Shown here: piece by piece, positions 1 through 64,000 of the stretch | Position numbering within the stretch: position 1 is the stretch's first letter | Layout of the letters: each line of letters starts with the position of its first letter | Notes under the pieces: generated by a model | The model's input: the letters and a program-made list of their open reading frames with translations, nothing else | What the model was told of the DNA's origin: nothing | The model's database searches: none | Source of the DNA: Bacteroidota bacterium | Lineage (GTDB): Bacteria; Bacteroidota; Ignavibacteria; Kryptoniales; JAKASW01 | Direction: 5' to 3' | DNA: 64,000 bases | Assembly: GCA_021845665.1 (NCBI GenBank) | Contig: JAJZVO010000001.1 | Span: 1 to 64,000 of the forward strand | Position numbers and translations under genes: made by a program

Positions 1-662
1 GCGCGACGGTGCGTGCGTATACCTCCAGCGAAACGCTCACATTTCGGCACATGATTGTGTCCCATTATCACATAGTCATAACCCTCGTTCAACTTTTTCT
101 CCGCAAATTGGCGCATTCCGTCGGTCTCTCCGAAGTCTTTGCTTGTGGTGTACTCCCTGCTCTTCCTCGAAAACGCGCGTGCCATCGAGAACCCCACGTC
201 CGGGTGAACCCACCTTATCATTTTCTGAGTAAAGCTATTTCTCAATATCCTCTTCAGTATCCTGTAGCCAGTGTCCTTCAAAGCGAGCCCGTCACCGTGA
301 ATAACCAGAAATTTCTTCCCGCCGATCTCTTCTGAGAATCCATCCTGGTGGATAATCAAACCGACGGATTTCGTGAAAAATTCTCCCTGGTAGAAGTCAT
401 GGTTCCCTGCAATGTAATCGATCGGAATCCCGCGATCTGTCATCTCCTTCAGTTTTGCATAAATCCAAAAGAACTTCTTGGGAACTACGTGCTTATACTC
501 ATACCAGAAATCGAAGAGGTCTCCGACGATAATCATCCGGCTTCCGGTCTCTTCAACTTTGCTAAAGAACCTGAGGAGTTCTCTCTTCCTCTTCTCCTCA
601 AAATCCAGGCTGAGCGACGGCGCACCGAGATGTACGTCCGATACAAAATAGACCGGCTTCAA
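1..662 (-). CDS. lpxH: UDP-2,3-diacylglucosamine diphosphatase, LpxH family (3' end cut by window)
   Basis: Metallophosphoesterase that cleaves UDP-2,3-diacylglucosamine to lipid X in lipid A synthesis, acting at the inner face of the cytoplasmic membrane. Translating the minus strand gives the family's motifs in order: SDVHLG near the N-terminus, GDLFDFW, GNHD, a HGDGL motif and GHNH close to the window edge, which together form the two-metal site. The DFWYEYKHVVPK stretch is typical of FCB-group members. The start is probably a TTG at 662-660 directly abutting the stop of the upstream gene (TAGTTG). The frame stays open to base 1, so the C-terminus lies outside the window. Alternative: another calcineurin-like phosphoesterase. 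Family confidence is high. Confidence 0.88.
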   Translation of the reverse strand, partial: MKPVYFVSDVHLGAPSLSLDFEEKRKRELLRFFSKVEETGSRMIIVGDLFDFWYEYKHVVPKKFFWIYAKLKEMTDRGIPIDYIAGNHDFYQGEFFTKSVGLIIHQDGFSEEIGGKKFLVIHGDGLALKDTGYRILKRILRNSFTQKMIRWVHPDVGFSMARAFSRKSREYTTSKDFGETDGMRQFAEKKLNEGYDYVIMGHNHVPKCERFAGGIRTHRR

Positions 663-1067
663 CTATTTGCTTACTCTGATTTCAATGGAGGATGTATCCC
701 TGCCGAGCCTGCACCATCCTTCATTGTCATTGCAATACGTGAAGCCCACTATGAAATCAATGCGGTGCACTCCCGCCGTCAAACCGGCGGCCTTGCACTG
801 AACCTTAATCGGTTTTCCCGGATCAACATACTCTCCCGACTTTGGGAGCTCCTTGATAGAAAGTTCCACCCCCTTCGATTGAGATTCGACAATTACAACT
901 GGCCGGGTATTGACGTGTATGCCCTCACCTGCTTCCAGCTTCAGATCGAAGACAGCGTCGCTCCCGTTTCGAAGCTCTATCGTTTCCGGCTTGACTGCCA
1001 CTTTGACACCACCGGTCTGAGTAAAAAGACTATTCACGATTATCATTGTAAACAAAAGAATCTTCAT
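663..1067 (-). CDS. Secreted DsbD-alpha-like domain protein
   Basis: 134-residue protein with an N-terminal hydrophobic signal segment (about residues 1-18) followed by one beta-rich domain. The C-terminal motif YCNDNEGWC (Cys112 and Cys119) resembles the paired cysteines of the periplasmic N-terminal domain of the DsbD reductase; a further Cys91 is present. No membrane domain follows, so this is a stand-alone version of a domain normally fused to DsbD. A GGAG sequence sits 8 bases ahead of the ATG. It follows the MFS gene by 1 base and abuts lpxH. I infer a periplasmic thiol-redox or binding role; the substrate is unknown. Moderate confidence in the fold assignment. Confidence 0.6.
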   Translation of the reverse strand: MKILLFTMIIVNSLFTQTGGVKVAVKPETIELRNGSDAVFDLKLEAGEGIHVNTRPVVIVESQSKGVELSIKELPKSGEYVDPGKPIKVQCKAAGLTAGVHRIDFIVGFTYCNDNEGWCRLGRDTSSIEIRVSK

Positions 1068-1068
1068 G

Positions 1069-2340
1069 TTAATTCTCCAGCGTAGCTCGCGCTCGGTTCT
1101 GCCACTGGACCTTTACCTGTTGAAGGAATATAAGACCGAGGATAAAAAATATCAGCACGGAAAGGACCGCAACCCTCTGACTCCCTGTAAAGCTCGAAAT
1201 TGCACCGAAGGTAAGAGGGCCCATTATCGCCGAAGCGTTACCGGCTATCCCGTCGTAGAATCCGAAAAATTCTGCCGCGTGATCCGGAGGCGTAAGGAGC
1301 GCCATTAGACTCCTGCTGGACGATTGAGAAGAGCCGATCGCCACGCCCGCGAATAGACCTATGACGTAAAATTCCGCCTTAGTCTGAATGAAGAAAGCTC
1401 CCAGTACCACCGCGATCCAAATAACGAGCGTGATATCGATGCTCTTCTTGGGCCCCCAGTGGTCCGTCAGAACGCCGAAGACAATCGATCCGAGGATAGC
1501 CGTAGTCTGTGCCACGATGAAGAAGAGTATCACTTCGACAGGAGTGAAACCGAGAGTACCGCGGGCGTAAAGTGCTGAAAAGAAGATGACGGTGTTGACT
1601 CCGTCGATATACAAGAAAAAAGACAGGAGAAATCGCGACAGCGCCTTGTACTGGCCGAGTTTTTTGAATGTCCTGATAGCACGCCTGAAGCCAAGACGGA
1701 AGTACGGAATCTTTCGATGGTTGGTACCCGTATGATCGCGAAGAGTGAGAAATGCCGGTATCGAAAAGACTGCGAAGAATCCCGCGGAGATAAGAAAACT
1801 CAATCTGAAGTTGTGAATATTCGAAGGAGCAAATCCACCTTTGATGAAAGGATAAGACAAAGCAAGGATCGACAGGGCGCCGAGATACCCCATACCGAAA
1901 CCGTATCCCGATACCCTGCCATAAATATGTCTCGGCGCTATCTCGGGGAGGAACGCGTCGTAGAAGGTATATCCTCCCTGAAAGCCGACATTCGACGCGA
2001 TAAAGACAAGCATACCAGGGAGTATCATACCTTTCTCAATCCAGTAAAGAGCTGCCGTCCCCGTAATGCAGAGCGCGGAAAACACAAGCAGAAATCTCTT
2101 TCGCTTGTGTGAGTAGTCGCTGGCCGCTCCAAGAACGGGCGAAAGACCGGCGGCTAATATCATCGAAAGGCTGTCCGCCAGACCCCAGAAAAAATCTCCC
2201 CGGCCCGTACTTCCGGCGACAATAGCCTGAAAGTACAGGGCGAACCCCACAGTCTTGACCATCACCGAGAAGGAGGTACGCGCGTAGTCGAAAAGCGTCC
2301 ACGAGAAGATCGTTCCGCGCGAATACTTCTCTTCGATCAT
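1069..2340 (-). CDS. MFS transporter, UMF1/Atg22-like family
   Basis: 423-residue polytopic membrane protein, with about 12 hydrophobic segments across its length and a basic loop (YSHKRKRF) after the second or third helix as in the major facilitator superfamily. The opening (SWTLFDYARTSFSVMVKTVGF) and the GYGFGMGYLGAL segment match the UMF1/vacuole-effluxer (Atg22-like) subgroup often found in FCB bacteria. Substrate cannot be read from sequence; relatives are suspected to move amino acids or other small solutes. The ATG overlaps the nusB stop (ATGA), so the two are translationally coupled. Start and frame are secure. Confidence 0.75.
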   Translation of the reverse strand: MIEEKYSRGTIFSWTLFDYARTSFSVMVKTVGFALYFQAIVAGSTGRGDFFWGLADSLSMILAAGLSPVLGAASDYSHKRKRFLLVFSALCITGTAALYWIEKGMILPGMLVFIASNVGFQGGYTFYDAFLPEIAPRHIYGRVSGYGFGMGYLGALSILALSYPFIKGGFAPSNIHNFRLSFLISAGFFAVFSIPAFLTLRDHTGTNHRKIPYFRLGFRRAIRTFKKLGQYKALSRFLLSFFLYIDGVNTVIFFSALYARGTLGFTPVEVILFFIVAQTTAILGSIVFGVLTDHWGPKKSIDITLVIWIAVVLGAFFIQTKAEFYVIGLFAGVAIGSSQSSSRSLMALLTPPDHAAEFFGFYDGIAGNASAIMGPLTFGAISSFTGSQRVAVLSVLIFFILGLIFLQQVKVQWQNRARATLEN

Positions 2341-2804
2341 TGCTTCTTTTTTGTCGAGGTGTTTATCAACCCTCGCCCGGTTTTCTGAATCTTCCCATCG
2401 TTGGCCAGCTCTTTCAGTGATGCATCGAGTATTCCGTTCACGAACTTGGGACTTTCCTCGGTGCTGTAACGCTTTGCAAGCTCGATTATCTCATTGATCG
2501 TCACCTTCGTCGGAATTTCTTCCGAGTACAGAATTTCCGCGACACCCATCCTCAGAAGGCTGCGATCGATTGGATTCACTCTGTTCATGTCCCAGTGCTC
2601 AAGGTGTCCCTGGAGTATCGCATCGAGCGATCCGAGGTTTTCAAGCGTATCGCGGAAGAGTTTCCGTGCAAACTCCATGGAAGCACCTTCCTCGAGGTCC
2701 TTGAAGATGTCGTTGCTCAGAAAATCCGGCGCTGATCTGGAAATGTCGTACGCATAGAGCGCCTGCAGAACGCGCTCGCGAGCGAGTCTTCGTTGGGAGG
2801 TCAT
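2337..2804 (-). CDS. nusB: Transcription antitermination factor NusB
   Basis: 155-residue all-helical RNA-binding protein that, with NusE (S10), binds boxA in rRNA leader transcripts and promotes antitermination. The N-terminal RRLARERVLQALYAYD and the central NPIDRSLLRMGVAEILY followed by KVTINEIIELAKRYSTEESPKFVNG segments are the classic NusB signatures. Length matches the family (about 140-160), with a short basic tail (KKKQ). It is first in a small group with the MFS gene, whose start overlaps its stop. No antitermination site was looked for in detail here. Confidence 0.93.
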   Translation of the reverse strand: MTSQRRLARERVLQALYAYDISRSAPDFLSNDIFKDLEEGASMEFARKLFRDTLENLGSLDAILQGHLEHWDMNRVNPIDRSLLRMGVAEILYSEEIPTKVTINEIIELAKRYSTEESPKFVNGILDASLKELANDGKIQKTGRGLINTSTKKKQ

Positions 2805-2852
2805 AACGGTCTCCGCCCATTAATGTTTGCTGATCTTTTCATGAAGATTCTC

Positions 2853-3782
2853 TCAAGCTCCAAATAACATGTATGCCTGTAAACCGGCAGATTCGCGGAA
2901 ACGGCTGAATAACTCCGCCTGAAATGACATCCTGTAACGGCTCGCAAAGCCTTTGGCCTTAACGTTCAACCATTTACACATCAGAAGTGCCCTCGGCAAG
3001 TGCCAGCCGTCGCTGACTATCACGATTCTTTTCATCTTCATCCGGCCAATCAAATATCTTTTTGCATAAACAACCTGTTCGATCGTGTTCTCTGTTTTGT
3101 CTTCTGTGATTATCGACGAGGCAGGAATGCCGATATTTCTGAGGTATCTCGCTCCGATTTCGGACTCGTAAGTGCCGAACCGTCTGGTTCCGCCGGTGAC
3201 AGCTATCTCCCTCACCTTGCCTTTCTCGTATAACTCAGCTGCCCCATCGAGCCTTCCCTTCAGGTCCGGGCTCGGCGTGCGAGGACCGATAACACTGCTC
3301 CCTAAAACCACTGCCGCATCAAATTCGGATTTGCCTTCGAATCTGTCACGCCTGGAGGATGTATTTATGAACCCGGCGATTATCGCCGCCCCTGAAATCA
3401 GGACGAGAAGTATTAGAACGCTTCCTACTCTTACACTCGAAGAGAAAGATGCCGCGATCGCAGTGGAAAGCATAAACAGAACGGCAAGGTAAGCTATCAC
3501 TGTGGCAAATTCATCGGCGTGCCCCTTCGGGGGTAGATAGAAAGAAGTGAACAGGAACGCAAAGGAAGCAGCAACTACCAGTAAATACGGAAACATCGCG
3601 AGCCTTCTTCTGAAAACTTCAAGGAAGGCAACCGAGAAAACAACCACAGCCCCAAGCGGGATGTTCCGGAATGTCAATATGCCGGTCTCGGAATCGTGAA
3701 CTATTGCCCTTTGCGCGAAGATCTTGAACATTGCGATCAACGCGGCAAGCATGGCTATGTGCAAAAGAACTCTAGGTCTCAA
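2853..3782 (-). CDS. YdcF/SanA-like membrane protein (DUF218)
   Basis: 309 residues. The first half holds about four hydrophobic segments, giving a membrane anchor. The second half is a DUF218 domain: it begins DAAVVLGSSV, continues with a GRLDGAAELYEKGKV helix, a VTGGTRRFGTYESE loop, EDKTENTIEQ and finally VSDGWHLPRALLMC, matching the family's core motifs. Homologues (SanA, YdcF, ElyC) influence envelope barrier function and possibly polyprenyl-phosphate metabolism, but no reaction is firmly known. The first in-frame start is a TTG without a ribosome-binding site; an ATG at 3752 is an alternative. Function is unassigned beyond the family. Confidence 0.75.
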   Translation of the reverse strand: MRPRVLLHIAMLAALIAMFKIFAQRAIVHDSETGILTFRNIPLGAVVVFSVAFLEVFRRRLAMFPYLLVVAASFAFLFTSFYLPPKGHADEFATVIAYLAVLFMLSTAIAASFSSSVRVGSVLILLVLISGAAIIAGFINTSSRRDRFEGKSEFDAAVVLGSSVIGPRTPSPDLKGRLDGAAELYEKGKVREIAVTGGTRRFGTYESEIGARYLRNIGIPASSIITEDKTENTIEQVVYAKRYLIGRMKMKRIVIVSDGWHLPRALLMCKWLNVKAKGFASRYRMSFQAELFSRFRESAGLQAYMLFGA

Positions 3783-4103
3783 GTTTCAATAACGTGTTGG
3801 TTGTCTCTGTTTTTACGAAACAGAATTTAAGACACGTTCACTGGATTTAAAAGAGAGAGAATCGGAGGAGGAATATATACTTGAGTTTCCGGCCAGCGCA
3901 GGCCCGGATCTGAATTCCTTAGACCTGAATATGCTTTTCTTTCAATAAAGCAATTGAAAGGCACGCCCTTGCAGCCTCCCGCTTGGCTGGAATATTCCAC
4001 TTTCGGAGTTTCCAACAAAGGCATCGGCTCGGCGCGATGTTAACCTCGAAGGCATCCTTCCACTGCAACATCGGCGTAACGCACGGTACCTATTCCACCG
4101 GAG
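3783..4103. other. Intergenic region, no gene seen (321 bp)
   Basis: No convincing coding frame. A 65-codon frame on the minus strand (3827-4024) has no ribosome-binding site and a non-protein-like composition. Two small inverted repeats occur: TCTGTTT/AAACAGA near 3805-3825 and CTTTCAAT/ATTGAAAG (3939-3946 with 3953-3960, 6-base loop). Neither is followed by a convincing T-run. The region must carry the promoter of the DUF218 gene and the 3' end of the sigma-factor operon. Confidence 0.5.
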
Positions 4104-4661
4104 TTAGCGGCCGGGCCCTTCCATACGATGACGCATCATCATTCCCCGTATTCTCTCGCGTATCTCCCTATCGAACCTCTGTTCAAAAACCATATAGCGG
4201 GCCACTTCCACCGGAGATAAGATCCCGCCGAGTGAATTTATGAATTTCGCATGTGTCGAGGCAAGGTGATCATCGTAATTGAGTATGCGTTTGATCTGAG
4301 TATTAATCTCCGCGTCGCCTGCATGACTGCGCATGACAGAGTCCAACACGTTGATCGCCCTGCCCCTCTCGCTGGTTATAGTCCTCATCTCCTGGGTATA
4401 CTTGTTATACAGCGGAAAAAACTTCTCAGCCTTATCTGTCGGGAGATTCATCTCCTTAGTCATTTGCCAGATCTTGATCTGTTCGAGCTGTCTTCTAATC
4501 TCAGAGCTCCTCACTCCTCTTCCCTGATACGACCGGTGCTGCGCAAAACCGCCGGGACCTCCCGTGGGTTGCGGAAATCCATCCATCGCAAGCGACTGCC
4601 CGCGGCTCGATGAAAGTGGAATCAGGGCCGCGAAGGCGATGAGCAGAATGATTCTCTTCAT
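4104..4661 (-). CDS. Periplasmic Spy/CpxP-like stress protein
   Basis: About 185 residues from the ATG at 4661, which opens a clear Sec signal peptide (MKRIILLIAFAALIPLSSS). The mature part is charged and helical: an N-terminal Gly/Pro-rich linker, then helices containing IKIWQMTKEMNLPTDKAEKFFPLYNKY and a later FINSLGGILSPVEVARYMVFEQRFDREIRERIR. The repeated Leu-x-Pro-x-x-x-A motifs resemble the LTxxQ motifs of Spy/CpxP chaperones and metal-resistance sensors. It is the last gene of a sigma/anti-sigma cassette. Its start lies 10 bases past the anti-sigma stop. I infer a periplasmic chaperone or sensor feeding the sigma-factor circuit; not tested. Confidence 0.6.
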   Translation of the reverse strand: MKRIILLIAFAALIPLSSSRGQSLAMDGFPQPTGGPGGFAQHRSYQGRGVRSSEIRRQLEQIKIWQMTKEMNLPTDKAEKFFPLYNKYTQEMRTITSERGRAINVLDSVMRSHAGDAEINTQIKRILNYDDHLASTHAKFINSLGGILSPVEVARYMVFEQRFDREIRERIRGMMMRHRMEGPGR

Positions 4662-4671
4662 TGGTTGCCTT

Positions 4672-5247
4672 TCAATTGGAGTAACTGCTGACTGAATAGT
4701 AAGCGGCGTCAAGCGAGCCGGCAGAGTCGCTCATGGAATTCCACATCTCGTTAACGACCGCTTCCTGCATGGAATCATTGACCGCGTCCATCTCATCGAG
4801 TACACTCGCTTGCGAAGATACCGCATCCACGTAGTTGATATTCAGGCTCGGGAGCGAGACAGCCTCCTCAGGAGACAACTTAGTTGCGAGCGCCGCAATT
4901 GTCCTCGGCTGTGAAATCTGTCTATGGGAAAGCTCAAACACCCCGATGCCTACAATCAACAGGATCGCTGCAAACGCACCCGCAAACGCTGGCACCTTCC
5001 ACTTTACGACCGGGGTTCGGTCTTCAACCCTTGTCATGATAGAAGAATGGAGCTCCTGCCAGAAAGAATCGGGATACTCTTCGTAGCCGACTTCACCCAG
5101 CACCTTGATTGGTTCCCTCATCTCTTCAAGTTCTGCGCGACAAACCTGGCATTCTTCCAAATGAGCTTCTATGCATTTCCTGAGATTCGGTTCCACCTTG
5201 TCCAGGAGAAAATCCGGCAAATTGACCATCACGTCATCGCATCGCAT
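4672..5247 (-). CDS. Membrane anti-sigma factor with zinc-binding domain
   Basis: 191 residues. The N-terminal cytoplasmic domain carries the zinc-binding anti-sigma signature H29-x3-C33-x2-C36 (EAHLEECQVC), with extra Cys3 and Cys25. One membrane helix (about residues 86-106, VPAFAGAFAAILLIVGIGVFEL) leads to a periplasmic tail of about 85 residues rich in Ser/Asp. Such proteins hold an ECF sigma factor inactive until an envelope signal acts on them. The start lies inside the sigma gene (14-base overlap), a strong sign of coupled production. The stop is just upstream of the Spy-like gene. Confidence 0.8.
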   Translation of the reverse strand: MRCDDVMVNLPDFLLDKVEPNLRKCIEAHLEECQVCRAELEEMREPIKVLGEVGYEEYPDSFWQELHSSIMTRVEDRTPVVKWKVPAFAGAFAAILLIVGIGVFELSHRQISQPRTIAALATKLSPEEAVSLPSLNINYVDAVSSQASVLDEMDAVNDSMQEAVVNEMWNSMSDSAGSLDAAYYSVSSYSN

Positions 5248-5785
5248 TTTTCAGATAGTCTCCTATTTTTTTCATGGCATGGAAATAGTTTGCTTTCATG
5301 GCTCCCATGGATCTGTGCATTATCTGCGCGATCTCTTCATACGAGAGCTCCTCATAAAACCTTAGAATAAAAACCTGTTTCTGCTGCGCCGGAAGCGCCG
5401 CCACCGCCTCCGAAACCAGCTTTCTCAACTCGCTCTGATCCGCTTCTCGCTGCGGTTCGTTTCCGCCGGTCAACATATTCGAAACCATTTCGTCCAACCT
5501 TACAACTGCTCTTACTTTCCTCTTCCTCAAATAACTTATCGCGACATTCGTCGCGATCCTGTAAATGTATGTGTAAAGATTCGCGTCGCCTCTGAACTTT
5601 TTCAGAGAATCGTGCAGCTTGATAAAGACTTCCTGCGTCGCGTCCGCGGACTCGTCGTCGTCGTTGAGCATCCTCTTCACAACGAAGAACACCCGTTGCT
5701 CATATCGCCGGACAATTTCGGCGTATGCTCTCGAGTCACCCGCATTAACCTTCTCCAGTAGTTCCAGATCGGACGGGGTCTGCAT
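5234..5785 (-). CDS. ECF-type RNA polymerase sigma factor (RpoE-like)
   Basis: 183 residues with the two ECF domains. Region 2 runs from about residue 20 (AYAEIVRRYEQRVFFVVKRML) through DESADATQEVFIKLHDSLKKF and IYRIATNVAISYLRKRK. Region 4 contains LPAQQKQVFILRFYEELSYEEIAQIMHRSMGAMKANYFHAMKKI, the HTH that reads the -35 element. It starts the cassette sigma, anti-sigma, Spy-like protein, suggesting an envelope-stress response. The 151 bp upstream probably hold an autoregulated promoter, which I could not pinpoint. Confidence 0.88.
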   Translation of the reverse strand: MQTPSDLELLEKVNAGDSRAYAEIVRRYEQRVFFVVKRMLNDDDESADATQEVFIKLHDSLKKFRGDANLYTYIYRIATNVAISYLRKRKVRAVVRLDEMVSNMLTGGNEPQREADQSELRKLVSEAVAALPAQQKQVFILRFYEELSYEEIAQIMHRSMGAMKANYFHAMKKIGDYLKNAMR

Positions 5786-5936
5786 TCAAAGAACTCTTGC
5801 TGTTCCGCGCCATATCATAGATGTAAAGGCCCCGAATCTCTGCAATATCTCCTCGTGCTGTTTATGACCGTTCATTTCCAGTATGCTTTGAAAAAACGTA
5901 CGATTCTAAGACGCGGTCTTTCAAAAACGGTTTAAG

Positions 5937-6305
5937 TCAGCTCTCGATTACGACAACGGCGGCGACGTAGTCTCCAGAATGAGACAGGGAAAGAAAGACT
6001 TTCTTATGTCCGAAGGTCTGAAGAGCCTGACCGCTGAGCCTCAAGACGGGCTTTCCGCTCGGCTCGTTAACTACCTCGACCTCCTGCCAGGAGAAACTGT
6101 CGTCCCACCCCGTCCCGGTGGCCTTGCTGAATGCCTCCTTTGCCGCAAACCTGGCAGCAAAATGCTGGTATGGCAGCGGTTTCTCAACGCAATACGCCTT
6201 CTCAGACCGTGTGAATACCTTGTCGGTTAAAAGATCGCCGTATTCCTCGATGCTCTTCTGCATTCTGGTAACTTCCGCAATATCGATCCCGACGCCTTCA
6301 ACCAT
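5937..6305 (-). CDS. acpS: Holo-[acyl-carrier-protein] synthase
   Basis: 122 residues, the usual AcpS length. It transfers 4'-phosphopantetheine from CoA to apo-ACP. The magnesium-site Asp is in GVGIDIAEVTRM at the N-terminus, followed by FAARFAAKEAFSKATGTG with the conserved Glu/Lys. The C-terminal SLSHSGDYVAAVVV is the family's closing motif. The start overlaps the HAD gene's stop by 8 bases, making it the final gene of the leftward operon that begins at nth. Secure assignment. Confidence 0.93.
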   Translation of the reverse strand: MVEGVGIDIAEVTRMQKSIEEYGDLLTDKVFTRSEKAYCVEKPLPYQHFAARFAAKEAFSKATGTGWDDSFSWQEVEVVNEPSGKPVLRLSGQALQTFGHKKVFLSLSHSGDYVAAVVVIES

Positions 6306-6984
6306 CGGCGTTCTCTTTCCTGACTATGCTGACGAGTTCCTGGATATCGTTCGCCTCGTAATCTCCGCCCGAAGTACCTGTATCGAAAGTGTCCCCGTAC
6401 CGCGCGAAGACCGTCTTCATACCGACCTGTTTCGCTCCGATGATATCGCGCTCGGCCCAGTCGCCGACCATAAGTGCCTCGTCCGGTCTGACTCCAAGCC
6501 TGTTCAATGCCAGCGTGAAAGGCGCGGGATGAGGTTTTCTTTCGCTCGTGTCTTCAAATGTCACCACGACATCGAAGATGTGATGCATGTTGAGATATGT
6601 GAGCCTCAGCCACGCTTCCTTGGTGGGTGCGTCGGAAACTACCGCTAGCTTCATCCCCATCTTGAGTAGCTCGTAAAGAGTTATGTAAACATGTGGATAC
6701 GGTACCAGCGCCGCTTCACGGGCACGCCTGTATGCGACAACGCCCGCGGAAAGTATCTTGTGATTGACCTTGTCGAAAATATCCGACAGGAGAGAATCGA
6801 AAACATACTGGAATTCAATTCCCTTTTCCTTGTAAATGGCATTGATGCGGTCCTTGACCTCGTCATATGATAGTTCGAGTCCCGCATCTAACATGGCCCT
6901 GATTGCGGCATCGATCGCTTCAGCCTTCATCTTCATGAAATCGACGAGAGTATTGTCGAGATCGAAGATCACCGCCTTTATCAT
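6298..6984 (-). CDS. HAD superfamily hydrolase
   Basis: 228 residues with all four HAD motifs: motif I FDLDNTLVDF (nucleophile Asp8, general acid Asp10), motif II VVSDAPTKEA, motif III Lys in SERKPHPAPF, and motif IV MVGDWAERDIIGAKQ. An alpha-helical cap (about residues 15-90) places it in subclass I with the TIGR02253-like or phosphoglycolate-phosphatase-like enzymes. The substrate cannot be told from sequence. It overlaps aroQ by 4 bases upstream and acpS by 8 bases downstream. Confidence 0.8.
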   Translation of the reverse strand: MIKAVIFDLDNTLVDFMKMKAEAIDAAIRAMLDAGLELSYDEVKDRINAIYKEKGIEFQYVFDSLLSDIFDKVNHKILSAGVVAYRRAREAALVPYPHVYITLYELLKMGMKLAVVSDAPTKEAWLRLTYLNMHHIFDVVVTFEDTSERKPHPAPFTLALNRLGVRPDEALMVGDWAERDIIGAKQVGMKTVFARYGDTFDTGTSGGDYEANDIQELVSIVRKENADG

Positions 6985-7415
6985 TTTCCTGCGTTCTCTG
7001 AAAGCGCAAACACCGCGGCGAAGTATGATAATTTTCCAAACCCTGTAATTGTCCCCTTGCAGACCGCCGAAATGACACTCGTTCGCCTGAACTCCTCGCG
7101 CGCGAACACATTGGACATGTGGACCTCTACAACCGGAGTTCTCACCGATGCGATTGCATCCCGCAGTGAATAGCTGTAATGAGTCAGCGCGCCGGCATTG
7201 AGCACGACTCCAACGAAGCCTTCCTTATCGACTCCGTGTATCTTATCGATCATGTCGCCTTCTCCGTTCGTCTGGAAAAACTCGAACGCAACGTCCGGGA
7301 AGCGGCTCTTCAACTGCGAGTTTATTACCGCAAGGGTATCGCTGCCGTAAGTCTCCGGCTCACGAGTCCCCGTCATGTTTAGATTCGGGCCGTTCGCTAC
7401 CAGTACTTTCATCAT
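6981..7415 (-). CDS. aroQ: 3-dehydroquinate dehydratase, type II
   Basis: About 145 residues from the ATG pair at 7415/7412, which follows GGAGACAA. The frame stays open upstream, but the family begins at MKVLVANGPNLN. It dehydrates 3-dehydroquinate to 3-dehydroshikimate in the shikimate pathway and works as a dodecamer. Seen are the NGPNLNMTGTREPETYG loop with the catalytic Tyr, FFQTNGEGDMIDKIH, LNAGALTHYSYSLRDAI, VEVHMSNVFAREEFRRTSV with the catalytic His, and GFGKLSY. Its first 56 bases overlap the preceding gene in another frame, which is unusual. Confidence 0.92.
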   Translation of the reverse strand: MMKVLVANGPNLNMTGTREPETYGSDTLAVINSQLKSRFPDVAFEFFQTNGEGDMIDKIHGVDKEGFVGVVLNAGALTHYSYSLRDAIASVRTPVVEVHMSNVFAREEFRRTSVISAVCKGTITGFGKLSYFAAVFALSENAGK

Positions 7416-7710
7416 TTGTCTCCGTCCCTGGTCCTGGATCATTGATTTGTTCCTCAGTTTGTTCCTCGATATAACTTCTAACGGCGGGCTTGAGAAAGAG
7501 GTTTTCGATTCCCACTTCGGAAAGGCTCCTCGCAAGAGTAGAAGCGCGGTGCTTCTGGTCGAACCGCTTGTTGACCACGATCAACTTCTCCTCTTTCAAG
7601 ATGCAGTATCCACCGCCGAAGTCTCCCTTCTCGTATATCACTTTGAGCCCGAGTTGGGAAGCGGCCTCCTCAAGTTCCGCTATCAGCGCTTCTGTCTTCA
7701 GCTTCGGCAT
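7360..7710 (-). CDS. Conserved hypothetical protein
   Basis: 116 residues. The first 75 form a compact alpha/beta domain with GLKVIYEKGDFGGGYCILKEEKLIVVNKR at its core. That pattern (a Gly-rich YC hairpin, then IVVNK) recurs in small proteins of unknown function in Chlorobi, Ignavibacteria and Aquificae as far as I recall. The last 35 residues are acidic and low-complexity (Glu/Asp/Pro/Gly/Ser). The start overlaps the upstream membrane gene by 41 bases, and the tail overlaps aroQ by 56 bases, so the disordered tail is coded over the aroQ start region. Function unknown. Confidence 0.65.
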   Translation of the reverse strand: MPKLKTEALIAELEEAASQLGLKVIYEKGDFGGGYCILKEEKLIVVNKRFDQKHRASTLARSLSEVGIENLFLKPAVRSYIEEQTEEQINDPGPGTETNDESTGSERPESKHDGDS

Positions 7711-8326
7711 TATCTTCTGATATTTCTTCTGTCTTCTTTCGTTTAATCGGGCGGAATACTATAGCGCCTATCGCACTATAATACGAGAGAATCGCGATTA
7801 CCGAAAGCCCCCCCAGACCGCTCACGCGTTCCACGAAGAGCCTCCGCATCTCGTTTCTCAATGGTCCAGGGTCCGCACCGAGAAATAATTGTAACTGAAA
7901 ATCCACAAACGATACGAAAAACTTCAAGTCCAGGTACGATGTGTAAAACTCGACCGGGATGAACATGGCGAACAGTATCACGGCCATCATAATGTTCGGA
8001 TGAGTTTTCATCCTTATCCTGGACTTGAAAAGAAACGTTATGAAGCCGACGAGAGCAAGGAAGTACCCGAACACAATTAGAAGAGATGTCTGCGCCAGTA
8101 GATTATAGATTTCTTTCTCCGCGTCGAATGGGATATCCCTTCTGAACTTCAATGTTCCTATCTCAACCAGGTCGTTCCCGATGATCGCCCTCGCAGCCGA
8201 TCCGCCGAGATAAAGTATCCCGCCGACAATCATAATAAAGAGGGCCACTCGTGCTCCAGTGGTTAGCCGAATCTCCTCACCAACTTCTTCTCGAATCGGT
8301 ATATCGGAAGCGCGAGCTGATTCCAT
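7670..8326 (-). CDS. Membrane protein of unknown function
   Basis: About 218 residues from the ATG at 8326, 7 bases past the mqnD stop. Four hydrophobic segments are visible: VALFIMIVGGILYLGG, LIVFGYFLALVGFITFLF, IMMAVILFAMFIPVEFY and LGGLSVIAILSYYSAIGAIVF. They are separated by a long loop between the first two and a likely periplasmic helix. The C-terminus is charged (KRKKTEE then acidic). I recognise no domain. Position between mqnD and aroQ in an overlapping operon suggests co-expression with menaquinone and shikimate genes but does not define a role. Confidence 0.6.
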   Translation of the reverse strand: MESARASDIPIREEVGEEIRLTTGARVALFIMIVGGILYLGGSAARAIIGNDLVEIGTLKFRRDIPFDAEKEIYNLLAQTSLLIVFGYFLALVGFITFLFKSRIRMKTHPNIMMAVILFAMFIPVEFYTSYLDLKFFVSFVDFQLQLFLGADPGPLRNEMRRLFVERVSGLGGLSVIAILSYYSAIGAIVFRPIKRKKTEEISEDNAEAEDRSADSGT

Positions 8327-8333
8327 ATCGGAC

Positions 8334-9176
8334 TTAGATTTTCTCCGGCGTCTCGACGAACTCTGCAACGCAGCGCGCAGGGAGAAGCGACCGCTCGTAC
8401 GCCATGTCGAGAAACAGTTGAATCGCCTTTTCCCCCTTCTCGCCATAGTCGAGCGTCCAATCGTTGACGTACATTCCTACAAACTTGTCCGCCAGGTTGT
8501 CGTCCATCCCCCTCGCGAATCCGAGCGCGTAATCCAAAGCATTTTTCCGGTTTTCCAGCGAATGGGCTATGCTCTTCTTAAGAAAATAAGCGGCTCTTCT
8601 TTTTACATCCTCCGGCAAATCCCGGCGAATCACATTCCCACCAAGCGGAAGGGGCAACTTGAACTTGTCCTTGAACCAGGCACCGAGGTCGACGATGTTG
8701 TGGAGCCCGCTCTTCCCATATGTGAGCTGCCCTTCATGTATGATGAGCCCAGCTTCGAACTCGCCGGAAACAACTCTCTCCATGATCTGGTCGAACGGCA
8801 CAACGTCATACTCGAACGTGCCCGCAAAGATACGTAGCGCCAAAAAGGCGGAGGTCCTTTTCCCCGGTATCGCGATCCGAAGCCTGTTGATCTCCTCTAC
8901 TTTGTACGGTTTCTTACTGACGAGCATCGGACCGTATCCGTCGCCCATACTCGCACCACTGCTCAACATCTGATATTTGTCCGAGATATACGGATAGGCG
9001 TGAATTGAAACCGCGCTTACTTCGTACTCGCCCTTCAACGCCTTCTGGTTGAGCGTCTCTATATCGCTAAGAATATTTTCAAACTCCAGGTCGCCTGTGT
9101 CGAATTTATTATTCGCAAGAGCATAAAACATGAAAGCATCATCTGAATCGGGACTGTGTGCAACTCTGATCTTCAA
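8334..9176 (-). CDS. mqnD: 1,4-dihydroxy-6-naphthoate synthase (menaquinone, futalosine pathway)
   Basis: About 280 residues starting at a TTG (9176) placed 1 base after the nth stop and preceded by AAAGGA. MqnD converts cyclic dehypoxanthine futalosine to 1,4-dihydroxy-6-naphthoate. The N-terminus IRVAHSPDSDDAFMFYAL, the SAVSIHAYPYI segment, GYGPMLVSKKP, AIPGKRTSAFLALRIF and the GLIIHEGQLTYG motif are typical of the MqnD subgroup of periplasmic-binding-protein-like enzymes. It implies menaquinone made by the futalosine route, which fits the quinol-linked cytochromes further on. No other mqn gene is in the window. Confidence 0.9.
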   Translation of the reverse strand: MKIRVAHSPDSDDAFMFYALANNKFDTGDLEFENILSDIETLNQKALKGEYEVSAVSIHAYPYISDKYQMLSSGASMGDGYGPMLVSKKPYKVEEINRLRIAIPGKRTSAFLALRIFAGTFEYDVVPFDQIMERVVSGEFEAGLIIHEGQLTYGKSGLHNIVDLGAWFKDKFKLPLPLGGNVIRRDLPEDVKRRAAYFLKKSIAHSLENRKNALDYALGFARGMDDNLADKFVGMYVNDWTLDYGEKGEKAIQLFLDMAYERSLLPARCVAEFVETPEKI

Positions 9177-9177
9177 A

Positions 9178-9894
9178 CTACATTCCTTTCTTTTGCTTCG
9201 ATTTACTCGATGCTGATAACTTGAACGCCGAAGGACACAAACCACCGACTACGCACATCCCGCATTTCGGAATCCTTGCAGAGCAGACTTTTCTTCCATG
9301 TGCCATCAGTAAGTGGCACAGTCCCGTCCAATATTCTTTCCGGAAGAGCAGCGAAAGGTCCCGCTCTATTTTCTCAGGACCGCTTTCCTGCGAAAACCCG
9401 AGACGCTGTGCCAGCCTGCTTACGTGCGTATCCACCGCAATCCCCGGGATACCGAAAGCATTTCCGAGGAGGACGTTGGCCGTCTTCCGCCCGACGCCGT
9501 CGAGTGTGAGCAGTTCCTCCATCGTGTGCGGGACTTCCCCACTAAACTTCTCCACAAGCGACCTGCTGGCATTTATCAGGGCCTTCGCCTTCTGACGGTA
9601 AAAGCCGGTCGACTTCACATGCTTCTCAAGCTCAGCCCTGTCAGCAGACATGAAGCTATCGGGGGAAGGATACTTTTTGAACAGTCCCGGTGTGATCATA
9701 TTGACACGCGCATCAGTACATTGAGTGGACAATATCGTTGCGACCAGGAGTTCAAACGGGCTTCCGAAGTTTAGTGCCGGCCTCGCACCTGGGTATTCAC
9801 GTTCGAGCAGGACATACACCTTCCTCGCGCGTGCCTTTTCAGCAGCACTCACAGGATTCTCGTTGCTTCCGTGGGTAGCTTCGTTGGTCTTCAC
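9178..9894 (-). CDS. nth: Endonuclease III
   Basis: 238 residues from a GTG start. Base-excision-repair glycosylase/AP lyase for oxidised pyrimidines. The helix-hairpin-helix LDGVGRKTANVLLGNAFG carries the catalytic Lys, and the conserved Asp is in IAVDTHVSRLAQRLG. The C-terminal [4Fe-4S] cluster motif C-x6-C-x2-C-x5-C is intact (CSARIPKCGMCVVGGLC). About 20 non-conserved N-terminal residues and a Ser/Lys-rich tail extend the usual length slightly. It heads the operon nth-mqnD-...-acpS. Confidence 0.93.
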   Translation of the reverse strand: MKTNEATHGSNENPVSAAEKARARKVYVLLEREYPGARPALNFGSPFELLVATILSTQCTDARVNMITPGLFKKYPSPDSFMSADRAELEKHVKSTGFYRQKAKALINASRSLVEKFSGEVPHTMEELLTLDGVGRKTANVLLGNAFGIPGIAVDTHVSRLAQRLGFSQESGPEKIERDLSLLFRKEYWTGLCHLLMAHGRKVCSARIPKCGMCVVGGLCPSAFKLSASSKSKQKKGM

Positions 9895-10087
9895 CTTGTC
9901 AGATAGCGTTTGTGTATGCCAATTTAGCTAACGTCAGCTGCTTTGGCAAACCAATCTAAATCGCGCATGAGACCCGCCGGAACAATACTATTGCGCCGCT
10001 GCTTCTGACTACACATATTCGTCTCCGAAGAGCCGACTCTCTATCTGAAATCGGAGGGAGAATGAGCCGGACATTTGAATTAGCCAT

Positions 10088-10468
10088 TCAATGAGACTGA
10101 GACTTAGGCTCTTCCGATACAAGCGGTCCGTATCGCATTGATTCGGGTCTGTATCTCGGATCATTGAGCAGCAACCGCTCCACGACTTCGCCCCTGATTA
10201 TGTGTCTCTCTATTATCTCTGCCACATCGTCCTTCTGAACATGACCGTACCAGACTCCTTCCGGATAGATCACGACATTCGGTCCGTGTTCACAAACGTC
10301 GAGACAACCCGCTTTGTTGGCCCTGACTTTGGCCTTCAGACCGCGCGCGTGAAGCTCCTTCTTGAAAAGATCCCTTATCTCTTCACTCCCCTTTTGCGCG
10401 CACGACCCCCTCGGGTCATCTCCTTCGCGCCTGTTCGTGCATACAAAAATGTGTCTGGAGTATCTCAT
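10088..10468 (-). CDS. Thioredoxin-like [2Fe-2S] ferredoxin
   Basis: 126 residues. The cluster ligands are Cys10 (HIFVCTNRR), Cys23 (GSCAQKGS), Cys55 and Cys59 (AGCLDVCEHGPNVVIYPEG), the arrangement of stand-alone thioredoxin-fold ferredoxins such as those of Aquifex and Clostridium. The VWYGHVQKDDVAEIIERHI segment completes the fold. It carries electrons in the cytoplasm; the partner is unknown. It stands alone, 151 bases before a second, unrelated [2Fe-2S] ferredoxin gene on the same strand. The flanking gaps contain no other gene. Confidence 0.85.
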   Translation of the reverse strand: MRYSRHIFVCTNRREGDDPRGSCAQKGSEEIRDLFKKELHARGLKAKVRANKAGCLDVCEHGPNVVIYPEGVWYGHVQKDDVAEIIERHIIRGEVVERLLLNDPRYRPESMRYGPLVSEEPKSQSH

Positions 10469-10619
10469 ATCGATGAATTCGCAATTCTGAATTTTAAATG
10501 TTGAATTGGCTTCTTAGACCTAAGCGTCGCTCCTCTGCTGCAACTCTGTTTTCCTTAACCTATCATCGTCGTTGGTTTCCAATTGAGAATTTAAGATCCA
10601 CAATCTAAAATTCTCATTC

Positions 10620-10907
10620 TCACCAATATCCTGTCGAAATGCTCACATCCCCGAAGACACATGCACTGCATGCAACCCTCTCGCGTTCTCCGTAATTGCC
10701 GCTCGCCATCAGTCTTTTTTCGCATTCTTCAGGCTTGGAAAGGTTTTCCATCCCACTTACGACCTCGACCTTGCACCAACCACAAACGCAGTCGCCTCTG
10801 CATGAGCTTCCGAGTGGAATTCCATTCACACGCGCAGCTTTGAATAGAGTCTCGCCGTTTTTGATCTCCACTACCTTGTTAAGGGGGACAAATCTAACTT
10901 TTGGCAT
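10620..10907 (-). CDS. [2Fe-2S] ferredoxin (plant/adrenodoxin fold)
   Basis: 95 residues. Beta-grasp ferredoxin with ligand pattern Cys36-x5-Cys42-x2-Cys45 and a distal Cys in RVACSACVFG. Additional cysteines (Cys40, and one of the CSAC pair) lie next to the ligands. The 5-residue first spacing is closer to the adrenodoxin type than to the plant type (x4). AGGA lies just ahead of the ATG, and the start overlaps the polX stop by 14 bases. Cytoplasmic electron carrier; redox partner not evident. Confidence 0.85.
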   Translation of the reverse strand: MPKVRFVPLNKVVEIKNGETLFKAARVNGIPLGSSCRGDCVCGWCKVEVVSGMENLSKPEECEKRLMASGNYGERERVACSACVFGDVSISTGYW

Positions 10908-12618
10908 TCCTCAGGAACTTCTTCATCTCTTCAACGGTCATCGTATTCAACAAATCATCCTTTGTAAGCCAACCTTTGCGCGCGATCGAGACGCCGTACC
11001 TGTAATCCGCGAGGCCTTCTTTCGAATGTGCATCCGGATTAATTGAAAATCTGACGCCTGCTTCCTTAGCTTTCCTGATGAACCTCCAGTCGATATCGAG
11101 GCGATGCGGGTTCGCATTTATTTCGATTATCTTTCTGTTGCGTGCGGCTGTTTTTATGATCTCGTCCGTGTCCAGCTCGTACCCGCTCCTCCCGAGAAGA
11201 AGGCGTCCCGTCATATGTCCGAGGAAGGTCATGTACGGATTCTTCAAGGCCGCTGTCAGGCGTCTAGTCGCCTCGTCCTTCTTCATGCCGAGCTTGCTGT
11301 GAACGGATCCGACGCTGAAGTCCAGGGTCTTGAGAACCGCGTCGCTGAAATCGAGCTTCCCGTCGGCGAGAATATCGACTTCGCTCCCTTTGAAAACGAA
11401 GAAATCCTTCAAAGCCTTGTTCGTCTCGTCTACGAGTCGTCCCTGTTCCTTTAATCGTTTCTCATCGAGTCCATTGGCGTAAAACGCACTCTTGCTGTGG
11501 TCGCTAACCCCGAAATAGCGGAGTCCCAGTTTACTCGCCGCCGCAACCATCCTGTCCAGAGGTTCAGCACCATCGCTCCAGTTTGTATGGACATGAAATA
11601 TCCCCTGGATGTCTTCCTCTGTAACGAGCTCAGGGATATCGCCTTTCGCCGCCGCTACTACCGCATCGCCGTCCTCACGGAGCTCAGGTGGAATGTATTG
11701 CAGCCCGATCTCGCCGAAGATCTCTTCCTCGGAATCGAAATTTATCTTGTCGCGCCCGCGCTTCAACTCCCGCATCCCGAGCGTGTAGCCCCGCGTCGAC
11801 GCGTACTCTTTCAGGCGGGTGAAGAATTCCTTGCTGCCACTGGAGTGGAGCACAGCTAGTGGATACTCCCCTTTGTTCACGATGATGAACTCTACTGGAA
11901 TACCGTTCTCCCAAACCACCGAGACGAGGTCGCTCTGCGTCTCCCTGACATCCTTGACCCCCTTCAGCTTTCCGAGAACCGCGAACAGTTTCTCTCTCTC
12001 TCCCGACTTGAACTTGATGACACAGTCGATATCGCGAATTACTTCCCGGCGACGCCGGTAACTCCCCGTGAATTCATAACGCTCGACGCCTGAGACATCA
12101 TCCAGCAAAGAGGCGATCGAAGCAGCCGTTTCGTGAACGACGTCGAGGAGCCTGTACTCACTGTTCTCCTTGAATCGGGCAATCTCGGCGAGCACCTTGT
12201 CCTGCGTCTTCTGACCGAATCCTTTCAGAGTCACGAGCCTGTTTTCCTTGCAGGCGTATTCGAGTTCGGCGATCGACTTTACATCCAGTTGTTCATGAAG
12301 CGTCCGGACCTTGTTCGGTCCCAGGCCGTGTATGTTGAACAGTTGCGGAAGTCCATCCGGCAGAGAATTCCGGAGTTCTTCGAGAAACGTAAGCTTTCCC
12401 GTCTCGACAAACTCAGTCAGTTTCTTCGACAGAGCTTCCCCGACTCCCGGTATTTTCTTTGCCTCACCCCCCTTTATCAGGCCCACAACATCGGCAGTCG
12501 ATTGGGAAATTGATCTCGCCGCCCTGGAGTAGGCGCTTACCTTGAACTTATCCTCGCCCTTCAAATCCAGGAGCGATGAAACCTCCTCGAGCATCGAGAC
12601 AATTTCCTTTTTATCCAT
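10894..12618 (-). CDS. polX: Family X DNA polymerase/PHP nuclease (PolX)
   Basis: About 574 residues from the ATG at 12618 (AGGAG ahead; the ATG overlaps the upstream stop). Domain order: helix-hairpin-helix region (about residues 50-140, GVGEALSKKLTEFV and HGLGPNKVRTLHEQL), nucleotidyltransferase palm (about 170-310) with GSYRRRREVIRDIDCVIKF carrying the metal-binding Asp pair, then a C-terminal PHP domain (about 335-565) beginning FHVHTNWSDGAEPLDRMV with VSDHS and later HRLDIDWR. Bacterial PolX fills short gaps in base-excision repair and has 3'-5' exonuclease activity in the PHP domain. All key residues appear intact. Confidence 0.92.
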   Translation of the reverse strand: MDKKEIVSMLEEVSSLLDLKGEDKFKVSAYSRAARSISQSTADVVGLIKGGEAKKIPGVGEALSKKLTEFVETGKLTFLEELRNSLPDGLPQLFNIHGLGPNKVRTLHEQLDVKSIAELEYACKENRLVTLKGFGQKTQDKVLAEIARFKENSEYRLLDVVHETAASIASLLDDVSGVERYEFTGSYRRRREVIRDIDCVIKFKSGEREKLFAVLGKLKGVKDVRETQSDLVSVVWENGIPVEFIIVNKGEYPLAVLHSSGSKEFFTRLKEYASTRGYTLGMRELKRGRDKINFDSEEEIFGEIGLQYIPPELREDGDAVVAAAKGDIPELVTEEDIQGIFHVHTNWSDGAEPLDRMVAAASKLGLRYFGVSDHSKSAFYANGLDEKRLKEQGRLVDETNKALKDFFVFKGSEVDILADGKLDFSDAVLKTLDFSVGSVHSKLGMKKDEATRRLTAALKNPYMTFLGHMTGRLLLGRSGYELDTDEIIKTAARNRKIIEINANPHRLDIDWRFIRKAKEAGVRFSINPDAHSKEGLADYRYGVSIARKGWLTKDDLLNTMTVEEMKKFLRNAKS

Positions 12619-13109
12619 CAACGAGCTCCTGCGATTTTGTGGAAGGCCTCTACTTGAACTCCCGTTAGAAGAATTCCGAGCAGCGCGCCAGAAGTAACCT
12701 GCGACCTGGTGTGTGCTTTCAACTCAATCCTTGCCCATGCAACCACTAACATTAGCACAAACAGTGGGAGCACTTCCCATCCGAACGTAATTGCAAGTGA
12801 GGTCAGAGGCCCGGATGCTCCCACAGCATGCGCACTTATCTTCCATTTCGTGTTGATCGCTGTTACGGCAAGAGTGTTTGTTGCATAACAAAACATCAGC
12901 GAATATACCTGAACCGATGCTATGGGAAATACGCCGGTGCCCTGCCTTGTCATTAAGCTTAAGATTGGAAATGCCGCCAGCGCAAAGGAAGTCGGCATGA
13001 AAATGTAGGATATCGTCAGGGCTGCACTCTGTTTCACTGAATAATTTAGTTTGAACTCCCGATAATTCATAAAGAGAAGAAAATTCCGTCCCGCAACCCG
13101 GCGTGCCAT
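12618..13109 (-). CDS. PAP2-like integral membrane protein
   Basis: Up to 163 residues, with four or five hydrophobic segments. The segments WKISAHAVGASGPLTSL and VAWARIELKAHTRSQV match the second and third PAP2 phosphatase motifs in the Bacteroidota-type version (KISxHxxGxxG and RLxLxAHTPxQV). The first canonical motif (KxxxxxxRP) is not seen, so catalytic competence is uncertain. Possible starts are an ATG at 13109 or another at 13070; neither has a strong ribosome-binding site. It lies between yggU and polX, overlapping polX by the ATGA. It could act on undecaprenyl or phospholipid phosphates. Confidence 0.55.
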   Translation of the reverse strand: MARRVAGRNFLLFMNYREFKLNYSVKQSAALTISYIFMPTSFALAAFPILSLMTRQGTGVFPIASVQVYSLMFCYATNTLAVTAINTKWKISAHAVGASGPLTSLAITFGWEVLPLFVLMLVVAWARIELKAHTRSQVTSGALLGILLTGVQVEAFHKIAGAR

Positions 13110-13127
13110 AGAGGATGGTACGCAATC

Positions 13128-13349
13128 TCACAGAATGGTTTCGAGCAGCTTGTTCCGCGAGTCCGCTCCCCGCAGGAGCCTTATCTTTGAACGAGGAATA
13201 TTCAAATGGTCGCTCAACAGTTCGAGAACGGCATCGTTCGCTTTCCCATCAACAGGTTTTGCACGGACGAAAATCTCGAACGAGTCCTCACTCTTCTTCA
13301 GGACTTCGTCTTTCTTTGAATTCGGATGAACTTTGACCTTGAGATACAT
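13128..13349 (-). CDS. DUF167/YggU family protein
   Basis: 73 residues, short for the family (about 95) but with its core: LKVKVHPNSKKDEV, VRAKPVDGKANDAVLELLSDHLN and the closing KIRLLRGADSRNKLLE. The protein is a small conserved alpha/beta fold of unknown function, often linked to YggT. Here it is followed by the PAP2-like gene. It lies immediately upstream, in transcription terms downstream, of the tRNA-Pro gene. Confidence 0.85.
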   Translation of the reverse strand: MYLKVKVHPNSKKDEVLKKSEDSFEIFVRAKPVDGKANDAVLELLSDHLNIPRSKIRLLRGADSRNKLLETIL

Positions 13350-13396
13350 AGAAATGCCTGCCTACTACAGAAGATGAATACCCGCTACACCGATCG

Positions 13397-13471
13397 TCGG
13401 GGCGGTGGGATTCGAACCCACGACCTCTTGGTCCCGAACCAAGCGCTCTAACCGGGCTGAGCCACGCCCCG
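13397..13471 (-). tRNA. tRNA-Pro, anticodon CGG
   Basis: The minus strand folds as a full cloverleaf. The acceptor stem CGGGGCG (13471-13465) pairs with CGCCCCG (13404-13398), with discriminator A at 13397. The anticodon stem CTTGG/CCAAG encloses the loop TTCGGGA, giving anticodon CGG with G37 as expected for proline. The T arm GTGGG-TTCGAAT-CCCAC is canonical. The 3' CCA is not encoded, since the next bases are CGA. Confidence 0.95.
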
Positions 13472-13591
13472 AATTCGTATTAATATAATCGATTAGAGCG
13501 TGAAGGAAAAGAATTTTCAGCAACAATCATGACCCCTCGGATGCCGGGACTTCAACCACGAATTGCGCGAAAGACCTCTTCCTCTTTCTAA

Positions 13592-14461
13592 TCACAAGTC
13601 GGAAGCCAAATCCCCCAGTCTCTTCCCGACTGCCCAGCGTGAATTCCGCGAAAGGATCTTCTCCGCACCTGGATTCATATCGAGAATTTGGTCCCGTCCG
13701 TCTAAGACTATGATACCGCTGTTCACGTTTCTGAATACTTGCCTGTACGCCGTCGGCACGACGTCAAGAAATCTGTACTTGACCATGAAAAAACTGAATA
13801 TTATTCCGGCGAAAGCAAATGACACCGGCGTAGGATCGAAAATGCCGAAGATATGCGTCTTCATCACGTACAGAACATTCGGAATTAGAACCACAAGGAC
13901 CGCAAAACCTATGAGAAAAAATTGTCTCCTGTATCGATCCGGCATTTGGTAAACCGAATGGAGAAGCAGGAAAGCGCCCCCGATAACCATCAAATACGCA
14001 TACGCCGCCTCGATATAGAAACCTGCAGCGTAGGCTTTCCGAAGCGTCACAAATCCCCCTGCCCTACCGAGTCCATAGGAGGAATAGAATAAATGCTGAT
14101 GTGTGACCGTGACGACAAGGATGAAAGATACCAGCGGCACTACGGCTAACGCGGCAAGAGTCGTGCGTTTCCTCAGAAAAGCGTTGTCGACGTAGGTCGC
14201 TATAAAGACCAGCCAGAAATAGCTCGAAGCGATTATACCTACGTATTCAACTCGAAGGAAAATCAGCTTCCACGACAAATCCGAATTGAAAAATCCCAGG
14301 AGGTAGCCCAAACACCAGACTGCAACGGAGAGCGATAGGATTGCAAACTCTTTAGCTCCCTTGACGGGCCGCGTTCGCCACGCCTCAAACGCGACGGAGA
14401 TTGCGACGAGAACGGATATGACATAAAGCCATGATACCGCATCAAACTTCCAGTGATTCAA
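13592..14461 (-). CDS. Truncated 7TM sensor (histidine-kinase N-terminal region with partial PAS)
   Basis: 289 residues from a TTG start preceded by GGAG. Seven hydrophobic helices fill residues 10-230 and match the 7TM extracellular-sensor module that usually precedes a histidine kinase. It is followed by the start of a PAS domain (NVNSGIIVLDGRDQILDMNPGAEKILS). The frame stops at LGDLASDL, before the rest of the PAS, the HisKA or the ATPase domains. No kinase domain follows before the tRNA gene. In a shifted frame after the stop, a short stretch (SFAQFVVEVPASEGS) could be a remnant C-terminus. It may be a degraded kinase or a sensor that works in trans. Confidence 0.6.
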   Translation of the reverse strand: MNHWKFDAVSWLYVISVLVAISVAFEAWRTRPVKGAKEFAILSLSVAVWCLGYLLGFFNSDLSWKLIFLRVEYVGIIASSYFWLVFIATYVDNAFLRKRTTLAALAVVPLVSFILVVTVTHQHLFYSSYGLGRAGGFVTLRKAYAAGFYIEAAYAYLMVIGGAFLLLHSVYQMPDRYRRQFFLIGFAVLVVLIPNVLYVMKTHIFGIFDPTPVSFAFAGIIFSFFMVKYRFLDVVPTAYRQVFRNVNSGIIVLDGRDQILDMNPGAEKILSRNSRWAVGKRLGDLASDL

Positions 14462-14651
14462 TTACTCCATTCCGCCTGGCTGAGGAAAATAGGGACATGG
14501 TGTGCCATCATCAATAATAAGATAGCACTTGAGTTGAATTGCTGAAACGAGTTTGCCGGGATACATAAGACAATCAGCGATCAGCCCGTCGAACATATAA
14601 GAGATATGGCAGCATCTCCCGTTGCACCACTGCACATTCTACAATATGAAA

Positions 14652-15758
14652 TCAGGGGATCGAGCTGTTGAATTTCTGTCTCCTATTCCGAATGTAATCG
14701 ACGAATATGTATTCGCCGAGCTTATTGAGCGAAGAGTAGTAGGCTCGTCCCTTATTGGCCCGTGTGAGTTCCTCGACAAAATTGATAAGATATGGATCTC
14801 TTGCAACCATGAAAGTGCTTATAACTATTTTTTCCCTCCTGCACGCCACGGCCTCATCTAAGGTCTTGTTGACAATCCTCGGGTCCAAACCGAACGAATT
14901 CCTGTACAGCCTCCCCGATTCGTCGAATATCGCAGACGGTTTGCCGTCTGTCACGAGAAACACCTGTCTGTTTACGTTACCCTTCCGCCGCAAAATACTT
15001 CTCGCTAGCCTGAGAGCCGCAAGTGTATTGGTGTGGTAAGGGCCGACCGTGACGAATGGAAGCTCTGCAAGCGTAATCTCCTTTGCATCGTCGCCGAATA
15101 CCACGATGTTCAAGTGATCTTTCGGAAACTTCGTCCGAATCAGCTCTGCCAATGCAAGCGATACCTGCTTTGCCGGCGTGATCCTGTCTTCCCCGTAGAG
15201 AATCATCGAATGGCTGATATCGAGCAGAACGACTGTAGCACAGCTCGTCAAGTGCTCTGTCTCGTAAACTTCTATGTCATCCTCATGCAGCTGGAACTTC
15301 TCGATGCTGTCGTGGAGCAGAGCGTTCTTCAGCGTCGATGTGAGATCTATGTTGGTAGGCTGGTCGCCGAATGTATATTTCTTAGTTTCGCTCAGCCGGT
15401 CCACTCCCTGCCCTGTGTGGGGGGATTCGTGGGAACCTTCGGGGCTCTTCTTGAGATTTGTGAAAACCTCCCTGAGTGCATCCTCTCTTATCCGCTGAAC
15501 TCCCTTCGAGGTCAGCACGATTACATCCTTTGCATCGTCTATGTACCCAAGCTCTTTGAGCTTCTCAATGAAGTCCTCCATCGTCATGTCCTTGTCGAAC
15601 AGCTCGTATTCCTGGCCGAGCTGTCGCATCCATTCCAGCGCTTCCTCCGCGTCTCCGCTTGTCTGCAAAAGAAGATAGCTGAACAGCGAAACCATGTTCT
15701 GGAGCCGCTGCTCATCCGTCATCGAGCTTTCAGTCCACTTCGAATATCTGAATTTCAT
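14652..15758 (-). CDS. VWA-domain protein (MoxR partner)
   Basis: About 368 residues from the ATG at 15758, which has GAGG 8 bases ahead. The N-terminal 140 residues are helical and charged. The von Willebrand A domain follows, with the MIDAS motif DISHSM at about residues 180-185, a later Thr (TNTLAALRLARSIL) and VFLVTDGKPSAIF. Such proteins are paired with MoxR-type AAA+ ATPases to form metal-insertion or chaperone machines. The MoxR gene lies upstream in the same direction, separated by a metallo-hydrolase gene. No signal peptide is seen, so it is cytoplasmic. Confidence 0.82.
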   Translation of the reverse strand: MKFRYSKWTESSMTDEQRLQNMVSLFSYLLLQTSGDAEEALEWMRQLGQEYELFDKDMTMEDFIEKLKELGYIDDAKDVIVLTSKGVQRIREDALREVFTNLKKSPEGSHESPHTGQGVDRLSETKKYTFGDQPTNIDLTSTLKNALLHDSIEKFQLHEDDIEVYETEHLTSCATVVLLDISHSMILYGEDRITPAKQVSLALAELIRTKFPKDHLNIVVFGDDAKEITLAELPFVTVGPYHTNTLAALRLARSILRRKGNVNRQVFLVTDGKPSAIFDESGRLYRNSFGLDPRIVNKTLDEAVACRREKIVISTFMVARDPYLINFVEELTRANKGRAYYSSLNKLGEYIFVDYIRNRRQKFNSSIP

Positions 15759-15868
15759 ACGTCGCCTCGTTCCAATCTCTGCCAAACCACGGCTCCCCCG
15801 ATCTTCCTATTGAACTGGCTCCAATTTGACACGCCGGTTCCCGCCTCGAAAACTCAGGTACATCGATT

Positions 15869-16537
15869 TCACCTCGCCGCAAACATCATCTGCACGAAAG
15901 GGTTCTCAAGCTTCTCTTTTTCGAGAGTGCTATCCCCTCCATGACCTGGATATATTTTCACATCTCCCGGCAAAGTCATGAGCTTTTCCTGAACGCTCTT
16001 TGAGATCGCGTCCATCGAACCGGTGGGCAAATCTACCCTGCCGATCGAGCCCGAGAACAGAGTATCCCCCGTGAAAAGGATTCGCTCGTCTTCTTCAAAT
16101 AGGCAAATCGAGCCGGCCGAATGTCCGGGCGTTTCTATCACCTTTAACTTTGTGCCCGACGTTTCCACCGTCCCCCCGCAATTGAGCCGAATGTCGATCT
16201 CAACCGGCTCAATAGACTCGGGGGGCACGATTACCATACCGTTCGGATCGCGCATCATCCATTCGTCTCCCTGGTGCGCACACACCTGTGCGCCGGTCAG
16301 CGCCTTCAACTTCTCCATATCTCCGATGTGATCCCAGTGACCATGTGTTGCGATTATGTATTTCACCAAGAGGCCGATCTCCAGTGTCCGCTTGTAGATT
16401 TTTTCAGATGACCACATCGGTACATCGATTACGATCGCTTCCCCACCGGGCCCGGTATGGACGAGGTAACCGATCGTCCAGATTGGGCCGTCCTCAAATT
16501 TCTCGACTATGATTTTAGTCCGCACAGTCAGAGTCAA
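15869..16537 (-). CDS. MBL-fold metallo-hydrolase (glyoxalase II-like)
   Basis: 222 residues. The zinc motif HGHWDH (residues 65-70) matches HxHxDH, with further ligands in ETPGHSAGSICLF, LFTGDTLFSGSIGRVDLP and the closing YPGHGG. It resembles small glyoxalase II-like or persulfide-dioxygenase-like hydrolases; the substrate is not determined. The first start is a TTG at 16537, 4 bases inside the end of moxR and very close to GAGGAGG. A GTG at 16525 would have better spacing. It sits between MoxR and VWA genes, an unusual insertion. Confidence 0.8.
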   Translation of the reverse strand: MTLTVRTKIIVEKFEDGPIWTIGYLVHTGPGGEAIVIDVPMWSSEKIYKRTLEIGLLVKYIIATHGHWDHIGDMEKLKALTGAQVCAHQGDEWMMRDPNGMVIVPPESIEPVEIDIRLNCGGTVETSGTKLKVIETPGHSAGSICLFEEDERILFTGDTLFSGSIGRVDLPTGSMDAISKSVQEKLMTLPGDVKIYPGHGGDSTLEKEKLENPFVQMMFAAR

Positions 16538-18042
16538 TCCTCCTCGTAACGTGCTTTCGGCGGGAAGATGCTTCCGACAAGGTCTTTGTATGCGACGACA
16601 TTGTCGGCATCATCCTTGGCAATCCGCGAGAACTGATGCAGACCGTCGAGGACGAATTCCATGGAGGTTGCCAGCTCGTACTTCCTCGACTCCTCGACCT
16701 TCATATGTCTCTTCGCGACTTCCTTGAGATTTGCGACCTTGCTCAGCTGGGAGTAGTAATCGTCGAAAGGCATATCGTCGGCGACTTCTATCTTGTTTCC
16801 CGATTCAAACCAGGTAATGATCGGCGTATACTCGTCGTCGCGTTTCTTAGGCTCTTCACCCTGGGACGTCCTTATCTTTTTCTGCAACGGATCCGGGAAA
16901 TACTTCCTGAAAGTCTCTCTCACAGCTTTGCCTATGAGAGCCCGGCTCACCTTTACTGATCCCTCTTGCTCTCCCTCGAAAACAAGCTCGAGCTTTCCGG
17001 TCATGCCGGGGAGTACCTGCTGAAGGTCGCAAATTCTAGGTACGATGACCTTCTCACCGTTGATGATCGCCCTTCTTTCGGCACTGCTAATGAGGTTTTC
17101 CATCACGGAAATGGTCATCCTCACACTAACACCGCTCTTCTGGTCGACAAACTCACTCCCGCGCGCCTGGAACGCTATCTCTTCGATTACTTCCTTCAGG
17201 TAATGAGGCATTACAACCTCACGTCCACCGTCCCTCGAAAGCCACGCCTCCTGCTCCGTAATCTTCATCGCCTCTTCGATGGAGCGAGGATAATGCGTCA
17301 GTATCTGCGAATCGATCCTGTCTTTCAAAGGCGTGATGATATTGCCACGGTTGGTGTAATCTTCAGGGTTCGCGGTGAAAACCATCATCACATCGAGCGG
17401 GATCCTCACGTTAAAGCCGCGAATCTGGATGTCCTTCTCTTCCATAATGTTGAAAAGGCCGACCTGTATTCTCGGCTGAAGATCAGGAAGCTCGTTTATG
17501 GTAAACACCCCGCGGTTCGTCCGCGGAATTATCCCGAAATGAATTGCGCCTTCATGCGAGTAATCGAGTTTCTGAACCGCTGCCTTTATCGGATCGATGT
17601 CGCCGATCAAGTCGGCGATAGTCACGTCGGGCGTCGCCAGCTTCTCCCCGTACCGCTGCTCCGGCGTCAACCACTCGATCTCCACTTCGTCGCCGTGTTC
17701 CTTTACAAGGTCGATGCAATGCTTACACACCGGATGATACGGGTTGTCGTATATCTCGCATCCCCTGATAAATGGCACCTGCTCGTCGAGCAAACTAATA
17801 AGACTTCTCGCGATCCGCGTCTTCGCCTGCCCCCGCAGCCCGAGTAGTATCATGTCGTGCTTGGCAAGTATGGCATTAACAATGGAAGGAATTACGGTCT
17901 TATCATATCCGATTATTCCAGGAAAGAGGACCTCGCCTTTTCCCAATTTCGAAATGAGATTTCTTCTCATCTCTTCTTTGACCGGAAGAACCTTGTAACC
18001 GCTTCTCTTTAGTTCTTCCAGGGTGTGCGGCAGTTGCTTCAT
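16534..18042 (-). CDS. MoxR-family AAA+ ATPase (Mg-chelatase-like)
   Basis: 502 residues. The Walker A loop is GLRGQAKT (residues 68-75), a GxxGxAKT variant, and a Walker B-like segment is GVFTINELPD. The arginine-finger region is MMVFTANPEDYTNRG...PLKDRIDSQI. Between Walker A and B an insert carries Cys95, Cys106 and Cys109 (HPVCKHC), possibly a metal site. The C-terminal third contains the helical lid. With the VWA protein it probably forms a chaperone-like machine acting on an unknown client. The gene is divergent from the GT9 gene. Confidence 0.85.
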   Translation of the reverse strand: MKQLPHTLEELKRSGYKVLPVKEEMRRNLISKLGKGEVLFPGIIGYDKTVIPSIVNAILAKHDMILLGLRGQAKTRIARSLISLLDEQVPFIRGCEIYDNPYHPVCKHCIDLVKEHGDEVEIEWLTPEQRYGEKLATPDVTIADLIGDIDPIKAAVQKLDYSHEGAIHFGIIPRTNRGVFTINELPDLQPRIQVGLFNIMEEKDIQIRGFNVRIPLDVMMVFTANPEDYTNRGNIITPLKDRIDSQILTHYPRSIEEAMKITEQEAWLSRDGGREVVMPHYLKEVIEEIAFQARGSEFVDQKSGVSVRMTISVMENLISSAERRAIINGEKVIVPRICDLQQVLPGMTGKLELVFEGEQEGSVKVSRALIGKAVRETFRKYFPDPLQKKIRTSQGEEPKKRDDEYTPIITWFESGNKIEVADDMPFDDYYSQLSKVANLKEVAKRHMKVEESRKYELATSMEFVLDGLHQFSRIAKDDADNVVAYKDLVGSIFPPKARYEED

Positions 18043-18160
18043 CGCTTCTCTCTTGTTTCTCTTGAGAATTTATTTTCACGCTTTACCAAAATCAAACCGG
18101 TGTCCTTTCAAAAGTCAACGCACGATTGGAAGTGCGTCATTCGAGCTATAATTTCTAACA

Positions 18161-19171
18161 ATGCAAACCTCAAAAAAGCTCCTCATAAGATTGAGTTCGG
18201 CGGGCGACATACTCCTCACTTCCCCTCTATTGAAAATGATCAAAGAGAGAGAACCGGAATCCGCAGTTCACTTCGTCGTAAAATGTCAATTTGCCGACCT
18301 CGTTCGGTCAAATCCAAACGTAACTCAAGTGCATATAGTTCAAGATCACGCTGACTTCCATCAGCTTGAAAGCCTCAGACGGAAGCTCGTCGCTGAAAGC
18401 TTCGACATCACTTTAGACCTTCATAACAACTTCAGAAGTATTTTCCTGAGACGAGGAACGGCACCGTCGATCAGCGTGGTGAAGAAGGATATCATCAGGC
18501 GGGCGATACTTGTCAACGGCCGGTTGAATCTCTTCGCTATTCCGCAACTTGTCGCATTGAAATATGCGAAGACTTTCGATCGATCCGTAAAGAGCGTGCC
18601 GAAGCCGGAGTTATTTTTCCCCGAGTCCCTTTTGAAAAAGGTGGACACGATATGGCAGTCTTTCGGAATCGGGGGATCTCCGTCTGTGTTCCTTTGCCCC
18701 GGTGCGAGACATTTTACGAAAAGGTGGCCCTTGAAGTACTGGATGGAACTCGCGAAGAAAATGTCGAAAGCATATCGGGTGGCGCTCCTCGGCGACATCG
18801 CAGACATGGATGCGTGCCGCGAAATACAAAGCGGCACGAACATCGTCAACTTCTGCGGGCAGCTTTCTCTCCTTGAAAGCTCTGCGATGCTCAGGCACGC
18901 GTCATTAGCCGTTACGAGCGATTCATACCTGATGCACGCTGCCAACGCGCTCGGCGTAAAAATAGTAGCTATATTCGGCTCAAGTGTGAAGGAATTCGGA
19001 TTCTTCCCCTATGAAGTTGAAAACAGAATACTGGAGGTCAACGGCCTGACCTGCAGGCCTTGTTCACACATCGGCCTCGATGCGTGTCCAAAAAGGCATT
19101 TCAGGTGCATGATGGACACTACGCCCGGCAAGGTCGAAAGCGCGGTTGCTTCGCTCATGGTTCGGCAATGA
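18161..19171 (+). CDS. Glycosyltransferase family 9 (heptosyltransferase-like)
   Basis: 336 residues with a GT-B fold. The N-terminal domain starts KKLLIRLSSAGDILLTSPLLKMIKEREP, the typical heptosyltransferase opening, with FDITLDLHNNFRS. The C-terminal nucleotide-sugar domain contains VFLCPGARHFTKRWPLKYW, VALLGD, VNFCGQLSLLE and VTSDSYLMHAANALGVKIVAIFGSS, then the Cys-rich CRPCSHIGLDACPKRHFRC common in GT9. It probably adds a heptose or similar sugar to the LPS core at the inner membrane. It is monocistronic and faces the MoxR operon across 118 bases. It converges with purC. Confidence 0.87.
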   Translation: MQTSKKLLIRLSSAGDILLTSPLLKMIKEREPESAVHFVVKCQFADLVRSNPNVTQVHIVQDHADFHQLESLRRKLVAESFDITLDLHNNFRSIFLRRGTAPSISVVKKDIIRRAILVNGRLNLFAIPQLVALKYAKTFDRSVKSVPKPELFFPESLLKKVDTIWQSFGIGGSPSVFLCPGARHFTKRWPLKYWMELAKKMSKAYRVALLGDIADMDACREIQSGTNIVNFCGQLSLLESSAMLRHASLAVTSDSYLMHAANALGVKIVAIFGSSVKEFGFFPYEVENRILEVNGLTCRPCSHIGLDACPKRHFRCMMDTTPGKVESAVASLMVRQ

Positions 19172-19213
19172 TTCCCATTCCAAACTGGAGTAAAAGAGAC
19201 CGCTCTTCGCGTG

Positions 19214-20107
19214 TTATAACTGAATCCCGGCGAGCAGTTTCAACGCCTTGAGATAGCGCTCGCTCGTACCCTTGATTATCTCTTCGGGAAGTTGCGGCGC
19301 AGGCGGCTTCTTGTTCCACTTCAACGAGAGGAGATAATCCCGCACAAACTGTTTGTCGAAGCTCGCCTGTGACCTTCCAATCTCGTACTTTGATTTGTCC
19401 CAGAACCGCGATGAGTCCGGCGTCAAGACCTCGTCGATGAGGATCAACTCTCCGTTATCGTCGATGCCGAATTCGAGCTTTGTGTCAGCTATGATTATAC
19501 CCTTGCTCTCGGCATAATCGGCCGCAGCCCGGTAAACCCCGATCGTGTAGTCGCGGATCTTCCCGGCCAACTCCTCGCCGACGGTCTTCACTACTACTTC
19601 GAAATTGATGTTCTCATCGTGGTGTCCCATCTCCGCTTTCGTCGAAGGAGTAAAAATCGGCTCCGGAAGTCTTTCCGACTCTCGTAGTCCCTTGGGAAGT
19701 GTGATCCCGCATATCGCACCCCTCTTCTGGTAATCCACCCACCCGGACCCGGTGATGTAACCCCGGACCACACATTCGATGGGGAGCGTTTTTGTCTTCT
19801 TGCCGATCACGCTTCGCCCTTTTAAATCGTCTGAGTACGGGAGGCATTCGGCCGGATAAGTTCCGACATCAGTTGCGACGACGTGGTTCTTTATGATATT
19901 CTTCGTGAATTCAAACCAGAAGTTCGAAATCTGGTTCAGCACTTTCCCTTTAAAGGGAATCCCGTTCGGGAGTATCACATCAAAAGCGCTGATCCTGTCG
20001 GATACAACGAACAGAAGCTTATCTCCAAGATCGTAGATATCCCGAACCTTCCCTCGCTGGAATAATTTCAATCCGGCAAATTCCGTTTTCGTAATTGTTT
20101 TTTCCAT
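19214..20107 (-). CDS. purC: Phosphoribosylaminoimidazole-succinocarboxamide synthase
   Basis: About 297 residues from the ATG at 20107 (AGAGAG ahead); 15 further codons open upstream are not family-like. It makes SAICAR from CAIR, aspartate and ATP in purine synthesis. Seen are [30 protein letters not shown], the [13 protein letters not shown] motif, [29 protein letters not shown], and [12 protein letters not shown], all classic PurC motifs. The length fits the yeast-type long form. The downstream gap of 42 bases to the convergent GT9 gene shows no hairpin. Confidence 0.95.
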
Positions 20108-20294
20108 TAAACTCTCTCTTTTGAAGCGTGACGTGACCGACATTATTTTCAAGATCGAGTCCCGCTAACCGGCAGGTCTCAGTTCAAAATAAACGCCTGC
20201 AGGATTTGTTCCGAGCCTCCGTGATTCGGAGCGTTATCCTTGTTCTCACGGTAAGCCTTACTGCTTTTCGTGGAACGAGAAACGCGGCTCAAAG

Positions 20295-20825
20295 CTAGTC
20301 CGTATCGTACTCAATCAGGGTGAAAACGTCTTTGTCTGGTATGGCCTTGCGTCCGTTTAACGGAAGAAGCTCGATGAGAAAGCATATCCCGACTACCTCT
20401 CCCTTCAGACGCTCGATAAGCTTGCATGCGGCAGCTATCGTCCCACCGGTCGCGAGGAGATCGTCGTGGACTAGTATTCGCTCGCCCGGCTTAATCGCGT
20501 CCTTGTGTATCTCCATCGAATCCGTTCCGTACTCAAGCTGATATTCTTGCCTGATGACCTCCGCCGGAAGCTTGCCGGGTTTCCGTATCGGGACGAAGCC
20601 GGCGCCGAGCTTGTACGCAAGAGTACTCCCGAATATGAATCCACGGGACTCAACCGAAACGACTTTGTCGATCTTCTTGTCCTTGTAATGCTCATAGAAC
20701 TTCTCGACGACTTCCCCGAACGCTTCTCTGTCCTTAAGCAGCGTGGTGATATCCCTGAACATTATGCCCTTCTTCGGGAAATCGGGCACCGTCCTGATAG
20801 TATCTTCGATATTCACTAACTCCAC
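20295..20825 (-). CDS. apt: Adenine phosphoribosyltransferase
   Basis: 176 residues from a GTG start. It salvages adenine to AMP. The opening IRTVPDFPKKGIMFRDITTLL is the family's signature. The PRPP-binding loop is ILVHDDLLATGGTIAAA, and VSVESRGFIFGSTLAYKLGAGFVPIRKPGKLP forms the hood and catalytic loop. It overlaps the enoyl-CoA hydratase gene by 10 bases. An alternative GTG three codons in is possible. The 187 bases after it, before purC, hold a small CTCCG/CGGAG hairpin but no clear terminator. Confidence 0.95.
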   Translation of the reverse strand: MELVNIEDTIRTVPDFPKKGIMFRDITTLLKDREAFGEVVEKFYEHYKDKKIDKVVSVESRGFIFGSTLAYKLGAGFVPIRKPGKLPAEVIRQEYQLEYGTDSMEIHKDAIKPGERILVHDDLLATGGTIAAACKLIERLKGEVVGICFLIELLPLNGRKAIPDKDVFTLIEYDTD

Positions 20826-21601
20826 TCCAATTTTTCTTTTCTTAAAAACGAATTCACTCCTTTGCGAAAATCGTCCGTCGCCCGCGCCTCGACATTTGTC
20901 GCCGCGCTGTATTCAAGCGCCTTTTCAAGATCCATCTCCCTGACTTCCGATAATAGCCCCTTCGTCATAGCGACGGCAGCCGCGCTTGTCCCCGTGGAAT
21001 ACTCGTAAAGGAAATTTCCCAGTATGGATTCGGCCTCGTCGTCAGGGATGATTTGCCGGAACAGCCCCATGCGGAGCGCAGCCGAAGCATCGACTATTTT
21101 TCCGGTCAATGCCAACTCCCTTACATCAGTCTCCCTGAGTTTCCTGAGTGCGAAGTTGACCACGATGGCGGGAACAAAACCGATCTTTACCTCCGTGAAG
21201 CCGAACTTAGCTTTCTCGGAAGCGAAAACCAGGTCACACGCGAGCACCATTCCGAAAGCGCCTGCCAGTGCAGGCCCCCTCACGAGAGCACACGTTAACT
21301 TCCTGCTCCGGTAAATTCCGAGGAGTAAATCCTTCAACATCTGCGAGTCACGCATGTTCGCGTCAGGAGTATTCCGCGACAGCCTCTCAAGGTATTCCAG
21401 GTCGGCCCCGGCGGAGAAAGCGCGCCCCTCGCCACGAAAAACTATCGCACGCACCTCCGTCGACTCTTCAGCTGTCCTAAGACCTTCCGTCAATTCGGCG
21501 ACTGCAACATCGTCGATGGCGTTCCTCTTTTCGGGACGGTTCATCGTCAGGTAGGCAACCTTACCACTGATCTGGATGTCGACTCTATTGCCCACTTTCA
21601 T
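20816..21601 (-). CDS. Enoyl-CoA hydratase/isomerase family protein
   Basis: About 261 residues from the ATG at 21601, preceded by GAGGAG at good spacing and overlapping the EVE gene's stop (ATGA). The crotonase fold shows YLTMNRPEKRNAID, the oxyanion-hole segment FSAGADLEYLERL, a second ALAGAFGMVLACDLVFASEKAKFGFTEVKIGFVPA and a C-terminal helical region. One catalytic acid position seems present in GFTEVKIG, but which reaction (hydratase, isomerase, methylglutaconyl type) cannot be decided. It lies between EVE and apt genes, a non-obvious grouping. Confidence 0.83.
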   Translation of the reverse strand: MKVGNRVDIQISGKVAYLTMNRPEKRNAIDDVAVAELTEGLRTAEESTEVRAIVFRGEGRAFSAGADLEYLERLSRNTPDANMRDSQMLKDLLLGIYRSRKLTCALVRGPALAGAFGMVLACDLVFASEKAKFGFTEVKIGFVPAIVVNFALRKLRETDVRELALTGKIVDASAALRMGLFRQIIPDDEAESILGNFLYEYSTGTSAAAVAMTKGLLSEVREMDLEKALEYSAATNVEARATDDFRKGVNSFLRKEKLEWS

Positions 21602-22008
21602 TTCTCCTCGGAAATTTTCATTAAGACTTTCCAAACGTTATCGGGAACGGGCATCACCGACAAACGCGGCAATCTGATCAAATCAAACCTGGCCAGGTCC
21701 TTTATTCCTTTCAATGATGAAAGTGGAACCGGCCTTTTCAATCTCTTCGAAGCTTTGATGTCGACCACAGTCAGTTCCGCGTCGCCCTTCTTCGGATCGG
21801 GATACCCGTGGCGAATGACGATCCCAATGCCGACGATTGTTTTCTCGTCGCCCGAATGATAAATCAAACAATCGTCTCCGGCCTTCATCAGCCGGATGTT
21901 TTTCAAAGCGAGATTGTTCGTTACGCCGTCCCAAACAGTCTCTCCTTCATGCATCATGTCGTCGAACGAATAATCAGACGGTTCAGTTTTCAGAAGGAAA
22001 TGGGCCAA
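21598..22008 (-). CDS. EVE domain protein
   Basis: About 136 residues. I choose the TTG at 22008, six bases after AGGGAG, because the family begins at MAxxLLKTEPSxYS and the sequence here reads AHFLLKTEPSDYSFDDM. The domain continues with WDGVTNNLALKNIRLMKAGDDCLIYHSG, GIGIVIRHGYPDP and DLARFDLIRLPRLSVMPVPD. EVE domains belong to the PUA-like fold and are thought to bind modified bases in DNA or RNA. It is the first gene of the EVE-ECH-apt cluster. Confidence 0.85.
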   Translation of the reverse strand: MAHFLLKTEPSDYSFDDMMHEGETVWDGVTNNLALKNIRLMKAGDDCLIYHSGDEKTIVGIGIVIRHGYPDPKKGDAELTVVDIKASKRLKRPVPLSSLKGIKDLARFDLIRLPRLSVMPVPDNVWKVLMKISEEK

Positions 22009-22233
22009 ATGTTTCTCCCTTGAAATTTTCGCGGTCACTCAAAGACACGAATCGAAAGCGCTACTCGCCTTACTCAGGATTACGATTTGAATATGGTCAA
22101 CTTCGGTGAAAGCATCAACGTGAAGTAAGGCTCAATGCAGTCATTCCCTCTAAGAACATTCCTCGCGACTCTTCACATGCTTAGCGCTCAAACAGGAATT
22201 TTCTCACAAAATGGGGAATTGGACTTGCCGCAC

Positions 22234-22252
22234 TTTGGGATACATTCCCAAA
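22234..22252. promoter_or_regulatory. Inverted repeat between divergent genes
   Basis: A 7-base perfect inverted repeat, TTTGGGA and TCCCAAA with a 5-base spacer, lies 37 bases ahead of the GlcNAc-kinase-like gene and on the promoter side of the divergent EVE gene. No T-run follows on either strand, so an operator or leader hairpin is more likely than a terminator. Role is inferred only. Confidence 0.35.
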
Positions 22253-22289
22253 TTGATTTTGAGCAGGTCAGAGGATATTTTTTCTAACG

Positions 22290-23219
22290 ATGCACAATAC
22301 TCTCTATCTCGGTTTCGACGGTGGCGCGACAAAAACAACTGGTATCGCCATGGACGGCGGCCGGAACATTCTCGGAGAAGTGACCGGCGGACCGTCAAAC
22401 TTCCAGATCATCGGTACGGAGAAAGCTTCGGAGAACATCCTCGCAGTAACCGAAGCGCTCCTTATGAAAGCTGGCTCCGATTTCCCCGATATTCGCTCGA
22501 TTTATCTCGGCATTGCCGGCGCAGGAAGGATTGCAGATGCCGACAGGATGCGGGATGCTTTCAGAGAACGGTTCACATGCAGAGGATACCCATTGCCGGA
22601 AATCTCTATCGGGAGCGACGCTATCGCGGCCCTTGAAGGAGCATTTTCGGGCCGCCCCGGAATGATACTCATTTCAGGGACCGGCTCCATACTTTTTGCA
22701 AAGGACAGTTCGGACCGTATTCACCGGGTCGGTGGCTGGGGTCGTTTCATCGGCGACGAGGGGAGCGGATACGCGATAGGGCACGACGGCCTAGCGGCAA
22801 TTACACGGCAACTCGATGGCAGAGGAAAAGAGACTTCCATGTGGCGCCTCATGAAGGAGAAGCGGGGCATCGAGACTTCGCAGGAGTTGATATCCGGTGT
22901 GTACCAGCATGAGCTTGACATCGCATCCATTGCACCCATTGTGATCGAAGCGGCCGAACTCGGCGATGAAGAGGCCGACGAGATACTCTCAAAGTCTGCC
23001 GAAGCTTTGTGTGACCATGTCGAGGCTATTCTGCCGCAGCTGGATATTACCGTACCCCTGGTGCTCGGTGGAAGTCTGCTGGATACCACGAATTTATTTT
23101 CAGAAAAAGTCAGGCTGAAGCTTCAGACCCGATTCCCATATCTAAAAATACAGGAGCCGGATCACCCCCCAGCTGTCGGTGCGGCTCTCTTAGCCTTCAG
23201 GAAATTAGGACCATCATGA
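22290..23219 (+). CDS. BadF/BadG-type sugar kinase, probable N-acetylglucosamine kinase
   Basis: 309 residues of the ASKHA kinase fold. Phosphate-1 motif is YLGFDGGATKTTGIAM, phosphate-2 is MILISGTGSILFA, and the GGWGRFIGDEGSGYAIG motif is typical of eukaryote-type GlcNAc kinases and their bacterial relatives. The C-terminal LVLGGSLL is the adenosine motif. Its stop overlaps the start of the GH3/beta-lactamase gene by 4 bases, so I infer that it phosphorylates amino sugar released by that enzyme. No ribosome-binding site is visible before the ATG. Confidence 0.8.
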   Translation: MHNTLYLGFDGGATKTTGIAMDGGRNILGEVTGGPSNFQIIGTEKASENILAVTEALLMKAGSDFPDIRSIYLGIAGAGRIADADRMRDAFRERFTCRGYPLPEISIGSDAIAALEGAFSGRPGMILISGTGSILFAKDSSDRIHRVGGWGRFIGDEGSGYAIGHDGLAAITRQLDGRGKETSMWRLMKEKRGIETSQELISGVYQHELDIASIAPIVIEAAELGDEEADEILSKSAEALCDHVEAILPQLDITVPLVLGGSLLDTTNLFSEKVRLKLQTRFPYLKIQEPDHPPAVGAALLAFRKLGPS

Positions 23220-26200
23220 CACGTCTCTTCCCATTACTCCTTGCCTCTCTCGTTCTCATCTCTTGTTCTTCCGGTCACTACCAGACGAAAAATGAAGGCC
23301 AACTCCCTTCACCCGACCCCGGATCGGCACAACAGTTCGGCTCCGGCTGCATTCTTCAACAGCCGGCCGGAAGAAATTACCGCTGGGTCGCGGATACTGC
23401 TTGGGTAGACAGCACTCTCGGTTCCCTTTCGCTTCGCGAAAAGATCGGTCAGATGATCGTCCCCTTCACCTATGCCAGGTATATGAGCGATAACAGTAAT
23501 TCCTACGACAAGCTCTCCCATCTGGTAAAGGAATTCCATGTGGGAGGCTTCGTAATGTCGATTGGGAACGTCTACGAAGAGGCGATGCTCATTGACAGGC
23601 TTCAGAAGGTATCAAAGATTCCCCTCCTCTTCGCGTCCGATTTTGAATACGGACTCGGAATGCGATTAGAGGACGCTGTTTCCTTCCCGATGAACATGGC
23701 GCTCGGGGCGACTCGCGACACGTCGTTGGCATTCAAAGTCGGGCATGCGGTCGGCAGTGAGGCGCGTGCGATCGGAGTCCTCCAGGTCTACGCACCTGTC
23801 TCAGATGTGAACGACAACCCGAAGAACCCGATTATTAACGTCAGATCCTTTGGTGAAAACCCCCAGCTTGTCGGGCAAATGGCTTCCGCCTGGGCGATGG
23901 GAGCTCAGGACGCCGGCGTCGTCGCAACTGCCAAACATTTTCCCGGCCACGGCGACACACAGGTTGATTCCCACACCCAACTCCCAACCATCAACTATCC
24001 GTATTCCAGGCTCGACACCCTTGAACTCGTTCCGTTTCGTGACGACATAGCGGCAGGCATAAAGTCCGTTATGGTGGCACACATCGCTTTCCCCCTGTTC
24101 CAACACGAAACCGGTGTTCCTGCCACCTTGTCCCGGCAAATTACGACAGGCATGCTCCGGGACTCTCTCGGATTCCGCGGTCTGATAGTGACCGACGCTT
24201 TGACGATGGGCGGCGTGACAAAAGATTACTCCACGGCGAAAGCTGCCATTCGCGCGGTGAACGCGGGCACGGACATCCTCCTTATGCCACCTGATGACCG
24301 GATTGCGGTAGACGCAATAGTAAAGGCCGTCCATGACGGCATTATCAAACCTGCGACGATCGACAACGCCGTCAAAGAGATTTTGACCGTTAAGTCCGAA
24401 CTCGGCCTCGAAAAGCGCCGCTTCGTTGACGTCGACAATATCAGCAAAATAATCGGCTCTATGAATCATGAGCTCCTCGCTCAGAAAGCGGCGCGGAGAT
24501 CGGTAACCATTGTCCGTAACATCGGCAACTACCTCCCTCTTCAGTATCACCAGCCCCAGCAGCTTCTCTGCCTCACCGTCGCGGACAACGGCGATCCGTC
24601 AATCGGACAGCGGTTCAGGAACGAGATGGCACAGCGCTGCGACAACATCGCATACGCACAAATCGATCCGACCTCCAACCAGATGGACTTCGACGATGTC
24701 TATAAGATGGCGCAGCAAGCCGACATCATCATCATTGCATGTTACGTTCAGTGGGGAGCCGGTCAGGGAACGGTAGACTTCACCCCGCCGGTTAAGGATT
24801 TCCTTAACAAGATCGCCGCACTCAACAAGCCGTGCATCATGATCTCGTTCGGCAATCCGTATTTGCTGAGAAGCATACCGATAGTCCCCGCTTATGTCTG
24901 CGCTTACAGCTCGTCAAGGTACAGCGTTAATGCCACAGTACAGGCACTCTTCGGCGAGATCGATGCTTCCGGCAAGCTTCCTGTTACAATACCGAACGCT
25001 GCAGATTACGGAGACGGCGTCATGCTCCCGAAGACGAGCCTGCAATACGCCTCTCCGCAGGAAGCCGGATTCAATCCTGCAAAACTGGACAGGCTCGACT
25101 CGTTGATGAACTATTGGGTTGCGAAGGGAGCCTTCCCCGGTGCCCAACTCCTCGTCGCGAGACATGGGATGATAGCCTACGACAAGTGCTTCGGGACTCT
25201 GGACACTTCGCTTTACTCCAGGCGCGTGCAACCGAATACGATGTACGATTTGGCATCGCTCACGAAAGTCGTCGCTACGACGTTCGCCGCAATGAAGCTG
25301 TACGACGAGGGAAAGCTCAACCTGGACGCCCCTGTGGCAAGATACCTCCCGCAATTCGCTCAGAACGGAAAATCCAAAGTCACCGTAAGAAATCTTCTCG
25401 TTCACGATTCAGGACTTCCACCTGATCCGCCGCATTTCCTCTGGGAAACAGGCGCCATCCCGCAAAACCAGCTACAGAGACTCCTTAAGGACCCGCACGC
25501 TTTTGTGTATGCCGACTCCTTCGGTACTAACTTCCACCTCGCACACCAGGCAATGTACGACAGCATCTATGCTATGCCGCTTTCATACAAGACAGGAACC
25601 AAAATGGTCTACAGCGACATAAATTTCATAGTACTCGGAAAGGTCATCGAGAATATCACGGGAATGCCTCTGGATCAGTATGTGGAGGATAACTTCTATA
25701 AGCCTCTCGGGATGACACACACGATGTTCAATCCCCCGAGTAATTTGTGGAAAGAATGCGCTGCCACCGAGTATGATTCCGCGGCGGGATATCTCCTCCA
25801 GGGAGTCGTACACGATGAGAACGCCAGGTCGCTTGGAGGCGTCTCAGGCCACGCCGGTCTTTTCTCCACCAGCGAGGACCTTGCGACTTACGCCCAGCTC
25901 CTTCTCAACGGTGGCGTTTATGACGGGAGACGTTACCTGAAGGCCTCGACAATCGACCTCTTCACCAGGAAGCAATCCGATCTCAGCACCAGAGCCCTGG
26001 GATGGGATACGAAATCCCCCGAAAACTCGACCGCCGGAAAATACTTTTCACCGACTTCTTACGGCCACCTCGGCTTCACGGGTACTATGATTTGGATTGA
26101 CCCTATAAGGAAGCTTTTCGTCATCCTGCTTACAAACCGCGTCTGCCCCACGAGGAAGAATGAAGAGATACAGATAGTCAGGCCTGAGGTGTGCAATGCC

Positions 26201-26233
26201 GTCATAGAAGCTCTCTCAGGTAACAAACAATGA
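23216..26233 (+). CDS. GH3 beta-N-acetylhexosaminidase fused to a class C beta-lactamase-like serine hydrolase, lipoprotein
   Basis: 1005 residues. The lipobox ends at LISCSS near residue 17. The GH3 domain (about 60-400) contains AKHFPGHGDTQVDSH (about residues 238-252), which is the NagZ-type histidine/aspartate loop, and VTDALTMGGV near 326 with the nucleophile Asp. A second GH3-type alpha/beta domain follows (about 420-610). The C-terminal 370 residues are beta-lactamase/esterase-like: SLTK (Ser near 681), YSDI near 798 and GHAGLFST near 878. It should release GlcNAc from muropeptides and hydrolyse an ester or amide outside the cytoplasm. It overlaps the kinase gene upstream. Confidence 0.88.
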   Translation: MTRLFPLLLASLVLISCSSGHYQTKNEGQLPSPDPGSAQQFGSGCILQQPAGRNYRWVADTAWVDSTLGSLSLREKIGQMIVPFTYARYMSDNSNSYDKLSHLVKEFHVGGFVMSIGNVYEEAMLIDRLQKVSKIPLLFASDFEYGLGMRLEDAVSFPMNMALGATRDTSLAFKVGHAVGSEARAIGVLQVYAPVSDVNDNPKNPIINVRSFGENPQLVGQMASAWAMGAQDAGVVATAKHFPGHGDTQVDSHTQLPTINYPYSRLDTLELVPFRDDIAAGIKSVMVAHIAFPLFQHETGVPATLSRQITTGMLRDSLGFRGLIVTDALTMGGVTKDYSTAKAAIRAVNAGTDILLMPPDDRIAVDAIVKAVHDGIIKPATIDNAVKEILTVKSELGLEKRRFVDVDNISKIIGSMNHELLAQKAARRSVTIVRNIGNYLPLQYHQPQQLLCLTVADNGDPSIGQRFRNEMAQRCDNIAYAQIDPTSNQMDFDDVYKMAQQADIIIIACYVQWGAGQGTVDFTPPVKDFLNKIAALNKPCIMISFGNPYLLRSIPIVPAYVCAYSSSRYSVNATVQALFGEIDASGKLPVTIPNAADYGDGVMLPKTSLQYASPQEAGFNPAKLDRLDSLMNYWVAKGAFPGAQLLVARHGMIAYDKCFGTLDTSLYSRRVQPNTMYDLASLTKVVATTFAAMKLYDEGKLNLDAPVARYLPQFAQNGKSKVTVRNLLVHDSGLPPDPPHFLWETGAIPQNQLQRLLKDPHAFVYADSFGTNFHLAHQAMYDSIYAMPLSYKTGTKMVYSDINFIVLGKVIENITGMPLDQYVEDNFYKPLGMTHTMFNPPSNLWKECAATEYDSAAGYLLQGVVHDENARSLGGVSGHAGLFSTSEDLATYAQLLLNGGVYDGRRYLKASTIDLFTRKQSDLSTRALGWDTKSPENSTAGKYFSPTSYGHLGFTGTMIWIDPIRKLFVILLTNRVCPTRKNEEIQIVRPEVCNAVIEALSGNKQ

Positions 26234-26306
26234 AGGCGTTCTTGGGGGCCTGTATTTCCCTTAACAGCGGACCGCAATATCGGCCCGGATCAGGAGTCTG
26301 ATTGAA

Positions 26307-26990
26307 ATGAGAATCCTTGTAGTTGAAGACGAAAAGAAGGTGGCCTCTTTCATAAAGAAAGGCCTTGAAGAACAATCGTACGTCGTGGACACTGCCTTTG
26401 ACGGACTCGAGGGGGAACGTCTGGCCTCCCAGACTCCTTACGACGCGATCATACTGGATGTCCTCCTCCCGAAACAGGACGGAGTTGTTACCTGTCAGAA
26501 AATCAGGCACAGAGGTGTAAGTACGCCTGTCCTCATACTCACCGCGCTCGGTGAAACCGACGACAAGGTGCGCGGACTCGACTCCGGCGCGGATGACTAC
26601 CTTACAAAACCCTTCCACTTCGAGGAACTTCTCGCGAGAGTCCGAGCACTCTTAAGAAGAAAGAGCCAGGACAAATCAGCGCTCCTGCAAGCAGGCAGCC
26701 TGGTGCTCGACCCGGTAACGCGAAAGGTGGAACGAGAAGGAAGGCAGATCCGACTTACAAGCAGAGAATTCGCGCTGCTGGAGTACTTCATGCGTAACAA
26801 GGGTCAGATACTCTCCCGTGCGAATCTCGCCCAGCATGTCTGGAATGTCTCCTTCGACATGGAATCAAACGTAATAGACGTATACGTGAAGCTCCTCCGC
26901 CAGAAGATCGACAGAGGATTCGACCAACCCATGCTGCAAACAATAGTGGGAGCCGGCTACGTCCTGAAGGATCCAGATGAGAACGATTAG
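26307..26990 (+). CDS. OmpR-type response regulator
   Basis: 227 residues. The receiver domain (1-120) has the acidic pair in VVEDEK, the phospho-acceptor Asp51 (IILDVLLP), Thr in LTALGE and Lys in YLTKPFHFEEL. The winged-helix DNA-binding domain follows (about 130-222), with LTSREFALLEYFMRNKGQILSRANLAQHVW and the closing VGAGYVLKD. The gene overlaps its kinase by 14 bases. An AGGAG lies 11 bases ahead of the ATG. The target genes are unknown; the nearest candidate is the cell-wall recycling pair upstream, 73 bases away. Confidence 0.92.
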   Translation: MRILVVEDEKKVASFIKKGLEEQSYVVDTAFDGLEGERLASQTPYDAIILDVLLPKQDGVVTCQKIRHRGVSTPVLILTALGETDDKVRGLDSGADDYLTKPFHFEELLARVRALLRRKSQDKSALLQAGSLVLDPVTRKVEREGRQIRLTSREFALLEYFMRNKGQILSRANLAQHVWNVSFDMESNVIDVYVKLLRQKIDRGFDQPMLQTIVGAGYVLKDPDEND

Positions 26991-28461
26991 AGCAAAAATA
27001 ATCGTACTCTTCGTCGTAATCTTCGGGCTCACCCTGTCGGCGTTCTCAGGCGTCCTCTATTATCTCTACGCAAGACAAAGTGCCCAGAATTTCGATCTCA
27101 GCCTGAGCAATGATGCGCTGGCGATCGTCGGCATGGTAAAGGGTAATAGCTTTCTGGAACAGGAAATCATTTCGGGAATAATACAGCAGCCCTTTCGGCC
27201 AAACTTCGGAACTAACAGATATGTCCAGGTACTTTCAATTAACGGGAATATCGTCATCCGCTCATCGGATCTGAAGGATGTCACGCTTCCCGTAAGCTCC
27301 GAAGTCCTGGCCCTGGCACTTAGTCAGCATCAGGTGTTCGAGACGCTCGGCCATAAGATGACGGAAGAACTCATTGGGCAGGGTCGGTTGAGAATGGTTA
27401 CCTACCCCGTCTTCGAAGATGGGATTCCGAGATACCTGGTGCAGGTCGCGGCCAGCACGGGGCCTCTTGACGAAAACATGCTGCAACTGAGACTGCTCCT
27501 CTTCATTTCCGTGCCATTAGCGATCTTAGCCGCAGCCTTGGGCGGATTGTTTATCGCTAAGAAGGCATTCGACCCGATCGACAAAATTATCAGGACGGCC
27601 CAATCCATTTCCGCCGAGCACCTGGATAGGAGGTTGGAGACCGGAAAGGTAGATGACGAGGTCACTCGCCTTTCCAAAACACTCAATGCAATGTTCGACC
27701 GGATAGAAGAGGCGTTCCGGCTCCAGAAACAGTTCACCGCAGATGCGTCCCACGAGCTAAAGACACCCCTCACAATACTCTTGGGAGAAATGGAGGTCGC
27801 GCTGGTTAACCCACGGACATCTAAGGAGTACGTCGAGACCCTCGGAAGTGCTGTAGAGGAGATACGAAGGATAACGAAGATAGTGGACGAACTCCTGACA
27901 ATCGCTCGCCTGGAAAGCGGCCAGCTTGCCATGCAAAAGCATCCTGTGCGACTGGATGAGCTCCTGCTCGATGCCGTTTCAAAGACTTCCGCGTACGCTT
28001 CGAGACGATCGATAAACATCAACTTCGAGGTCCATGACCATTCTTCCGGAGAGAGCGAAGAAGTCTATATCCTGGGGGATGAGGACAAATTGCTTAGCGT
28101 ATTTATTAATCTTCTTGATAATGCTATCAAGTACTCTAATGACAACACCACGATCAGAGTGTCGCTGACTGTCGCTGCGGGGATGGCTGCAATCGACATA
28201 ATCGATAGGGGCATCGGCATAGACTCCGAAGATCTCCCCCACGTGTTCGACAGATTCTACAGAGCCGACAAGTCGAGGTCTTCCGAAGGCGCCAGGCGCG
28301 GGACCGGACTGGGACTCTCCATTTCCAGGTATCTCGTGGAAGCTCATGGAGGATCGATAAGCGTCGCAAGCACTAAGGGGTCTGGCACAACCGTGTCGGT
28401 CAGCCTGCCGATCCATCAGCCTGCCGGAGAAGCTGCACAGAACTCGGTATCAAAGACGTGA
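26977..28461 (+). CDS. Sensor histidine kinase with HAMP domain
   Basis: 494 residues. Transmembrane helix 1 lies at about 8-30, an extracytoplasmic sensor domain at 31-165, and helix 2 at about 168-190, followed by HAMP (190-245, FDPIDKIIRTAQSIS). The HisKA domain contains FTADASHELKTPLTILLGE, with phospho-acceptor His259. The ATPase domain has NLLDNAIKYS, IDRGIGIDSEDLPHVFDRFYR and RRGTGLGLSISRYLVEAHGG. It is a complete classic kinase, cognate to the overlapping OmpR-type regulator. The signal is unknown. Confidence 0.92.
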   Translation: MRTIRAKIIVLFVVIFGLTLSAFSGVLYYLYARQSAQNFDLSLSNDALAIVGMVKGNSFLEQEIISGIIQQPFRPNFGTNRYVQVLSINGNIVIRSSDLKDVTLPVSSEVLALALSQHQVFETLGHKMTEELIGQGRLRMVTYPVFEDGIPRYLVQVAASTGPLDENMLQLRLLLFISVPLAILAAALGGLFIAKKAFDPIDKIIRTAQSISAEHLDRRLETGKVDDEVTRLSKTLNAMFDRIEEAFRLQKQFTADASHELKTPLTILLGEMEVALVNPRTSKEYVETLGSAVEEIRRITKIVDELLTIARLESGQLAMQKHPVRLDELLLDAVSKTSAYASRRSININFEVHDHSSGESEEVYILGDEDKLLSVFINLLDNAIKYSNDNTTIRVSLTVAAGMAAIDIIDRGIGIDSEDLPHVFDRFYRADKSRSSEGARRGTGLGLSISRYLVEAHGGSISVASTKGSGTTVSVSLPIHQPAGEAAQNSVSKT

Positions 28462-28490
28462 CCGCTTGGAGCCGGTGACTTAACCGCCCG

Positions 28491-28550
28491 AAAAAAGAGG
28501 CCGTCTGGAAAATGGCGGTCCGATTCAAGGGACGGTTGGGAACGGCCTCC
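28491..28550 (-). terminator. Rho-independent terminator after frr (possibly bidirectional)
   Basis: An 8-base perfect stem, GAGGCCGT at 28497-28504 with ACGGCCTC at 28542-28549, encloses a 37-base loop that has its own short stem. On the minus strand it is followed by six T residues (28496-28491), so it should end the pyrH-frr transcript. It sits between convergent genes, and on the plus strand a TTTT lies a few bases beyond, so it may also stop the kinase transcript. Confidence 0.65.
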
Positions 28551-28577
28551 GGGATTTTATCCCATCTCAGGATGGAA

Positions 28578-29135
28578 TCAGACCTCCATGATTTCTCTTT
28601 CTTTGCCCGAGAGAATGTCGTCCAGTTGCTTTATATACTTGTCCGTGAGTTTCTGTACCTCTCCTTCACCGTGTTTCCTCTCATCCTCCGAAACATGCTC
28701 GTCCTTTTCGGCCTTCTTCAAATGTTCATTAGCATCCCGACGTACATTGCGCACAGTTATCTTTCCCTCTTCGGCAAATTTCTTTGCAACCTTCACGAGC
28801 TCTTTTCTTCTCTCTTCCGTAAGTGGAGGAACGGGAAGCCGAACGATGGTACCATCGTTTGTGGGTGTAAGCCCTATGTTGGCAGCGAGTATGGCTTTCT
28901 CGATTTCCTGCAGGACAGACTTATCCCATGGCTGTATGGTGATGAGGTGGGCGTCGGGCGCACTGATCGACGCGGTCTGGGCTATGGGCATCTTCTGGCC
29001 GTAGTAATCGATCCTGATATCGTCAAGTATTGCGACCGTCGCCTTCCCCGACCGAAGTTTGGAAAGTTCCTGCCTCGTGAATTCTACGGCCTTCTTCATT
29101 TTGTCATCTGTCTCGTGGATAATCTTGTCCAGCAT
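28578..29135 (-). CDS. frr: Ribosome recycling factor
   Basis: 185 residues from the ATG at 29135 (TTGGAGGAAT ahead). It splits the post-termination ribosome with EF-G. Family marks are ETDDKMKKAVEFTRQELSKLRSGKATVAILDDIRIDYYG, IQPWDKSVLQEIEKAILAANIGLTPTNDGTIVRLPVPPLTEERRKELVK and the closing LTDKYIKQLDDIL. Full length. It is the second gene after pyrH, in the same transcript, closed by the terminator at 28491-28550. Confidence 0.96.
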   Translation of the reverse strand: MLDKIIHETDDKMKKAVEFTRQELSKLRSGKATVAILDDIRIDYYGQKMPIAQTASISAPDAHLITIQPWDKSVLQEIEKAILAANIGLTPTNDGTIVRLPVPPLTEERRKELVKVAKKFAEEGKITVRNVRRDANEHLKKAEKDEHVSEDERKHGEGEVQKLTDKYIKQLDDILSGKEREIMEV

Positions 29136-29166
29136 ATATTCCTCCAAATTAACGATCGATTGGTTG

Positions 29167-29880
29167 TTACTGCAGTACGGTCGATCCTACATCTTCACCT
29201 ATCACGATGCGTTTGAGATTTCCAGGGACGTTCATATTGAAAACAACGATTGGTAGCTTGTTCTCCCGGCAGAGCGTGATCGCGGTTAGGTCCATCACCT
29301 TCAGATCTTTCTTCAAGACATCCATATAAGAAATCTCCGGAAACTTGATCGCTGCGGGATTCTTCTCCGGATCGGAGTCGTATATTCCGTCCACGCGGGT
29401 ACCTTTAACGATTACATCGGCCTTGATCTCGACAGCCCTCAAGGCAGCGGCGGTATCTGTAGTGAAATACGGGTTCCCCGTCCCTGCACCGAATATGACT
29501 ACTCTTCCTTTCTCCAGGTGTCTTATCGCACGCCGTCTTATGTAAGGCTCGGCCATCTCTTCCATCGAGATTGCGCTCATCAGCCTCGTGTAAGTGCCGT
29601 TCTTTTCGAGGACATTCTGGAGCGCAAGTGCATTGATGACCGTGGCTAACATTCCCATCTGGTCGCCAACCACCTTGTCGACTCCGTCAGCGGCCGCTGC
29701 AATTCCTCGATAGATGTTGCCTCCACCGATCACTATGCCCACTTCAACGCCGAGCGAGTGGACAGCAGCGATCTCGTTCGAAAAGTGCTCGAGCACCGCG
29801 GGGTCGATACCGTACCCTCGATCTCCCATGAGAGCCTCCCCGCTGAGTTTCAACAGAATTCTGCGATACTTTATGTCCAC
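29167..29880 (-). CDS. pyrH: UMP kinase
   Basis: 237 residues from a GTG with AAAAGGAG ahead. It phosphorylates UMP in pyrimidine nucleotide synthesis and is hexameric. Seen are [76 protein letters not shown] and [17 protein letters not shown]. It follows the ribosomal protein operon after a terminator, so it should have its own promoter in the short space 29881-29915, or depend on readthrough. Confidence 0.96.
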
Positions 29881-29914
29881 GCTCGCTCCTTTTCGGTTTA
29901 ATGTAACAAATTAC

Positions 29915-29953
29915 AAAAAAAAAGGCTGCACTTGCTGATGTTTCAAGTGCAGC
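29915..29953 (-). terminator. Rho-independent terminator after tsf
   Basis: On the minus strand, GCTGCACTTG (29953-29944) and CAAGTGCAGC (29934-29925) form a perfect 10-base stem with a 9-base loop. One C and then nine T residues follow (29923-29915). This is a strong intrinsic terminator ending the rplM-rpsI-rpsB-tsf transcript. It lies only about 35 bases before the pyrH start. Confidence 0.9.
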
Positions 29954-30008
29954 TTTGAAAGCTCAGGCCCTTATACCTAAATGGTCATCAGTTGGTCGAC
30001 AATGCCGT

Positions 30009-30614
30009 TTACTTCGTTCCATCGATCCCGAGTTCAAATCTCTGGAACCGCCGGATGGAAACGTTCTCTCCGGTTTTTGCCGTCATATCCATAATGAGAT
30101 CCCTGATCATCCTCTGAGGATCCTTGATGAACGCCTGCTCTGTAAGCACTACTTCCTGGTAATACTTTTCGAGTCTTCCCTCAGCGATCTTGTCGGCAAT
30201 CTGCTCGTTCTTTCCTTCCGAAATCGCCTGTTCGCGGGACTCCTTTCGTTCCTTCTCCACGAGCTCGGCCGGCACGTCGGCTCGGTCGACAACCAGCGGG
30301 TTCATCGCCGCAATCTGCATTGCGATATCACGGGCGAGAAGCTTGAACTCTTCGGTCCGCGCTACGAAATCGGTCTCGCAGTTAATCTCCACCATCGCGC
30401 CAATCCTTCCCCCCGCGTGGATGTATGCTTCGACGACGCCTTGCTTCGCTTCCCTGCCGGCCCGTTTCTCAGCAACCTGCGCGCCGCGGGCACGGAGAAT
30501 CTTCTTAGCCTGCTCTACATCACCGTTAGCTTCTTGCAGTGCTTTCTTGCATTCCATCATCCCCGCCCCTGTGACTTCGCGGAGAGATTTTACCATTTCA
30601 ACGTTAATTTCCAT
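30009..30614 (-). CDS. tsf: Elongation factor Ts
   Basis: 201 residues, the short form of EF-Ts. It is the guanine-nucleotide exchange factor for EF-Tu. The N-terminal UBA-like domain reads MVKSLREVTGAGMMECKKALQEANGDVEQAKKILRARG. The core starts with VEAYIHAGGRIGAMVEINCETDFVARTEEFK, the EF-Tu-contacting signature. The C-terminal coiled part is reduced relative to the E. coli protein. Two bases separate it from rpsB, and no ribosome-binding site of its own is obvious, so translation is probably coupled. Confidence 0.96.
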   Translation of the reverse strand: MEINVEMVKSLREVTGAGMMECKKALQEANGDVEQAKKILRARGAQVAEKRAGREAKQGVVEAYIHAGGRIGAMVEINCETDFVARTEEFKLLARDIAMQIAAMNPLVVDRADVPAELVEKERKESREQAISEGKNEQIADKIAEGRLEKYYQEVVLTEQAFIKDPQRMIRDLIMDMTAKTGENVSIRRFQRFELGIDGTK

Positions 30615-30616
30615 TT

Positions 30617-31381
30617 TTAATTTTCGCTTTCTCCTTTCGATGACGCACTCGCCGTGCTCGCCGACTGTTCCATCATAGCTTCCACTTTCATTTCTTTAGA
30701 CCGCTGGCTTCCTTCTATGTATGCATCTGTCAACGCCGATGTGATGACTTCAATCGCCTTAACAGCGTCATCGTTCGACGGGATGACGTAGTTGATCGGG
30801 TCGGGATCGCAGTTGGTATCTACCATAGCGTATATCGGGATACCCAGTCGCTCGGCTTCCTTGATCGCTATATGCTCTTTCTTAATATCGACCACGAAGA
30901 TAGCGCCGGGAAGCTTGTTCATGTCCCTCACACCGGAGAGTATCTTATCGAGCTTCTGTTTTTCCCTCGCGAGATGCAGCCCTTCTTTCTTGGTCATGTT
31001 CTCTATCGTGTTGTCAGTCTCCATCTTCTCAATGTGCTGGAGGCGCCGGACGCTCTTTCGGATGGTGCTGAAGTTCGTCAGCATTCCGCCGAGCCAGCGC
31101 TCAGTCACATAATGAACGCCAGCCCTCTCGGCCTGCGTACGGATAATATCCCTCGCCTGCTTCTTGGTCCCCACGTAAAGGACTTTCTTTCCTTCCGCCG
31201 CCAGGTTTGAAATCGCGTCGCATGCTTCGTCGAGAAGCTGCTGTGTCTGTCTGAGATCGATGATATGAATGCCGTTGCGTTCCATGAAGATGTATGGCTT
31301 CATCTTTGGATCCCAGCGGCGGGTGAGATGTCCGAAATGAGCACCCGATGAGAGGAGTGCTTCTACACTTACTCTAGGCAT
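30617..31381 (-). CDS. rpsB: 30S ribosomal protein S2
   Basis: About 254 residues from the ATG at 31381, with AAAGGAG 8 bases ahead. Upstream in-frame codons are not S2-like. The sequence [32 protein letters not shown] is the universal N-terminus. [44 protein letters not shown] and [27 protein letters not shown] are the family motifs. The C-terminus is a low-complexity Ser/Glu extension. A long structured leader separates it from rpsI. Confidence 0.96.
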
Positions 31382-31471
31382 TTTAGCTCCTTTGGTTTTT
31401 CTTCTACTTTCTTCATCTTCACACGGAATCCCTCTTCCTCGTATTTGGTTCGGGACACCACCGCATGAATT

Positions 31472-31518
31472 CCCGCCCTTTTTACCGGGGCGGGAGGCCG
31501 CGCTCACCGGGCGTGAGC
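31472..31518 (-). promoter_or_regulatory. Structured leader ahead of rpsB
   Basis: The 177 bases between rpsI and rpsB hold two stem-loops close together. GCTCAC/GTGAGC (31502-31507 with 31513-31518) is a 6-base stem with a 5-base loop. CCCGCCC/GGGCGGG (31472-31478 with 31488-31494) is a 7-base stem with a 9-base loop. No T-run follows either on the minus strand, so they are unlikely to be terminators. An S2 autoregulatory leader is one explanation, by analogy with rpsB leaders known in other phyla. That role is inference. Confidence 0.45.
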
Positions 31519-31558
31519 AAAACGGCACGGAAAGTATGCTTGTTATTCAGTCAGTTGA

Positions 31559-31957
31559 TTAACGCTTTGTCCACTGGAAGGACTTGCGGGCCTTCCGGCG
31601 TCCATACTTCTTTCGTTCGACCATCCTCGGGTCGCGCGTCAGCACTCCGGCTGCCCGAAGCCGCGCACGCATCTCTTCGCCTTCCTTCAAAAGAGCCCTC
31701 GCAATCGCCAGCTTCAACGCGCCTGCCTGGCCGGATAGCCCGCCACCGTCTACTATCGCGTAGACGTCGTACTTTCCCTGCGTCTCCGTTGCCTCGAACG
31801 GCCTGAAGAGCTCGTTCTGAACAGACACCACCGGGAAGTATTCGAAGTGGGGCTGGTCGTTCACAAAAATCTTTCCCGTCCCCGGGACCAGTTTTGCTCT
31901 CGCTGTGGAAGTCTTCCTTCTGCCTACGGCTACACTTGCATTCTGAACCGATGCCAT
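31559..31957 (-). CDS. rpsI: 30S ribosomal protein S9
   Basis: 132 residues from the ATG at 31957, with AGGAG 6 bases ahead. VGRRKTSTARAKLVPGTGKIFVNDQP and YAIVDGGGLSGQAGALKLAIARALL are S9 signatures. The protein ends in the invariant RRKARKSFQWTKR-type tail whose last residues reach the P-site tRNA. Twelve bases separate it from rplM, the universal L13-S9 pairing. Confidence 0.97.
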   Translation of the reverse strand: MASVQNASVAVGRRKTSTARAKLVPGTGKIFVNDQPHFEYFPVVSVQNELFRPFEATETQGKYDVYAIVDGGGLSGQAGALKLAIARALLKEGEEMRARLRAAGVLTRDPRMVERKKYGRRKARKSFQWTKR

Positions 31958-31969
31958 CAAAACTCCTGA

Positions 31970-32410
31970 TTAAATTTCAATTACTGTTGGCTTCTGCGCC
32001 GTATGCGGGTGATCCGCGCCGGCATAGACCTTCAGCTTCGTGAAGAGCCTGGCACCAAGACTGTTCTTCGGTAGCATCCCTTTCACTGCATGTTCGATCA
32101 CAACTTCGGGCTTCTCAGCAATCAGCTCTTTGTACTTTGTGTACGTTGCACCAGTAGGGTATCCCGTATGATGGAAGTACACTTTCGTCTCAGCCTTCTT
32201 TCCAGTTACCTTCACTTTGCTCGCATTTACCACTACCACAAAATCTCCGGTATCGGTGTGCGGAGTGAACTTGGCGCTATTCTTTCCCCTCAGAATGGAC
32301 GCTACCTTGGTAGCAAGCCTTCCAAGAGTCTTGCCGTTGGCGTCGACGACGTACCACTTTTGCTGTACGTCTTCCCTTTTGAAACTCCTTGTTGAATATT
32401 CAGCTGACAA
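31970..32410 (-). CDS. rplM: 50S ribosomal protein L13
   Basis: About 146 residues if started at the TTG at 32410, which has GGAGAAAG at good spacing and gives the usual L13 length. The frame is open 11 codons further upstream. QKWYVVDANGKTLGRLATKVASILRGK, DTGDFVVVVNASKVKVTGKK, HHTGYPTGATYTKYKEL and HAVKGMLPKNSLGARLFTKLKVYAGADHPHTAQKP are L13 motifs. First gene of the L13-S9-S2-EF-Ts operon; the promoter should be in 32411-32649, shared with a divergent transporter gene. Confidence 0.95.
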   Translation of the reverse strand: MSAEYSTRSFKREDVQQKWYVVDANGKTLGRLATKVASILRGKNSAKFTPHTDTGDFVVVVNASKVKVTGKKAETKVYFHHTGYPTGATYTKYKELIAEKPEVVIEHAVKGMLPKNSLGARLFTKLKVYAGADHPHTAQKPTVIEI

Positions 32411-32649
32411 TTCTTTCTCCAATTTTGCCGAGTAATATAGCACCTGGGGGCAAATCAGTCAAGACACCCCCGAAATCGCGCTGCAGCCCCTTCCCCCGCT
32501 TTTCCCCGGTCTAATGTTCTTCTATTCGACCTGCCTGCCAAGCAAACGTTGAACTGTCGGTATCTCGTGATTTCCTTACGCACCGATATTTGAGTTTATC
32601 GCTTGCCTAACGGTATATGGATGATAAATTGTAAAAAAGAGGAGATGCG

Positions 32650-33390
32650 ATGCCGAAATGGTCATGGCGAGGTCGAGTGCTCAACGGCAAGAAAGTGGCT
32701 TCACACACTGAAGCAGTTCACACACCCGGCGGCAATATCGTACGAGAACTGGTTTTCGGGGCTAACGACGGCCTTGTGGCAGCGTTCGCAGTTGCCTCGG
32801 GCGTCAATGGTGCCGGGGTTCAGAGCAAAGTCATACTCATCGCGGGTCTGGCTGAACTCATCGGCGGAACAATCTCCATGGCCCTCGGCGCTTACCTGTC
32901 TACCAAATCCCAGATTGAGTACTATGGCGGTGAAATGGGACGGGAAGCGTATGAAGTCGAAAATTTCCCGGAAGTCGAAAGACAGGAAGTCAGAGAAATT
33001 TATGAGGCCAAAGGCTTCTCCGGAGATATACTTGATCGAATCATCGCACACATAACGTCCGACAAGAAAAGATGGATAACCATCATGATGCAGGAAGAAC
33101 TGGGGCTCAGCTTAGACCAAACCATCTCCCCTCTCAAGTCCGGGATCGCAACCGGCGGAGCTTACGCTTTCGGCGCCTTGATGCCTGTTTTGCCTTACCT
33201 CTTCATGCAACCCGGGCCGGGAATTGTCGCAAGCGCCGCCCTAACGTTGTCGGTACTTTTCGGAGTCGGCGCGGCTAAGACCATCGTCACCGGTAAGAAC
33301 GCTTGGCGAAGCGGTTTTGAAAGCATGACAATCGGCGGACTCGCCGCGGCTGCCACTTTCATTGCTGGCAAGATCTTCGCAAGAATGTAA
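32650..33390 (+). CDS. VIT1/CCC1-family transporter
   Basis: 246 residues. ATG preceded by GAGGAG. REL-VFGANDGLVAAFAVASGVNGAG is the hallmark first segment, and SMALGAYLSTKSQIEYYGGEM follows, the point where the family's metal-binding domain begins. That domain is short here (VENFPEVERQEVREIYEAKGFSGDILDRIIAHITSDKKRW). Three further membrane segments end the protein. Relatives move Fe2+ or Mn2+, usually against H+. Here it probably exports or stores divalent metal at the inner membrane; the iron-rich cytochrome block nearby makes iron plausible but this is not shown. Convergent with upp, 4 bases apart. Confidence 0.82.
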   Translation: MPKWSWRGRVLNGKKVASHTEAVHTPGGNIVRELVFGANDGLVAAFAVASGVNGAGVQSKVILIAGLAELIGGTISMALGAYLSTKSQIEYYGGEMGREAYEVENFPEVERQEVREIYEAKGFSGDILDRIIAHITSDKKRWITIMMQEELGLSLDQTISPLKSGIATGGAYAFGALMPVLPYLFMQPGPGIVASAALTLSVLFGVGAAKTIVTGKNAWRSGFESMTIGGLAAAATFIAGKIFARM

Positions 33391-33394
33391 GGCG

Positions 33395-34021
33395 CTATAA
33401 TGTCCCGAATATCCTGTCGCCGGCATCCCCCAGACCAGGTAGGATATAGCCGCTCTCATTCAGCCTTTGATCGAGTACTGCCGCATATATCCTGACATCA
33501 GGATGTTCCTTCTCGAGGAGGGATACCCCTTCGGGCGCTGCAGCCACGCAACTGAGCCTGATGTCTACCGCTCCTTTCTTCTTCAGATAGGTTAAAGCGG
33601 CGGACGCACTTCCTCCGGTCGCAAGCATTGGATCCACGACAATCACAACGCTCTTCGAAAGATTTGGCGGAAACTTGGCGTAGTAATCGACCGGTTTTAG
33701 GGTGGTCTCATCCCGATAGAGCCCGATATGCCCAACCCTTGCGTCCGGAATTAACGATAGGTAGGCCTCTACCATACCCAGTCCGGCTCGTAACACAGGC
33801 ACAAGTATTACTTGATCGGCCCCGACGTAACCCTCTGTTCTGGCGAGAGGTGTCTCGATCTCCCTGGTAACCATTCTCAGATCCCTGGTAACCTCAAAGA
33901 CCATCAACGAGGTGAGCCTTCTCAGCACTATTCTGAAATCTTCGCTCGACGTCCTCTTGTCACGGAGAATGCTGATGTCCCTCTTGATGAGGGGGTGGTC
34001 AATCACATGAATATTTTTCAT
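33395..34021 (-). CDS. upp: Uracil phosphoribosyltransferase
   Basis: 208 residues. Salvages uracil with PRPP to give UMP. The N-terminus reads IHVIDHPLIKRDISILRDKRTSSEDFRIVLRRL. The PRPP-binding motif is VVIVVDPMLATGGSASAAL, and GHIGLYRDETTLKPVDYYAKFP is the flexible loop. The closing LNESGYILPGLGDAGDRIFGT is the family's C-terminus. Full length, no anomalies. It ends 4 bases from the convergent transporter stop, leaving no room for a terminator. Confidence 0.96.
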   Translation of the reverse strand: MKNIHVIDHPLIKRDISILRDKRTSSEDFRIVLRRLTSLMVFEVTRDLRMVTREIETPLARTEGYVGADQVILVPVLRAGLGMVEAYLSLIPDARVGHIGLYRDETTLKPVDYYAKFPPNLSKSVVIVVDPMLATGGSASAALTYLKKKGAVDIRLSCVAAAPEGVSLLEKEHPDVRIYAAVLDQRLNESGYILPGLGDAGDRIFGTL

Positions 34022-34110
34022 AGGCCTTCATTCAAAATTGTTTGAAGAAATGATTCCGCAATCCCAGACAAACTTGCCGACACAACAAACTGGCCTCAGC
34101 CCAATTCTTC

Positions 34111-34920
34111 CTAGCGAAGACTTTCTACGAGCTCCTTGACAGTCTCAAATGTCCAGTCCGGGACGATGCCGTGATGCTCGCTATATGAGTCGTTATACTT
34201 ACCTGTTCTCACAAGTATCCCAACGAGTCCCGCGTCGGCAGCACCTCTGATATCGGCCTCCACGTCGTCGCCAACGAACGCAAAATCACCGGAAAGCCAC
34301 CTTTCACCTGCCTCGACCCGTATATCGTGCACTGCGAGATTGAAGAACTGGCGGTATGGCTTTCCGATTATCTTCGCCTGTTTTCCCGATGCATATTCGA
34401 GAGCCTCAACAAAAGCACCTGCATCGATCCGCAGCCCATCGGCGCCGCGGAAAAACTTTCCCTTTTGCAGTGCGATCAACTCAGCCCCTCCCATTACGAA
34501 CTGAAAGGCCCTGTTGATGAGTTCGTAGTTCATGGCTCTCCCCATATCACCGATCACTACATAGTCCGGATTAGTCTCAGAAATCTCAATCCCCTGAAAC
34601 TCTTCAAGCATGTTTTCGGTAACCTGGAAATAGCATTTCACGCCCTCGAATGAGCGCAGCAACTGTGCTACGGCTGATGCCGCCGTAAAAATCTCCTCGG
34701 GTCTTATCTGAAGTCCAAGCGCCTCGGAGTGCTCCGCAATCTGTCGACGCGTCAACGTCGAAGTATTCGACACGAATCGGTAATGCCTCTGCCCCGCGCG
34801 AAGCCATTTTATGAAGTCCGTCGCACCCGGGACAGCAGAGTCACTGACGTACAGGGTGCCGTCCAAATCGACGAGCCAACCCTTTATCTCGTCCAGTCTC
34901 TTTACTTTCTGATCTATCAA
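34111..34920 (-). CDS. HAD-IIA family hydrolase (NagD-like)
   Basis: 269 residues from a TTG. Motif I is WLVDLDGTLYVSDSAVPGA, motif II is RFVSNTSTLTRRQIAEH, motif III is the Lys in IIGKPYRQFFNLAV and motif IV is FVGDDVEADIRGAADAGLVGILVRTGKY. A type IIA cap of about 100 residues lies between II and III. Relatives dephosphorylate UMP, GMP or 4-nitrophenyl-phosphate; the true substrate here is unknown, but the neighbouring upp gene fits nucleotide metabolism. It starts 200 bases from the cytochrome operon terminator. Confidence 0.83.
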   Translation of the reverse strand: MIDQKVKRLDEIKGWLVDLDGTLYVSDSAVPGATDFIKWLRAGQRHYRFVSNTSTLTRRQIAEHSEALGLQIRPEEIFTAASAVAQLLRSFEGVKCYFQVTENMLEEFQGIEISETNPDYVVIGDMGRAMNYELINRAFQFVMGGAELIALQKGKFFRGADGLRIDAGAFVEALEYASGKQAKIIGKPYRQFFNLAVHDIRVEAGERWLSGDFAFVGDDVEADIRGAADAGLVGILVRTGKYNDSYSEHHGIVPDWTFETVKELVESLR

Positions 34921-35084
34921 ATCTTCTTGATATCTTTCCGGGTTTCTGATTTCGAGATTAAAAATAGCCTAACTCTTTGCAATAATGCAAAAGAATACTT
35001 CTTTCAATTACCGCTACCTCGACTACCGCAGCACCGGCAGAACGGATTCCGAAACAGCCACAGTTGCTGCCTGCCGGTCATAGA

Positions 35085-35122
35085 AAAGCCGGCGACGCCA
35101 GGGAAATGGCGTCGCCGGCTTT
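35085..35122 (-). terminator. Strong terminator hairpin after the cytochrome operon
   Basis: A perfect 16-base inverted repeat, AAAGCCGGCGACGCCA (35085-35100) with its complement at 35107-35122 and a 6-base loop, lies 60 bases past the last cytochrome gene. On the minus strand the stem ends in CTTTTCT, a short U-tract. It is the only strong hairpin between this operon and the next gene, so it is the likely 3' end of the transcript. It could be partly bidirectional. Confidence 0.8.
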
Positions 35123-35182
35123 CGCGAAATATGACAGAGCGCTACGGACGACATTACGTAATGTTCATCCACTGTGCCCTTG

Positions 35183-35872
35183 TTACCACGCAGACACTGA
35201 TTTCCCGTATAGAACAAGTTTCCCGGTGACATGCATGCTGTTATCTACTATCACCCCATCCGGCCCAATCATCGGTGAGTGACAGTAGTAACAAGTCTGA
35301 AGTGTTATGCCTTTCCCTCTGTGAGTCGCATCGTCGGGAGGAATTCCATGACAGCTGCCGCATGAGTCCTGACTTGAATTGACGACGTTCCAGGTCGGAG
35401 AGAAATTGTTGCCTCCCTTGAAGTTACCGTGACAATATGTGTTTGAGCATTGGAGTGTTTTCGCATTAAATGTGGGCTGCGGTGTCACGGTGGCGAGAGT
35501 GCTGTCATAGAAGCGTGTGCCCGGTGTGTTCGTCTCGGTCATCGCGACTCCTGAGAACGTCACCAGCGTAGCCGACGAGATGCCGCCGGGATGGACTCCG
35601 GGGCCTATCGAGGTCGGCACAATATGACATGTGGAGCATTCAACCTGCGAAGCGAAATCGCTTCCGTTCAAATGCACCTGGTGCGCACCTACAAACGGAT
35701 CGGAAGTGCTCGTGTCGCCCGCTGCATCCGGCGGGGGGGCTGGATTCATTATGCTTCCGTGGCACGAGCTGCAATTTGCCGTGGCAAGCACGCTGGTATT
35801 CTGTAATTTGCTGCACGACGCGAGCGTCATACCGGCAGCAATTATGAGTGCAATTCCATATAGTGTTTTCAT
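35183..35872 (-). CDS. Pentaheme c-type cytochrome lipoprotein with a CX4CH site
   Basis: About 229 residues. Three in-frame ATGs follow GGGGAG; the third (35872) has the best spacing. The lipobox GMTLASC places the Cys near residue 19. Haem sites are CSSCH, CSTCH, CSNTYCH (a CX4CH site), CGSCH and CYYCH, five in all. The sequence resembles the CxxxxCH/CxxCH cytochrome group found in Geobacter-type metal reducers. As a lipoprotein coded last in the operon after a beta-barrel, it is a good candidate for the surface-exposed terminal reductase or capping cytochrome. Its ATGs overlap the stop of the 14-heme gene. Confidence 0.82.
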   Translation of the reverse strand: MKTLYGIALIIAAGMTLASCSKLQNTSVLATANCSSCHGSIMNPAPPPDAAGDTSTSDPFVGAHQVHLNGSDFASQVECSTCHIVPTSIGPGVHPGGISSATLVTFSGVAMTETNTPGTRFYDSTLATVTPQPTFNAKTLQCSNTYCHGNFKGGNNFSPTWNVVNSSQDSCGSCHGIPPDDATHRGKGITLQTCYYCHSPMIGPDGVIVDNSMHVTGKLVLYGKSVSAW

Positions 35873-35874
35873 CA

Positions 35875-37137
35875 TCATCTCCCCGGATTGCTGCCGTGAC
35901 AATAACCGCAGAAACCGATCCCCGGTTGTCCTCCCGGATGTGCGTTAGGATCCGTATGACACACATAGCAAACCGCGCCGGGATCGGTGTGCCAGTTTCC
36001 GTCGACATCATGCATGTACATCGGTGGATGTGTCCTCGGGTTATCTCCCTGAACTCCGTCAGGATCGCTATGGCATGTAACGCATACAGGATCGCCTCCT
36101 TGTATGTCATGACAGGCTGCGCAGCTCTCGATATCTCTCCTCGCGTAAATGGCGTGCCTTCCCCCGCCACTTCCCACACCGTTTGTGACGAAGTCGCCGC
36201 CGAAATGCCAGATCGGCTCTATCATGGCACCGTTTGCTTCCGAGTTGTGGCATTTCACACAGAAGGTACGCTCGTCATGACAGGTGTAGCAACTGCTTTC
36301 CCGCCCACTGGCCATTATTCCGTGAGTATAACGAAAATCCGGCGGGTGAACCTTCTGAGCGGTAGTGGTCTTATTGCTCGGCAACGGAGAAAGAGACGGT
36401 GTGAAGGGCACATACGGCTGACCGGGTGTCAGATCGACCGCGAGATTTGCCGCGTCGTGGCACTCCTGACAGCTCGCCTCCGTGTGACATGACTTGCAGC
36501 TGTTCTGTGGGCCAGACATTCCGACAAGCTGCTGATGGGTTTTCATGAAATTCGGCTGCTTGTGCGATTCAGGTACAAGGTTCACGAGATTTTTGTGACA
36601 TTCCTCGCAGGCCCCCGGTGCAGCCGTAATCGGATGGTCGACTTTCTTCGCGGTGAAATTCGTTTCGCCCTGGCCGTGGCAAGTCATACACACTTCCATC
36701 GTTGGAAGCCCCTTGTTCGGCGCATTCTCCGCATAGGTCACCTTCGAAATCCCCTGGTGGCATGTCTGGCATTTCAACTTGAGAGTATCTGCATGCTGCA
36801 CATGTGAAAACTGTACCGGGCTCGGTATCAGGACGAGCTTCCTGTAAGTCGTCGTATCTGCCGATGTGTGGCAGAATGTACATTTCGTCGACGACTGATC
36901 ATGGCACATGAAGCATGTCGACATCGACGGGAGGAGATCTTGCTTTATGCCGGTACTTGTTTTGACGTTAGTATGGCAGTCTGTACATGATGCCCCGACG
37001 TCGTTGATATGCTTGCTGTGGGAAAACTTTATTAGAGAAGAATTGTCGACTGGCGGAGCCTTCTTGCTCGCGAACAGAGTCGAGATGGACAGAAGCGCTG
37101 CGATACCGACAATTCCGAAGATTCTGGTCTTTTTCAT
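35875..37137 (-). CDS. 14-heme c-type cytochrome
   Basis: About 420 residues from the ATG at 37137 (GGAGG 10 bases ahead). It has a Sec signal peptide (MKKTRIFGIVGIAALLSISTLFAS). Fourteen CXXCH motifs are spread through the protein: CTDCH, CFMCH, CTFCH, CQTCH, CMTCH, CEECH, CKSCH, CQECH, CYTCH, CVKCH, CAACH, CVTCH, CYVCH and CGYCH. Extra His residues (FSHSKH, FSHVQH) act as distal ligands as in cytochrome c3-like domains. It probably works in the periplasm or inside the neighbouring barrel, moving electrons outward. Confidence 0.88.
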   Translation of the reverse strand: MKKTRIFGIVGIAALLSISTLFASKKAPPVDNSSLIKFSHSKHINDVGASCTDCHTNVKTSTGIKQDLLPSMSTCFMCHDQSSTKCTFCHTSADTTTYRKLVLIPSPVQFSHVQHADTLKLKCQTCHQGISKVTYAENAPNKGLPTMEVCMTCHGQGETNFTAKKVDHPITAAPGACEECHKNLVNLVPESHKQPNFMKTHQQLVGMSGPQNSCKSCHTEASCQECHDAANLAVDLTPGQPYVPFTPSLSPLPSNKTTTAQKVHPPDFRYTHGIMASGRESSCYTCHDERTFCVKCHNSEANGAMIEPIWHFGGDFVTNGVGSGGGRHAIYARRDIESCAACHDIQGGDPVCVTCHSDPDGVQGDNPRTHPPMYMHDVDGNWHTDPGAVCYVCHTDPNAHPGGQPGIGFCGYCHGSNPGR

Positions 37138-37148
37138 TTGCGCCTCCG

Positions 37149-38627
37149 TCAATTGCCGCTGAAATTCTTAAAGAAATAATAATTCACCTGCAGATATCCC
37201 CTTAAATCATTCTTGAACACCGGATCCTGATAATATTGTCCCTGGAGGGTTATCGCCAGAAGTTTGATCGGGCGATAAGTCACACCAAGCGCACCATTAT
37301 ATAGACGGTTTGCAGACGTGAGCTGCTGGAGGACCTTGTAGTCAGTCGCTGAAGCGGACGCTATCAAAACGAACCTCTGGTTCATGAACGGATATATTAT
37401 CTGCGCGTTCACTCCGTTGAGATTCCCCGCGAAACCGTCATTGTGTGAAAAACTCAATGTAAAAAGATAGATGTTGGTGCCAATGGTGAATTGATTGGAA
37501 TTGGCACCCGTGTAAAAGATCCTGTCGTAAGAGCCGAATGCACTGATGTCTTGCGTGAACAGATAACTCGCGCCCAGGTCCAGTTCGTCGGTTCCACTGT
37601 GGTCGAACACCGAAAAGATCGAGTTGTAAGGAAGATTCGACGTACGGTGATAGTAGCCTACATTTGCAGAGAAAGAGGTGAACGGAGAGTAACGGAACGA
37701 TACTATCGTTCTGTCAATGTCATATAAGTTGAGATCGTAATCGAGCCGAAAGTACCCCGACAATCTATCGGTATAGTAAGAAAGATCTCCTGAGACAAAT
37801 TGGTTTGCAATTGCATCCGGATTGATCAGGATGCTGTCCTGAGCCCCGGGAGTATTATACGATTCGGACAACCGGTATGTGTAGTAGCTCGGCGGCCTGA
37901 AGTTCTTGTCGACATAAGCACCTCCGATTCGAAAGTTCTCGACTGGAGAATAATAAGCTTCGCCGCCATACAACATGTTGCCCCTAAGATCGGTATTCAG
38001 TTCGATCCTTTCATTCATCGGGGGCAGTGCTCCTCCAAAGGCAAAGAGCGATAACTTATCGTCGAACAGTCTCGCCCTTGCGCTGAGTCCGTCGAAAGAC
38101 GAGACTCCGACCCTCGAGAATACCGGCTGCCTCCCAAGCTTTAGGTCGAAGATGTGCGCAATGTTCCTCGCTTCGAAATAGAGGTTCGCCGCGCGAAGCA
38201 GCGGATCGTTCGGGAGCTGTGTCAGAAAATCGTTCGTAGCGAGGAGATAAGTGTGCAGCTGATAATTCCCTGAGCCGAAATTCAACTGCATCGCTTCAAA
38301 TCCACGCAGGCTAAGTTTGGCATTGTTGGAGGTGTCATACTGCTGATAAGAATAAAATGTAGTCAGGAACCTTCCACTTACCATCTGTGCATGCGCATTC
38401 TCTCCACCGAACGGAATCATGACAATCAGGAATAGGATTGCGGGTAATCCCGAGAATAACGACTGAATAAGAAACCGGATACGGGATGCCCCGTCGGGCA
38501 CCCCGGACTTGGGCCAGACTCTTCTTAACGAGCGGGCTTTTCCTTCTGTATTTTGAAATCTGCAGCCGGTGTGCGATAGTCTCCGCACACTGCATCTTTC
38601 TGACGCTATTCCCGGGATACCTTTCAC
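37149..38627 (-). CDS. Outer-membrane beta-barrel protein of the cytochrome operon
   Basis: Up to 492 residues. A signal peptide-like segment (FLIQSLFSGLPAILFLIVMIPFGG ending in AHAQ) is preceded by about 50 residues that look non-native, so the true start is uncertain; the GTG at 38627 has AGGAAGG ahead, though spacing is long. The mature part is all amphipathic beta-strand with alternating aromatics (YSYQQYDT, YFEARNIAHIFDLKLGRQPVF, LYGGEAYYSPVENFRIGGAYVDK) and ends in an aromatic-rich strand before SGN. No haem motif. Placed between 14-heme and tetraheme cytochrome genes, it may be the porin of a porin-cytochrome conduit. Confidence 0.75.
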   Translation of the reverse strand: MKGIPGIASERCSVRRLSHTGCRFQNTEGKARSLRRVWPKSGVPDGASRIRFLIQSLFSGLPAILFLIVMIPFGGENAHAQMVSGRFLTTFYSYQQYDTSNNAKLSLRGFEAMQLNFGSGNYQLHTYLLATNDFLTQLPNDPLLRAANLYFEARNIAHIFDLKLGRQPVFSRVGVSSFDGLSARARLFDDKLSLFAFGGALPPMNERIELNTDLRGNMLYGGEAYYSPVENFRIGGAYVDKNFRPPSYYTYRLSESYNTPGAQDSILINPDAIANQFVSGDLSYYTDRLSGYFRLDYDLNLYDIDRTIVSFRYSPFTSFSANVGYYHRTSNLPYNSIFSVFDHSGTDELDLGASYLFTQDISAFGSYDRIFYTGANSNQFTIGTNIYLFTLSFSHNDGFAGNLNGVNAQIIYPFMNQRFVLIASASATDYKVLQQLTSANRLYNGALGVTYRPIKLLAITLQGQYYQDPVFKNDLRGYLQVNYYFFKNFSGN

Positions 38628-38682
38628 AACCCACCTTCCTTTATGAACATAAGAATGAACATTCCTGAAAACGAAACAGGAC

Positions 38683-39234
38683 TTACTGCTGAGGAACCGG
38701 ATGAGCTATCTTGGCCCACATTGTCTTGAAGTCGAATTCCTTAAAGGTCGGGCTCTTCTTGTTGTGACATGTCTCGCAGAATTTCTGCGCGCTGCCGTCC
38801 TTAACCGAAAGTAGCGTGAGACCATGGGCAACGGCTTCTTTCTCGTTCTTCATGATGTCCATTTTCATGTAGTCCTTGCCGGGACCGTGGCAGGTTTCGC
38901 ACTGCACACCGTCTTCTTTGCTGAATCTCGGACCAAGCTGCGATGCCGGAGCATCATAGGCAGTAACGTGGCACTGCAGGCATTCCGGCGAATCCGCAGG
39001 GCTTCCCTTAATGCCCTTCGCTTCGGCAATCTTCTTGGCCGCAGGAGTCAATAGGGTTTTATACGCCTGAGAGTGCTTGCTCGCTTCCCATTTCTGGAAT
39101 TGCTCGCCGCTCTTAGGGGTTCTGTGACACATGGCGCATACCTTAACTCCGACGTATTGATGACTGGGTGCAGCAGCCAACGAAACGGCGGAAGTAAGGG
39201 CGAGCGCCATAACCACCAGCGTTAGTGTTTTCAT
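38683..39234 (-). CDS. Tetraheme periplasmic c-type cytochrome (c554-like)
   Basis: 183 residues with signal peptide (MKTLTLVVMALALTSAVSLAAA). Four CXXCH sites: CAMCH, CLQCH, CETCH and CETCH. The opening YVGVKVCAMCHRTPKSGEQFQKWEASKHSQAYKTL is the signature of the cytochrome c554-like family. GGAGG lies 8 bases before the ATG. It is a likely soluble shuttle between the membrane-bound cytochrome and the outer-membrane part of the chain. A gap of 55 bases separates it from the barrel gene. Confidence 0.87.
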   Translation of the reverse strand: MKTLTLVVMALALTSAVSLAAAPSHQYVGVKVCAMCHRTPKSGEQFQKWEASKHSQAYKTLLTPAAKKIAEAKGIKGSPADSPECLQCHVTAYDAPASQLGPRFSKEDGVQCETCHGPGKDYMKMDIMKNEKEAVAHGLTLLSVKDGSAQKFCETCHNKKSPTFKEFDFKTMWAKIAHPVPQQ

Positions 39235-39255
39235 TTAGATACCTCCATTTTGATT

Positions 39256-39267
39256 TGGTATATACCA
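39256..39267. promoter_or_regulatory. 12-base palindrome ahead of the tetraheme gene
   Basis: TGGTATATACCA is a perfect palindrome 22 bases before the start of the tetraheme cytochrome gene. It sits in the only wider gap (96 bases) between the DksA-like gene and the cytochrome genes. It could be an operator for a dimeric regulator or part of an internal promoter. No protein is assigned. Confidence 0.3.
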
Positions 39268-39330
39268 GGTAACGTAGCAGTCGTCGTGACCTGAACCGGC
39301 CGCGCGACCGTGCATCTTCCTAATATCAAC

Positions 39331-39705
39331 TCAGTTTTTCTTGGCGCACGCATCGCAGAACGTTCTCGTCAGCCCTTTCTCAAGTTCCTTCTTACCTATG
39401 AATGCGGCGCAGCTCTCGCAGTACCCGTAAGTCCCGGTCTTTAACCTTTGCAGGGCCAGCTCAAGTTCCTTAAACTCCGTCTCCATCTTCCTCGCGTACT
39501 CGCATCGGTAGTCGGGCTCAACTTCGCATCGCTTGTGCTGAAGGTCGCACATACTGCATATGTACACCTCCCCGCTTTCAAGATCCACAAGATCATCCGG
39601 CCTCATATACATCATTTGGAGGACTATACTGATCCTGTTTCTTATCAAACTGCCAAAATGTTCCATCATCTCTTTGTCAACCGTCTCTCTCTTTATCCTT
39701 TTCAT
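39331..39705 (-). CDS. DksA/TraR-type protein with two four-cysteine clusters
   Basis: About 124 residues from the ATG at 39705 (GGAG ahead). The C-terminal zinc finger is TYGYCESCAAFIGKKELEKGL-x-FCDAC, with Cys96, Cys99, Cys117 and Cys120. A second set, Cys50, Cys53, Cys60 and Cys68 (CSMCDLQHKRC then RC), lies in what would be the coiled region and is absent from ordinary DksA. A helix of about 25 residues links the two. Its start overlaps the 901-residue cytochrome gene by 29 bases. I infer an RNA-polymerase-binding or redox-sensing role; the extra cluster is the odd feature. Confidence 0.72.
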   Translation of the reverse strand: MKRIKRETVDKEMMEHFGSLIRNRISIVLQMMYMRPDDLVDLESGEVYICSMCDLQHKRCEVEPDYRCEYARKMETEFKELELALQRLKTGTYGYCESCAAFIGKKELEKGLTRTFCDACAKKN

Positions 39706-42382
39706 CGTCTCCACTCCCACTTGGATTTCCTCCGTTCTCGATAATGATGTCTTCGCTCTTCTCTTCTTTGCTCAGCATCCTCTCAAGTTCGAGCGGGTGC
39801 TCATCTTCCATCTCGTCCTCCGTAATCGTCCCGAACAACCATGAAAGATTCATGGGATAGACATCCGGATTGAAGATAGTGAAGTACATATGCCAGACCA
39901 GAATTGCCAGCGTGGCAAGAATCGCTTCGTAATAATGAACGAGCGTGGCCACGTCAATTCCGAGCAGCGTAAATCTTCCGACCGTGAAGGTGTTGAACCA
40001 GAGCAGGAGACCTGTCAAAACCATTACCGTCGTTCCCCATATCAATGCCCAGTATTCGGCTTTCTCGATGTAACTGAACCGGTCGAACCTCGGCCGCTTG
40101 TCTGAAATCCCCAGGTAGTACTTCACCGCGTCTTTAACGTCCGCTGCATCTTTCAGCTTCGGAAGCATGTCCTTAATGAACTGCCTTCCCCGCTCAGTGA
40201 AGATCACATAGTAAACATGGTACAACGCCGTCACGATCATGATTACCGCGCTGATGCGGTGGATCAGTCCACGCAGCTCAAAAACCCTCTCGCCTCCGCC
40301 TCCAATTTCACGGATCAATTTCACCCACCAGGAATCGGGGAATTTCAACATGAAACCGGTAAGGACTAGAAGCGTGAAGCTGACAAGAAGCCCCCAGTGC
40401 TGCAGCCGCTCGGCCTTCGTCATCCTTACATAAAGTTTCTTTCCTGCGTGCCTCGGCTCCGCTGCAGGATCTCTCCTTAGTTTCAGTTTCGACTTCGACT
40501 TCTTCACGAAATCGAAAACGTTGTGTATCAGCATCATGCCGATAATACCCAGGATCAGGACCGCATAAATCTGAGAGATCCAGAATAACAACGGCTGATT
40601 GGTGGGGGTGGGAACAACGTGCACCGGGAACGACGCAAATCTTGCATCGGCACCCGGGTGACATTTCCCGCATGTCTTCGCAATGTTCGCCACGTTGATG
40701 GGCGAGTTCGGGTTCGACGACGGCAGGATTTCATGTGCACCGTGGCAACTCGCGCAGTTAGCCACCGTCGTCATCCCGCCCTGCTTCGCCAGCCCATGGT
40801 AGCTGTCCAGGTAGCTGCCCACCGCATTCTTCGGAAGCCCGTAACGCTGAGTCAGCCGGACGGATGCATGACAGTGCGAACACACTTGCACGATATTGTT
40901 ACTCGATACGGTCGAATGCGGATTGCTCGGGGCGAGTATCTGATGATCGCCGTGGCAATCGGTACAAACCGGCGCGCCGTTGTTTCCGCTTTCCAAAGCC
41001 TGACCGTGAATCCCCGCCAAATACTTCTTTTCAATGTTGGCATGACATCCGCTTTGGCCGCACGTGCTCGGGATGTTGTTCCTGAATATCCTCGATTTCG
41101 GGTTGCCTGCAGGAAGCATGCTGTGCGCACCGTGGCAATCGCTGCACGTCGCGGCTTTAAGGTTGCCCTTCTCAAGCGCAACAAGATGAACGCTGTATTT
41201 GATACTCTCGAGAAATGCCCTCGACACACCCACCATCTTGAAAACTTCCTTGTTGCCGAGGTGGCAGCTGAGGCAGATTTTCGGCTCGTTCTGCCTGCTG
41301 ACGGGCGACTCTGGGCTACTGATCGAGGAAATACTGTGCTCCTTGTGGCAGTCAGTACAAACCGGCGCAACGCTCAATCCCTCCTTAAAAGCCATCCCGT
41401 GAGACGATTTCAGATAGTGCGATTCAACATCGGCGTGACATTTTCCGCAGGTGGCAACTATGTTGGCCCGATTCACAGGGGAAGTGGGATCGCTCGCAGG
41501 CTTTATCGTGTGTGAACCGTGGCAATCAACACAGGTCGCCCCCTTTCCCGTCTTCTTCAACGATTCAGCGTGAATGCTGTGAGCGTACGCCTCGACGAGC
41601 GATGCAAGCGGCTTGCCATCGTCCGATTTTACTCCGTCAAAAAGTCTCTTGTTGGTATGGCACTTATAACAAGCATTCTGTGAAATAGCCTGCTTCGATA
41701 CCGTAGCCTCGTGCGCAGTATGGCAGGTAACGCACGTCAGCTTCCCTTCATCGAACACTTTCTTATGAATGCTGTGGTTAATATCTGTCGCTACCCCATT
41801 GTGGCATTGCGCACAAACCGAGTCGATCTGCGTACCCGGCATCGACTGCACCGATACTACATTGTGAGCCTTCTTATGACAGGTTTCGCAGGTGAACTGT
41901 TTCTGATTTATTTTTTCTTTCGCGTGTGGAGAAGTCAGAAAAGCCTTCTCTGCCGGGTGACACGACAGGCATTTCTCGTCGACAACGATATTCTTTGCAG
42001 GCTGAATATCATGGGTACCGTGACAGGTCCAGCACTTCAGAGACGAGTGCGCCATGTGGTAGCTGGCACCCTTCGGAGCATTAAGTGTCACACTGTGGCA
42101 TTGATCGCAGTCTACATTCGGTGAGGTCTGCTTGCGAGGGACATCATCTGCGCTGAATCCCTGGTGACAGTCCGTGCAAGCTAACCCCGCGGCTCCATGA
42201 ACCGACGAATCGAAAACGGCAGGGTTGACGTAAAGACTGATCGTCTTACCCGCCTTTTGCATCGTCATCGTCGAATCGGAATGACAGGCGAGACAGTCGT
42301 CGTTCGAACCTGCAAAAGAAGGCCGGGAAAGAAGTGCACTAAAAACAATAATGGTAAAGAGAGAGAGTAACTTAATTTTCAT
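39677..42382 (-). CDS. 19-heme c-type cytochrome fused to b-type membrane cytochrome
   Basis: 901 residues. Signal peptide (MKIKLLSLFTIIVFSALLSRPSFAG), then about 600 residues with 18 CXXCH sites and one CX4CH site (CGQSGCH), in tandem units of the form cysteine-haem then DCHGxH. The last 300 residues hold about five membrane helices with histidines in ERLQHWGLLVSF, LIHRISAVIMIVTALYHVYY and LVHYYEAILATLAILVWHMYF, as in formate-dehydrogenase-gamma or hydrogenase b-type subunits. The tail is acidic. Geobacter CbcL has this c-plus-b layout and oxidises menaquinol. This protein likely starts the operon's electron path. Start overlaps the DksA-like gene upstream (ATGA). Confidence 0.87.
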   Translation of the reverse strand: MKIKLLSLFTIIVFSALLSRPSFAGSNDDCLACHSDSTMTMQKAGKTISLYVNPAVFDSSVHGAAGLACTDCHQGFSADDVPRKQTSPNVDCDQCHSVTLNAPKGASYHMAHSSLKCWTCHGTHDIQPAKNIVVDEKCLSCHPAEKAFLTSPHAKEKINQKQFTCETCHKKAHNVVSVQSMPGTQIDSVCAQCHNGVATDINHSIHKKVFDEGKLTCVTCHTAHEATVSKQAISQNACYKCHTNKRLFDGVKSDDGKPLASLVEAYAHSIHAESLKKTGKGATCVDCHGSHTIKPASDPTSPVNRANIVATCGKCHADVESHYLKSSHGMAFKEGLSVAPVCTDCHKEHSISSISSPESPVSRQNEPKICLSCHLGNKEVFKMVGVSRAFLESIKYSVHLVALEKGNLKAATCSDCHGAHSMLPAGNPKSRIFRNNIPSTCGQSGCHANIEKKYLAGIHGQALESGNNGAPVCTDCHGDHQILAPSNPHSTVSSNNIVQVCSHCHASVRLTQRYGLPKNAVGSYLDSYHGLAKQGGMTTVANCASCHGAHEILPSSNPNSPINVANIAKTCGKCHPGADARFASFPVHVVPTPTNQPLLFWISQIYAVLILGIIGMMLIHNVFDFVKKSKSKLKLRRDPAAEPRHAGKKLYVRMTKAERLQHWGLLVSFTLLVLTGFMLKFPDSWWVKLIREIGGGGERVFELRGLIHRISAVIMIVTALYHVYYVIFTERGRQFIKDMLPKLKDAADVKDAVKYYLGISDKRPRFDRFSYIEKAEYWALIWGTTVMVLTGLLLWFNTFTVGRFTLLGIDVATLVHYYEAILATLAILVWHMYFTIFNPDVYPMNLSWLFGTITEDEMEDEHPLELERMLSKEEKSEDIIIENGGNPSGSGDDEKDKERDG

Positions 42383-42687
42383 CTGATGGTATCACTCTTT
42401 TCGCGCATCGCCGTTTGACATGACGGACATAGTCTGGCAGTGACATTTGCCTCAAGGATCTCGGAGGGAATCTCGTGCCTGCATATGACGCATTGACCGT
42501 AAACACCTTTCTCTATTCGATGGAGGGCAAAAGCGATCTCATTGAGGTCGGGACAATCGAATCTTGACGCCTCCTGGAGAACTCGCTCCTTCGCCCCTTC
42601 GACAGATACTCCATGCTTCGTCAACAGAATGTCGCGAAGTTTCTGAACTACAAGCTTTTCGAACTTGGAAAGGTCTTCTGATTTCAT
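42379..42687 (-). CDS. DksA/TraR-type zinc-finger protein, first gene of the cytochrome operon
   Basis: 102 residues. The zinc finger has Cys66, Cys69, Cys87 and Cys90 (YGQCVICRHEIPSEIL then RLCPSC) with the Glu/Ile-rich spacing of the DksA C-terminal finger. A coiled N-terminal part (KFEKLVVQKLRDILL) is shorter than in full DksA, so it resembles TraR-like small members; Cys45 is an additional residue. The stop overlaps the cytochrome start (ATGA), implying coupled translation. DksA-type proteins bind the RNA polymerase secondary channel. Here the gene may tune expression of the operon; this is inferred. No ribosome-binding site is seen ahead of the ATG. Confidence 0.75.
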   Translation of the reverse strand: MKSEDLSKFEKLVVQKLRDILLTKHGVSVEGAKERVLQEASRFDCPDLNEIAFALHRIEKGVYGQCVICRHEIPSEILEANVTARLCPSCQTAMREKSDTIR

Positions 42688-43133
42688 TTTAGTATGGATG
42701 TGTTCAAGCTGTGTGCCGATTACCTTGAAAAAAGAGGTTAAAGATGGCTCAAATCAGGCAGTATTGATACAATTCAATCATGACCGATGTAAGACTTCAA
42801 AATTCTGTGGTTTTATGGCCCATCGTGAGCAAAGTTTCCACACCCACAAAAAGGAGGCTGCCGCCAGTCAACTTTGGGAGGTGCCTGGCAGCAGCAGGAG
42901 GAGGAAAGAGGAGATCTTTCTTCTGAAACCAACAGATTTTTTGGGCCGCCGAGATATGGCAGTGCCTTCCCCTGAGCGAGTAGCATCTAAATAAATCAGC
43001 AGCCCAAAACCCTTTTGCTCTATGTATAAATCTTAAGAACCATTCTACCGCAGATAGTCCAATCGGCAATACAAAACGCGAAGACGTATACCGGTTTTCC
43101 TACAAGTCGATCGCTCAACCCTCCGCTTAATAT
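42688..43133. other. Long leader/intergenic region with RNA structure (446 bp)
   Basis: No convincing gene on either strand. Read on the minus strand, toward the cytochrome operon, two stretches look structured. Region A is a closed stem GGGCTGC (43005-42999) with GCGGCCC (42950-42944) enclosing about 48 bases. Region B is a hairpin GCTGCC/GGCAGC (42892-42887 with 42863-42858) with an adjacent AG/CT pair, followed by CTCCTTTTT (42857-42849), terminator-like. The order suggests an aptamer-then-terminator layout, but I recognise no known riboswitch class. The degenerate-receiver gene lies upstream and could equally own the terminator. Confidence 0.4.
42849..42892 (-). terminator. Terminator-like hairpin in the leader of the cytochrome operon
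   Basis: On the minus strand GCTGCC (42892-42887) and GGCAGC (42863-42858) pair, with a further AG/CT pair next to a 3-base bulge and a loop of about 17 bases, followed by CTCC and five T residues (42853-42849). It lies about 240 bases past the degenerate-receiver stop and about 160 bases before the first gene of the cytochrome operon. It may end the receiver transcript or attenuate readthrough into the operon. Confidence 0.45.
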
Positions 43134-43496
43134 TCAGGCGGTCCGGCGGGTCTTCTCGAGCGTCTGCTTTATGGTTTTGCTCAGTTGCTTGAGATTGAGC
43201 GGGCGGTCTTTTACTAGCACCACATCCGATTCCACGTCCGCGTAGTCGTCGTCACAGCATTGCACTATGAGCACCGCAGGTTTTGTCCTATTCAAATTGT
43301 CAAACCATTTCCTTGACCGACTCGGATTTCGCGTCGGAGCAAGAATAACGAGCGCTAAGTCCTCCGCATCCGAAGTATCCGAAAGAACTCGTCTTGTCTC
43401 ATAGCCTTCCTTATCAAGAAACTTGTCGAGCAACTTGTACATCGCCTCTTCATCTGTTACTACTCCGACGGGGACTTTAGCTTGTTCACTTCTCAT
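43134..43496 (-). CDS. Degenerate receiver-like protein
   Basis: 120 residues with an apparent alpha/beta CheY-like fold: VPVGVVTDEEAMYKLLDKFLDKEGYETRRVL, then DLALVILAPTRNPSRSRKWFDNLNRTKPAVLIVQCCDDDYA and VLVKDRPLNLKQLSKTIKQTL. The phospho-acceptor position after strand 3 reads ILAP where a receiver would have ILD-P, so phosphotransfer is unlikely. A Lys after VLV occupies the usual lysine site. It lies divergently from the kinase/regulator pair at 43.9-47 kb. It may serve as a stand-alone output or decoy for that system; that is inference. Confidence 0.55.
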   Translation of the reverse strand: MRSEQAKVPVGVVTDEEAMYKLLDKFLDKEGYETRRVLSDTSDAEDLALVILAPTRNPSRSRKWFDNLNRTKPAVLIVQCCDDDYADVESDVVLVKDRPLNLKQLSKTIKQTLEKTRRTA

Positions 43497-43862
43497 TATG
43501 CTTACTTATTATTCAATCGTCGTGCCGACTGTAACTTCACACGCACAACGGGTAAAATCTGCCAAGTTGCGCATGTTTGAATGCAGCTATGAAATTACAA
43601 TCAGCTCATGCGTCATTTTACCTTATCGGTGAAGAGGAATAATTCCGCATTTCTTCCCAAACCGCTCCCGTGAGAATAAGGATATGTGAACCCACAATCT
43701 TCCATACTGCCGGATACATCAAAAAGCACCTTGGCGCCTCCTGGCGGATCATCCGCCATTTTTCCAAACGGAATTCAAAAGAGTACGCCACTCCCGCCCT
43801 GCCAACATTGCAAATTACTCCACAGTTTGTAATCTTAATAAAATGTTATACAGCTAAATCGA
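43497..43862. other. Intergenic region, promoter side of the NtrB-like kinase (366 bp)
   Basis: No gene seen. It separates the divergent receiver-like and kinase genes, so it should carry both promoters. The only clear structure is the plus-strand hairpin with T-run at 43742-43764, listed separately, which has no gene before it on that strand. The kinase ATG has no ribosome-binding site. Confidence 0.5.
43742..43764 (+). terminator. Plus-strand terminator-like hairpin without an upstream gene
   Basis: TGGCGG (43742-43747) and CCGCCA (43753-43758) form a 6-base stem with the 5-base loop ATCAT, immediately followed by TTTTT. No gene precedes it on the plus strand for about 10 kb (the last is the transporter ending at 33390). 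It could therefore end a small RNA made in 43497-43742, or attenuate the kinase transcript whose gene starts 100 bases later. Confidence 0.5.
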
Positions 43863-45731
43863 ATGTTCAGCACATTAAGAGCAAAAGTCGCGGCGGGCTT
43901 CACCGTCCTTGTGATAATAAATATCATCGTCAGCGTCTGGTCGATATACAATTTCGACCAGCTCACGCAGGCTATCACAAGGATGATCAAACAGAACTAC
44001 CAGAATGTTATTGCAACCCAGAACATGTTAATGGACCTTGAGCGCGACAACAGCGCTCAGCTTGTCATGCTCAATGGGTACGTCGACCTTGGGTATAAGC
44101 AATTCCAGGACAACCATAACGACTTTTTCGTCTGGTACCAGCAAGCGGTGAACTCGAACGTCTCACGCCGCGGCATGCAGATACTGGACAATATCAAGAA
44201 CAATTACGCACAGTTCGTCGCGGCAACCGATTCCCTCCGCATCGTCCTGATGACCGACGGCCATGCCCATGCACAGGATTTCCACTACAGGAATGTCCTT
44301 CCGCTCTCAAACCAGATCAAGGATGGCTGCTTCCAGCTCCTGGATATGAATCATAACGCGATGGTCGCAACCGATACGAAAGCGAGCGACATTTCCAATC
44401 AGGCCACCGTTGCGGTTCTAGGTGCGGCTCTTCTTGCTATTGTCTTGAGCATCGTAGCAAGCTGGCAATTTTCACAATACATCCTGGAGCCGGCTGAGAA
44501 GCTCACGGATACCGTTCGAAAACTCGGGAGAGGCTACCTCGACGTTCGGGCTACCGTCAACTCCAACGACGAAATTGGAGAACTCGCCCGGGAATTCAAC
44601 CGGATGGCTGAACGGCTGAAGAAGTATGAGGAAATTAACATCGAGAAACTTATCTACGAAAAGAGGAAATCCGAGGCCATCGTCGGCACTATCTCCGACC
44701 CGATCGTGGTCGCGGATAGGGACGGCAAAATTGTATTAATGAACCAGCTTGCCGAGAATATTTTCGACGTGTCCGAAGAGGCATCTATTGGACAAATGTT
44801 CCAGGACGTCATCAAGAACGCCGAGCTCAACAAATACGTGGCGCGTTATCTCAACGGCGAAAGTGCCGTAAATATTCCACCATATTTCGAACTTCGATTC
44901 AACGGCGAGGACCGATACTTCAGGATAAAACTAAACTCATCAAAGGACGGATCCGGCAAGGTATCGGGAGTAATTCTCATTCTTCAGGACGTCACCCAGT
45001 TCAAAGAACTTGACAAAATGAAATCCGAATTCATGGCGAGAGTCTCGCACGAATTCCGGACTCCGCTGACTTCAATTAACATGACACTCGATATATTAAA
45101 GGACGCCCATATCGGCCACGTCAACAAGAGACAGCATGAACTCCTCGTCGCTGCGAAACAAGATGCCGAAAGATTGACAAAACTTGTGCGGGAATTGCTT
45201 GAGTTATCCCGTCTCGAATCCGGAAAGATTCAACTCAAAGAAGACAAGATAGACACAAAGTCGCTAATCGAATTCTCGGTTCAGCCCGTCCTCCTTCAGT
45301 TCACCGATAAAAACGTTAAGCTTGAAATAAACACCGACGATACCATCCCGGAATTCGTGGCTGATTTCCAGCAATTATCGTGGGTAATCTCCAATCTCGT
45401 GACAAACGCGCTCAGGTTTACCGATCCGGGCGGCCGCGTTACGGTTGACGCCACCACCGACGGCGAAGACCTGATCGTCGCCGTAAGCGATACAGGCTGC
45501 GGAATCGAACCTGCCGAAATGGAGAAAATTTTCGACAAGTTCGTCCAGGTCCAAGATTCCGCCAATCCTTCCCCCGGTTCCGTCGGACTCGGCCTTTCAA
45601 TATCGAAAGAGATTGTCGAGTTATATGGCGGCAGGATTTGGGTCGACAGCCGGATCGGATCAGGAAGCGTGTTCACCTTCTCAATCCCTATTAGAAAACG
45701 TATTTCCCACGAACAAGCAATCTCCGCATGA
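43863..45731 (+). CDS. Membrane sensor histidine kinase with HAMP and PAS domains
   Basis: 622 residues. Helix 1 at about 12-32, a four-helix-bundle sensor domain to about 180, helix 2 at about 185-208, then HAMP (208-260, EPAEKLTDTVRKLGRGYLDV). The PAS domain (about 268-380) contains PIVVADRDGKIVLMNQLAENIFDVSEEA. The HisKA domain holds ARVSHEFRTPLTSI with His396, and the ATPase domain has NLVTNALRFTDPGG, VSDTGCGIEPAEMEKIFDKFVQV and VGLGLSISKEIVELYGG. Its stop overlaps the regulator's start by 4 bases. The likely partner is the NtrC-family regulator. Signal unknown. Confidence 0.9.
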   Translation: MFSTLRAKVAAGFTVLVIINIIVSVWSIYNFDQLTQAITRMIKQNYQNVIATQNMLMDLERDNSAQLVMLNGYVDLGYKQFQDNHNDFFVWYQQAVNSNVSRRGMQILDNIKNNYAQFVAATDSLRIVLMTDGHAHAQDFHYRNVLPLSNQIKDGCFQLLDMNHNAMVATDTKASDISNQATVAVLGAALLAIVLSIVASWQFSQYILEPAEKLTDTVRKLGRGYLDVRATVNSNDEIGELAREFNRMAERLKKYEEINIEKLIYEKRKSEAIVGTISDPIVVADRDGKIVLMNQLAENIFDVSEEASIGQMFQDVIKNAELNKYVARYLNGESAVNIPPYFELRFNGEDRYFRIKLNSSKDGSGKVSGVILILQDVTQFKELDKMKSEFMARVSHEFRTPLTSINMTLDILKDAHIGHVNKRQHELLVAAKQDAERLTKLVRELLELSRLESGKIQLKEDKIDTKSLIEFSVQPVLLQFTDKNVKLEINTDDTIPEFVADFQQLSWVISNLVTNALRFTDPGGRVTVDATTDGEDLIVAVSDTGCGIEPAEMEKIFDKFVQVQDSANPSPGSVGLGLSISKEIVELYGGRIWVDSRIGSGSVFTFSIPIRKRISHEQAISA

Positions 45732-47041
45732 AAGCTAATGTCCTTCTCGTAGACGATGAACAAAACATCCTCCGTACCATGACAATCTGTCTCGAGTCGA
45801 TCGGACTGGAGGTGACCGCCACGCCTAAGCCCGAAGAGGCACTCAAATTCGCTTCCGAGAAACACTTTGATATCGCCTTCTTCGACTTGAAGATGTATCC
45901 CGTAGGTGGTCTGCAACTTCTCGCAAACATCAAAAGGTTTTCGCCAGACACGATCGTGGTCATCGTGACCGCTCACGGTTCGGTAGACACAGCCGTGCAG
46001 GCCATCAAACAGGGCGCTTACGACTACCTTCAGAAGCCGTTCGATTTCCAGGAACTCCAGCATTTCGCCCAGAAAGTTTACGACCATTTTCTCCTCCAGA
46101 AGCAATTGAAGGACCTGAAAGAGGAGCTCCATAAATACCAGGCGGCGGAAGAAATAATAACCTCCGACAATCAGGTCCTTTCGCTGCTTAATCTTGCGAG
46201 AGAAGTTGCCGATACCAACATCAGCGTTCTCATCGAGGGAGAAAGCGGAACAGGGAAAGAACTCATTGCGAAGTACATACACAAATCGAGCTCACGCGTT
46301 GATGCGCCGTTCGTCACCGTCAACTGCGCGGCTCTATCCGAAAGCCTCCTAGAAAGTGAACTCTTCGGCCATGTTAAAGGTGCTTTCACCGGAGCGGTCA
46401 AAGACAGGCAGGGAAGATTCGAAATGGCGGACAGAGGCACGGTCTTCCTCGACGAAATAACCGAGATCCCAACCACGACACAGGCCAAACTACTCCGTTT
46501 CCTCCAGAGCCGCGAGTTCGAACGCGTTGGCGATTCTCAGACAATGAAGGTTGATGTCAGATTCATCGCAGCCACCAACCGCGACCTCAAGGCGGCACTT
46601 TCAGGCGGATCGTTCAGAGACGACCTTTACTACAGAATCAACGGCGTGACCGTCAAGCTCCCCCCCCTCCGGGAACGCCCCGATGACATCCCTCTTCTCA
46701 TCAAGCACTTTATCCAAAAATTCGGCGGAGACAATCCGCCCGAGATTGAACCCGATGCATTCGGCATACTCACAAATTATCGATGGCCGGGCAATATCCG
46801 GCAGCTCGAAAACGTCGTCGAGCGTTCCGTCCTCCTGGCTCACGGAAGAAAGATAGAAGTGCATCATCTCCCCGAAGAAATCAGGCAATTGGAAGGAAAG
46901 CGGCTGGTCTCGCTCGAAGAACTTGAGAAGGAACACATAGCCAGAGTGATCCAGCAAACCGCTACCGTCGATGAGGCTTCCCATATCCTGGGCATAGATC
47001 CGGCTACCCTCTGGCGGAAGCGAAAAAAATACGACCTCTAA
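45728..47041 (+). CDS. Sigma-54-dependent response regulator (NtrC family)
   Basis: 437 residues. The receiver has the phospho-acceptor Asp53 (FFDLKMYP) and Lys in YLQKPFDFQEL. The AAA+ domain (about 145-375) has Walker A GESGTGKE near 170, the sigma-54 contact loop GAFTGA near 218, a Walker B region GTVFLDEITEIP and NYRWPGNIRQLENVVERSV. The C-terminal Fis-type HTH reads EEASHILGIDPATLWRKRKKYDL-like (VDEASHILGIDPATL). GAFTGA is intact, so it should activate sigma-54 promoters. The nearest potential target is the divergent cytochrome operon side, but I found no convincing sigma-54 site. Confidence 0.93.
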   Translation: MKANVLLVDDEQNILRTMTICLESIGLEVTATPKPEEALKFASEKHFDIAFFDLKMYPVGGLQLLANIKRFSPDTIVVIVTAHGSVDTAVQAIKQGAYDYLQKPFDFQELQHFAQKVYDHFLLQKQLKDLKEELHKYQAAEEIITSDNQVLSLLNLAREVADTNISVLIEGESGTGKELIAKYIHKSSSRVDAPFVTVNCAALSESLLESELFGHVKGAFTGAVKDRQGRFEMADRGTVFLDEITEIPTTTQAKLLRFLQSREFERVGDSQTMKVDVRFIAATNRDLKAALSGGSFRDDLYYRINGVTVKLPPLRERPDDIPLLIKHFIQKFGGDNPPEIEPDAFGILTNYRWPGNIRQLENVVERSVLLAHGRKIEVHHLPEEIRQLEGKRLVSLEELEKEHIARVIQQTATVDEASHILGIDPATLWRKRKKYDL

Positions 47042-47098
47042 CCGGACAGACAAAGTTCGCAGCCCGATAGCTTCCCCATCACTATTTACCTTCCTGGT

Positions 47099-48247
47099 TC
47101 AGCTCCCGGGATTGACGCACGTAGTCCCGAAGGTGAAAGAGTATGCCGCAAAGGCATCTGACGAAAGTATCAGCGTCAGGATATGCCTGCCATATTTCTT
47201 GCACTCGACAAGATCATACATCCCCGGATCTCCCAAGTTGAAAAAAGTCTTTCCACCTTTACTCAGCTTCATGCCTGACGGCCAATCCTTCTTCGGAACG
47301 GGCAATCCGTCCAGGTAAACGAACACGCGAATAGGACTGCCATTCTGCCCTGGCAGTAGCGCCTTATGGTCGGAGCGGAGTACGAGGTTCACCGAAGCTG
47401 CAGAGTAGTTCAATAGGATTTTCCCATCGCCGCGCTCCCCAGCATAGCGTACATATTGTCCCCTGACCACCCATTTCCCTTCCAGGTAGAACCTGTCCTT
47501 CTTCACCGATTTCGGCTGGCGATAATCGACAGCACGGTTATCGGTATATCCCTGACTGTTCCCTATGCGTCCGGCGTCGTACCCCAGATAAGTCTCAGAG
47601 GTAGGGAGATAACAGACGGCGCCAGGCACATCGGTCGGTCGCAGAGACTGCATCAGAGCTGGAAACTTTAAATGTGGATCTTTTTCCTTAAGTAGTCTTT
47701 GTATCATCTCCTCGGAATTTCCGTACTCTCCTTCTCCGCTATGCACATAGCGAAGAATCCCGTCCTGGTCGAAAAGATACTCCTCCGGCCACGACTGATT
47801 TCCAAATTCCTTCCAGAGCGCAAAATTGTTGTCCATGACAACGGGATATTTTAAACCGAATTTCTCGACCGCACTTTCGAGGTTAGCCCTCTTCTGCGCA
47901 AAGGCGAACTCGGGTGAGTGGATTCCTATTATGACGAAGCCATCCTTCGCGTAGCGTTTGTACCATTCCTTCAGGTACGGGAGCGTCCTGATGCAATTCA
48001 CGCAAGTGTAATCCCAGAAATCCACCAGCACAACTTTACCGCGCAGGCTGTCGATGATTCCTGGGGATGCGTTAATCCAATCGGCCGCCGGAAGCACAGG
48101 CAAAGCAGGCATACTTACGTTCAGGTACTTAATGTCTCCAGGTGGGTAATCCGGGTTTGTATATACTTTCGTACTTCCGATAAATGCACATCCCCAGAGA
48201 AGTGCAGGCAATACGAGTAGTGTGAAGACGGTTAAACGGAGCCTCAT
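47099..48247 (-). CDS. DipZ-type thioredoxin-like lipoprotein
   Basis: About 382 residues from the ATG at 48247 (GGAGGAGGGA ahead). The signal/lipobox is FTLLVLPALLWGC. The thioredoxin domain carries VVLVDFWDYTCVNCIRTLPYLKEWY, with the CVNC redox pair, then VIIGIHSPEFAF and a conserved cis-Pro region NQSWPEEYLFDQDG. The C-terminal 170 residues match the beta-sandwich DipZ extension (VNLVLRSDHKALLPGQNG...). It lacks the membrane domain of DsbD/DipZ. It could reduce cytochrome thiols before haem attachment, attractive beside 42 haem sites, but not shown. Confidence 0.78.
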   Translation of the reverse strand: MRLRLTVFTLLVLPALLWGCAFIGSTKVYTNPDYPPGDIKYLNVSMPALPVLPAADWINASPGIIDSLRGKVVLVDFWDYTCVNCIRTLPYLKEWYKRYAKDGFVIIGIHSPEFAFAQKRANLESAVEKFGLKYPVVMDNNFALWKEFGNQSWPEEYLFDQDGILRYVHSGEGEYGNSEEMIQRLLKEKDPHLKFPALMQSLRPTDVPGAVCYLPTSETYLGYDAGRIGNSQGYTDNRAVDYRQPKSVKKDRFYLEGKWVVRGQYVRYAGERGDGKILLNYSAASVNLVLRSDHKALLPGQNGSPIRVFVYLDGLPVPKKDWPSGMKLSKGGKTFFNLGDPGMYDLVECKKYGRHILTLILSSDAFAAYSFTFGTTCVNPGS

Positions 48248-48351
48248 TCCCTCCTCCTTATGTACTTCCGGTTTGCAGCAGGCACAGCACCGCCTATGAA
48301 CGGCCTGCCCGTTGTACATAACTAACAACTTTCAGATCAGAAGTCGTTCCG

Positions 48352-48822
48352 TCAGGGGACTACAAATTCATGCTCGTGAGGGCGGATCGTAAGGACCGGG
48401 CACGGGGCTTTCCTGACAACCTTATCTGCGGTGCTCCCGAAAAGGACGTGATCCATCCCTGTTCTGCCATGTGAAGAAATAACTATGAGGTCTGCATTCT
48501 CAGTCTTGGCCACTTCCACGATCTCAATGAACGGCTTTCCTATTCTGACGATAGGAGTGGCCTTGATGCCGGAAGGAATCTCTTTCGCGACTAGGTCGGT
48601 CAGCTGCTCCTCACTGTGCCTGCGTATTTCTTCCTCCATTGCCGGGATACTGACCTGCCCGAAGCTGAAATCGGCAGGATAAACTACGGGCTCGACGATA
48701 TGAAGGACAATCAGCTCAGATCTAAAGAGCTCGCCGAACGTGATGGCGTACTTCAATGCGTGAAGGGAATATTCCGAGAAATCCTGCGGTACCAGAATTT
48801 TTTTCAAGCTAACTGTGGACAT
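48352..48822 (-). CDS. Universal stress protein (UspA family)
   Basis: 156 residues. The Usp fold starts LKKILVPQDFSEYSLHALKYAI, with LIVLHIVEPVVYP and the ATP-binding C-terminal motif VISSHGRTGMDHVLFGSTADKVVRKAPCPVLTIRP, which retains G-2x-G-9x-G(S/T). Nucleotide binding is therefore likely. The start lies 14 bases inside the end of the cyclic-nucleotide-binding gene. Function in starvation or redox stress is general for the family and not specified here. Confidence 0.88.
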   Translation of the reverse strand: MSTVSLKKILVPQDFSEYSLHALKYAITFGELFRSELIVLHIVEPVVYPADFSFGQVSIPAMEEEIRRHSEEQLTDLVAKEIPSGIKATPIVRIGKPFIEIVEVAKTENADLIVISSHGRTGMDHVLFGSTADKVVRKAPCPVLTIRPHEHEFVVP

Positions 48823-49378
48823 TTTCTTTTCCCCCTGCGTTTTTCTCTAGTCTTTCAAGATTCGCGCTTGCCTTACCGAGTTGTTCATTCGTAATCCTCA
48901 GGCGTGTCCCGATTACCTCCCCGAGTTTAAACAGTATCTTCGTACCCGATTTGGGAGAGCGGTTAAGGAGGTCAATCAGATCGGGCCTGAAAAAGCCTAT
49001 GATGCGGGAATAGCCCTTTGCGATTGCTGAGGCGCTCCGTGGCGATTCATCGAGGAGAGACAATTCCCCGAAGAAATCTCCCGCCTTCAGTATGGCAAGA
49101 ATTTTCTTAACGCCGGCCGGATCGGTGTACGTTATTTCGACCTGGCCGTCCTCGACTACGTACATTCCGAGCCCCGGGTCCCCTTGACTGAACACAAATT
49201 CGTTCGCCGTGTATTCCCTTCTATGAACGATCGCAGCCAGTTTTCGGAGTTCTCTTGCGGTCATCTGGGAAAAGATCGGCACCCTCGACAGGAGCGTCTC
49301 CAACGAGTTGTCTTCTCCGGAACTCTTCCTGAAGAAGTTATACCATAAGCTATTTTGGCCTGGTGTCTCCTGTGTCAT
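48809..49378 (-). CDS. Cyclic-nucleotide-binding domain protein
   Basis: 189 residues. A cNMP-binding domain spans about 28-150 (PIFSQMTARELRKLAAIVHRREY, NEFVFSQGDPGLGMYVVEDGQVEITY, LKAGDFFGELSLLDESPRSASAIAKG). The phosphate-binding cassette reads FFGELSLLDESPRSAS, with the Glu and Arg that contact the nucleotide. A coiled C-terminal helix (TRLRITNEQLGKASANLERLEK) follows, and no HTH is present, so it is not a Crp-type regulator. The start is 11 bases past ilvE, and it overlaps the usp gene downstream. Confidence 0.82.
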   Translation of the reverse strand: MTQETPGQNSLWYNFFRKSSGEDNSLETLLSRVPIFSQMTARELRKLAAIVHRREYTANEFVFSQGDPGLGMYVVEDGQVEITYTDPAGVKKILAILKAGDFFGELSLLDESPRSASAIAKGYSRIIGFFRPDLIDLLNRSPKSGTKILFKLGEVIGTRLRITNEQLGKASANLERLEKNAGGKENVHS

Positions 49379-49389
49379 TGCCCGCTGAG

Positions 49390-50313
49390 TCAGTCATAAA
49401 CGAATGTCAGCCAGTCGTGCTTGTCCTCGCCATCTTTCACGACTTTGAAAAATCGTTTCTGCATCTCGCGAGTAACGGGCCCCGGTTTGCCTGTGCCCAC
49501 CTTTATCTTGTCGACGGACCTGATGGGAGTAATTTCCGCGGCCGTCCCGGCGAAAAAGACTTCATCGGCAATGTAGAGTATCTCACGCAGCATCACTTCT
49601 TCTTTCACTTCGATGCCCTCTTCCCTGGCAAGCTCCATAATGGTCACCCTGGTAATGCCGGGCAATATAGCCGACTTGAGCGGGCTCGTGAAAAGCGTTC
49701 CGTCGTGAACGACGAAGATATTTTCCCCACTCCCTTCGCTTATGTAACCTTCAGCATCGAGTGCAATGCCTTCACTATAGCCGTTCGCCATTGCCTCGAG
49801 CTTTATTAGCTGCGAGTTCATGTAGTTGCCGCCCGTCTTCGCCATCGTCGGGAATGTGTCCGGCATCGGCCGGCGCCAGCTTGAGACGCAGACATCGATG
49901 CCGTTATCGAGCGCCTCCGAGCCGAGGTATTGGCCCCATTCCCAGACGGCGACAACCGTATCGATCGGGTTGTTCGCGGGATTCACACCGACGTCACCGT
50001 AGCCCCGGAACGCTATCGGACGGACATAGCAGGACTTCATTTTGTTTGCGCGTATCGTATCGAGCACCGCGGCCTTCATCTCTTCCCTGGAATACGGAAG
50101 CTCGGCGCGGTAGATCTTTGCCGAATTCTCAAGCCGTCTCAAATGCTCATCGAGCCTGAACACGCCTGCACCCCTGACCGTATCGTAACAGCGTATCCCC
50201 TCGAACCAGCTCGTCCCGTAATGCACCACGTGCGACAGTACATGTATCTTTGCTTCATCCCAATCAATCAGCTTCCCATTCATCCAGATCTTATCTACTT
50301 TTTTGACAGCCAT
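49390..50313 (-). CDS. ilvE: Branched-chain amino acid aminotransferase
   Basis: 307 residues. PLP enzyme of fold type IV that transaminates the branched-chain 2-oxo acids. Marks are MNGKLIDWDEAKIHVLSHVVHYGTSWFEGIRCY, the PLP region KTGGNYMNSQLIKLEAMANGYSEGIALD, and ISEGSGENIFVVHDGTLFTSPL with ILPGITRVTIMELARE. Secure family assignment. The gene sits in a minus-strand run of five genes with the lipid-type acyltransferase and SPT-like genes upstream. Confidence 0.94.
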   Translation of the reverse strand: MAVKKVDKIWMNGKLIDWDEAKIHVLSHVVHYGTSWFEGIRCYDTVRGAGVFRLDEHLRRLENSAKIYRAELPYSREEMKAAVLDTIRANKMKSCYVRPIAFRGYGDVGVNPANNPIDTVVAVWEWGQYLGSEALDNGIDVCVSSWRRPMPDTFPTMAKTGGNYMNSQLIKLEAMANGYSEGIALDAEGYISEGSGENIFVVHDGTLFTSPLKSAILPGITRVTIMELAREEGIEVKEEVMLREILYIADEVFFAGTAAEITPIRSVDKIKVGTGKPGPVTREMQKRFFKVVKDGEDKHDWLTFVYD

Positions 50314-50332
50314 TTTACTCGAAGTCCTCCGC

Positions 50333-51451
50333 TTAAAATTCTTTCTTGTATACTCTGTAAGTCTTGTAACATTCCGCGTTCATCAGGTCGGCGCTCCGGT
50401 TCATCATCACGTTATCTTCCAGCACCCACGACGCTTCACCGTCGTTATATCCTAGCGCAATCCCTCTCTTTGCCGTTTCATGGAACAATACTGCGGCTAT
50501 CCCGGTCTGTTGATAACTATGAATCACGCCGAGCACCATAATCCTTACCCAGTGGATGTCTTTTTTCTTTGTAAGCAGATGATACACACCCGGCAGAATA
50601 TGACCTTTACGGTTGAACTTCAACGCATAATTAATGTCCGGCAGCGATAACGCAAACCCAACGGGTTTCCCTTTCGCCAACGCGAATATCGCCAGGTCGG
50701 GTACCACGACCTGCTTGAGGTCTTTAGCGAGGAAATCGAATTCGTCGTCAGTCATCGGGACGAATCCCCAGTTCTTGCTCCAGGCCTCGTTGTAAACGTC
50801 TTTGACGAGCTTTATCTCGTTGTTCAGATCCTTCATGTTAATGCTTCTGAATGTGAGCCCTTCCTTATGGGTCACCATCCTCGCGACTCTCTCCAGCTTT
50901 TCTGTAAACACCTTGTCGCTCGAGACATGATAAGCATATAGGTCCTTCTCTTTCTTGAGCCCGTAGTTCGTTAACAAATCCAGATAATACTTCGGATTGT
51001 ACGTCATCAGAACCAACGGGCTGCTATCAAAGCCTTCTACGAGAAGACCAACCTCATCGTTCGTCGACGGGTTCATCGGCCCGCGCATCGCGCTGAACCC
51101 TTTCTTGCCAATCCAGTCTTTGACCGTATCCAGCAGGCTGTTCGCCACCTGCTGATCATTTATCGACTCGAAAAATCCGAAGAAGCCGATCTCTTCTTCC
51201 TGAAACTTATTGTGGTTGTAGTTAATTATTCCTGCAATTCTTCCTACAACCTCGCCGTCTTTTCTCGCCAGAAACATCTCCATATCGGAGTGCTTATAAA
51301 ATGGGTTCTTCTTCGTATCCACCAGCTTCTTACGATCCATGATCAGAGGAGGAACCCAGTAAGGATCTCCGTTGTAGATTTTCCATTGCAGTTTTATGAA
51401 AGCCGTGAGGTCCTTGCTTGTGCGGACAGGTTCGACGGTAATATTGCTCAT
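50333..51451 (-). CDS. GNAT-fold acyltransferase-like protein, candidate ceramide synthase
   Basis: About 372 residues from the ATG at 51451 (AGAGGA ahead). The N-terminal part, VEPVRTSKDLTAFIKLQWKIYNGDPYWVPPL, and the following AGIINYNHN and GFFGFFESINDQQVANSLL segments match the large GNAT-like proteins widespread in Bacteroidota. The C-terminal half (MVLGVIHSYQQTGIAAVLFHETAKRGIALGY) has the acyl-CoA-binding pattern. Bacterial ceramide synthases described in Caulobacter belong to this fold and are coded beside serine palmitoyltransferase. Here the upstream neighbour is an SPT-like gene, 56 bases away. N-acylation of 3-ketosphinganine is therefore a reasonable guess, not proof. Confidence 0.6.
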   Translation of the reverse strand: MSNITVEPVRTSKDLTAFIKLQWKIYNGDPYWVPPLIMDRKKLVDTKKNPFYKHSDMEMFLARKDGEVVGRIAGIINYNHNKFQEEEIGFFGFFESINDQQVANSLLDTVKDWIGKKGFSAMRGPMNPSTNDEVGLLVEGFDSSPLVLMTYNPKYYLDLLTNYGLKKEKDLYAYHVSSDKVFTEKLERVARMVTHKEGLTFRSINMKDLNNEIKLVKDVYNEAWSKNWGFVPMTDDEFDFLAKDLKQVVVPDLAIFALAKGKPVGFALSLPDINYALKFNRKGHILPGVYHLLTKKKDIHWVRIMVLGVIHSYQQTGIAAVLFHETAKRGIALGYNDGEASWVLEDNVMMNRSADLMNAECYKTYRVYKKEF

Positions 51452-51506
51452 CTGGTTTCCTCTGATTTGTGCTACAGTATTGGAATTCTGGTAGTAAGCC
51501 GGATTA

Positions 51507-52700
51507 TCAGGAGACGACACCAAGCTCTTTGCCTATCACACCGAAAAGCTCCACGATCTTGTCGAGATGCTCTTTCTCATGAGTCGCCATATAGCTGGTC
51601 CTCAATAATTCCCCGCCCGGAGGCACTCCCGGCCGGACAAAAGCGTTTGCGTAGACTCCCGCATCGAAGAGCTTCTTCCAGAAAAGAAGTGTCTTCATCG
51701 TGTCGCCAATGATCACCGGAATGATCGCCGTCTTGTTCTCGTGCACTTTAAAACCGAGCTGCTTCAGTCCCTGTCTCACCCTGTCGGCGTTGTTTATCAG
51801 TCTGTCCACGCGTTCCGGCTCTTCCTCCAATATCTTCAGTGCCTCGATCGTCGCAGCCACCGATGAAGGGGTCGGGCTTGCGCTGAAAATGTACGCGGGA
51901 GAATTGTGCCTGAGGTAGTTTATTACGGACTTACTCCCGACCACGAATCCGCCAAGTGAAGCGAACGTCTTCGAGAATGTGCCCATGACAAGATCCACGT
52001 CGTTGTCGAGCCCGAAATAACTGGCGGTACCGCGTCCGCCCTTCCCGATCACACCCACTGAGTGAGCATCGTCTATCATTACTCTTGCGTTATGCTTCTT
52101 CGCGACCGCAACCATACCGGGCAAATCCACAATGTCTCCGCTGGTCGAGAAAACTCCGTCGGAGACTATGAGCTTCGGAGCATCCGCAGGGAGCCGGGAC
52201 ATCACGCTTTCCAAATTTTGCATGTCGTTGTGTTTGTACCGGACAAGCTCTGCAGTCTGCCCTTTTGAGATGAGCGTCCCGAGAACAATGCATGCGTGAT
52301 TGTCACGATCCGAGATGACGTAGTCGCCGTGTCCCACCAGGGTGGAAATGACACCGAGCGCCGTTTGGAATCCCGTCGAATAAGTGAGGCAGGCTTCCTT
52401 GCCCATAAACTTCGCAAGGCGTTCTTCAAGCTCGATATGGAGATCGACAGTGCCGGTCAGATACCGGGAGCCAGAGCATCCGGTCCCATACTTCTCGATA
52501 GCCTTCTTGGCCGCTTCTTGAACTCTCGGATGCGTGGTCAGCCCGAGGTAATTATTGGAGCCTGCCATCACAACTTTCCTGCCGCCTATCATGACTACCG
52601 GCCCCTCGTTTTCCTGGAATGCATGTGAATACGGATAGAGTCCCTGCTTCTTCACCTCGTCCGCAAGAGTGTAATCACTGCACTTTTGAAATATGTCCAA
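51507..52700 (-). CDS. Serine palmitoyltransferase-like alpha-oxoamine synthase
   Basis: About 397 residues when started at the TTG at 52700 (AGGAGG 9 bases ahead). This gives the MDIFQKC N-terminus typical of Bacteroidota SPTs; a further ATG (52742) lies upstream without a ribosome-binding site. PLP-enzyme motifs are [68 protein letters not shown] and the lysine site [14 protein letters not shown]. Serine plus palmitoyl-CoA to 3-ketosphinganine is the likely reaction. Glycine C-acetyltransferase or KAPA synthase are less likely because of the N-terminus. Confidence 0.75.
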
Positions 52701-53020
52701 TCGAGTTTGCCTCCTATTAGTGGATGTGGAAACTGTTTCCATCGTTTGTCTAATATATATTTCACGTCAGAAAAATGCCAACGGAGGGCACGTAGCAGGT
52801 AGACTATGGTCTAAGGAATTATGGTCGGAAGAGTCCAGGGACCGCTTCGTCTTCAAGCCGGGGAAAGAGATCCATCCTGCTGCATGAACTTCCGGCGGCA
52901 AACCGCACCACAGGACATCGAACATATCTGGCTGATCGAGATCATAAATGTCCTCAGATCATGAAACGGCCAAAAATATCCGCATACTGCGCCTCTGGGA
53001 ATCGATTCTCGTTTGACCGG
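52701..53020. other. Intergenic region with the SPT promoter (320 bp)
   Basis: Nothing coding is convincing here. It contains the promoter-like -35/-10 pair described separately, about 52-82 bases before the chosen SPT start. The rest, toward 53020, is the 3' flank of the propeller gene. No clear terminator hairpin was found there. Confidence 0.5.
52752..52781 (-). promoter_or_regulatory. Sigma-70-like promoter of the SPT-like gene
   Basis: Minus strand: TTGGCA (52781-52776) and TATATT (52757-52752) are 18 bases apart. The 5' leader to the TTG start at 52700 would be about 45 bases and includes the AGGAGG site. The spacing and the TATAWT box make it the best promoter I can see in the window. 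It supports choosing the TTG start over the ATG at 52742, which would leave almost no leader. Confidence 0.5.
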
Positions 53021-55267
53021 CTACTTGTGAATCAATGCAATCTTCGTGACGGAACTTTGACTGCCGTCGGAACTATATGCGACCACTATGTAAATACCCG
53101 TGGGAAGATACTTGCCTGAAAAATCGGTGCCATTCCAGTACGCAACATCCCCTCCCTGTGCCTGGAACTGGTCCACCAGTCTCCCATCGACACTGAATAT
53201 CTTTATATCGCTGTTTGCAACCAATCCCTCAATATGTATTTGTACCGGCTGCGACCCCGAAAGGATTGCCGGATCGGGGAACACCTTCAGCTTGGCAAAG
53301 TTCTGAAGCGGCTGTTTAATACCTGTCTTTAACTCCGTAATACCGTATTCAGTCGCCATATAGACTATCCCCTCTTTCCTGTCACAGGCGATAGATACGA
53401 CCTTGTCACTCGGCAGGAAACCATTTGAGGTATTATAAATAGTCACAGTATTGCTTCCATCCTTGGAGATCACGTAAACGCCCGTATTGGTCGCGACCCA
53501 CTTTTGATCAAGCGCATCATAGTCAATGTCGTTGATGAACTGATCGTACAAAGAGTAGATCGTGCTGATGTAGAACCCTGCCGAAGGGTCCGGATCGAAA
53601 ATCACTTCGAGACCGAGTGCGGTGCCTATCCAAACCTGGTCGTCGCCGTCGACGAGAACCGAGTTAACCTGGTTGCTGAGCAAGGTAGAATTGTTCGTGT
53701 TGAAGATGGCTGACTGATCATCCGATGTGTTACTGAGCGTTCCGTTGTCGTTGTAGTAAAACAATCCATTAAACGCCGTACTCGTAATATTGCCGAATGC
53801 ATCCCCCGTCCAGACTCCGCCGTACGCATCGATGGCGATAGGTATGAAACCCGAAGTCTCGCTCAATCCGTCATGGAACGAATACCACGTGGAATCCGAT
53901 GGGGAATAGACATCCAGCACGTTGCCGTTATACGCCAGCGGGTTTGTGATCCAAATGTTGCCGGATTGATCGCACGCCGCGTCGCCGGCGAGAACGAAAT
54001 TTGCGGCGTTGGGCTCCCCAACAAGCGTGGAATTTGTATTGTCAAAATACTTCGTCGTATCTCCGGAAAGCATGAGCGATCCGTAACCCCATGTTCCCAG
54101 AATAATCTTGTTTCCGCAAACCGCACTGACCGACTTCACGTTCTGGTTCGTCTTCAGTTGCGGTATTTGGCTCTTATAGTAATTAATCCAGTCCGTCCCG
54201 TTGAATTCCATAAAAGCCACTCCATCGGGATTAGTGTTGTTTGCCGCGCACCAGAGATTACCGGCCGCATCGACGGTAAGACCCGATACGGTGCTGGTAG
54301 CGGGGCCGGGCGGATAAAGATTCCGGGCCGATGACCCTATCATCAACATACCGTTTGCAGTCGCGGCGAAAGCAAGCGTGTCCGAATATACTGCCGCTCC
54401 GTTGAGCTGCGTACCCCCGGAATAAAGCGTCGAAAAGGAATTGCTCCCGGAGCTCATGGCGTACAGCCCTGAGGCCGCATTCACGAGCAGTCGGGTTGAG
54501 GTCGGCGTCAAGGTGTAAATCACGCCGCCCGGAGACGCTGCGACAGGCTGGAACGTTGTACCGTCGCTCGTGTAGTAAAGGCCGCTCTGCGTCGCGATGA
54601 ACAATTCTCCGTCGAAAACCTTCAGATCGTTTACGCCGCCGCCAAGTCCGAGTGTATCCGAGATTTGCCACAAATTCGGAGCCGCAAGGTTGATCGCAGT
54701 TCTCGGAGCGTATGAAAGGCCGAATTGACTTCCTACATAAATCCTCCCGCCGAACACCGCGACGCCGTTCGACTGTATGGAACCTTTCGCAGGGTCGAAG
54801 TGCGAATAGGTATCAAGCACATTGAAAGTCTTCCGCGAAATCAGCACGACCCCAAAACTGGTGCTCGCAAAAATCGTATCTCCGGCCATGGAAAGAGCGG
54901 TGACCTGTTTGGAAATCTTCGGGGAGTTGGCTATTGCCTGCTGACTTCTGAATACCGTTCCCGTTGAATCCATCTCATCTATGGAACCGTTAGCTTCACC
55001 CACTACCAAACGGCCGGACGAATCGGAACATATCGCCGTTGCCTGTATGTTCGAAAGGCCCTCGGTGGTAGTGTATTCCGAAAAGGAATCCGCAAGGGGA
55101 TAATAGGAGAATACACCACCGTTCGTGGCTGCCCACACCTTCCCGCCCGAAACCGTAATCCCGTTAATGTCATACATGCATGTATAGTCCTTCCATGTCG
55201 GGATCTGCGAAAATGCGGGAGCTACAATAGCCATGGAGAGGAGAAAAAGAGAGAGTCTTCGGATCAT
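53021..55267 (-). CDS. Secreted beta-propeller protein with T9SS sorting domain
   Basis: 748 residues. Signal peptide MIRRLSLFLLSMAIVAPAFSQ is followed by about 600 residues of repeated short beta-blades with WKDYTCMYDINGITVSG, KVWAATNGGVFSYYP, IAIDAYGGVWTGDAFG and VDGDDQVWIGTALGLEV-type units, matching the two-component-regulator propeller repeats. The last 85 residues form a T9SS type A sorting domain (LKVFPDPAILSGSQP...GRLVDQF...YLPTGIYIVVAYSSDG), which sends the protein across the outer membrane. No enzyme domain is visible. It overlaps nothing, with ribH 7 bases upstream in transcription order. Confidence 0.82.
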   Translation of the reverse strand: MIRRLSLFLLSMAIVAPAFSQIPTWKDYTCMYDINGITVSGGKVWAATNGGVFSYYPLADSFSEYTTTEGLSNIQATAICSDSSGRLVVGEANGSIDEMDSTGTVFRSQQAIANSPKISKQVTALSMAGDTIFASTSFGVVLISRKTFNVLDTYSHFDPAKGSIQSNGVAVFGGRIYVGSQFGLSYAPRTAINLAAPNLWQISDTLGLGGGVNDLKVFDGELFIATQSGLYYTSDGTTFQPVAASPGGVIYTLTPTSTRLLVNAASGLYAMSSGSNSFSTLYSGGTQLNGAAVYSDTLAFAATANGMLMIGSSARNLYPPGPATSTVSGLTVDAAGNLWCAANNTNPDGVAFMEFNGTDWINYYKSQIPQLKTNQNVKSVSAVCGNKIILGTWGYGSLMLSGDTTKYFDNTNSTLVGEPNAANFVLAGDAACDQSGNIWITNPLAYNGNVLDVYSPSDSTWYSFHDGLSETSGFIPIAIDAYGGVWTGDAFGNITSTAFNGLFYYNDNGTLSNTSDDQSAIFNTNNSTLLSNQVNSVLVDGDDQVWIGTALGLEVIFDPDPSAGFYISTIYSLYDQFINDIDYDALDQKWVATNTGVYVISKDGSNTVTIYNTSNGFLPSDKVVSIACDRKEGIVYMATEYGITELKTGIKQPLQNFAKLKVFPDPAILSGSQPVQIHIEGLVANSDIKIFSVDGRLVDQFQAQGGDVAYWNGTDFSGKYLPTGIYIVVAYSSDGSQSSVTKIALIHK

Positions 55268-55274
55268 CCAGCCA

Positions 55275-55736
55275 TCAAATGTGTTTGAAAAGATTGACCA
55301 TTTCTATCGCGTCCGCTGCAGCGTCAAAGCCTTTGTTTCCGGATTTGCCTCCCGCACGGTCGACAGCCTGTTCCACAGAATCCGTGGTCAGAACGCCGTA
55401 AATCACCGGTACGTGAGCCGACATCGAAAGCTGACCTATTCCCTTTGCGGATTCGCCGGCGACGTAGTCGAAATGAGGCGTCTCACCGCGGATCACCGCG
55501 CCGAGACATATTACTGCATCATATTTCTTCGAGTCAATGACTCTCTTTGCCACCGAAGGAATCTCGAAAGCACCAGGACACCTGTAAATATCTATATCCT
55601 TGTCCGAAACGCCCCGGCGGACCAAACCATCGATCGCTCCCGACAGAAGTCTGTCGGTAACGATGCCGTTGAATCTGCTCACTACGATCGCAATCTTGAG
55701 CCCGTTTCCGTCGATCAATCCTTCATGATTCACCAA
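55275..55736 (-). CDS. ribH: 6,7-dimethyl-8-ribityllumazine synthase
   Basis: 153 residues from a TTG with GGAGG 8 bases ahead. It makes lumazine, the riboflavin precursor, as a 60-mer. Seen are IAIVVSRFNGIVTDRLLSGAIDGLVR, YRCPGAFEIPSVAKRVID, and GAVIRGETPHFDYVAGESAKGIGQLS, with the catalytic His in TPHFDYV. Full length. No FMN riboswitch is visible in the 34 bases upstream. It is followed closely by the propeller gene. Confidence 0.96.
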   Translation of the reverse strand: MVNHEGLIDGNGLKIAIVVSRFNGIVTDRLLSGAIDGLVRRGVSDKDIDIYRCPGAFEIPSVAKRVIDSKKYDAVICLGAVIRGETPHFDYVAGESAKGIGQLSMSAHVPVIYGVLTTDSVEQAVDRAGGKSGNKGFDAAADAIEMVNLFKHI

Positions 55737-55770
55737 CCTTAGTTCCTCCGTTCCAATTTGAATGCCGAAA

Positions 55771-56619
55771 TTATCTCTGCAATTTTTCCAGCATACCGTT
55801 TAACCAATCATGACCGATAACGTATCTGCCGAGATTTGAATCGTCATTTTTCAGTCCGCCGTGAAAATCGCTTCCTCCGGTTTTGAGAATCGAGTGGCCG
55901 TCGGCGAACTTCGAGTAGTATAGTGTCTCCTCTTCGGAATGCGATGGGTGAACGACTTCGATACCCTCTAATCCGCTTTTCAAGAGATAACTCAGGAGAT
56001 CTTCGTTAACATAATGAGAAGGATGCGCCAGGAAACTCAAACCCCCGGCGGCTTTTACCATCGATATAGCCTTATCGGGCGGGAAAGGATAATTCGCCTC
56101 GTAAGCGGGACGGCCTATCCCGATGTACTTCTCAAATACCTCGTCGTAGGTACTGGCAAAGCCTTCCTCCACCATTGTGTTCGCTATGTGAGGGCGTCCT
56201 ACAGCTCCGTTCTCTCCGGCTCTCTCGAACACCGATTCGAATTTCAAGGGGATCTTTATGCCGTTCAGTTTTGCAACTATTCGCTTCGCACGCTGAATCC
56301 GACCTTCTCTCAGTTCCTTCAGCCGCGTGAGAAACTTTTTGTCTTCGAAATCGATAAAGTAGCCAAGTACGTGGAGCTGGAATCGCTTGTATCGAGTCGT
56401 AATCTCAATTCCCGGCACAACCGTCATCGACATTTCCTTCGAGAAGCGAATGCCGTCATCGAGCGACAGCACCGTGTCATGGTCGCATATCCCAAGCGTT
56501 GTAATCCCGGCATCGGCAGCTCTGGTCATCAAGTCACGTACAGCTAATGCCCCGTCGGACGAATCTGTGTGAGTGTGAAAGTCTATCTTATCGGGGAGCG
56601 CTCTTCTATCCACAATCAC
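55771..56619 (-). CDS. PHP-domain phosphoesterase (TrpH/YciV-like)
   Basis: 282 residues from a GTG start. The PHP metal motifs are IDFHTHTDSSDGAL, GICDHDTVLSLDDG, VPGIEITTRYK and the C-terminal GGSDFHG, with LAHPSHY in between. It matches TrpH/YciV proteins, which hydrolyse 3',5'-nucleoside bisphosphates or trim rRNA 5' ends. The start is 1 base past the Crp/Fnr stop, so the two are probably cotranscribed. Confidence 0.82.
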   Translation of the reverse strand: MIVDRRALPDKIDFHTHTDSSDGALAVRDLMTRAADAGITTLGICDHDTVLSLDDGIRFSKEMSMTVVPGIEITTRYKRFQLHVLGYFIDFEDKKFLTRLKELREGRIQRAKRIVAKLNGIKIPLKFESVFERAGENGAVGRPHIANTMVEEGFASTYDEVFEKYIGIGRPAYEANYPFPPDKAISMVKAAGGLSFLAHPSHYVNEDLLSYLLKSGLEGIEVVHPSHSEEETLYYSKFADGHSILKTGGSDFHGGLKNDDSNLGRYVIGHDWLNGMLEKLQR

Positions 56620-56620
56620 A

Positions 56621-57304
56621 TCAAGTAAATTTCTGCCTGAACAAATCGTAATCGAGAATCGTCACCGCATTACCTTCTAACTGAAGAAGCTTGAGCTTCT
56701 CCATCTTGCTGAAAGTGCGCGAGACAGTCTCTCTCGTCGTCCCCGCCATGTTCGCTATTTCCTGCTGGACAGGGAGGTTATCTATCTCCACCTTTCCCTG
56801 TTTTATCCTCCCTCTCTCGTCGGCAAACTGAAGAAGGACGTAACCGACCCGGTGGTACGCATCCTTTAGCGACAGACTCTTGATCAAAGCATCCGCGCGT
56901 CTCAAACGCTGAGTTAAATGCTTGAGAAGTGATATCGCTATGCTCGGATACTCATGGAGGAGTCCCAGGAAATCCTTGCGGTGAATGACAAACAGCTCCG
57001 CGTCATCCAGCGCGACAACACTTGCCGATCTCGCTTCGCCGTCGAGTAATGCCATCTCTCCGAAAATATCACTGGGGCCGAGGATGCCTAATATTACCTC
57101 GCGCCCATCTTCTCCAACCCGGACCACTTTGACTTCTCCGTTTATTATCACAAACAATGCCGATCCCGATTCTTCCTCCATCAGGATCACTTCCCCCTTC
57201 TTGTAGGTTTTTCTCACCCCACAAGCACTGATTCGCGCAAAATCTCTTTCTTCCAACTCCTCGAAAATCGGAGCATTTTTCAGAAACTCAATTGCTTCTC
57301 TCAT
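56621..57304 (-). CDS. Crp/Fnr-family transcription regulator
   Basis: About 227 residues from the ATG at 57304 with GGAG ahead. The cNMP-like sensor (about 10-120) has PIFEELEERDFARISACG, GEVILMEEESGSALFVIINGEVKVV and LGPSDIFGEMALLDGEARSASVVAL. The C-terminal winged HTH contains NLPVQQEIANMAGTTRETVSRTFSKMEK. No four-cysteine Fnr cluster is seen (only isolated Cys), so an iron-sulfur redox role is unlikely. Effector and targets are unknown. Divergent from the cysteine desulfurase gene. Confidence 0.88.
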   Translation of the reverse strand: MREAIEFLKNAPIFEELEERDFARISACGVRKTYKKGEVILMEEESGSALFVIINGEVKVVRVGEDGREVILGILGPSDIFGEMALLDGEARSASVVALDDAELFVIHRKDFLGLLHEYPSIAISLLKHLTQRLRRADALIKSLSLKDAYHRVGYVLLQFADERGRIKQGKVEIDNLPVQQEIANMAGTTRETVSRTFSKMEKLKLLQLEGNAVTILDYDLFRQKFT

Positions 57305-57519
57305 GCCAGGGCTCCCACGTTTCTTTAGCAATAGCTGCCTAAGATTTCTAATTGAAAATATAGAAGCACCCCGACATAAAGTCAACGCCAACACGCAAAC
57401 CGTTCGGCACGTCGAAATCCCTCTGAAAGAAACTAAAGACGAACCACTGTAAACGCGAACTAAATCTTACCTCTGTGAGGCTTATATTCAGTACAACTTA
57501 TGAAGTTACAGATAGGAGC

Positions 57520-58701
57520 ATGAGAAGGATATATCTCGATTACACCGCAACTACCCCGATGGACAAGCGCGTGGTCCAGGCGATGACCCCATTCTTCACC
57601 GACACTTTCGGAAATGCGTCCAGTATCCATTCGTTCGGAAGAGAAGCAAAAGCGGCCCTCGAAACTGCTCGTGAGTCCATAGCCTCTCTCATCGGCGCCC
57701 GTCCTTCCGAATTTTTCTTCACGAGCGGCGGAACTGAATCGGACAATTCCGCTTTGACAGGAATTGCCATTGCTCACTCCGGGTCCGGCAGGAAACACAT
57801 TGTCATCTCCTCGATCGAACATCATGCCGTTTTGCATGCGGCGAAGAACTTGGAACAGAAAGGGTTCGATGTCACTCTCCTTCCTGTCGACGGACACGGT
57901 TTTGTTTCGCCCGATGAGTTGAGAAAGGCCGTCAGCGCGAGAACGCTTCTCGTAAGCATAATACATGCGAACAACGAAATTGGTTCGACGCAGGAGCTGA
58001 AAACACTTGCATCAGTCGTCCATAGCGCCGGAGCTTTCTTTCATACCGATGCGGTACAGTCGTTCGGTAAAATCCCTTTCAGCGTAGCCGAATCCGATAT
58101 CGACCTCGCATCCTTCACTGCTCATAAGATCTACGGACCCAAAGGAATCGGGGCTCTTTACGTCAGGCGCGGAATTGAATTTGAACCCACCTTCCATGGA
58201 GGCTCACAGGAACGCAACAGGCGTCCCGGCACAGAAAGCGTCCCGCTCGCCGTAGGATTTGCAAAAGCTGCTGAGTTGTCCGTCCAGGAAATGCCGGAAG
58301 AACTCGACAGGCTCAATAGCTTAAACAGGCTTCTCAGGAAACGGATCGGAGATGAGATCGGGGGTGCCATTTTCAATTCGCCCGGCGATCGTGCCCTGCC
58401 CAATATCTTGAGCGTGTCGATAGACAGCAGCGAAATCGAGATCGACGGAGAAGCGTTGATCATCAACATGGACCTGGAAGGAATAGCCGTTACCAGCGGA
58501 TCCGCATGCTCGTCGGGCAGCCTTCAACCATCGCATGTCATAAAAGCCCTGGGAAGAGACGACCGCACGACAAAAGCGACAGTCCGGTTCTCTTTCGGAA
58601 GATTCACCAGCGAAGAAGATGTCCAATTTGCCGCCGATAGTTTTATCCGCCTGGTTAATCGGATCGGCAAACGGAAAAAGATCATCTCACTCTCTTCATG
58701 A
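57520..58701 (+). CDS. Cysteine desulfurase (NifS/IscS family)
   Basis: About 393 residues. The ATG at 57520 gives the family start MRRIYLDYTATTPMD, but GGAG sits only 1 base ahead of it; a GTG at 57475 is the alternative. PLP Lys is in SFTAHKIYGPKGIGALYVR, and the catalytic Cys in TSGSACSSGSLQPSHV. Other signs are SIEHHAVLHA, VDGHGFVSPDEL and THAxx-type HTDAVQSFGKIPF. It supplies sulfur for iron-sulfur or thio-cofactor synthesis. It converges with rsmB, their ends overlapping by 20 bases. It is not next to an IscU-like gene. Confidence 0.9.
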   Translation: MRRIYLDYTATTPMDKRVVQAMTPFFTDTFGNASSIHSFGREAKAALETARESIASLIGARPSEFFFTSGGTESDNSALTGIAIAHSGSGRKHIVISSIEHHAVLHAAKNLEQKGFDVTLLPVDGHGFVSPDELRKAVSARTLLVSIIHANNEIGSTQELKTLASVVHSAGAFFHTDAVQSFGKIPFSVAESDIDLASFTAHKIYGPKGIGALYVRRGIEFEPTFHGGSQERNRRPGTESVPLAVGFAKAAELSVQEMPEELDRLNSLNRLLRKRIGDEIGGAIFNSPGDRALPNILSVSIDSSEIEIDGEALIINMDLEGIAVTSGSACSSGSLQPSHVIKALGRDDRTTKATVRFSFGRFTSEEDVQFAADSFIRLVNRIGKRKKIISLSS

Positions 58702-59995
58702 CTGCCGCGAAAAAACCGTCCATGTTGTGACGGTGAGGGTAGGTTGCCAGAAAACCATCCTCGACCAACTGGTCGAACTGTTTTCCCGGCAGGTAGTCCG
58801 CCGCATTCTCCCGCCTGAATTCACCGCTCGATTCGAGAAACGATTCCACGACCGAGATGTTTTCATCCGCAAATATGCTGCAAGTAGAGTAGACCAATAT
58901 TCCACCAACTTTGACAAGTTTCGAGTACTGTTCGAGAATTTCCATTTGGTGGCGCGCGTATCCTGCAACCGATTCTTTAGTTAATCTGAATTTCTTGTCG
59001 GGATTTCGCCTTATCGTCCCGCTGCCGGAACATGGAGCATCGACGATGACCTTATCCACATCCCCGATGAGTTTCCCGGCTTCACCAAGATCGTCTTCCT
59101 TCACTCTGATTGGAAAAATATTCGTGTAACCGTTCCTGCTTGCGCGTGCGACCAAATTGCGTAGTCGTACCTCATCCACATCGAGCGCGAATATCCCGCA
59201 CTCCCCACCTGCTATGGCAGCAATCTCCAGGCTCTTCCCTCCTGCCCCGGCACACGCGTCGACGATCGTCTCGCCCTTTTGCGGACTAACCAGCAGACCG
59301 ACGAGTTGACTCGCTTCCTCCTGAACTTCGATGACACCGGCCCGGTAGAGGTTGTCACTGTTGAGATTCAGTCTCTTAGACAATATGAGGCCCAGAGGAG
59401 AATATTGCGTCTCTCCGGCGGGATTTCCTTCCGCAATGAACTTCAGCGCCACCTCTTCGCGCGCCATTTTCTTTATGTCCACGCGGATGCAGACACCCGC
59501 TTCATGGTTGAGCGCTGTCATCACCGGGATCGCTTCGTCTCTTACACTTTCTGGCAGGAGAGCCGGGAAGAAATCTGGAAAGGAATAAAACAGCGGATCT
59601 TCGCGGCGGGTCTTCGCGACATCATCATAACCGGCATTTATACACAACTCCCACGCGGCCAGGTCCGTTTTTTCACCTGACATCCTGTACGATTCAATCA
59701 GCGCAGGGTAAGCACTCTCCAGTTGTCCGGCATTCATTCTATCCCTGATGATCTCATGCGTCAAAAAAACCAGAAGGGGACTGACCGAGGCGGCGCACCT
59801 TTCCGACAAAGTTCGAAGAAGAAGAAAATTCCTTATGATGTCGTAAATCTTGTCGCTGATCCACCTTCTGTCGTGAGATCCCAAATATCGCCTTCCCCTG
59901 AAAAAATCCTGAATTACCCTGTCTGACGGGAGGGTACTCTTCACCACGCTGTCGAGGAGCTCGACAGTGTGCCCGGCAAGAGACGAAAGATTCAT
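58682..59995 (-). CDS. rsmB: 16S rRNA (cytosine-967-C5) methyltransferase
   Basis: 437 residues. The N-terminal NusB-like RNA-binding domain includes FFRGRRYLGSHDRRWISDKIYDIIRNF. The methyltransferase domain has VDACAGAGGKSLEIAA, FALDVDEVRLRNL, VIVDAPCSGSGTIRRNPDKKF and the catalytic STCSIFADENISVVE (Cys in the TCS motif). Both active-site cysteines (DAPC and STC) are present. The start overlaps the ppx stop by 4 bases; the end overlaps the convergent desulfurase by 20 bases. Confidence 0.9.
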   Translation of the reverse strand: MNLSSLAGHTVELLDSVVKSTLPSDRVIQDFFRGRRYLGSHDRRWISDKIYDIIRNFLLLRTLSERCAASVSPLLVFLTHEIIRDRMNAGQLESAYPALIESYRMSGEKTDLAAWELCINAGYDDVAKTRREDPLFYSFPDFFPALLPESVRDEAIPVMTALNHEAGVCIRVDIKKMAREEVALKFIAEGNPAGETQYSPLGLILSKRLNLNSDNLYRAGVIEVQEEASQLVGLLVSPQKGETIVDACAGAGGKSLEIAAIAGGECGIFALDVDEVRLRNLVARASRNGYTNIFPIRVKEDDLGEAGKLIGDVDKVIVDAPCSGSGTIRRNPDKKFRLTKESVAGYARHQMEILEQYSKLVKVGGILVYSTCSIFADENISVVESFLESSGEFRRENAADYLPGKQFDQLVEDGFLATYPHRHNMDGFFAAVMKRVR

Positions 59996-60918
59996 CGCCC
60001 TATGGATTGCATGTGCTTGTAAAGAAGATAGCCGTAACGCAGGCCGCGATCCGTCGTGAGAAATTCCCGTACCCCCGCCGCCTGAACTCCCTTCTTGAGA
60101 ATCAGAGCCCCGGCAAGGATTACATCCTCCCTTCCCTCAGCAGCCTCGGTCAGCTTCCGGATCCGGTCAGATGTCATCCCTCTCAACCGGTCGAAGACTT
60201 CCTCAAGGGCCGACGACGTCATCCGGTAATTATTCACCGCTTCGGGTGTAAACTCATATTGTCCCTGCGCAATGAGTGCGATCGTAGTTGCGGTTCCTGC
60301 GGCAGCAAATACCCGATCCGGCTCGATCTCCGAAAAGGGAAATCTCTTCAACTCGTTCCCGATGTATTCATCCGCGCGGCGGAGCTCGTCGCCGGAAGGA
60401 GGAGTATGCTTGAAAAACATCTCAGTGATCCGCACCGCTCCGACGTTAATACTTTCGAACCGGGATGGTTCGGCGCCGGCACCATAACTGAACTCCGTAC
60501 TGCCACCTCCGATATCAATGACCAGAGATCGGCTCGATCTGTCGGTCTCGCCGCTCACTGCCCCGAGAAATCCTAACTTGGCCTCGGTTTCGCCGGGTAT
60601 GATCTCTACATCGATCCCGCAAGCGTCTTTTGTCGCTGATATGAACTGGTCCCTGTTAAGTGCGTCGCGAACGGCACTCGTAGCAGATGCAAAAATACGA
60701 TCGACCCCGTATTCGTCCGCAATCCTGCGATATTCCCTTAATATCTTCGTCGCCCTTGAAATAGAATCACCGTCGAGCATCCTCGTTGCGGAAACGCTCT
60801 TCCCGATGCGCGGAACGGAGTAAAAGTCCTTTATCGGTGCTACCAATTCGGACCCGTTAATTTCACCTATGAGCATCAGGATCGTGTTTGTCCCGATGTC
60901 TATCGAAGCATACCTCAT
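59992..60918 (-). CDS. Ppx/GppA phosphatase
   Basis: About 308 residues from the ATG at 60918, which overlaps the prmA stop (ATGA). The actin-fold phosphatase motifs are ASIDIGTNTILMLIG, DRIFASATSAVRDALNRD, LVIDIGGGSTEFSYG and ADEYIGNELKRF. Exopolyphosphatase or pppGpp hydrolase, working on polyphosphate or the stringent alarmone. Whether it is Ppx or GppA cannot be decided; it lacks the long C-terminal HD-like domain, so it is the short form. It is cotranscribed with prmA and rsmB. Confidence 0.88.
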   Translation of the reverse strand: MRYASIDIGTNTILMLIGEINGSELVAPIKDFYSVPRIGKSVSATRMLDGDSISRATKILREYRRIADEYGVDRIFASATSAVRDALNRDQFISATKDACGIDVEIIPGETEAKLGFLGAVSGETDRSSRSLVIDIGGGSTEFSYGAGAEPSRFESINVGAVRITEMFFKHTPPSGDELRRADEYIGNELKRFPFSEIEPDRVFAAAGTATTIALIAQGQYEFTPEAVNNYRMTSSALEEVFDRLRGMTSDRIRKLTEAAEGREDVILAGALILKKGVQAAGVREFLTTDRGLRYGYLLYKHMQSIGR

Positions 60919-61766
60919 TTGCTCAACGCGAGAGCCGACCATTCGGCTTCATGCAGCGTTTCGATGACCTTGAATCCCGACTTTGTATATGATTTCACGA
61001 TATCATCCTCGTCGAGAGTCAGGAGCCCCGTCAGCAAAAGCACGCCCCCGGACTTGCATCTCTTCCGCAGTTCCGGTTCGATATACAAGAGTGTATTCCT
61101 GTTGAGGTTCGCCACCTCGATGTCATACTCTTCCTCCCCCAGGGACGAAATCTCACCGCGTATCACCTCGACCTTGTCCAGGACACCATTCTTCCTGATG
61201 TTCTCCACCGAGTTATCGATCGACCATTCATCCCGGTCTACTGCGATGCAGCGTTTGGCACCCAGCTTAATAGCGGCTATTGCGAGAACTCCTGTGCCGG
61301 TGCCGACATCCAGGATCTTCTCGCCGCCCTTAATGTATTTCTCAAGAAGCCGTACCATCATCCTTGTGGTCTCATGGTGTCCGGTCCCGAACGACATCTT
61401 CGGGTCTATCTCAATGACAATCTTCGCGTTCCCGTTGTATTCTTTCCAGCTCGGTTTGATCGCAATGTTGTCGGTTACCTCAATCGGCACTATAGATTCT
61501 TCCCACTTCATGTTCCAATCCTGATTCATTATTTCAGAAACTTTAACGGCATATTTTCCGACTTTGCCTTCAGTCTTCAAATGTCCGAGAAACCTGACGA
61601 CGTCTTCCTTGTATTCGGGCTTCCATTTGGCCTCGGCAAAATAGCACTTGAGTTCGTTTCCCTCTTCGATAAATCCCTCCGCTCCGACGTCGCTTAGTAA
61701 ACCTACAACGAGGTCGTTGACCGGAGTATCCGTAGAGACCAGCAATTCGAAGAATCTATCCCGCAT
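60915..61766 (-). CDS. prmA: Ribosomal protein L11 methyltransferase
   Basis: 283 residues. The N-terminal domain (about 1-110) binds L11, and the C-terminal SAM domain has SFGTGHHETTRMMVRLLEKY, GEKILDVGTGTGVLAIAAIKLGAKRCIAVDRD and VANLNRNTLLYIEPEL. Trimethylates L11. It overlaps the M28 peptidase gene by 11 bases at one end and ppx by 4 at the other, suggesting one transcript for M28-prmA-ppx-rsmB. Secure. Confidence 0.92.
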   Translation of the reverse strand: MRDRFFELLVSTDTPVNDLVVGLLSDVGAEGFIEEGNELKCYFAEAKWKPEYKEDVVRFLGHLKTEGKVGKYAVKVSEIMNQDWNMKWEESIVPIEVTDNIAIKPSWKEYNGNAKIVIEIDPKMSFGTGHHETTRMMVRLLEKYIKGGEKILDVGTGTGVLAIAAIKLGAKRCIAVDRDEWSIDNSVENIRKNGVLDKVEVIRGEISSLGEEEYDIEVANLNRNTLLYIEPELRKRCKSGGVLLLTGLLTLDEDDIVKSYTKSGFKVIETLHEAEWSALALSK

Positions 61767-62745
61767 ATCGTGTATACGGATAACTGTTTAGTTTTCTGTA
61801 AATCACTTCGAGCAACACTCTTCCCACGGCATCGAGGCTCTCAGGACTGCACTTGTCGGGCGTGTCCTCGAGCGTATGCCAGTACTTGTAATTGAAATCG
61901 ATCAGGTCGACCGCCTTGATCCCTATATTATCCAGCTGAAGATGATCGTCGTAGATATAGCCGCTGGTGCTGTCCGCAAATTGCGTAATCCCCATCTCCG
62001 CAGCCGTGTTCCAAATGAGGTTAACGACATCCGGCGCATACTCCACTGAGTAACCTTCCTTCGGTATACTCAAGTCCTTCTGCCCGATCATGTCGAGGTT
62101 TATCGCGAAGAGAGGCTGATACATGGATGGTTTTGTTGCGGCCCAGTACTTCGAGCCGAGACAATAATAGTTCATGTCGCCTTCCTTGCCGTAGTCCTCG
62201 CCGTCCCAGAGGATTATGTCGATGCCGACCGGAGGCGGAGATTCTTTGAAATCCCTGGCAAGCTCGAGAAGCACCGCGACCCCGCTGGCGCCATCATCGG
62301 CTCCCGGAATCGGCTTGTCCACCGGTCCACCCGGCTGATGGTCGGCGCGCGGACGGCTGTCCCAATGCGCCGAGAGCAGGATCCGCACCTTGGATTTCAT
62401 ATTGAAATGAGCGATGACGTTTGCAAGATGAAGAACAACACCGTCATATCCTGGTACGTTGAATTTCTGAATCTCAACAGAGTCCGCGTAGAGACTCAAC
62501 TCATGCTGGAGATATTGCAGGCATTTTGCATGCGCCTCACTGTTCGGAGCTCGCGGGCCGAAATCCACCTGCTTAACAAGATAGCTGAAAGCCCGCGTGG
62601 AATTGAACTTTGGCATCGGAACATTCGGTATGATGGTAGTCTGCTCCTGGCTGCTTTGCGCCTCGTTCGCCTGTCCATTCTTCGTTTTTTTTGAGCATGA
62701 TGTGAGCACTATCGCGGCCACAAGCACAAAGAGAACCTTTTTCAT
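61756..62745 (-). CDS. M28-family metallopeptidase lipoprotein (possible glutaminyl cyclase)
   Basis: 329 residues. Lipobox VLTSCSKK; the mature protein begins at about Cys17. Zinc-site motifs: LSAHWDSRP, PIPGADDGASGVAVLLELAR, LWDGEDYGKEG, and a C-terminal KYWHTLEDTPDKCSPE with a His/Asp pair. The domain resembles both aminopeptidase and glutaminyl-peptide cyclotransferase members; the WDGEDYG and YWHTxxDTxD motifs fit the latter. Acts outside the cytoplasm. Confidence 0.82.
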   Translation of the reverse strand: MKKVLFVLVAAIVLTSCSKKTKNGQANEAQSSQEQTTIIPNVPMPKFNSTRAFSYLVKQVDFGPRAPNSEAHAKCLQYLQHELSLYADSVEIQKFNVPGYDGVVLHLANVIAHFNMKSKVRILLSAHWDSRPRADHQPGGPVDKPIPGADDGASGVAVLLELARDFKESPPPVGIDIILWDGEDYGKEGDMNYYCLGSKYWAATKPSMYQPLFAINLDMIGQKDLSIPKEGYSVEYAPDVVNLIWNTAAEMGITQFADSTSGYIYDDHLQLDNIGIKAVDLIDFNYKYWHTLEDTPDKCSPESLDAVGRVLLEVIYRKLNSYPYTRYAG

Positions 62746-62849
62746 AAAGAAGTTTAAAGATTGTGACAGGAATTTCCAAAACTTGACTGAAAGAACGTTG
62801 CATTGCCCCGTCCTTTCTCCTCGTCTGAATCTTCATTCGAGCCTTACTT

Positions 62850-63189
62850 CTAATACTTCTTTTTCGCCTCAAAAAAATGGATACAAAACCCGTCCTTCGG
62901 ACAAACTTCCACAAAATCGCCATATTCACCTTGTTGAATCTCGACACCCCGCCGAAAGTTTCTGCTCAAGCTTGGCACGAAGCCCGTGAAGGTTCTGGAC
63001 CTTAAACGTAATCACAAACTTCTGTCCGTTTCCCGATGTAACCGCGAAATCGAATCCGGCAATCTTAAACTCCGACCAGTCGCCGTCAACATGCGCCGGC
63101 GGGCCGAATAACTCCTCGTAAAAGACCCTGGCGGGAGAAGGCTCATCAAGCACGCAATGAATGTTCTCGACCCCTTTGATATGAGACAT
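62850..63189 (-). pseudogene. VOC (glyoxalase/bleomycin-resistance) protein with single-base frameshift
   Basis: From ATG 63189 (5 bases past comF) the first 80 residues are VOC-like: HIKGVENIHCVLDEPSPARVFYEELFG and KFVITFKVQNLHGLRAKLEQKLSAG. The original frame ends at 62926 in a foreign tail. Shifting one base near 62946 restores GVEIQQGEYGDFVEVCPKDG, the expected final strands, and the protein would stop at 62850 with length about 113. The gene is broken by one extra base in the GGGG-T-GTC stretch, or the assembly has an error. The intact tail in another frame shows it was a functional VOC gene recently. Confidence 0.7.
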
Positions 63190-63193
63190 AATG

Positions 63194-63901
63194 TCAGATT
63201 GCGATGGCTGCCGATGCCGCATAGACTTCTGATGCTCCGTTTGACTTGAGTGTCCTCGCACATTCCTTTATGGTCGCCCCGGTTGTAATCACGTCATCAA
63301 TGAGAAGTATCTTCTTCCCTTCCAGTTCTCGGTGACTTATTTTTCCAAGTCCGAACGCTCCCTCCACGTTCTTCTTTCTCCCCTCGGCATCGAAAGAAGT
63401 CTGCGTTTGAGTCTGGCGGAGCCTCACCAGAAGTCCAGGTACATGCTTCACTTGCAGGAACTTTCCGACGCTTCCGGCGATGAGTTCGCTCTGGTTGTAT
63501 CCCCTTTCGCGCCGCCGCGTAGGATGGAGCGGTACGGGTATGATGGTATTACACAACGACAGTTTACCGTCGATCACTATCTTCTTCGAGATGTAAAAGC
63601 CAAATCTCTCGGCGATCGCTTCCGCGCCGCCGTATTTCAGAAGGTGCACCGCTTGACGTACCCTGCGATCCTGCTCGAAGAGAAAAACAGAATCGATCTT
63701 GTCGATAATCTCGTCCGCGAGGAATTTAGTCTCAACCAATTGCGTGATCGTCTCGGTCGGCGACACACGCTCGAAGTCTTCCCAACAGCTCGAACATACA
63801 AACGCTTCGCCCCTCCTCAGATTTCTCTCGCATGTCGAGCAAACCGGAGGATAGATAAAATTTACGAGCGCTTCGGCAACGCTACCCATATGAGTCACCA
63901 T
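63194..63901 (-). CDS. ComF-family phosphoribosyltransferase-like protein
   Basis: 235 residues. An N-terminal zinc finger (YPPVCSTCERNLRRGEAFVCSSCW) is followed by a PRTase-fold domain with IIPVPLHPTRRRERGYNQSELIA and the PRPP loop ILLIDDVITTGATIKECARTLK. Such proteins (ComF/GntX) are linked to DNA uptake or nucleotide metabolism, but the reaction is unknown. ATG at 63901 or GTG/ATG just inside are possible starts; the zinc finger sits about 20 residues in. It is separated from the VOC gene by 4 bases. Confidence 0.85.
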   Translation of the reverse strand: MVTHMGSVAEALVNFIYPPVCSTCERNLRRGEAFVCSSCWEDFERVSPTETITQLVETKFLADEIIDKIDSVFLFEQDRRVRQAVHLLKYGGAEAIAERFGFYISKKIVIDGKLSLCNTIIPVPLHPTRRRERGYNQSELIAGSVGKFLQVKHVPGLLVRLRQTQTQTSFDAEGRKKNVEGAFGLGKISHRELEGKKILLIDDVITTGATIKECARTLKSNGASEVYAASAAIAI

Positions 63902-64000
63902 TCCCTGATCACAATGTTATGTCGTTAGTACGCAGCCGTACCGGCGCCGATCGCATATGGCAGCCGCCCAAGCCGCTTAACTATTTCTTTCCGCCCAGCC

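What the first reader, a model, noticed from the sequence alone, without database searches (positions are those of the whole stretch)
35183..42687. Self-contained multiheme conduit operon from quinone pool to cell surface
Seven co-directional genes hold a c/b-type fusion cytochrome (19 c-haem sites), a tetraheme shuttle, an outer-membrane barrel, a 14-haem cytochrome and a pentaheme lipoprotein, plus two zinc-finger genes. By motif count 42 c-haem sites are coded in 7.5 kb. The gene order (membrane enzyme, shuttle, barrel, large cytochrome, lipoprotein) follows the physical path of electrons outwards. It looks like an extracellular electron-transfer chain in a lineage where few are characterised.
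Basis: partly seen in the sequence, partly recalled or inferred. Interest (0 to 1): 0.85.

Follow-up and report, generated by a model that had tools for sequence, protein, structure and literature searches.

The report
Porin-cytochrome electron-export gene cluster
Seven adjacent genes in a Kryptonia-like bacterium appear to build a chain of haem proteins that carries respiratory electrons from the inner membrane to the cell surface; it is a new example of an already described 'porin-cytochrome' system that turns out to be widespread in this bacterial class.

Summary
In detail: at 35183-42687 (minus strand) seven close-packed genes encode 42 c-haem sites (19+4+14+5), an outer-membrane barrel and two DksA-like zinc-finger proteins, ending in a strong intrinsic terminator at 35119-35083. 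The electron-conduit reading is well supported. The barrel has no transporter-family match and models as a ~22-strand barrel. The 14-haem protein has 12 conserved non-motif histidines, so it looks like a wire rather than an enzyme. The lipobox cysteine of the last cytochrome is conserved. The order tetrahaem-barrel-14-haem-lipoprotein holds across Kryptonia, Melioribacteraceae and Ignavibacteria: 34-38 of 40 loci per element, and 185 of 293 class genomes carry the barrel. The same module is in the cultured Fe(III) reducer Melioribacter roseus and matches Ignavibacterium album IALB_1840-1837, described in 2014 as a porin-cytochrome (Pcc) cluster. The inner-membrane protein has CbcL/MtrH/MtoC architecture, also a published family. 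So the type is not new. What seems little described is its class-wide single-copy conservation, and the exchange of the quinone-side enzyme (b561-linked multihaems, or Rieske/cytochrome b with a NapC-type cytochrome) in front of a constant outer-membrane module. Direction and substrate remain unproven.

The parts
42379..42687 (-). zf1: DksA/TraR-like C4 zinc-finger protein, 102 aa, first gene of the operon
   Evidence: weak DksA/YteA-type profile matches below family cut-offs; C4 motif visible; conserved at 48-94% identity in 9 same-genus loci; overlaps the next gene by 4 bp
39677..42382 (-). CbcL/MtrH/MtoC-like quinone:cytochrome enzyme: signal peptide, 19 c-haem sites, C-terminal b561/FdnI-type membrane domain, 901 aa
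   Evidence: haem count; PF01292 1.4e-21 at 653-839; formate dehydrogenase gamma 8.1e-15; 1kqf_C 5.3e-6; five hydrophobic segments after 605 and invariant H722, H816
39331..39705 (-). zf2: DksA-like protein with two four-cysteine sites (start 39705 or 39720)
   Evidence: NF033459 2e-8, below cut-off; all eight cysteines kept in congeners
38683..39234 (-). periplasmic tetrahaem cytochrome (c554 family), 183 aa, likely shuttle or docking cytochrome
   Evidence: PF13435 2e-19; within three genes upstream of the barrel in 34 of 40 loci
37149..38627 (-). outer-membrane beta-barrel, Pcc-type porin, about 22 strands
   Evidence: AlphaFold model pLDDT 79, 22 barrel strands; no Pfam, NCBIfam or PDB sequence match; single copy in the genome; found in 185 of 293 class genomes
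35875..37137 (-). 14-haem cytochrome, trans-barrel wire candidate (start at ATG 37137; longest frame from 37152)
   Evidence: 14 CXXCH; 12 conserved non-motif histidines, 33 of 38 homologues exactly 14-haem; adjacent to the barrel in 37 of 40 loci; N-terminus similar to c7-type domains, 3ov0 4.2e-28
35183..35872 (-). outer-membrane multihaem lipoprotein (4 CXXCH + 1 CX4CH), presumed outer cytochrome
   Evidence: lipobox LASC, Cys30 conserved in at least 90% of 39 homologues; CxxxxCH/CxxCH domain TIGR01904 8.6e-15
35083..35122 (-). intrinsic terminator of the operon
   Evidence: 17-bp stem, 6-nt loop, U-rich tail, -34.2 kcal/mol, z = -7.9, 0 of 200 shuffles
43863..47041 (+). divergent sensor histidine kinase and sigma-54 response regulator, possible regulators (role not shown)
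   Evidence: Pfam domains; divergent ~620-aa kinase-sized neighbour in several congeners; no sigma-54 promoter above chance

Best explanation
A porin-cytochrome (Pcc-type) extracellular electron-transfer operon. Inferred path: menaquinol is oxidised by the b561-type membrane domain of the 901-aa protein; [quoted passage not shown] Shown here: gene content, haem counts, barrel prediction, bis-histidine pattern, lipobox, operon packing, terminator, class-wide conserved order, presence in M. roseus. Inferred: complex formation, topology, direction and acceptor.
For: Haem counts. b561/FdnI domain. Barrel model. Conserved order tetrahaem-barrel-14-haem-lipoprotein. Barrel and 14-haem co-occur: 45 and 44 of 61 relatives, differing only in one genome whose barrel hit is a contig-edge fragment. 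Twelve conserved non-motif histidines in the 14-haem protein. Module present in G231, whose chromosome length of 3,300,414 bp equals Melioribacter roseus P3M-2, a reported Fe(III) reducer. I. album IALB_1837-1840, described as Pcc, has a 400-aa 14-haem cytochrome beside the porin (PMC4245776). An anode-enriched Bacteroidetes carries a 7-gene cluster of six multihaems plus a barrel (PMC8258643). The same genome has two 9-haem cytochromes with type IX secretion tails.
Against: No biochemistry or transcript data. AlphaFold gives only the N-terminal ~160 residues of the 14-haem protein with confidence, and a complex could not be modelled. Direct homology to Geobacter OmbB/OmaB was not tested. Gene order mirroring electron flow is not evidence in itself.
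Confidence: 0.85

Rival explanations
1. Same conduit, run inwards: electrons enter from Fe(II), a partner cell or a cathode and reduce the quinone pool, as in Mto/Pio systems.
For: CbcL/MtrH/MtoC relatives occur in both reducers and oxidisers and show no distinguishing sequence feature (PMC6295460). Nothing in the operon fixes direction.
Against: M. roseus with the same module reduces Fe(III) (PMC3534657). In several families the upstream enzyme is a Rieske/cytochrome b type, usually a quinol oxidase.
Confidence: 0.1
2. A periplasmic respiratory reductase with a porin that admits a soluble acceptor; one of the cytochromes is the catalytic reductase.
For: The tetrahaem belongs to the c554 family. 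Two of 14 haems in the large cytochrome lack a conserved second histidine.
Against: Twelve of 14 haems have conserved candidate distal histidines. No nitrite, octahaem or other reductase family matches at its cut-off. The lipoprotein cytochrome and strict adjacency to the barrel fit a wire better. The barrel matches no substrate porin family.
Confidence: 0.05

Closest known systems
Pcc cluster of Ignavibacterium album, IALB_1837-1840 (Shi et al. 2014, PMC4245776)
   Same: Same gene order and types: outer cytochrome with an atypical haem motif, 400-aa 14-haem cytochrome, porin, periplasmic cytochrome. A named Ignavibacterium relative (L151) shows 425-aa barrel, 400-aa 14-haem, lipoprotein.
   Different: Here a fused 19-haem/b561 quinone enzyme and two zinc-finger genes stand in the same operon. 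Proteins of Kryptonia-like and Ignavibacterium-like lineages are only ~30-40% identical.
Melioribacter roseus P3M-2 cluster (reported pcc porin, PMC6137239)
   Same: Tetrahaem, barrel, 14-haem, multihaem lipoprotein in the same order (L180).
   Different: Upstream a 16-haem frame and a separate b-type piece, lipoprotein with more haems (8 CXXCH + 1 CX4CH), no zinc-finger genes seen.
Geobacter OmbB-OmaB-OmcB porin-cytochrome complex
   Same: Architecture: porin of 18-22 strands, periplasmic multihaem, outer-membrane multihaem lipoprotein.
   Different: I. album proteins fall outside the Geobacter groups (PMC4245776); 14 haems instead of 8 in the inner cytochrome; homology not tested here.
CbcL/MtrH/MtoC quinol oxidases (PMC6295460)
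   Same: Multihaem N-terminus and FdnI-type b domain; 19 haems lies in the published range of 3-23.
   Different: 901 aa and 19 haems against 9 haems in G. sulfurreducens CbcL; about five predicted helices after the haem region.
Shewanella MtrCAB
   Same: Works alike: cytochrome threaded through a barrel.
   Different: No MtrB/PioB match in the genome; 14-haem protein far below the DmsE/MtrA cut-off.

Membership tests
Pcc (porin-cytochrome) gene cluster, Ignavibacteria type | porin-like outer-membrane barrel of 18-22 strands | tested here: met
   22 barrel strands in the model, pLDDT 79
Pcc (porin-cytochrome) gene cluster, Ignavibacteria type | adjacent periplasmic c-cytochrome with 5-14 haems | tested here: met
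   14 CXXCH, signal-type N-terminus; next gene in 37 of 40 loci
Pcc (porin-cytochrome) gene cluster, Ignavibacteria type | outer-membrane c-cytochrome (lipoprotein) | tested here: met
   conserved lipobox cysteine, 5 haem sites incl. one CX4CH; outward orientation not shown
Pcc (porin-cytochrome) gene cluster, Ignavibacteria type | same module in a cultured reference strain | tested here: met
   G231 = M. roseus by exact chromosome length; profile hits 2e-171 and 5.8e-162
Geobacter OmbB/OmaB/OmcB | sequence homology to OmbB/OmaB | not tested
   no Geobacter sequences could be fetched; I. album cluster was found with these templates at BLAST E < 0.01 (PMC4245776)
Pcc (any) | electron transfer across the outer membrane | not testable with these tools
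   needs proteoliposomes or mutants
MtrCAB / DmsE | MtrB_PioB barrel (PF11854) | tested here: not met
   no match in the whole genome nor for the barrel
MtrCAB / DmsE | MtrA/DmsE decahaem and OmcA/MtrC families | tested here: not met
   14-haem protein 14.7 bits against 192.2 (DmsE) and 37 against 209.3 (OmcA/MtrC)
CbcL/MtrH/MtoC | N-terminal c-haems fused to FdnI/HydC-type b domain | tested here: met
   19 haem sites; PF01292 1.4e-21
CbcL/MtrH/MtoC | six transmembrane helices | tested here: inconclusive
   hydropathy shows five segments after residue 605 plus the signal peptide; published homologues have four to six
DksA/TraR | curated family score | tested here: not met
   zf1 and zf2 match several DksA-type models but below cut-offs; described as DksA-like only

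The most novel reading that the evidence does not exclude
The Ignavibacteria/Kryptonia barrel plus 14-haem pair is an independently evolved trans-outer-membrane wire, unrelated to MtrAB and to Geobacter OmbB/OmaB, that serves as one fixed, single-copy exit for the whole class while the quinone-side enzymes (b561-linked multihaems, NapC-type, Rieske/cytochrome b) are swapped or stacked in front of it.
Probability: 0.3. Interest if true: 0.6.

Novelty: new member of a known kind. Interest (0 to 1): 0.4.

Why it matters
It shows that a porin-cytochrome conduit known from one or two Ignavibacteria is a class-wide, single-copy trait (185 of 293 genomes) and reaches the Kryptonia, for which the papers searched report no electron export. 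The constant outer module with exchangeable quinone-side enzymes suggests cells tune the redox potential of electron export by changing the inner enzyme only. Cultured carriers exist, so this is testable.

Tried and rejected
MtrCAB/DmsE membership: rejected. Transport porin families: no sequence match; PDB fold search gave only generic barrels (OprD/Occ, AlgE, PapC/FimD, TM about 0.3-0.5), none discriminating. The viral-structure library was uninformative. No plasmid carries the barrel. A sigma-54 promoter was sought because a sigma-54 regulator lies upstream: matches equal chance. Promoter scan only modestly above chance and not used. The 14-haem AlphaFold model is too poor beyond the first ~160 residues for a fold search. 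Sequences of OmbB/OmaB/OmcB and of the anode Bacteroidetes_1 cluster could not be fetched, so those links rest on the papers.

Full report
Observation. The seven genes exist as described on the minus strand. A motif count gives 18 CXXCH + 1 CX4CH, 4, 14, and 4 CXXCH + 1 CX4CH: 42 sites. Gene overlaps and short gaps, plus a perfect 17-bp hairpin with a U-rich tail just after the last gene (z = -7.9), point to one operon. No transcript data exist to prove it.

Where it is. The window lies in a 4.6-Mb draft genome of the phylum Bacteroidota (phylum inferred from named relatives).

Proteins. The 901-aa protein joins a 19-haem periplasmic part to a b561/FdnI-type membrane domain (PF01292 1.4e-21; formate dehydrogenase gamma). 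The 183-aa protein is a c554-family tetrahaem. The barrel has no Pfam, NCBIfam or PDB sequence match, and AlphaFold on 41 homologues gives 22 barrel strands (pLDDT 79). The 14-haem protein begins with c7-like units (3ov0). Twelve further histidines are conserved, ten of them invariant; the last two haems and two of these histidines are lost together in the shorter homologues. This is the pattern of a bis-histidine electron wire. The last protein has a conserved lipobox cysteine and a Geobacter-type CxxxxCH/CxxCH domain. The two zinc-finger proteins resemble DksA without reaching family cut-offs. zf2 keeps eight cysteines in all congeners found, so a regulatory or redox-sensing role is possible but untested.

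Conservation. The barrel occurs once in all 12 same-genus genomes and in 45 of 61 relatives. It was found in 42 of 296 genomes drawn across the phylum, all of them in this class, and with a profile in 185 of 293 class genomes. The 14-haem protein follows the barrel in 37 of 40 loci, the lipoprotein is within three genes downstream in 38, and the tetrahaem is within three genes upstream in 34. Among 73 named loci with a called 14-haem gene, 71 have the barrel directly before it. The stated refutation (homologues never collinear) therefore fails.

Variable front end. Upstream of this constant module the quinone-side genes differ: a fused 19-haem/b561 protein (this genus); separate 16-19-haem and b561 proteins (Melioribacteraceae and others); or a Rieske protein, cytochrome b, NapC-type hexahaem and 11-haem cytochrome. 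Some congeners stack several: b561, 9-haem + b561, and an 18-haem NapC-type protein.

Known relatives. Shi et al. 2014 (PMC4245776) described IALB_1837-1840 of I. album as a Pcc cluster: porin 1839, 400-aa 14-haem cytochrome 1838, outer cytochrome 1837 with an atypical haem motif, periplasmic cytochrome 1840. Order, size and haem number match the module here. A pcc porin has been reported in M. roseus (PMC6137239). The held genome G231 has exactly the published M. roseus chromosome length (3,300,414 bp) and carries the module. M. roseus can use Fe(III) (PMC3534657). Cytochromes of the 901-aa protein's architecture were surveyed as CbcL/MtrH/MtoC with 3-23 haems, including Ignavibacteriae (PMC6295460). 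An anode-enriched Bacteroidetes has a 7-gene cluster of six multihaems and one barrel with best hits in Bacteroidetes/Ignavibacteriae, called previously uncharacterised (PMC8258643). It may be the same type, but this could not be checked.

Verdict. It is a new member of a known kind. The parts not seen in the papers searched are the class-wide single-copy conservation, the presence in Kryptonia, and the exchange of quinone-side enzymes. Direction, acceptor and complex formation are inferred.

Noticed in passing
G000:C13, locus L177 4916-6949 and 7223-9325 (same genome, other contig): Two tandem 9-haem cytochromes with MtrC/MtrF-like domains and C-terminal type IX secretion sorting domains: multihaem cytochromes apparently exported to the surface by T9SS. 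They could be terminal partners of the conduit.
   Followed up: partly
window 39331-39720: DksA-like protein with two four-cysteine sites; all eight cysteines conserved in the genus and always encoded just before the tetrahaem gene. Possible redox-sensing regulator.
   Followed up: partly
L051 3021-7632 and similar in L047, L050, L054: Congeners insert extra quinone-side genes (b561; 9-haem + b561; NapC-type 18-haem) between the fusion cytochrome and the outer-membrane module.
   Followed up: partly
L057 11866-16362 and similar loci: Rieske protein, cytochrome b, NapC-type hexahaem and 11-haem cytochrome directly upstream of the conduit, a bc-like complex with multihaem partners.
   Followed up: partly
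L178 4014-6696 (G000:C51): 4Fe-4S ferredoxin followed by an NrfD membrane protein fused to a 6-haem cytochrome.
   Followed up: no
window 43863-47041: Divergent sensor kinase and sigma-54 response regulator beside the operon, with a kinase-sized divergent neighbour in several congeners; no sigma-54 promoter above chance.
   Followed up: partly
window 32650-33390: VIT1-family (iron/manganese transporter) gene near the operon; a similar protein lies near the operon in congener L055.
   Followed up: no
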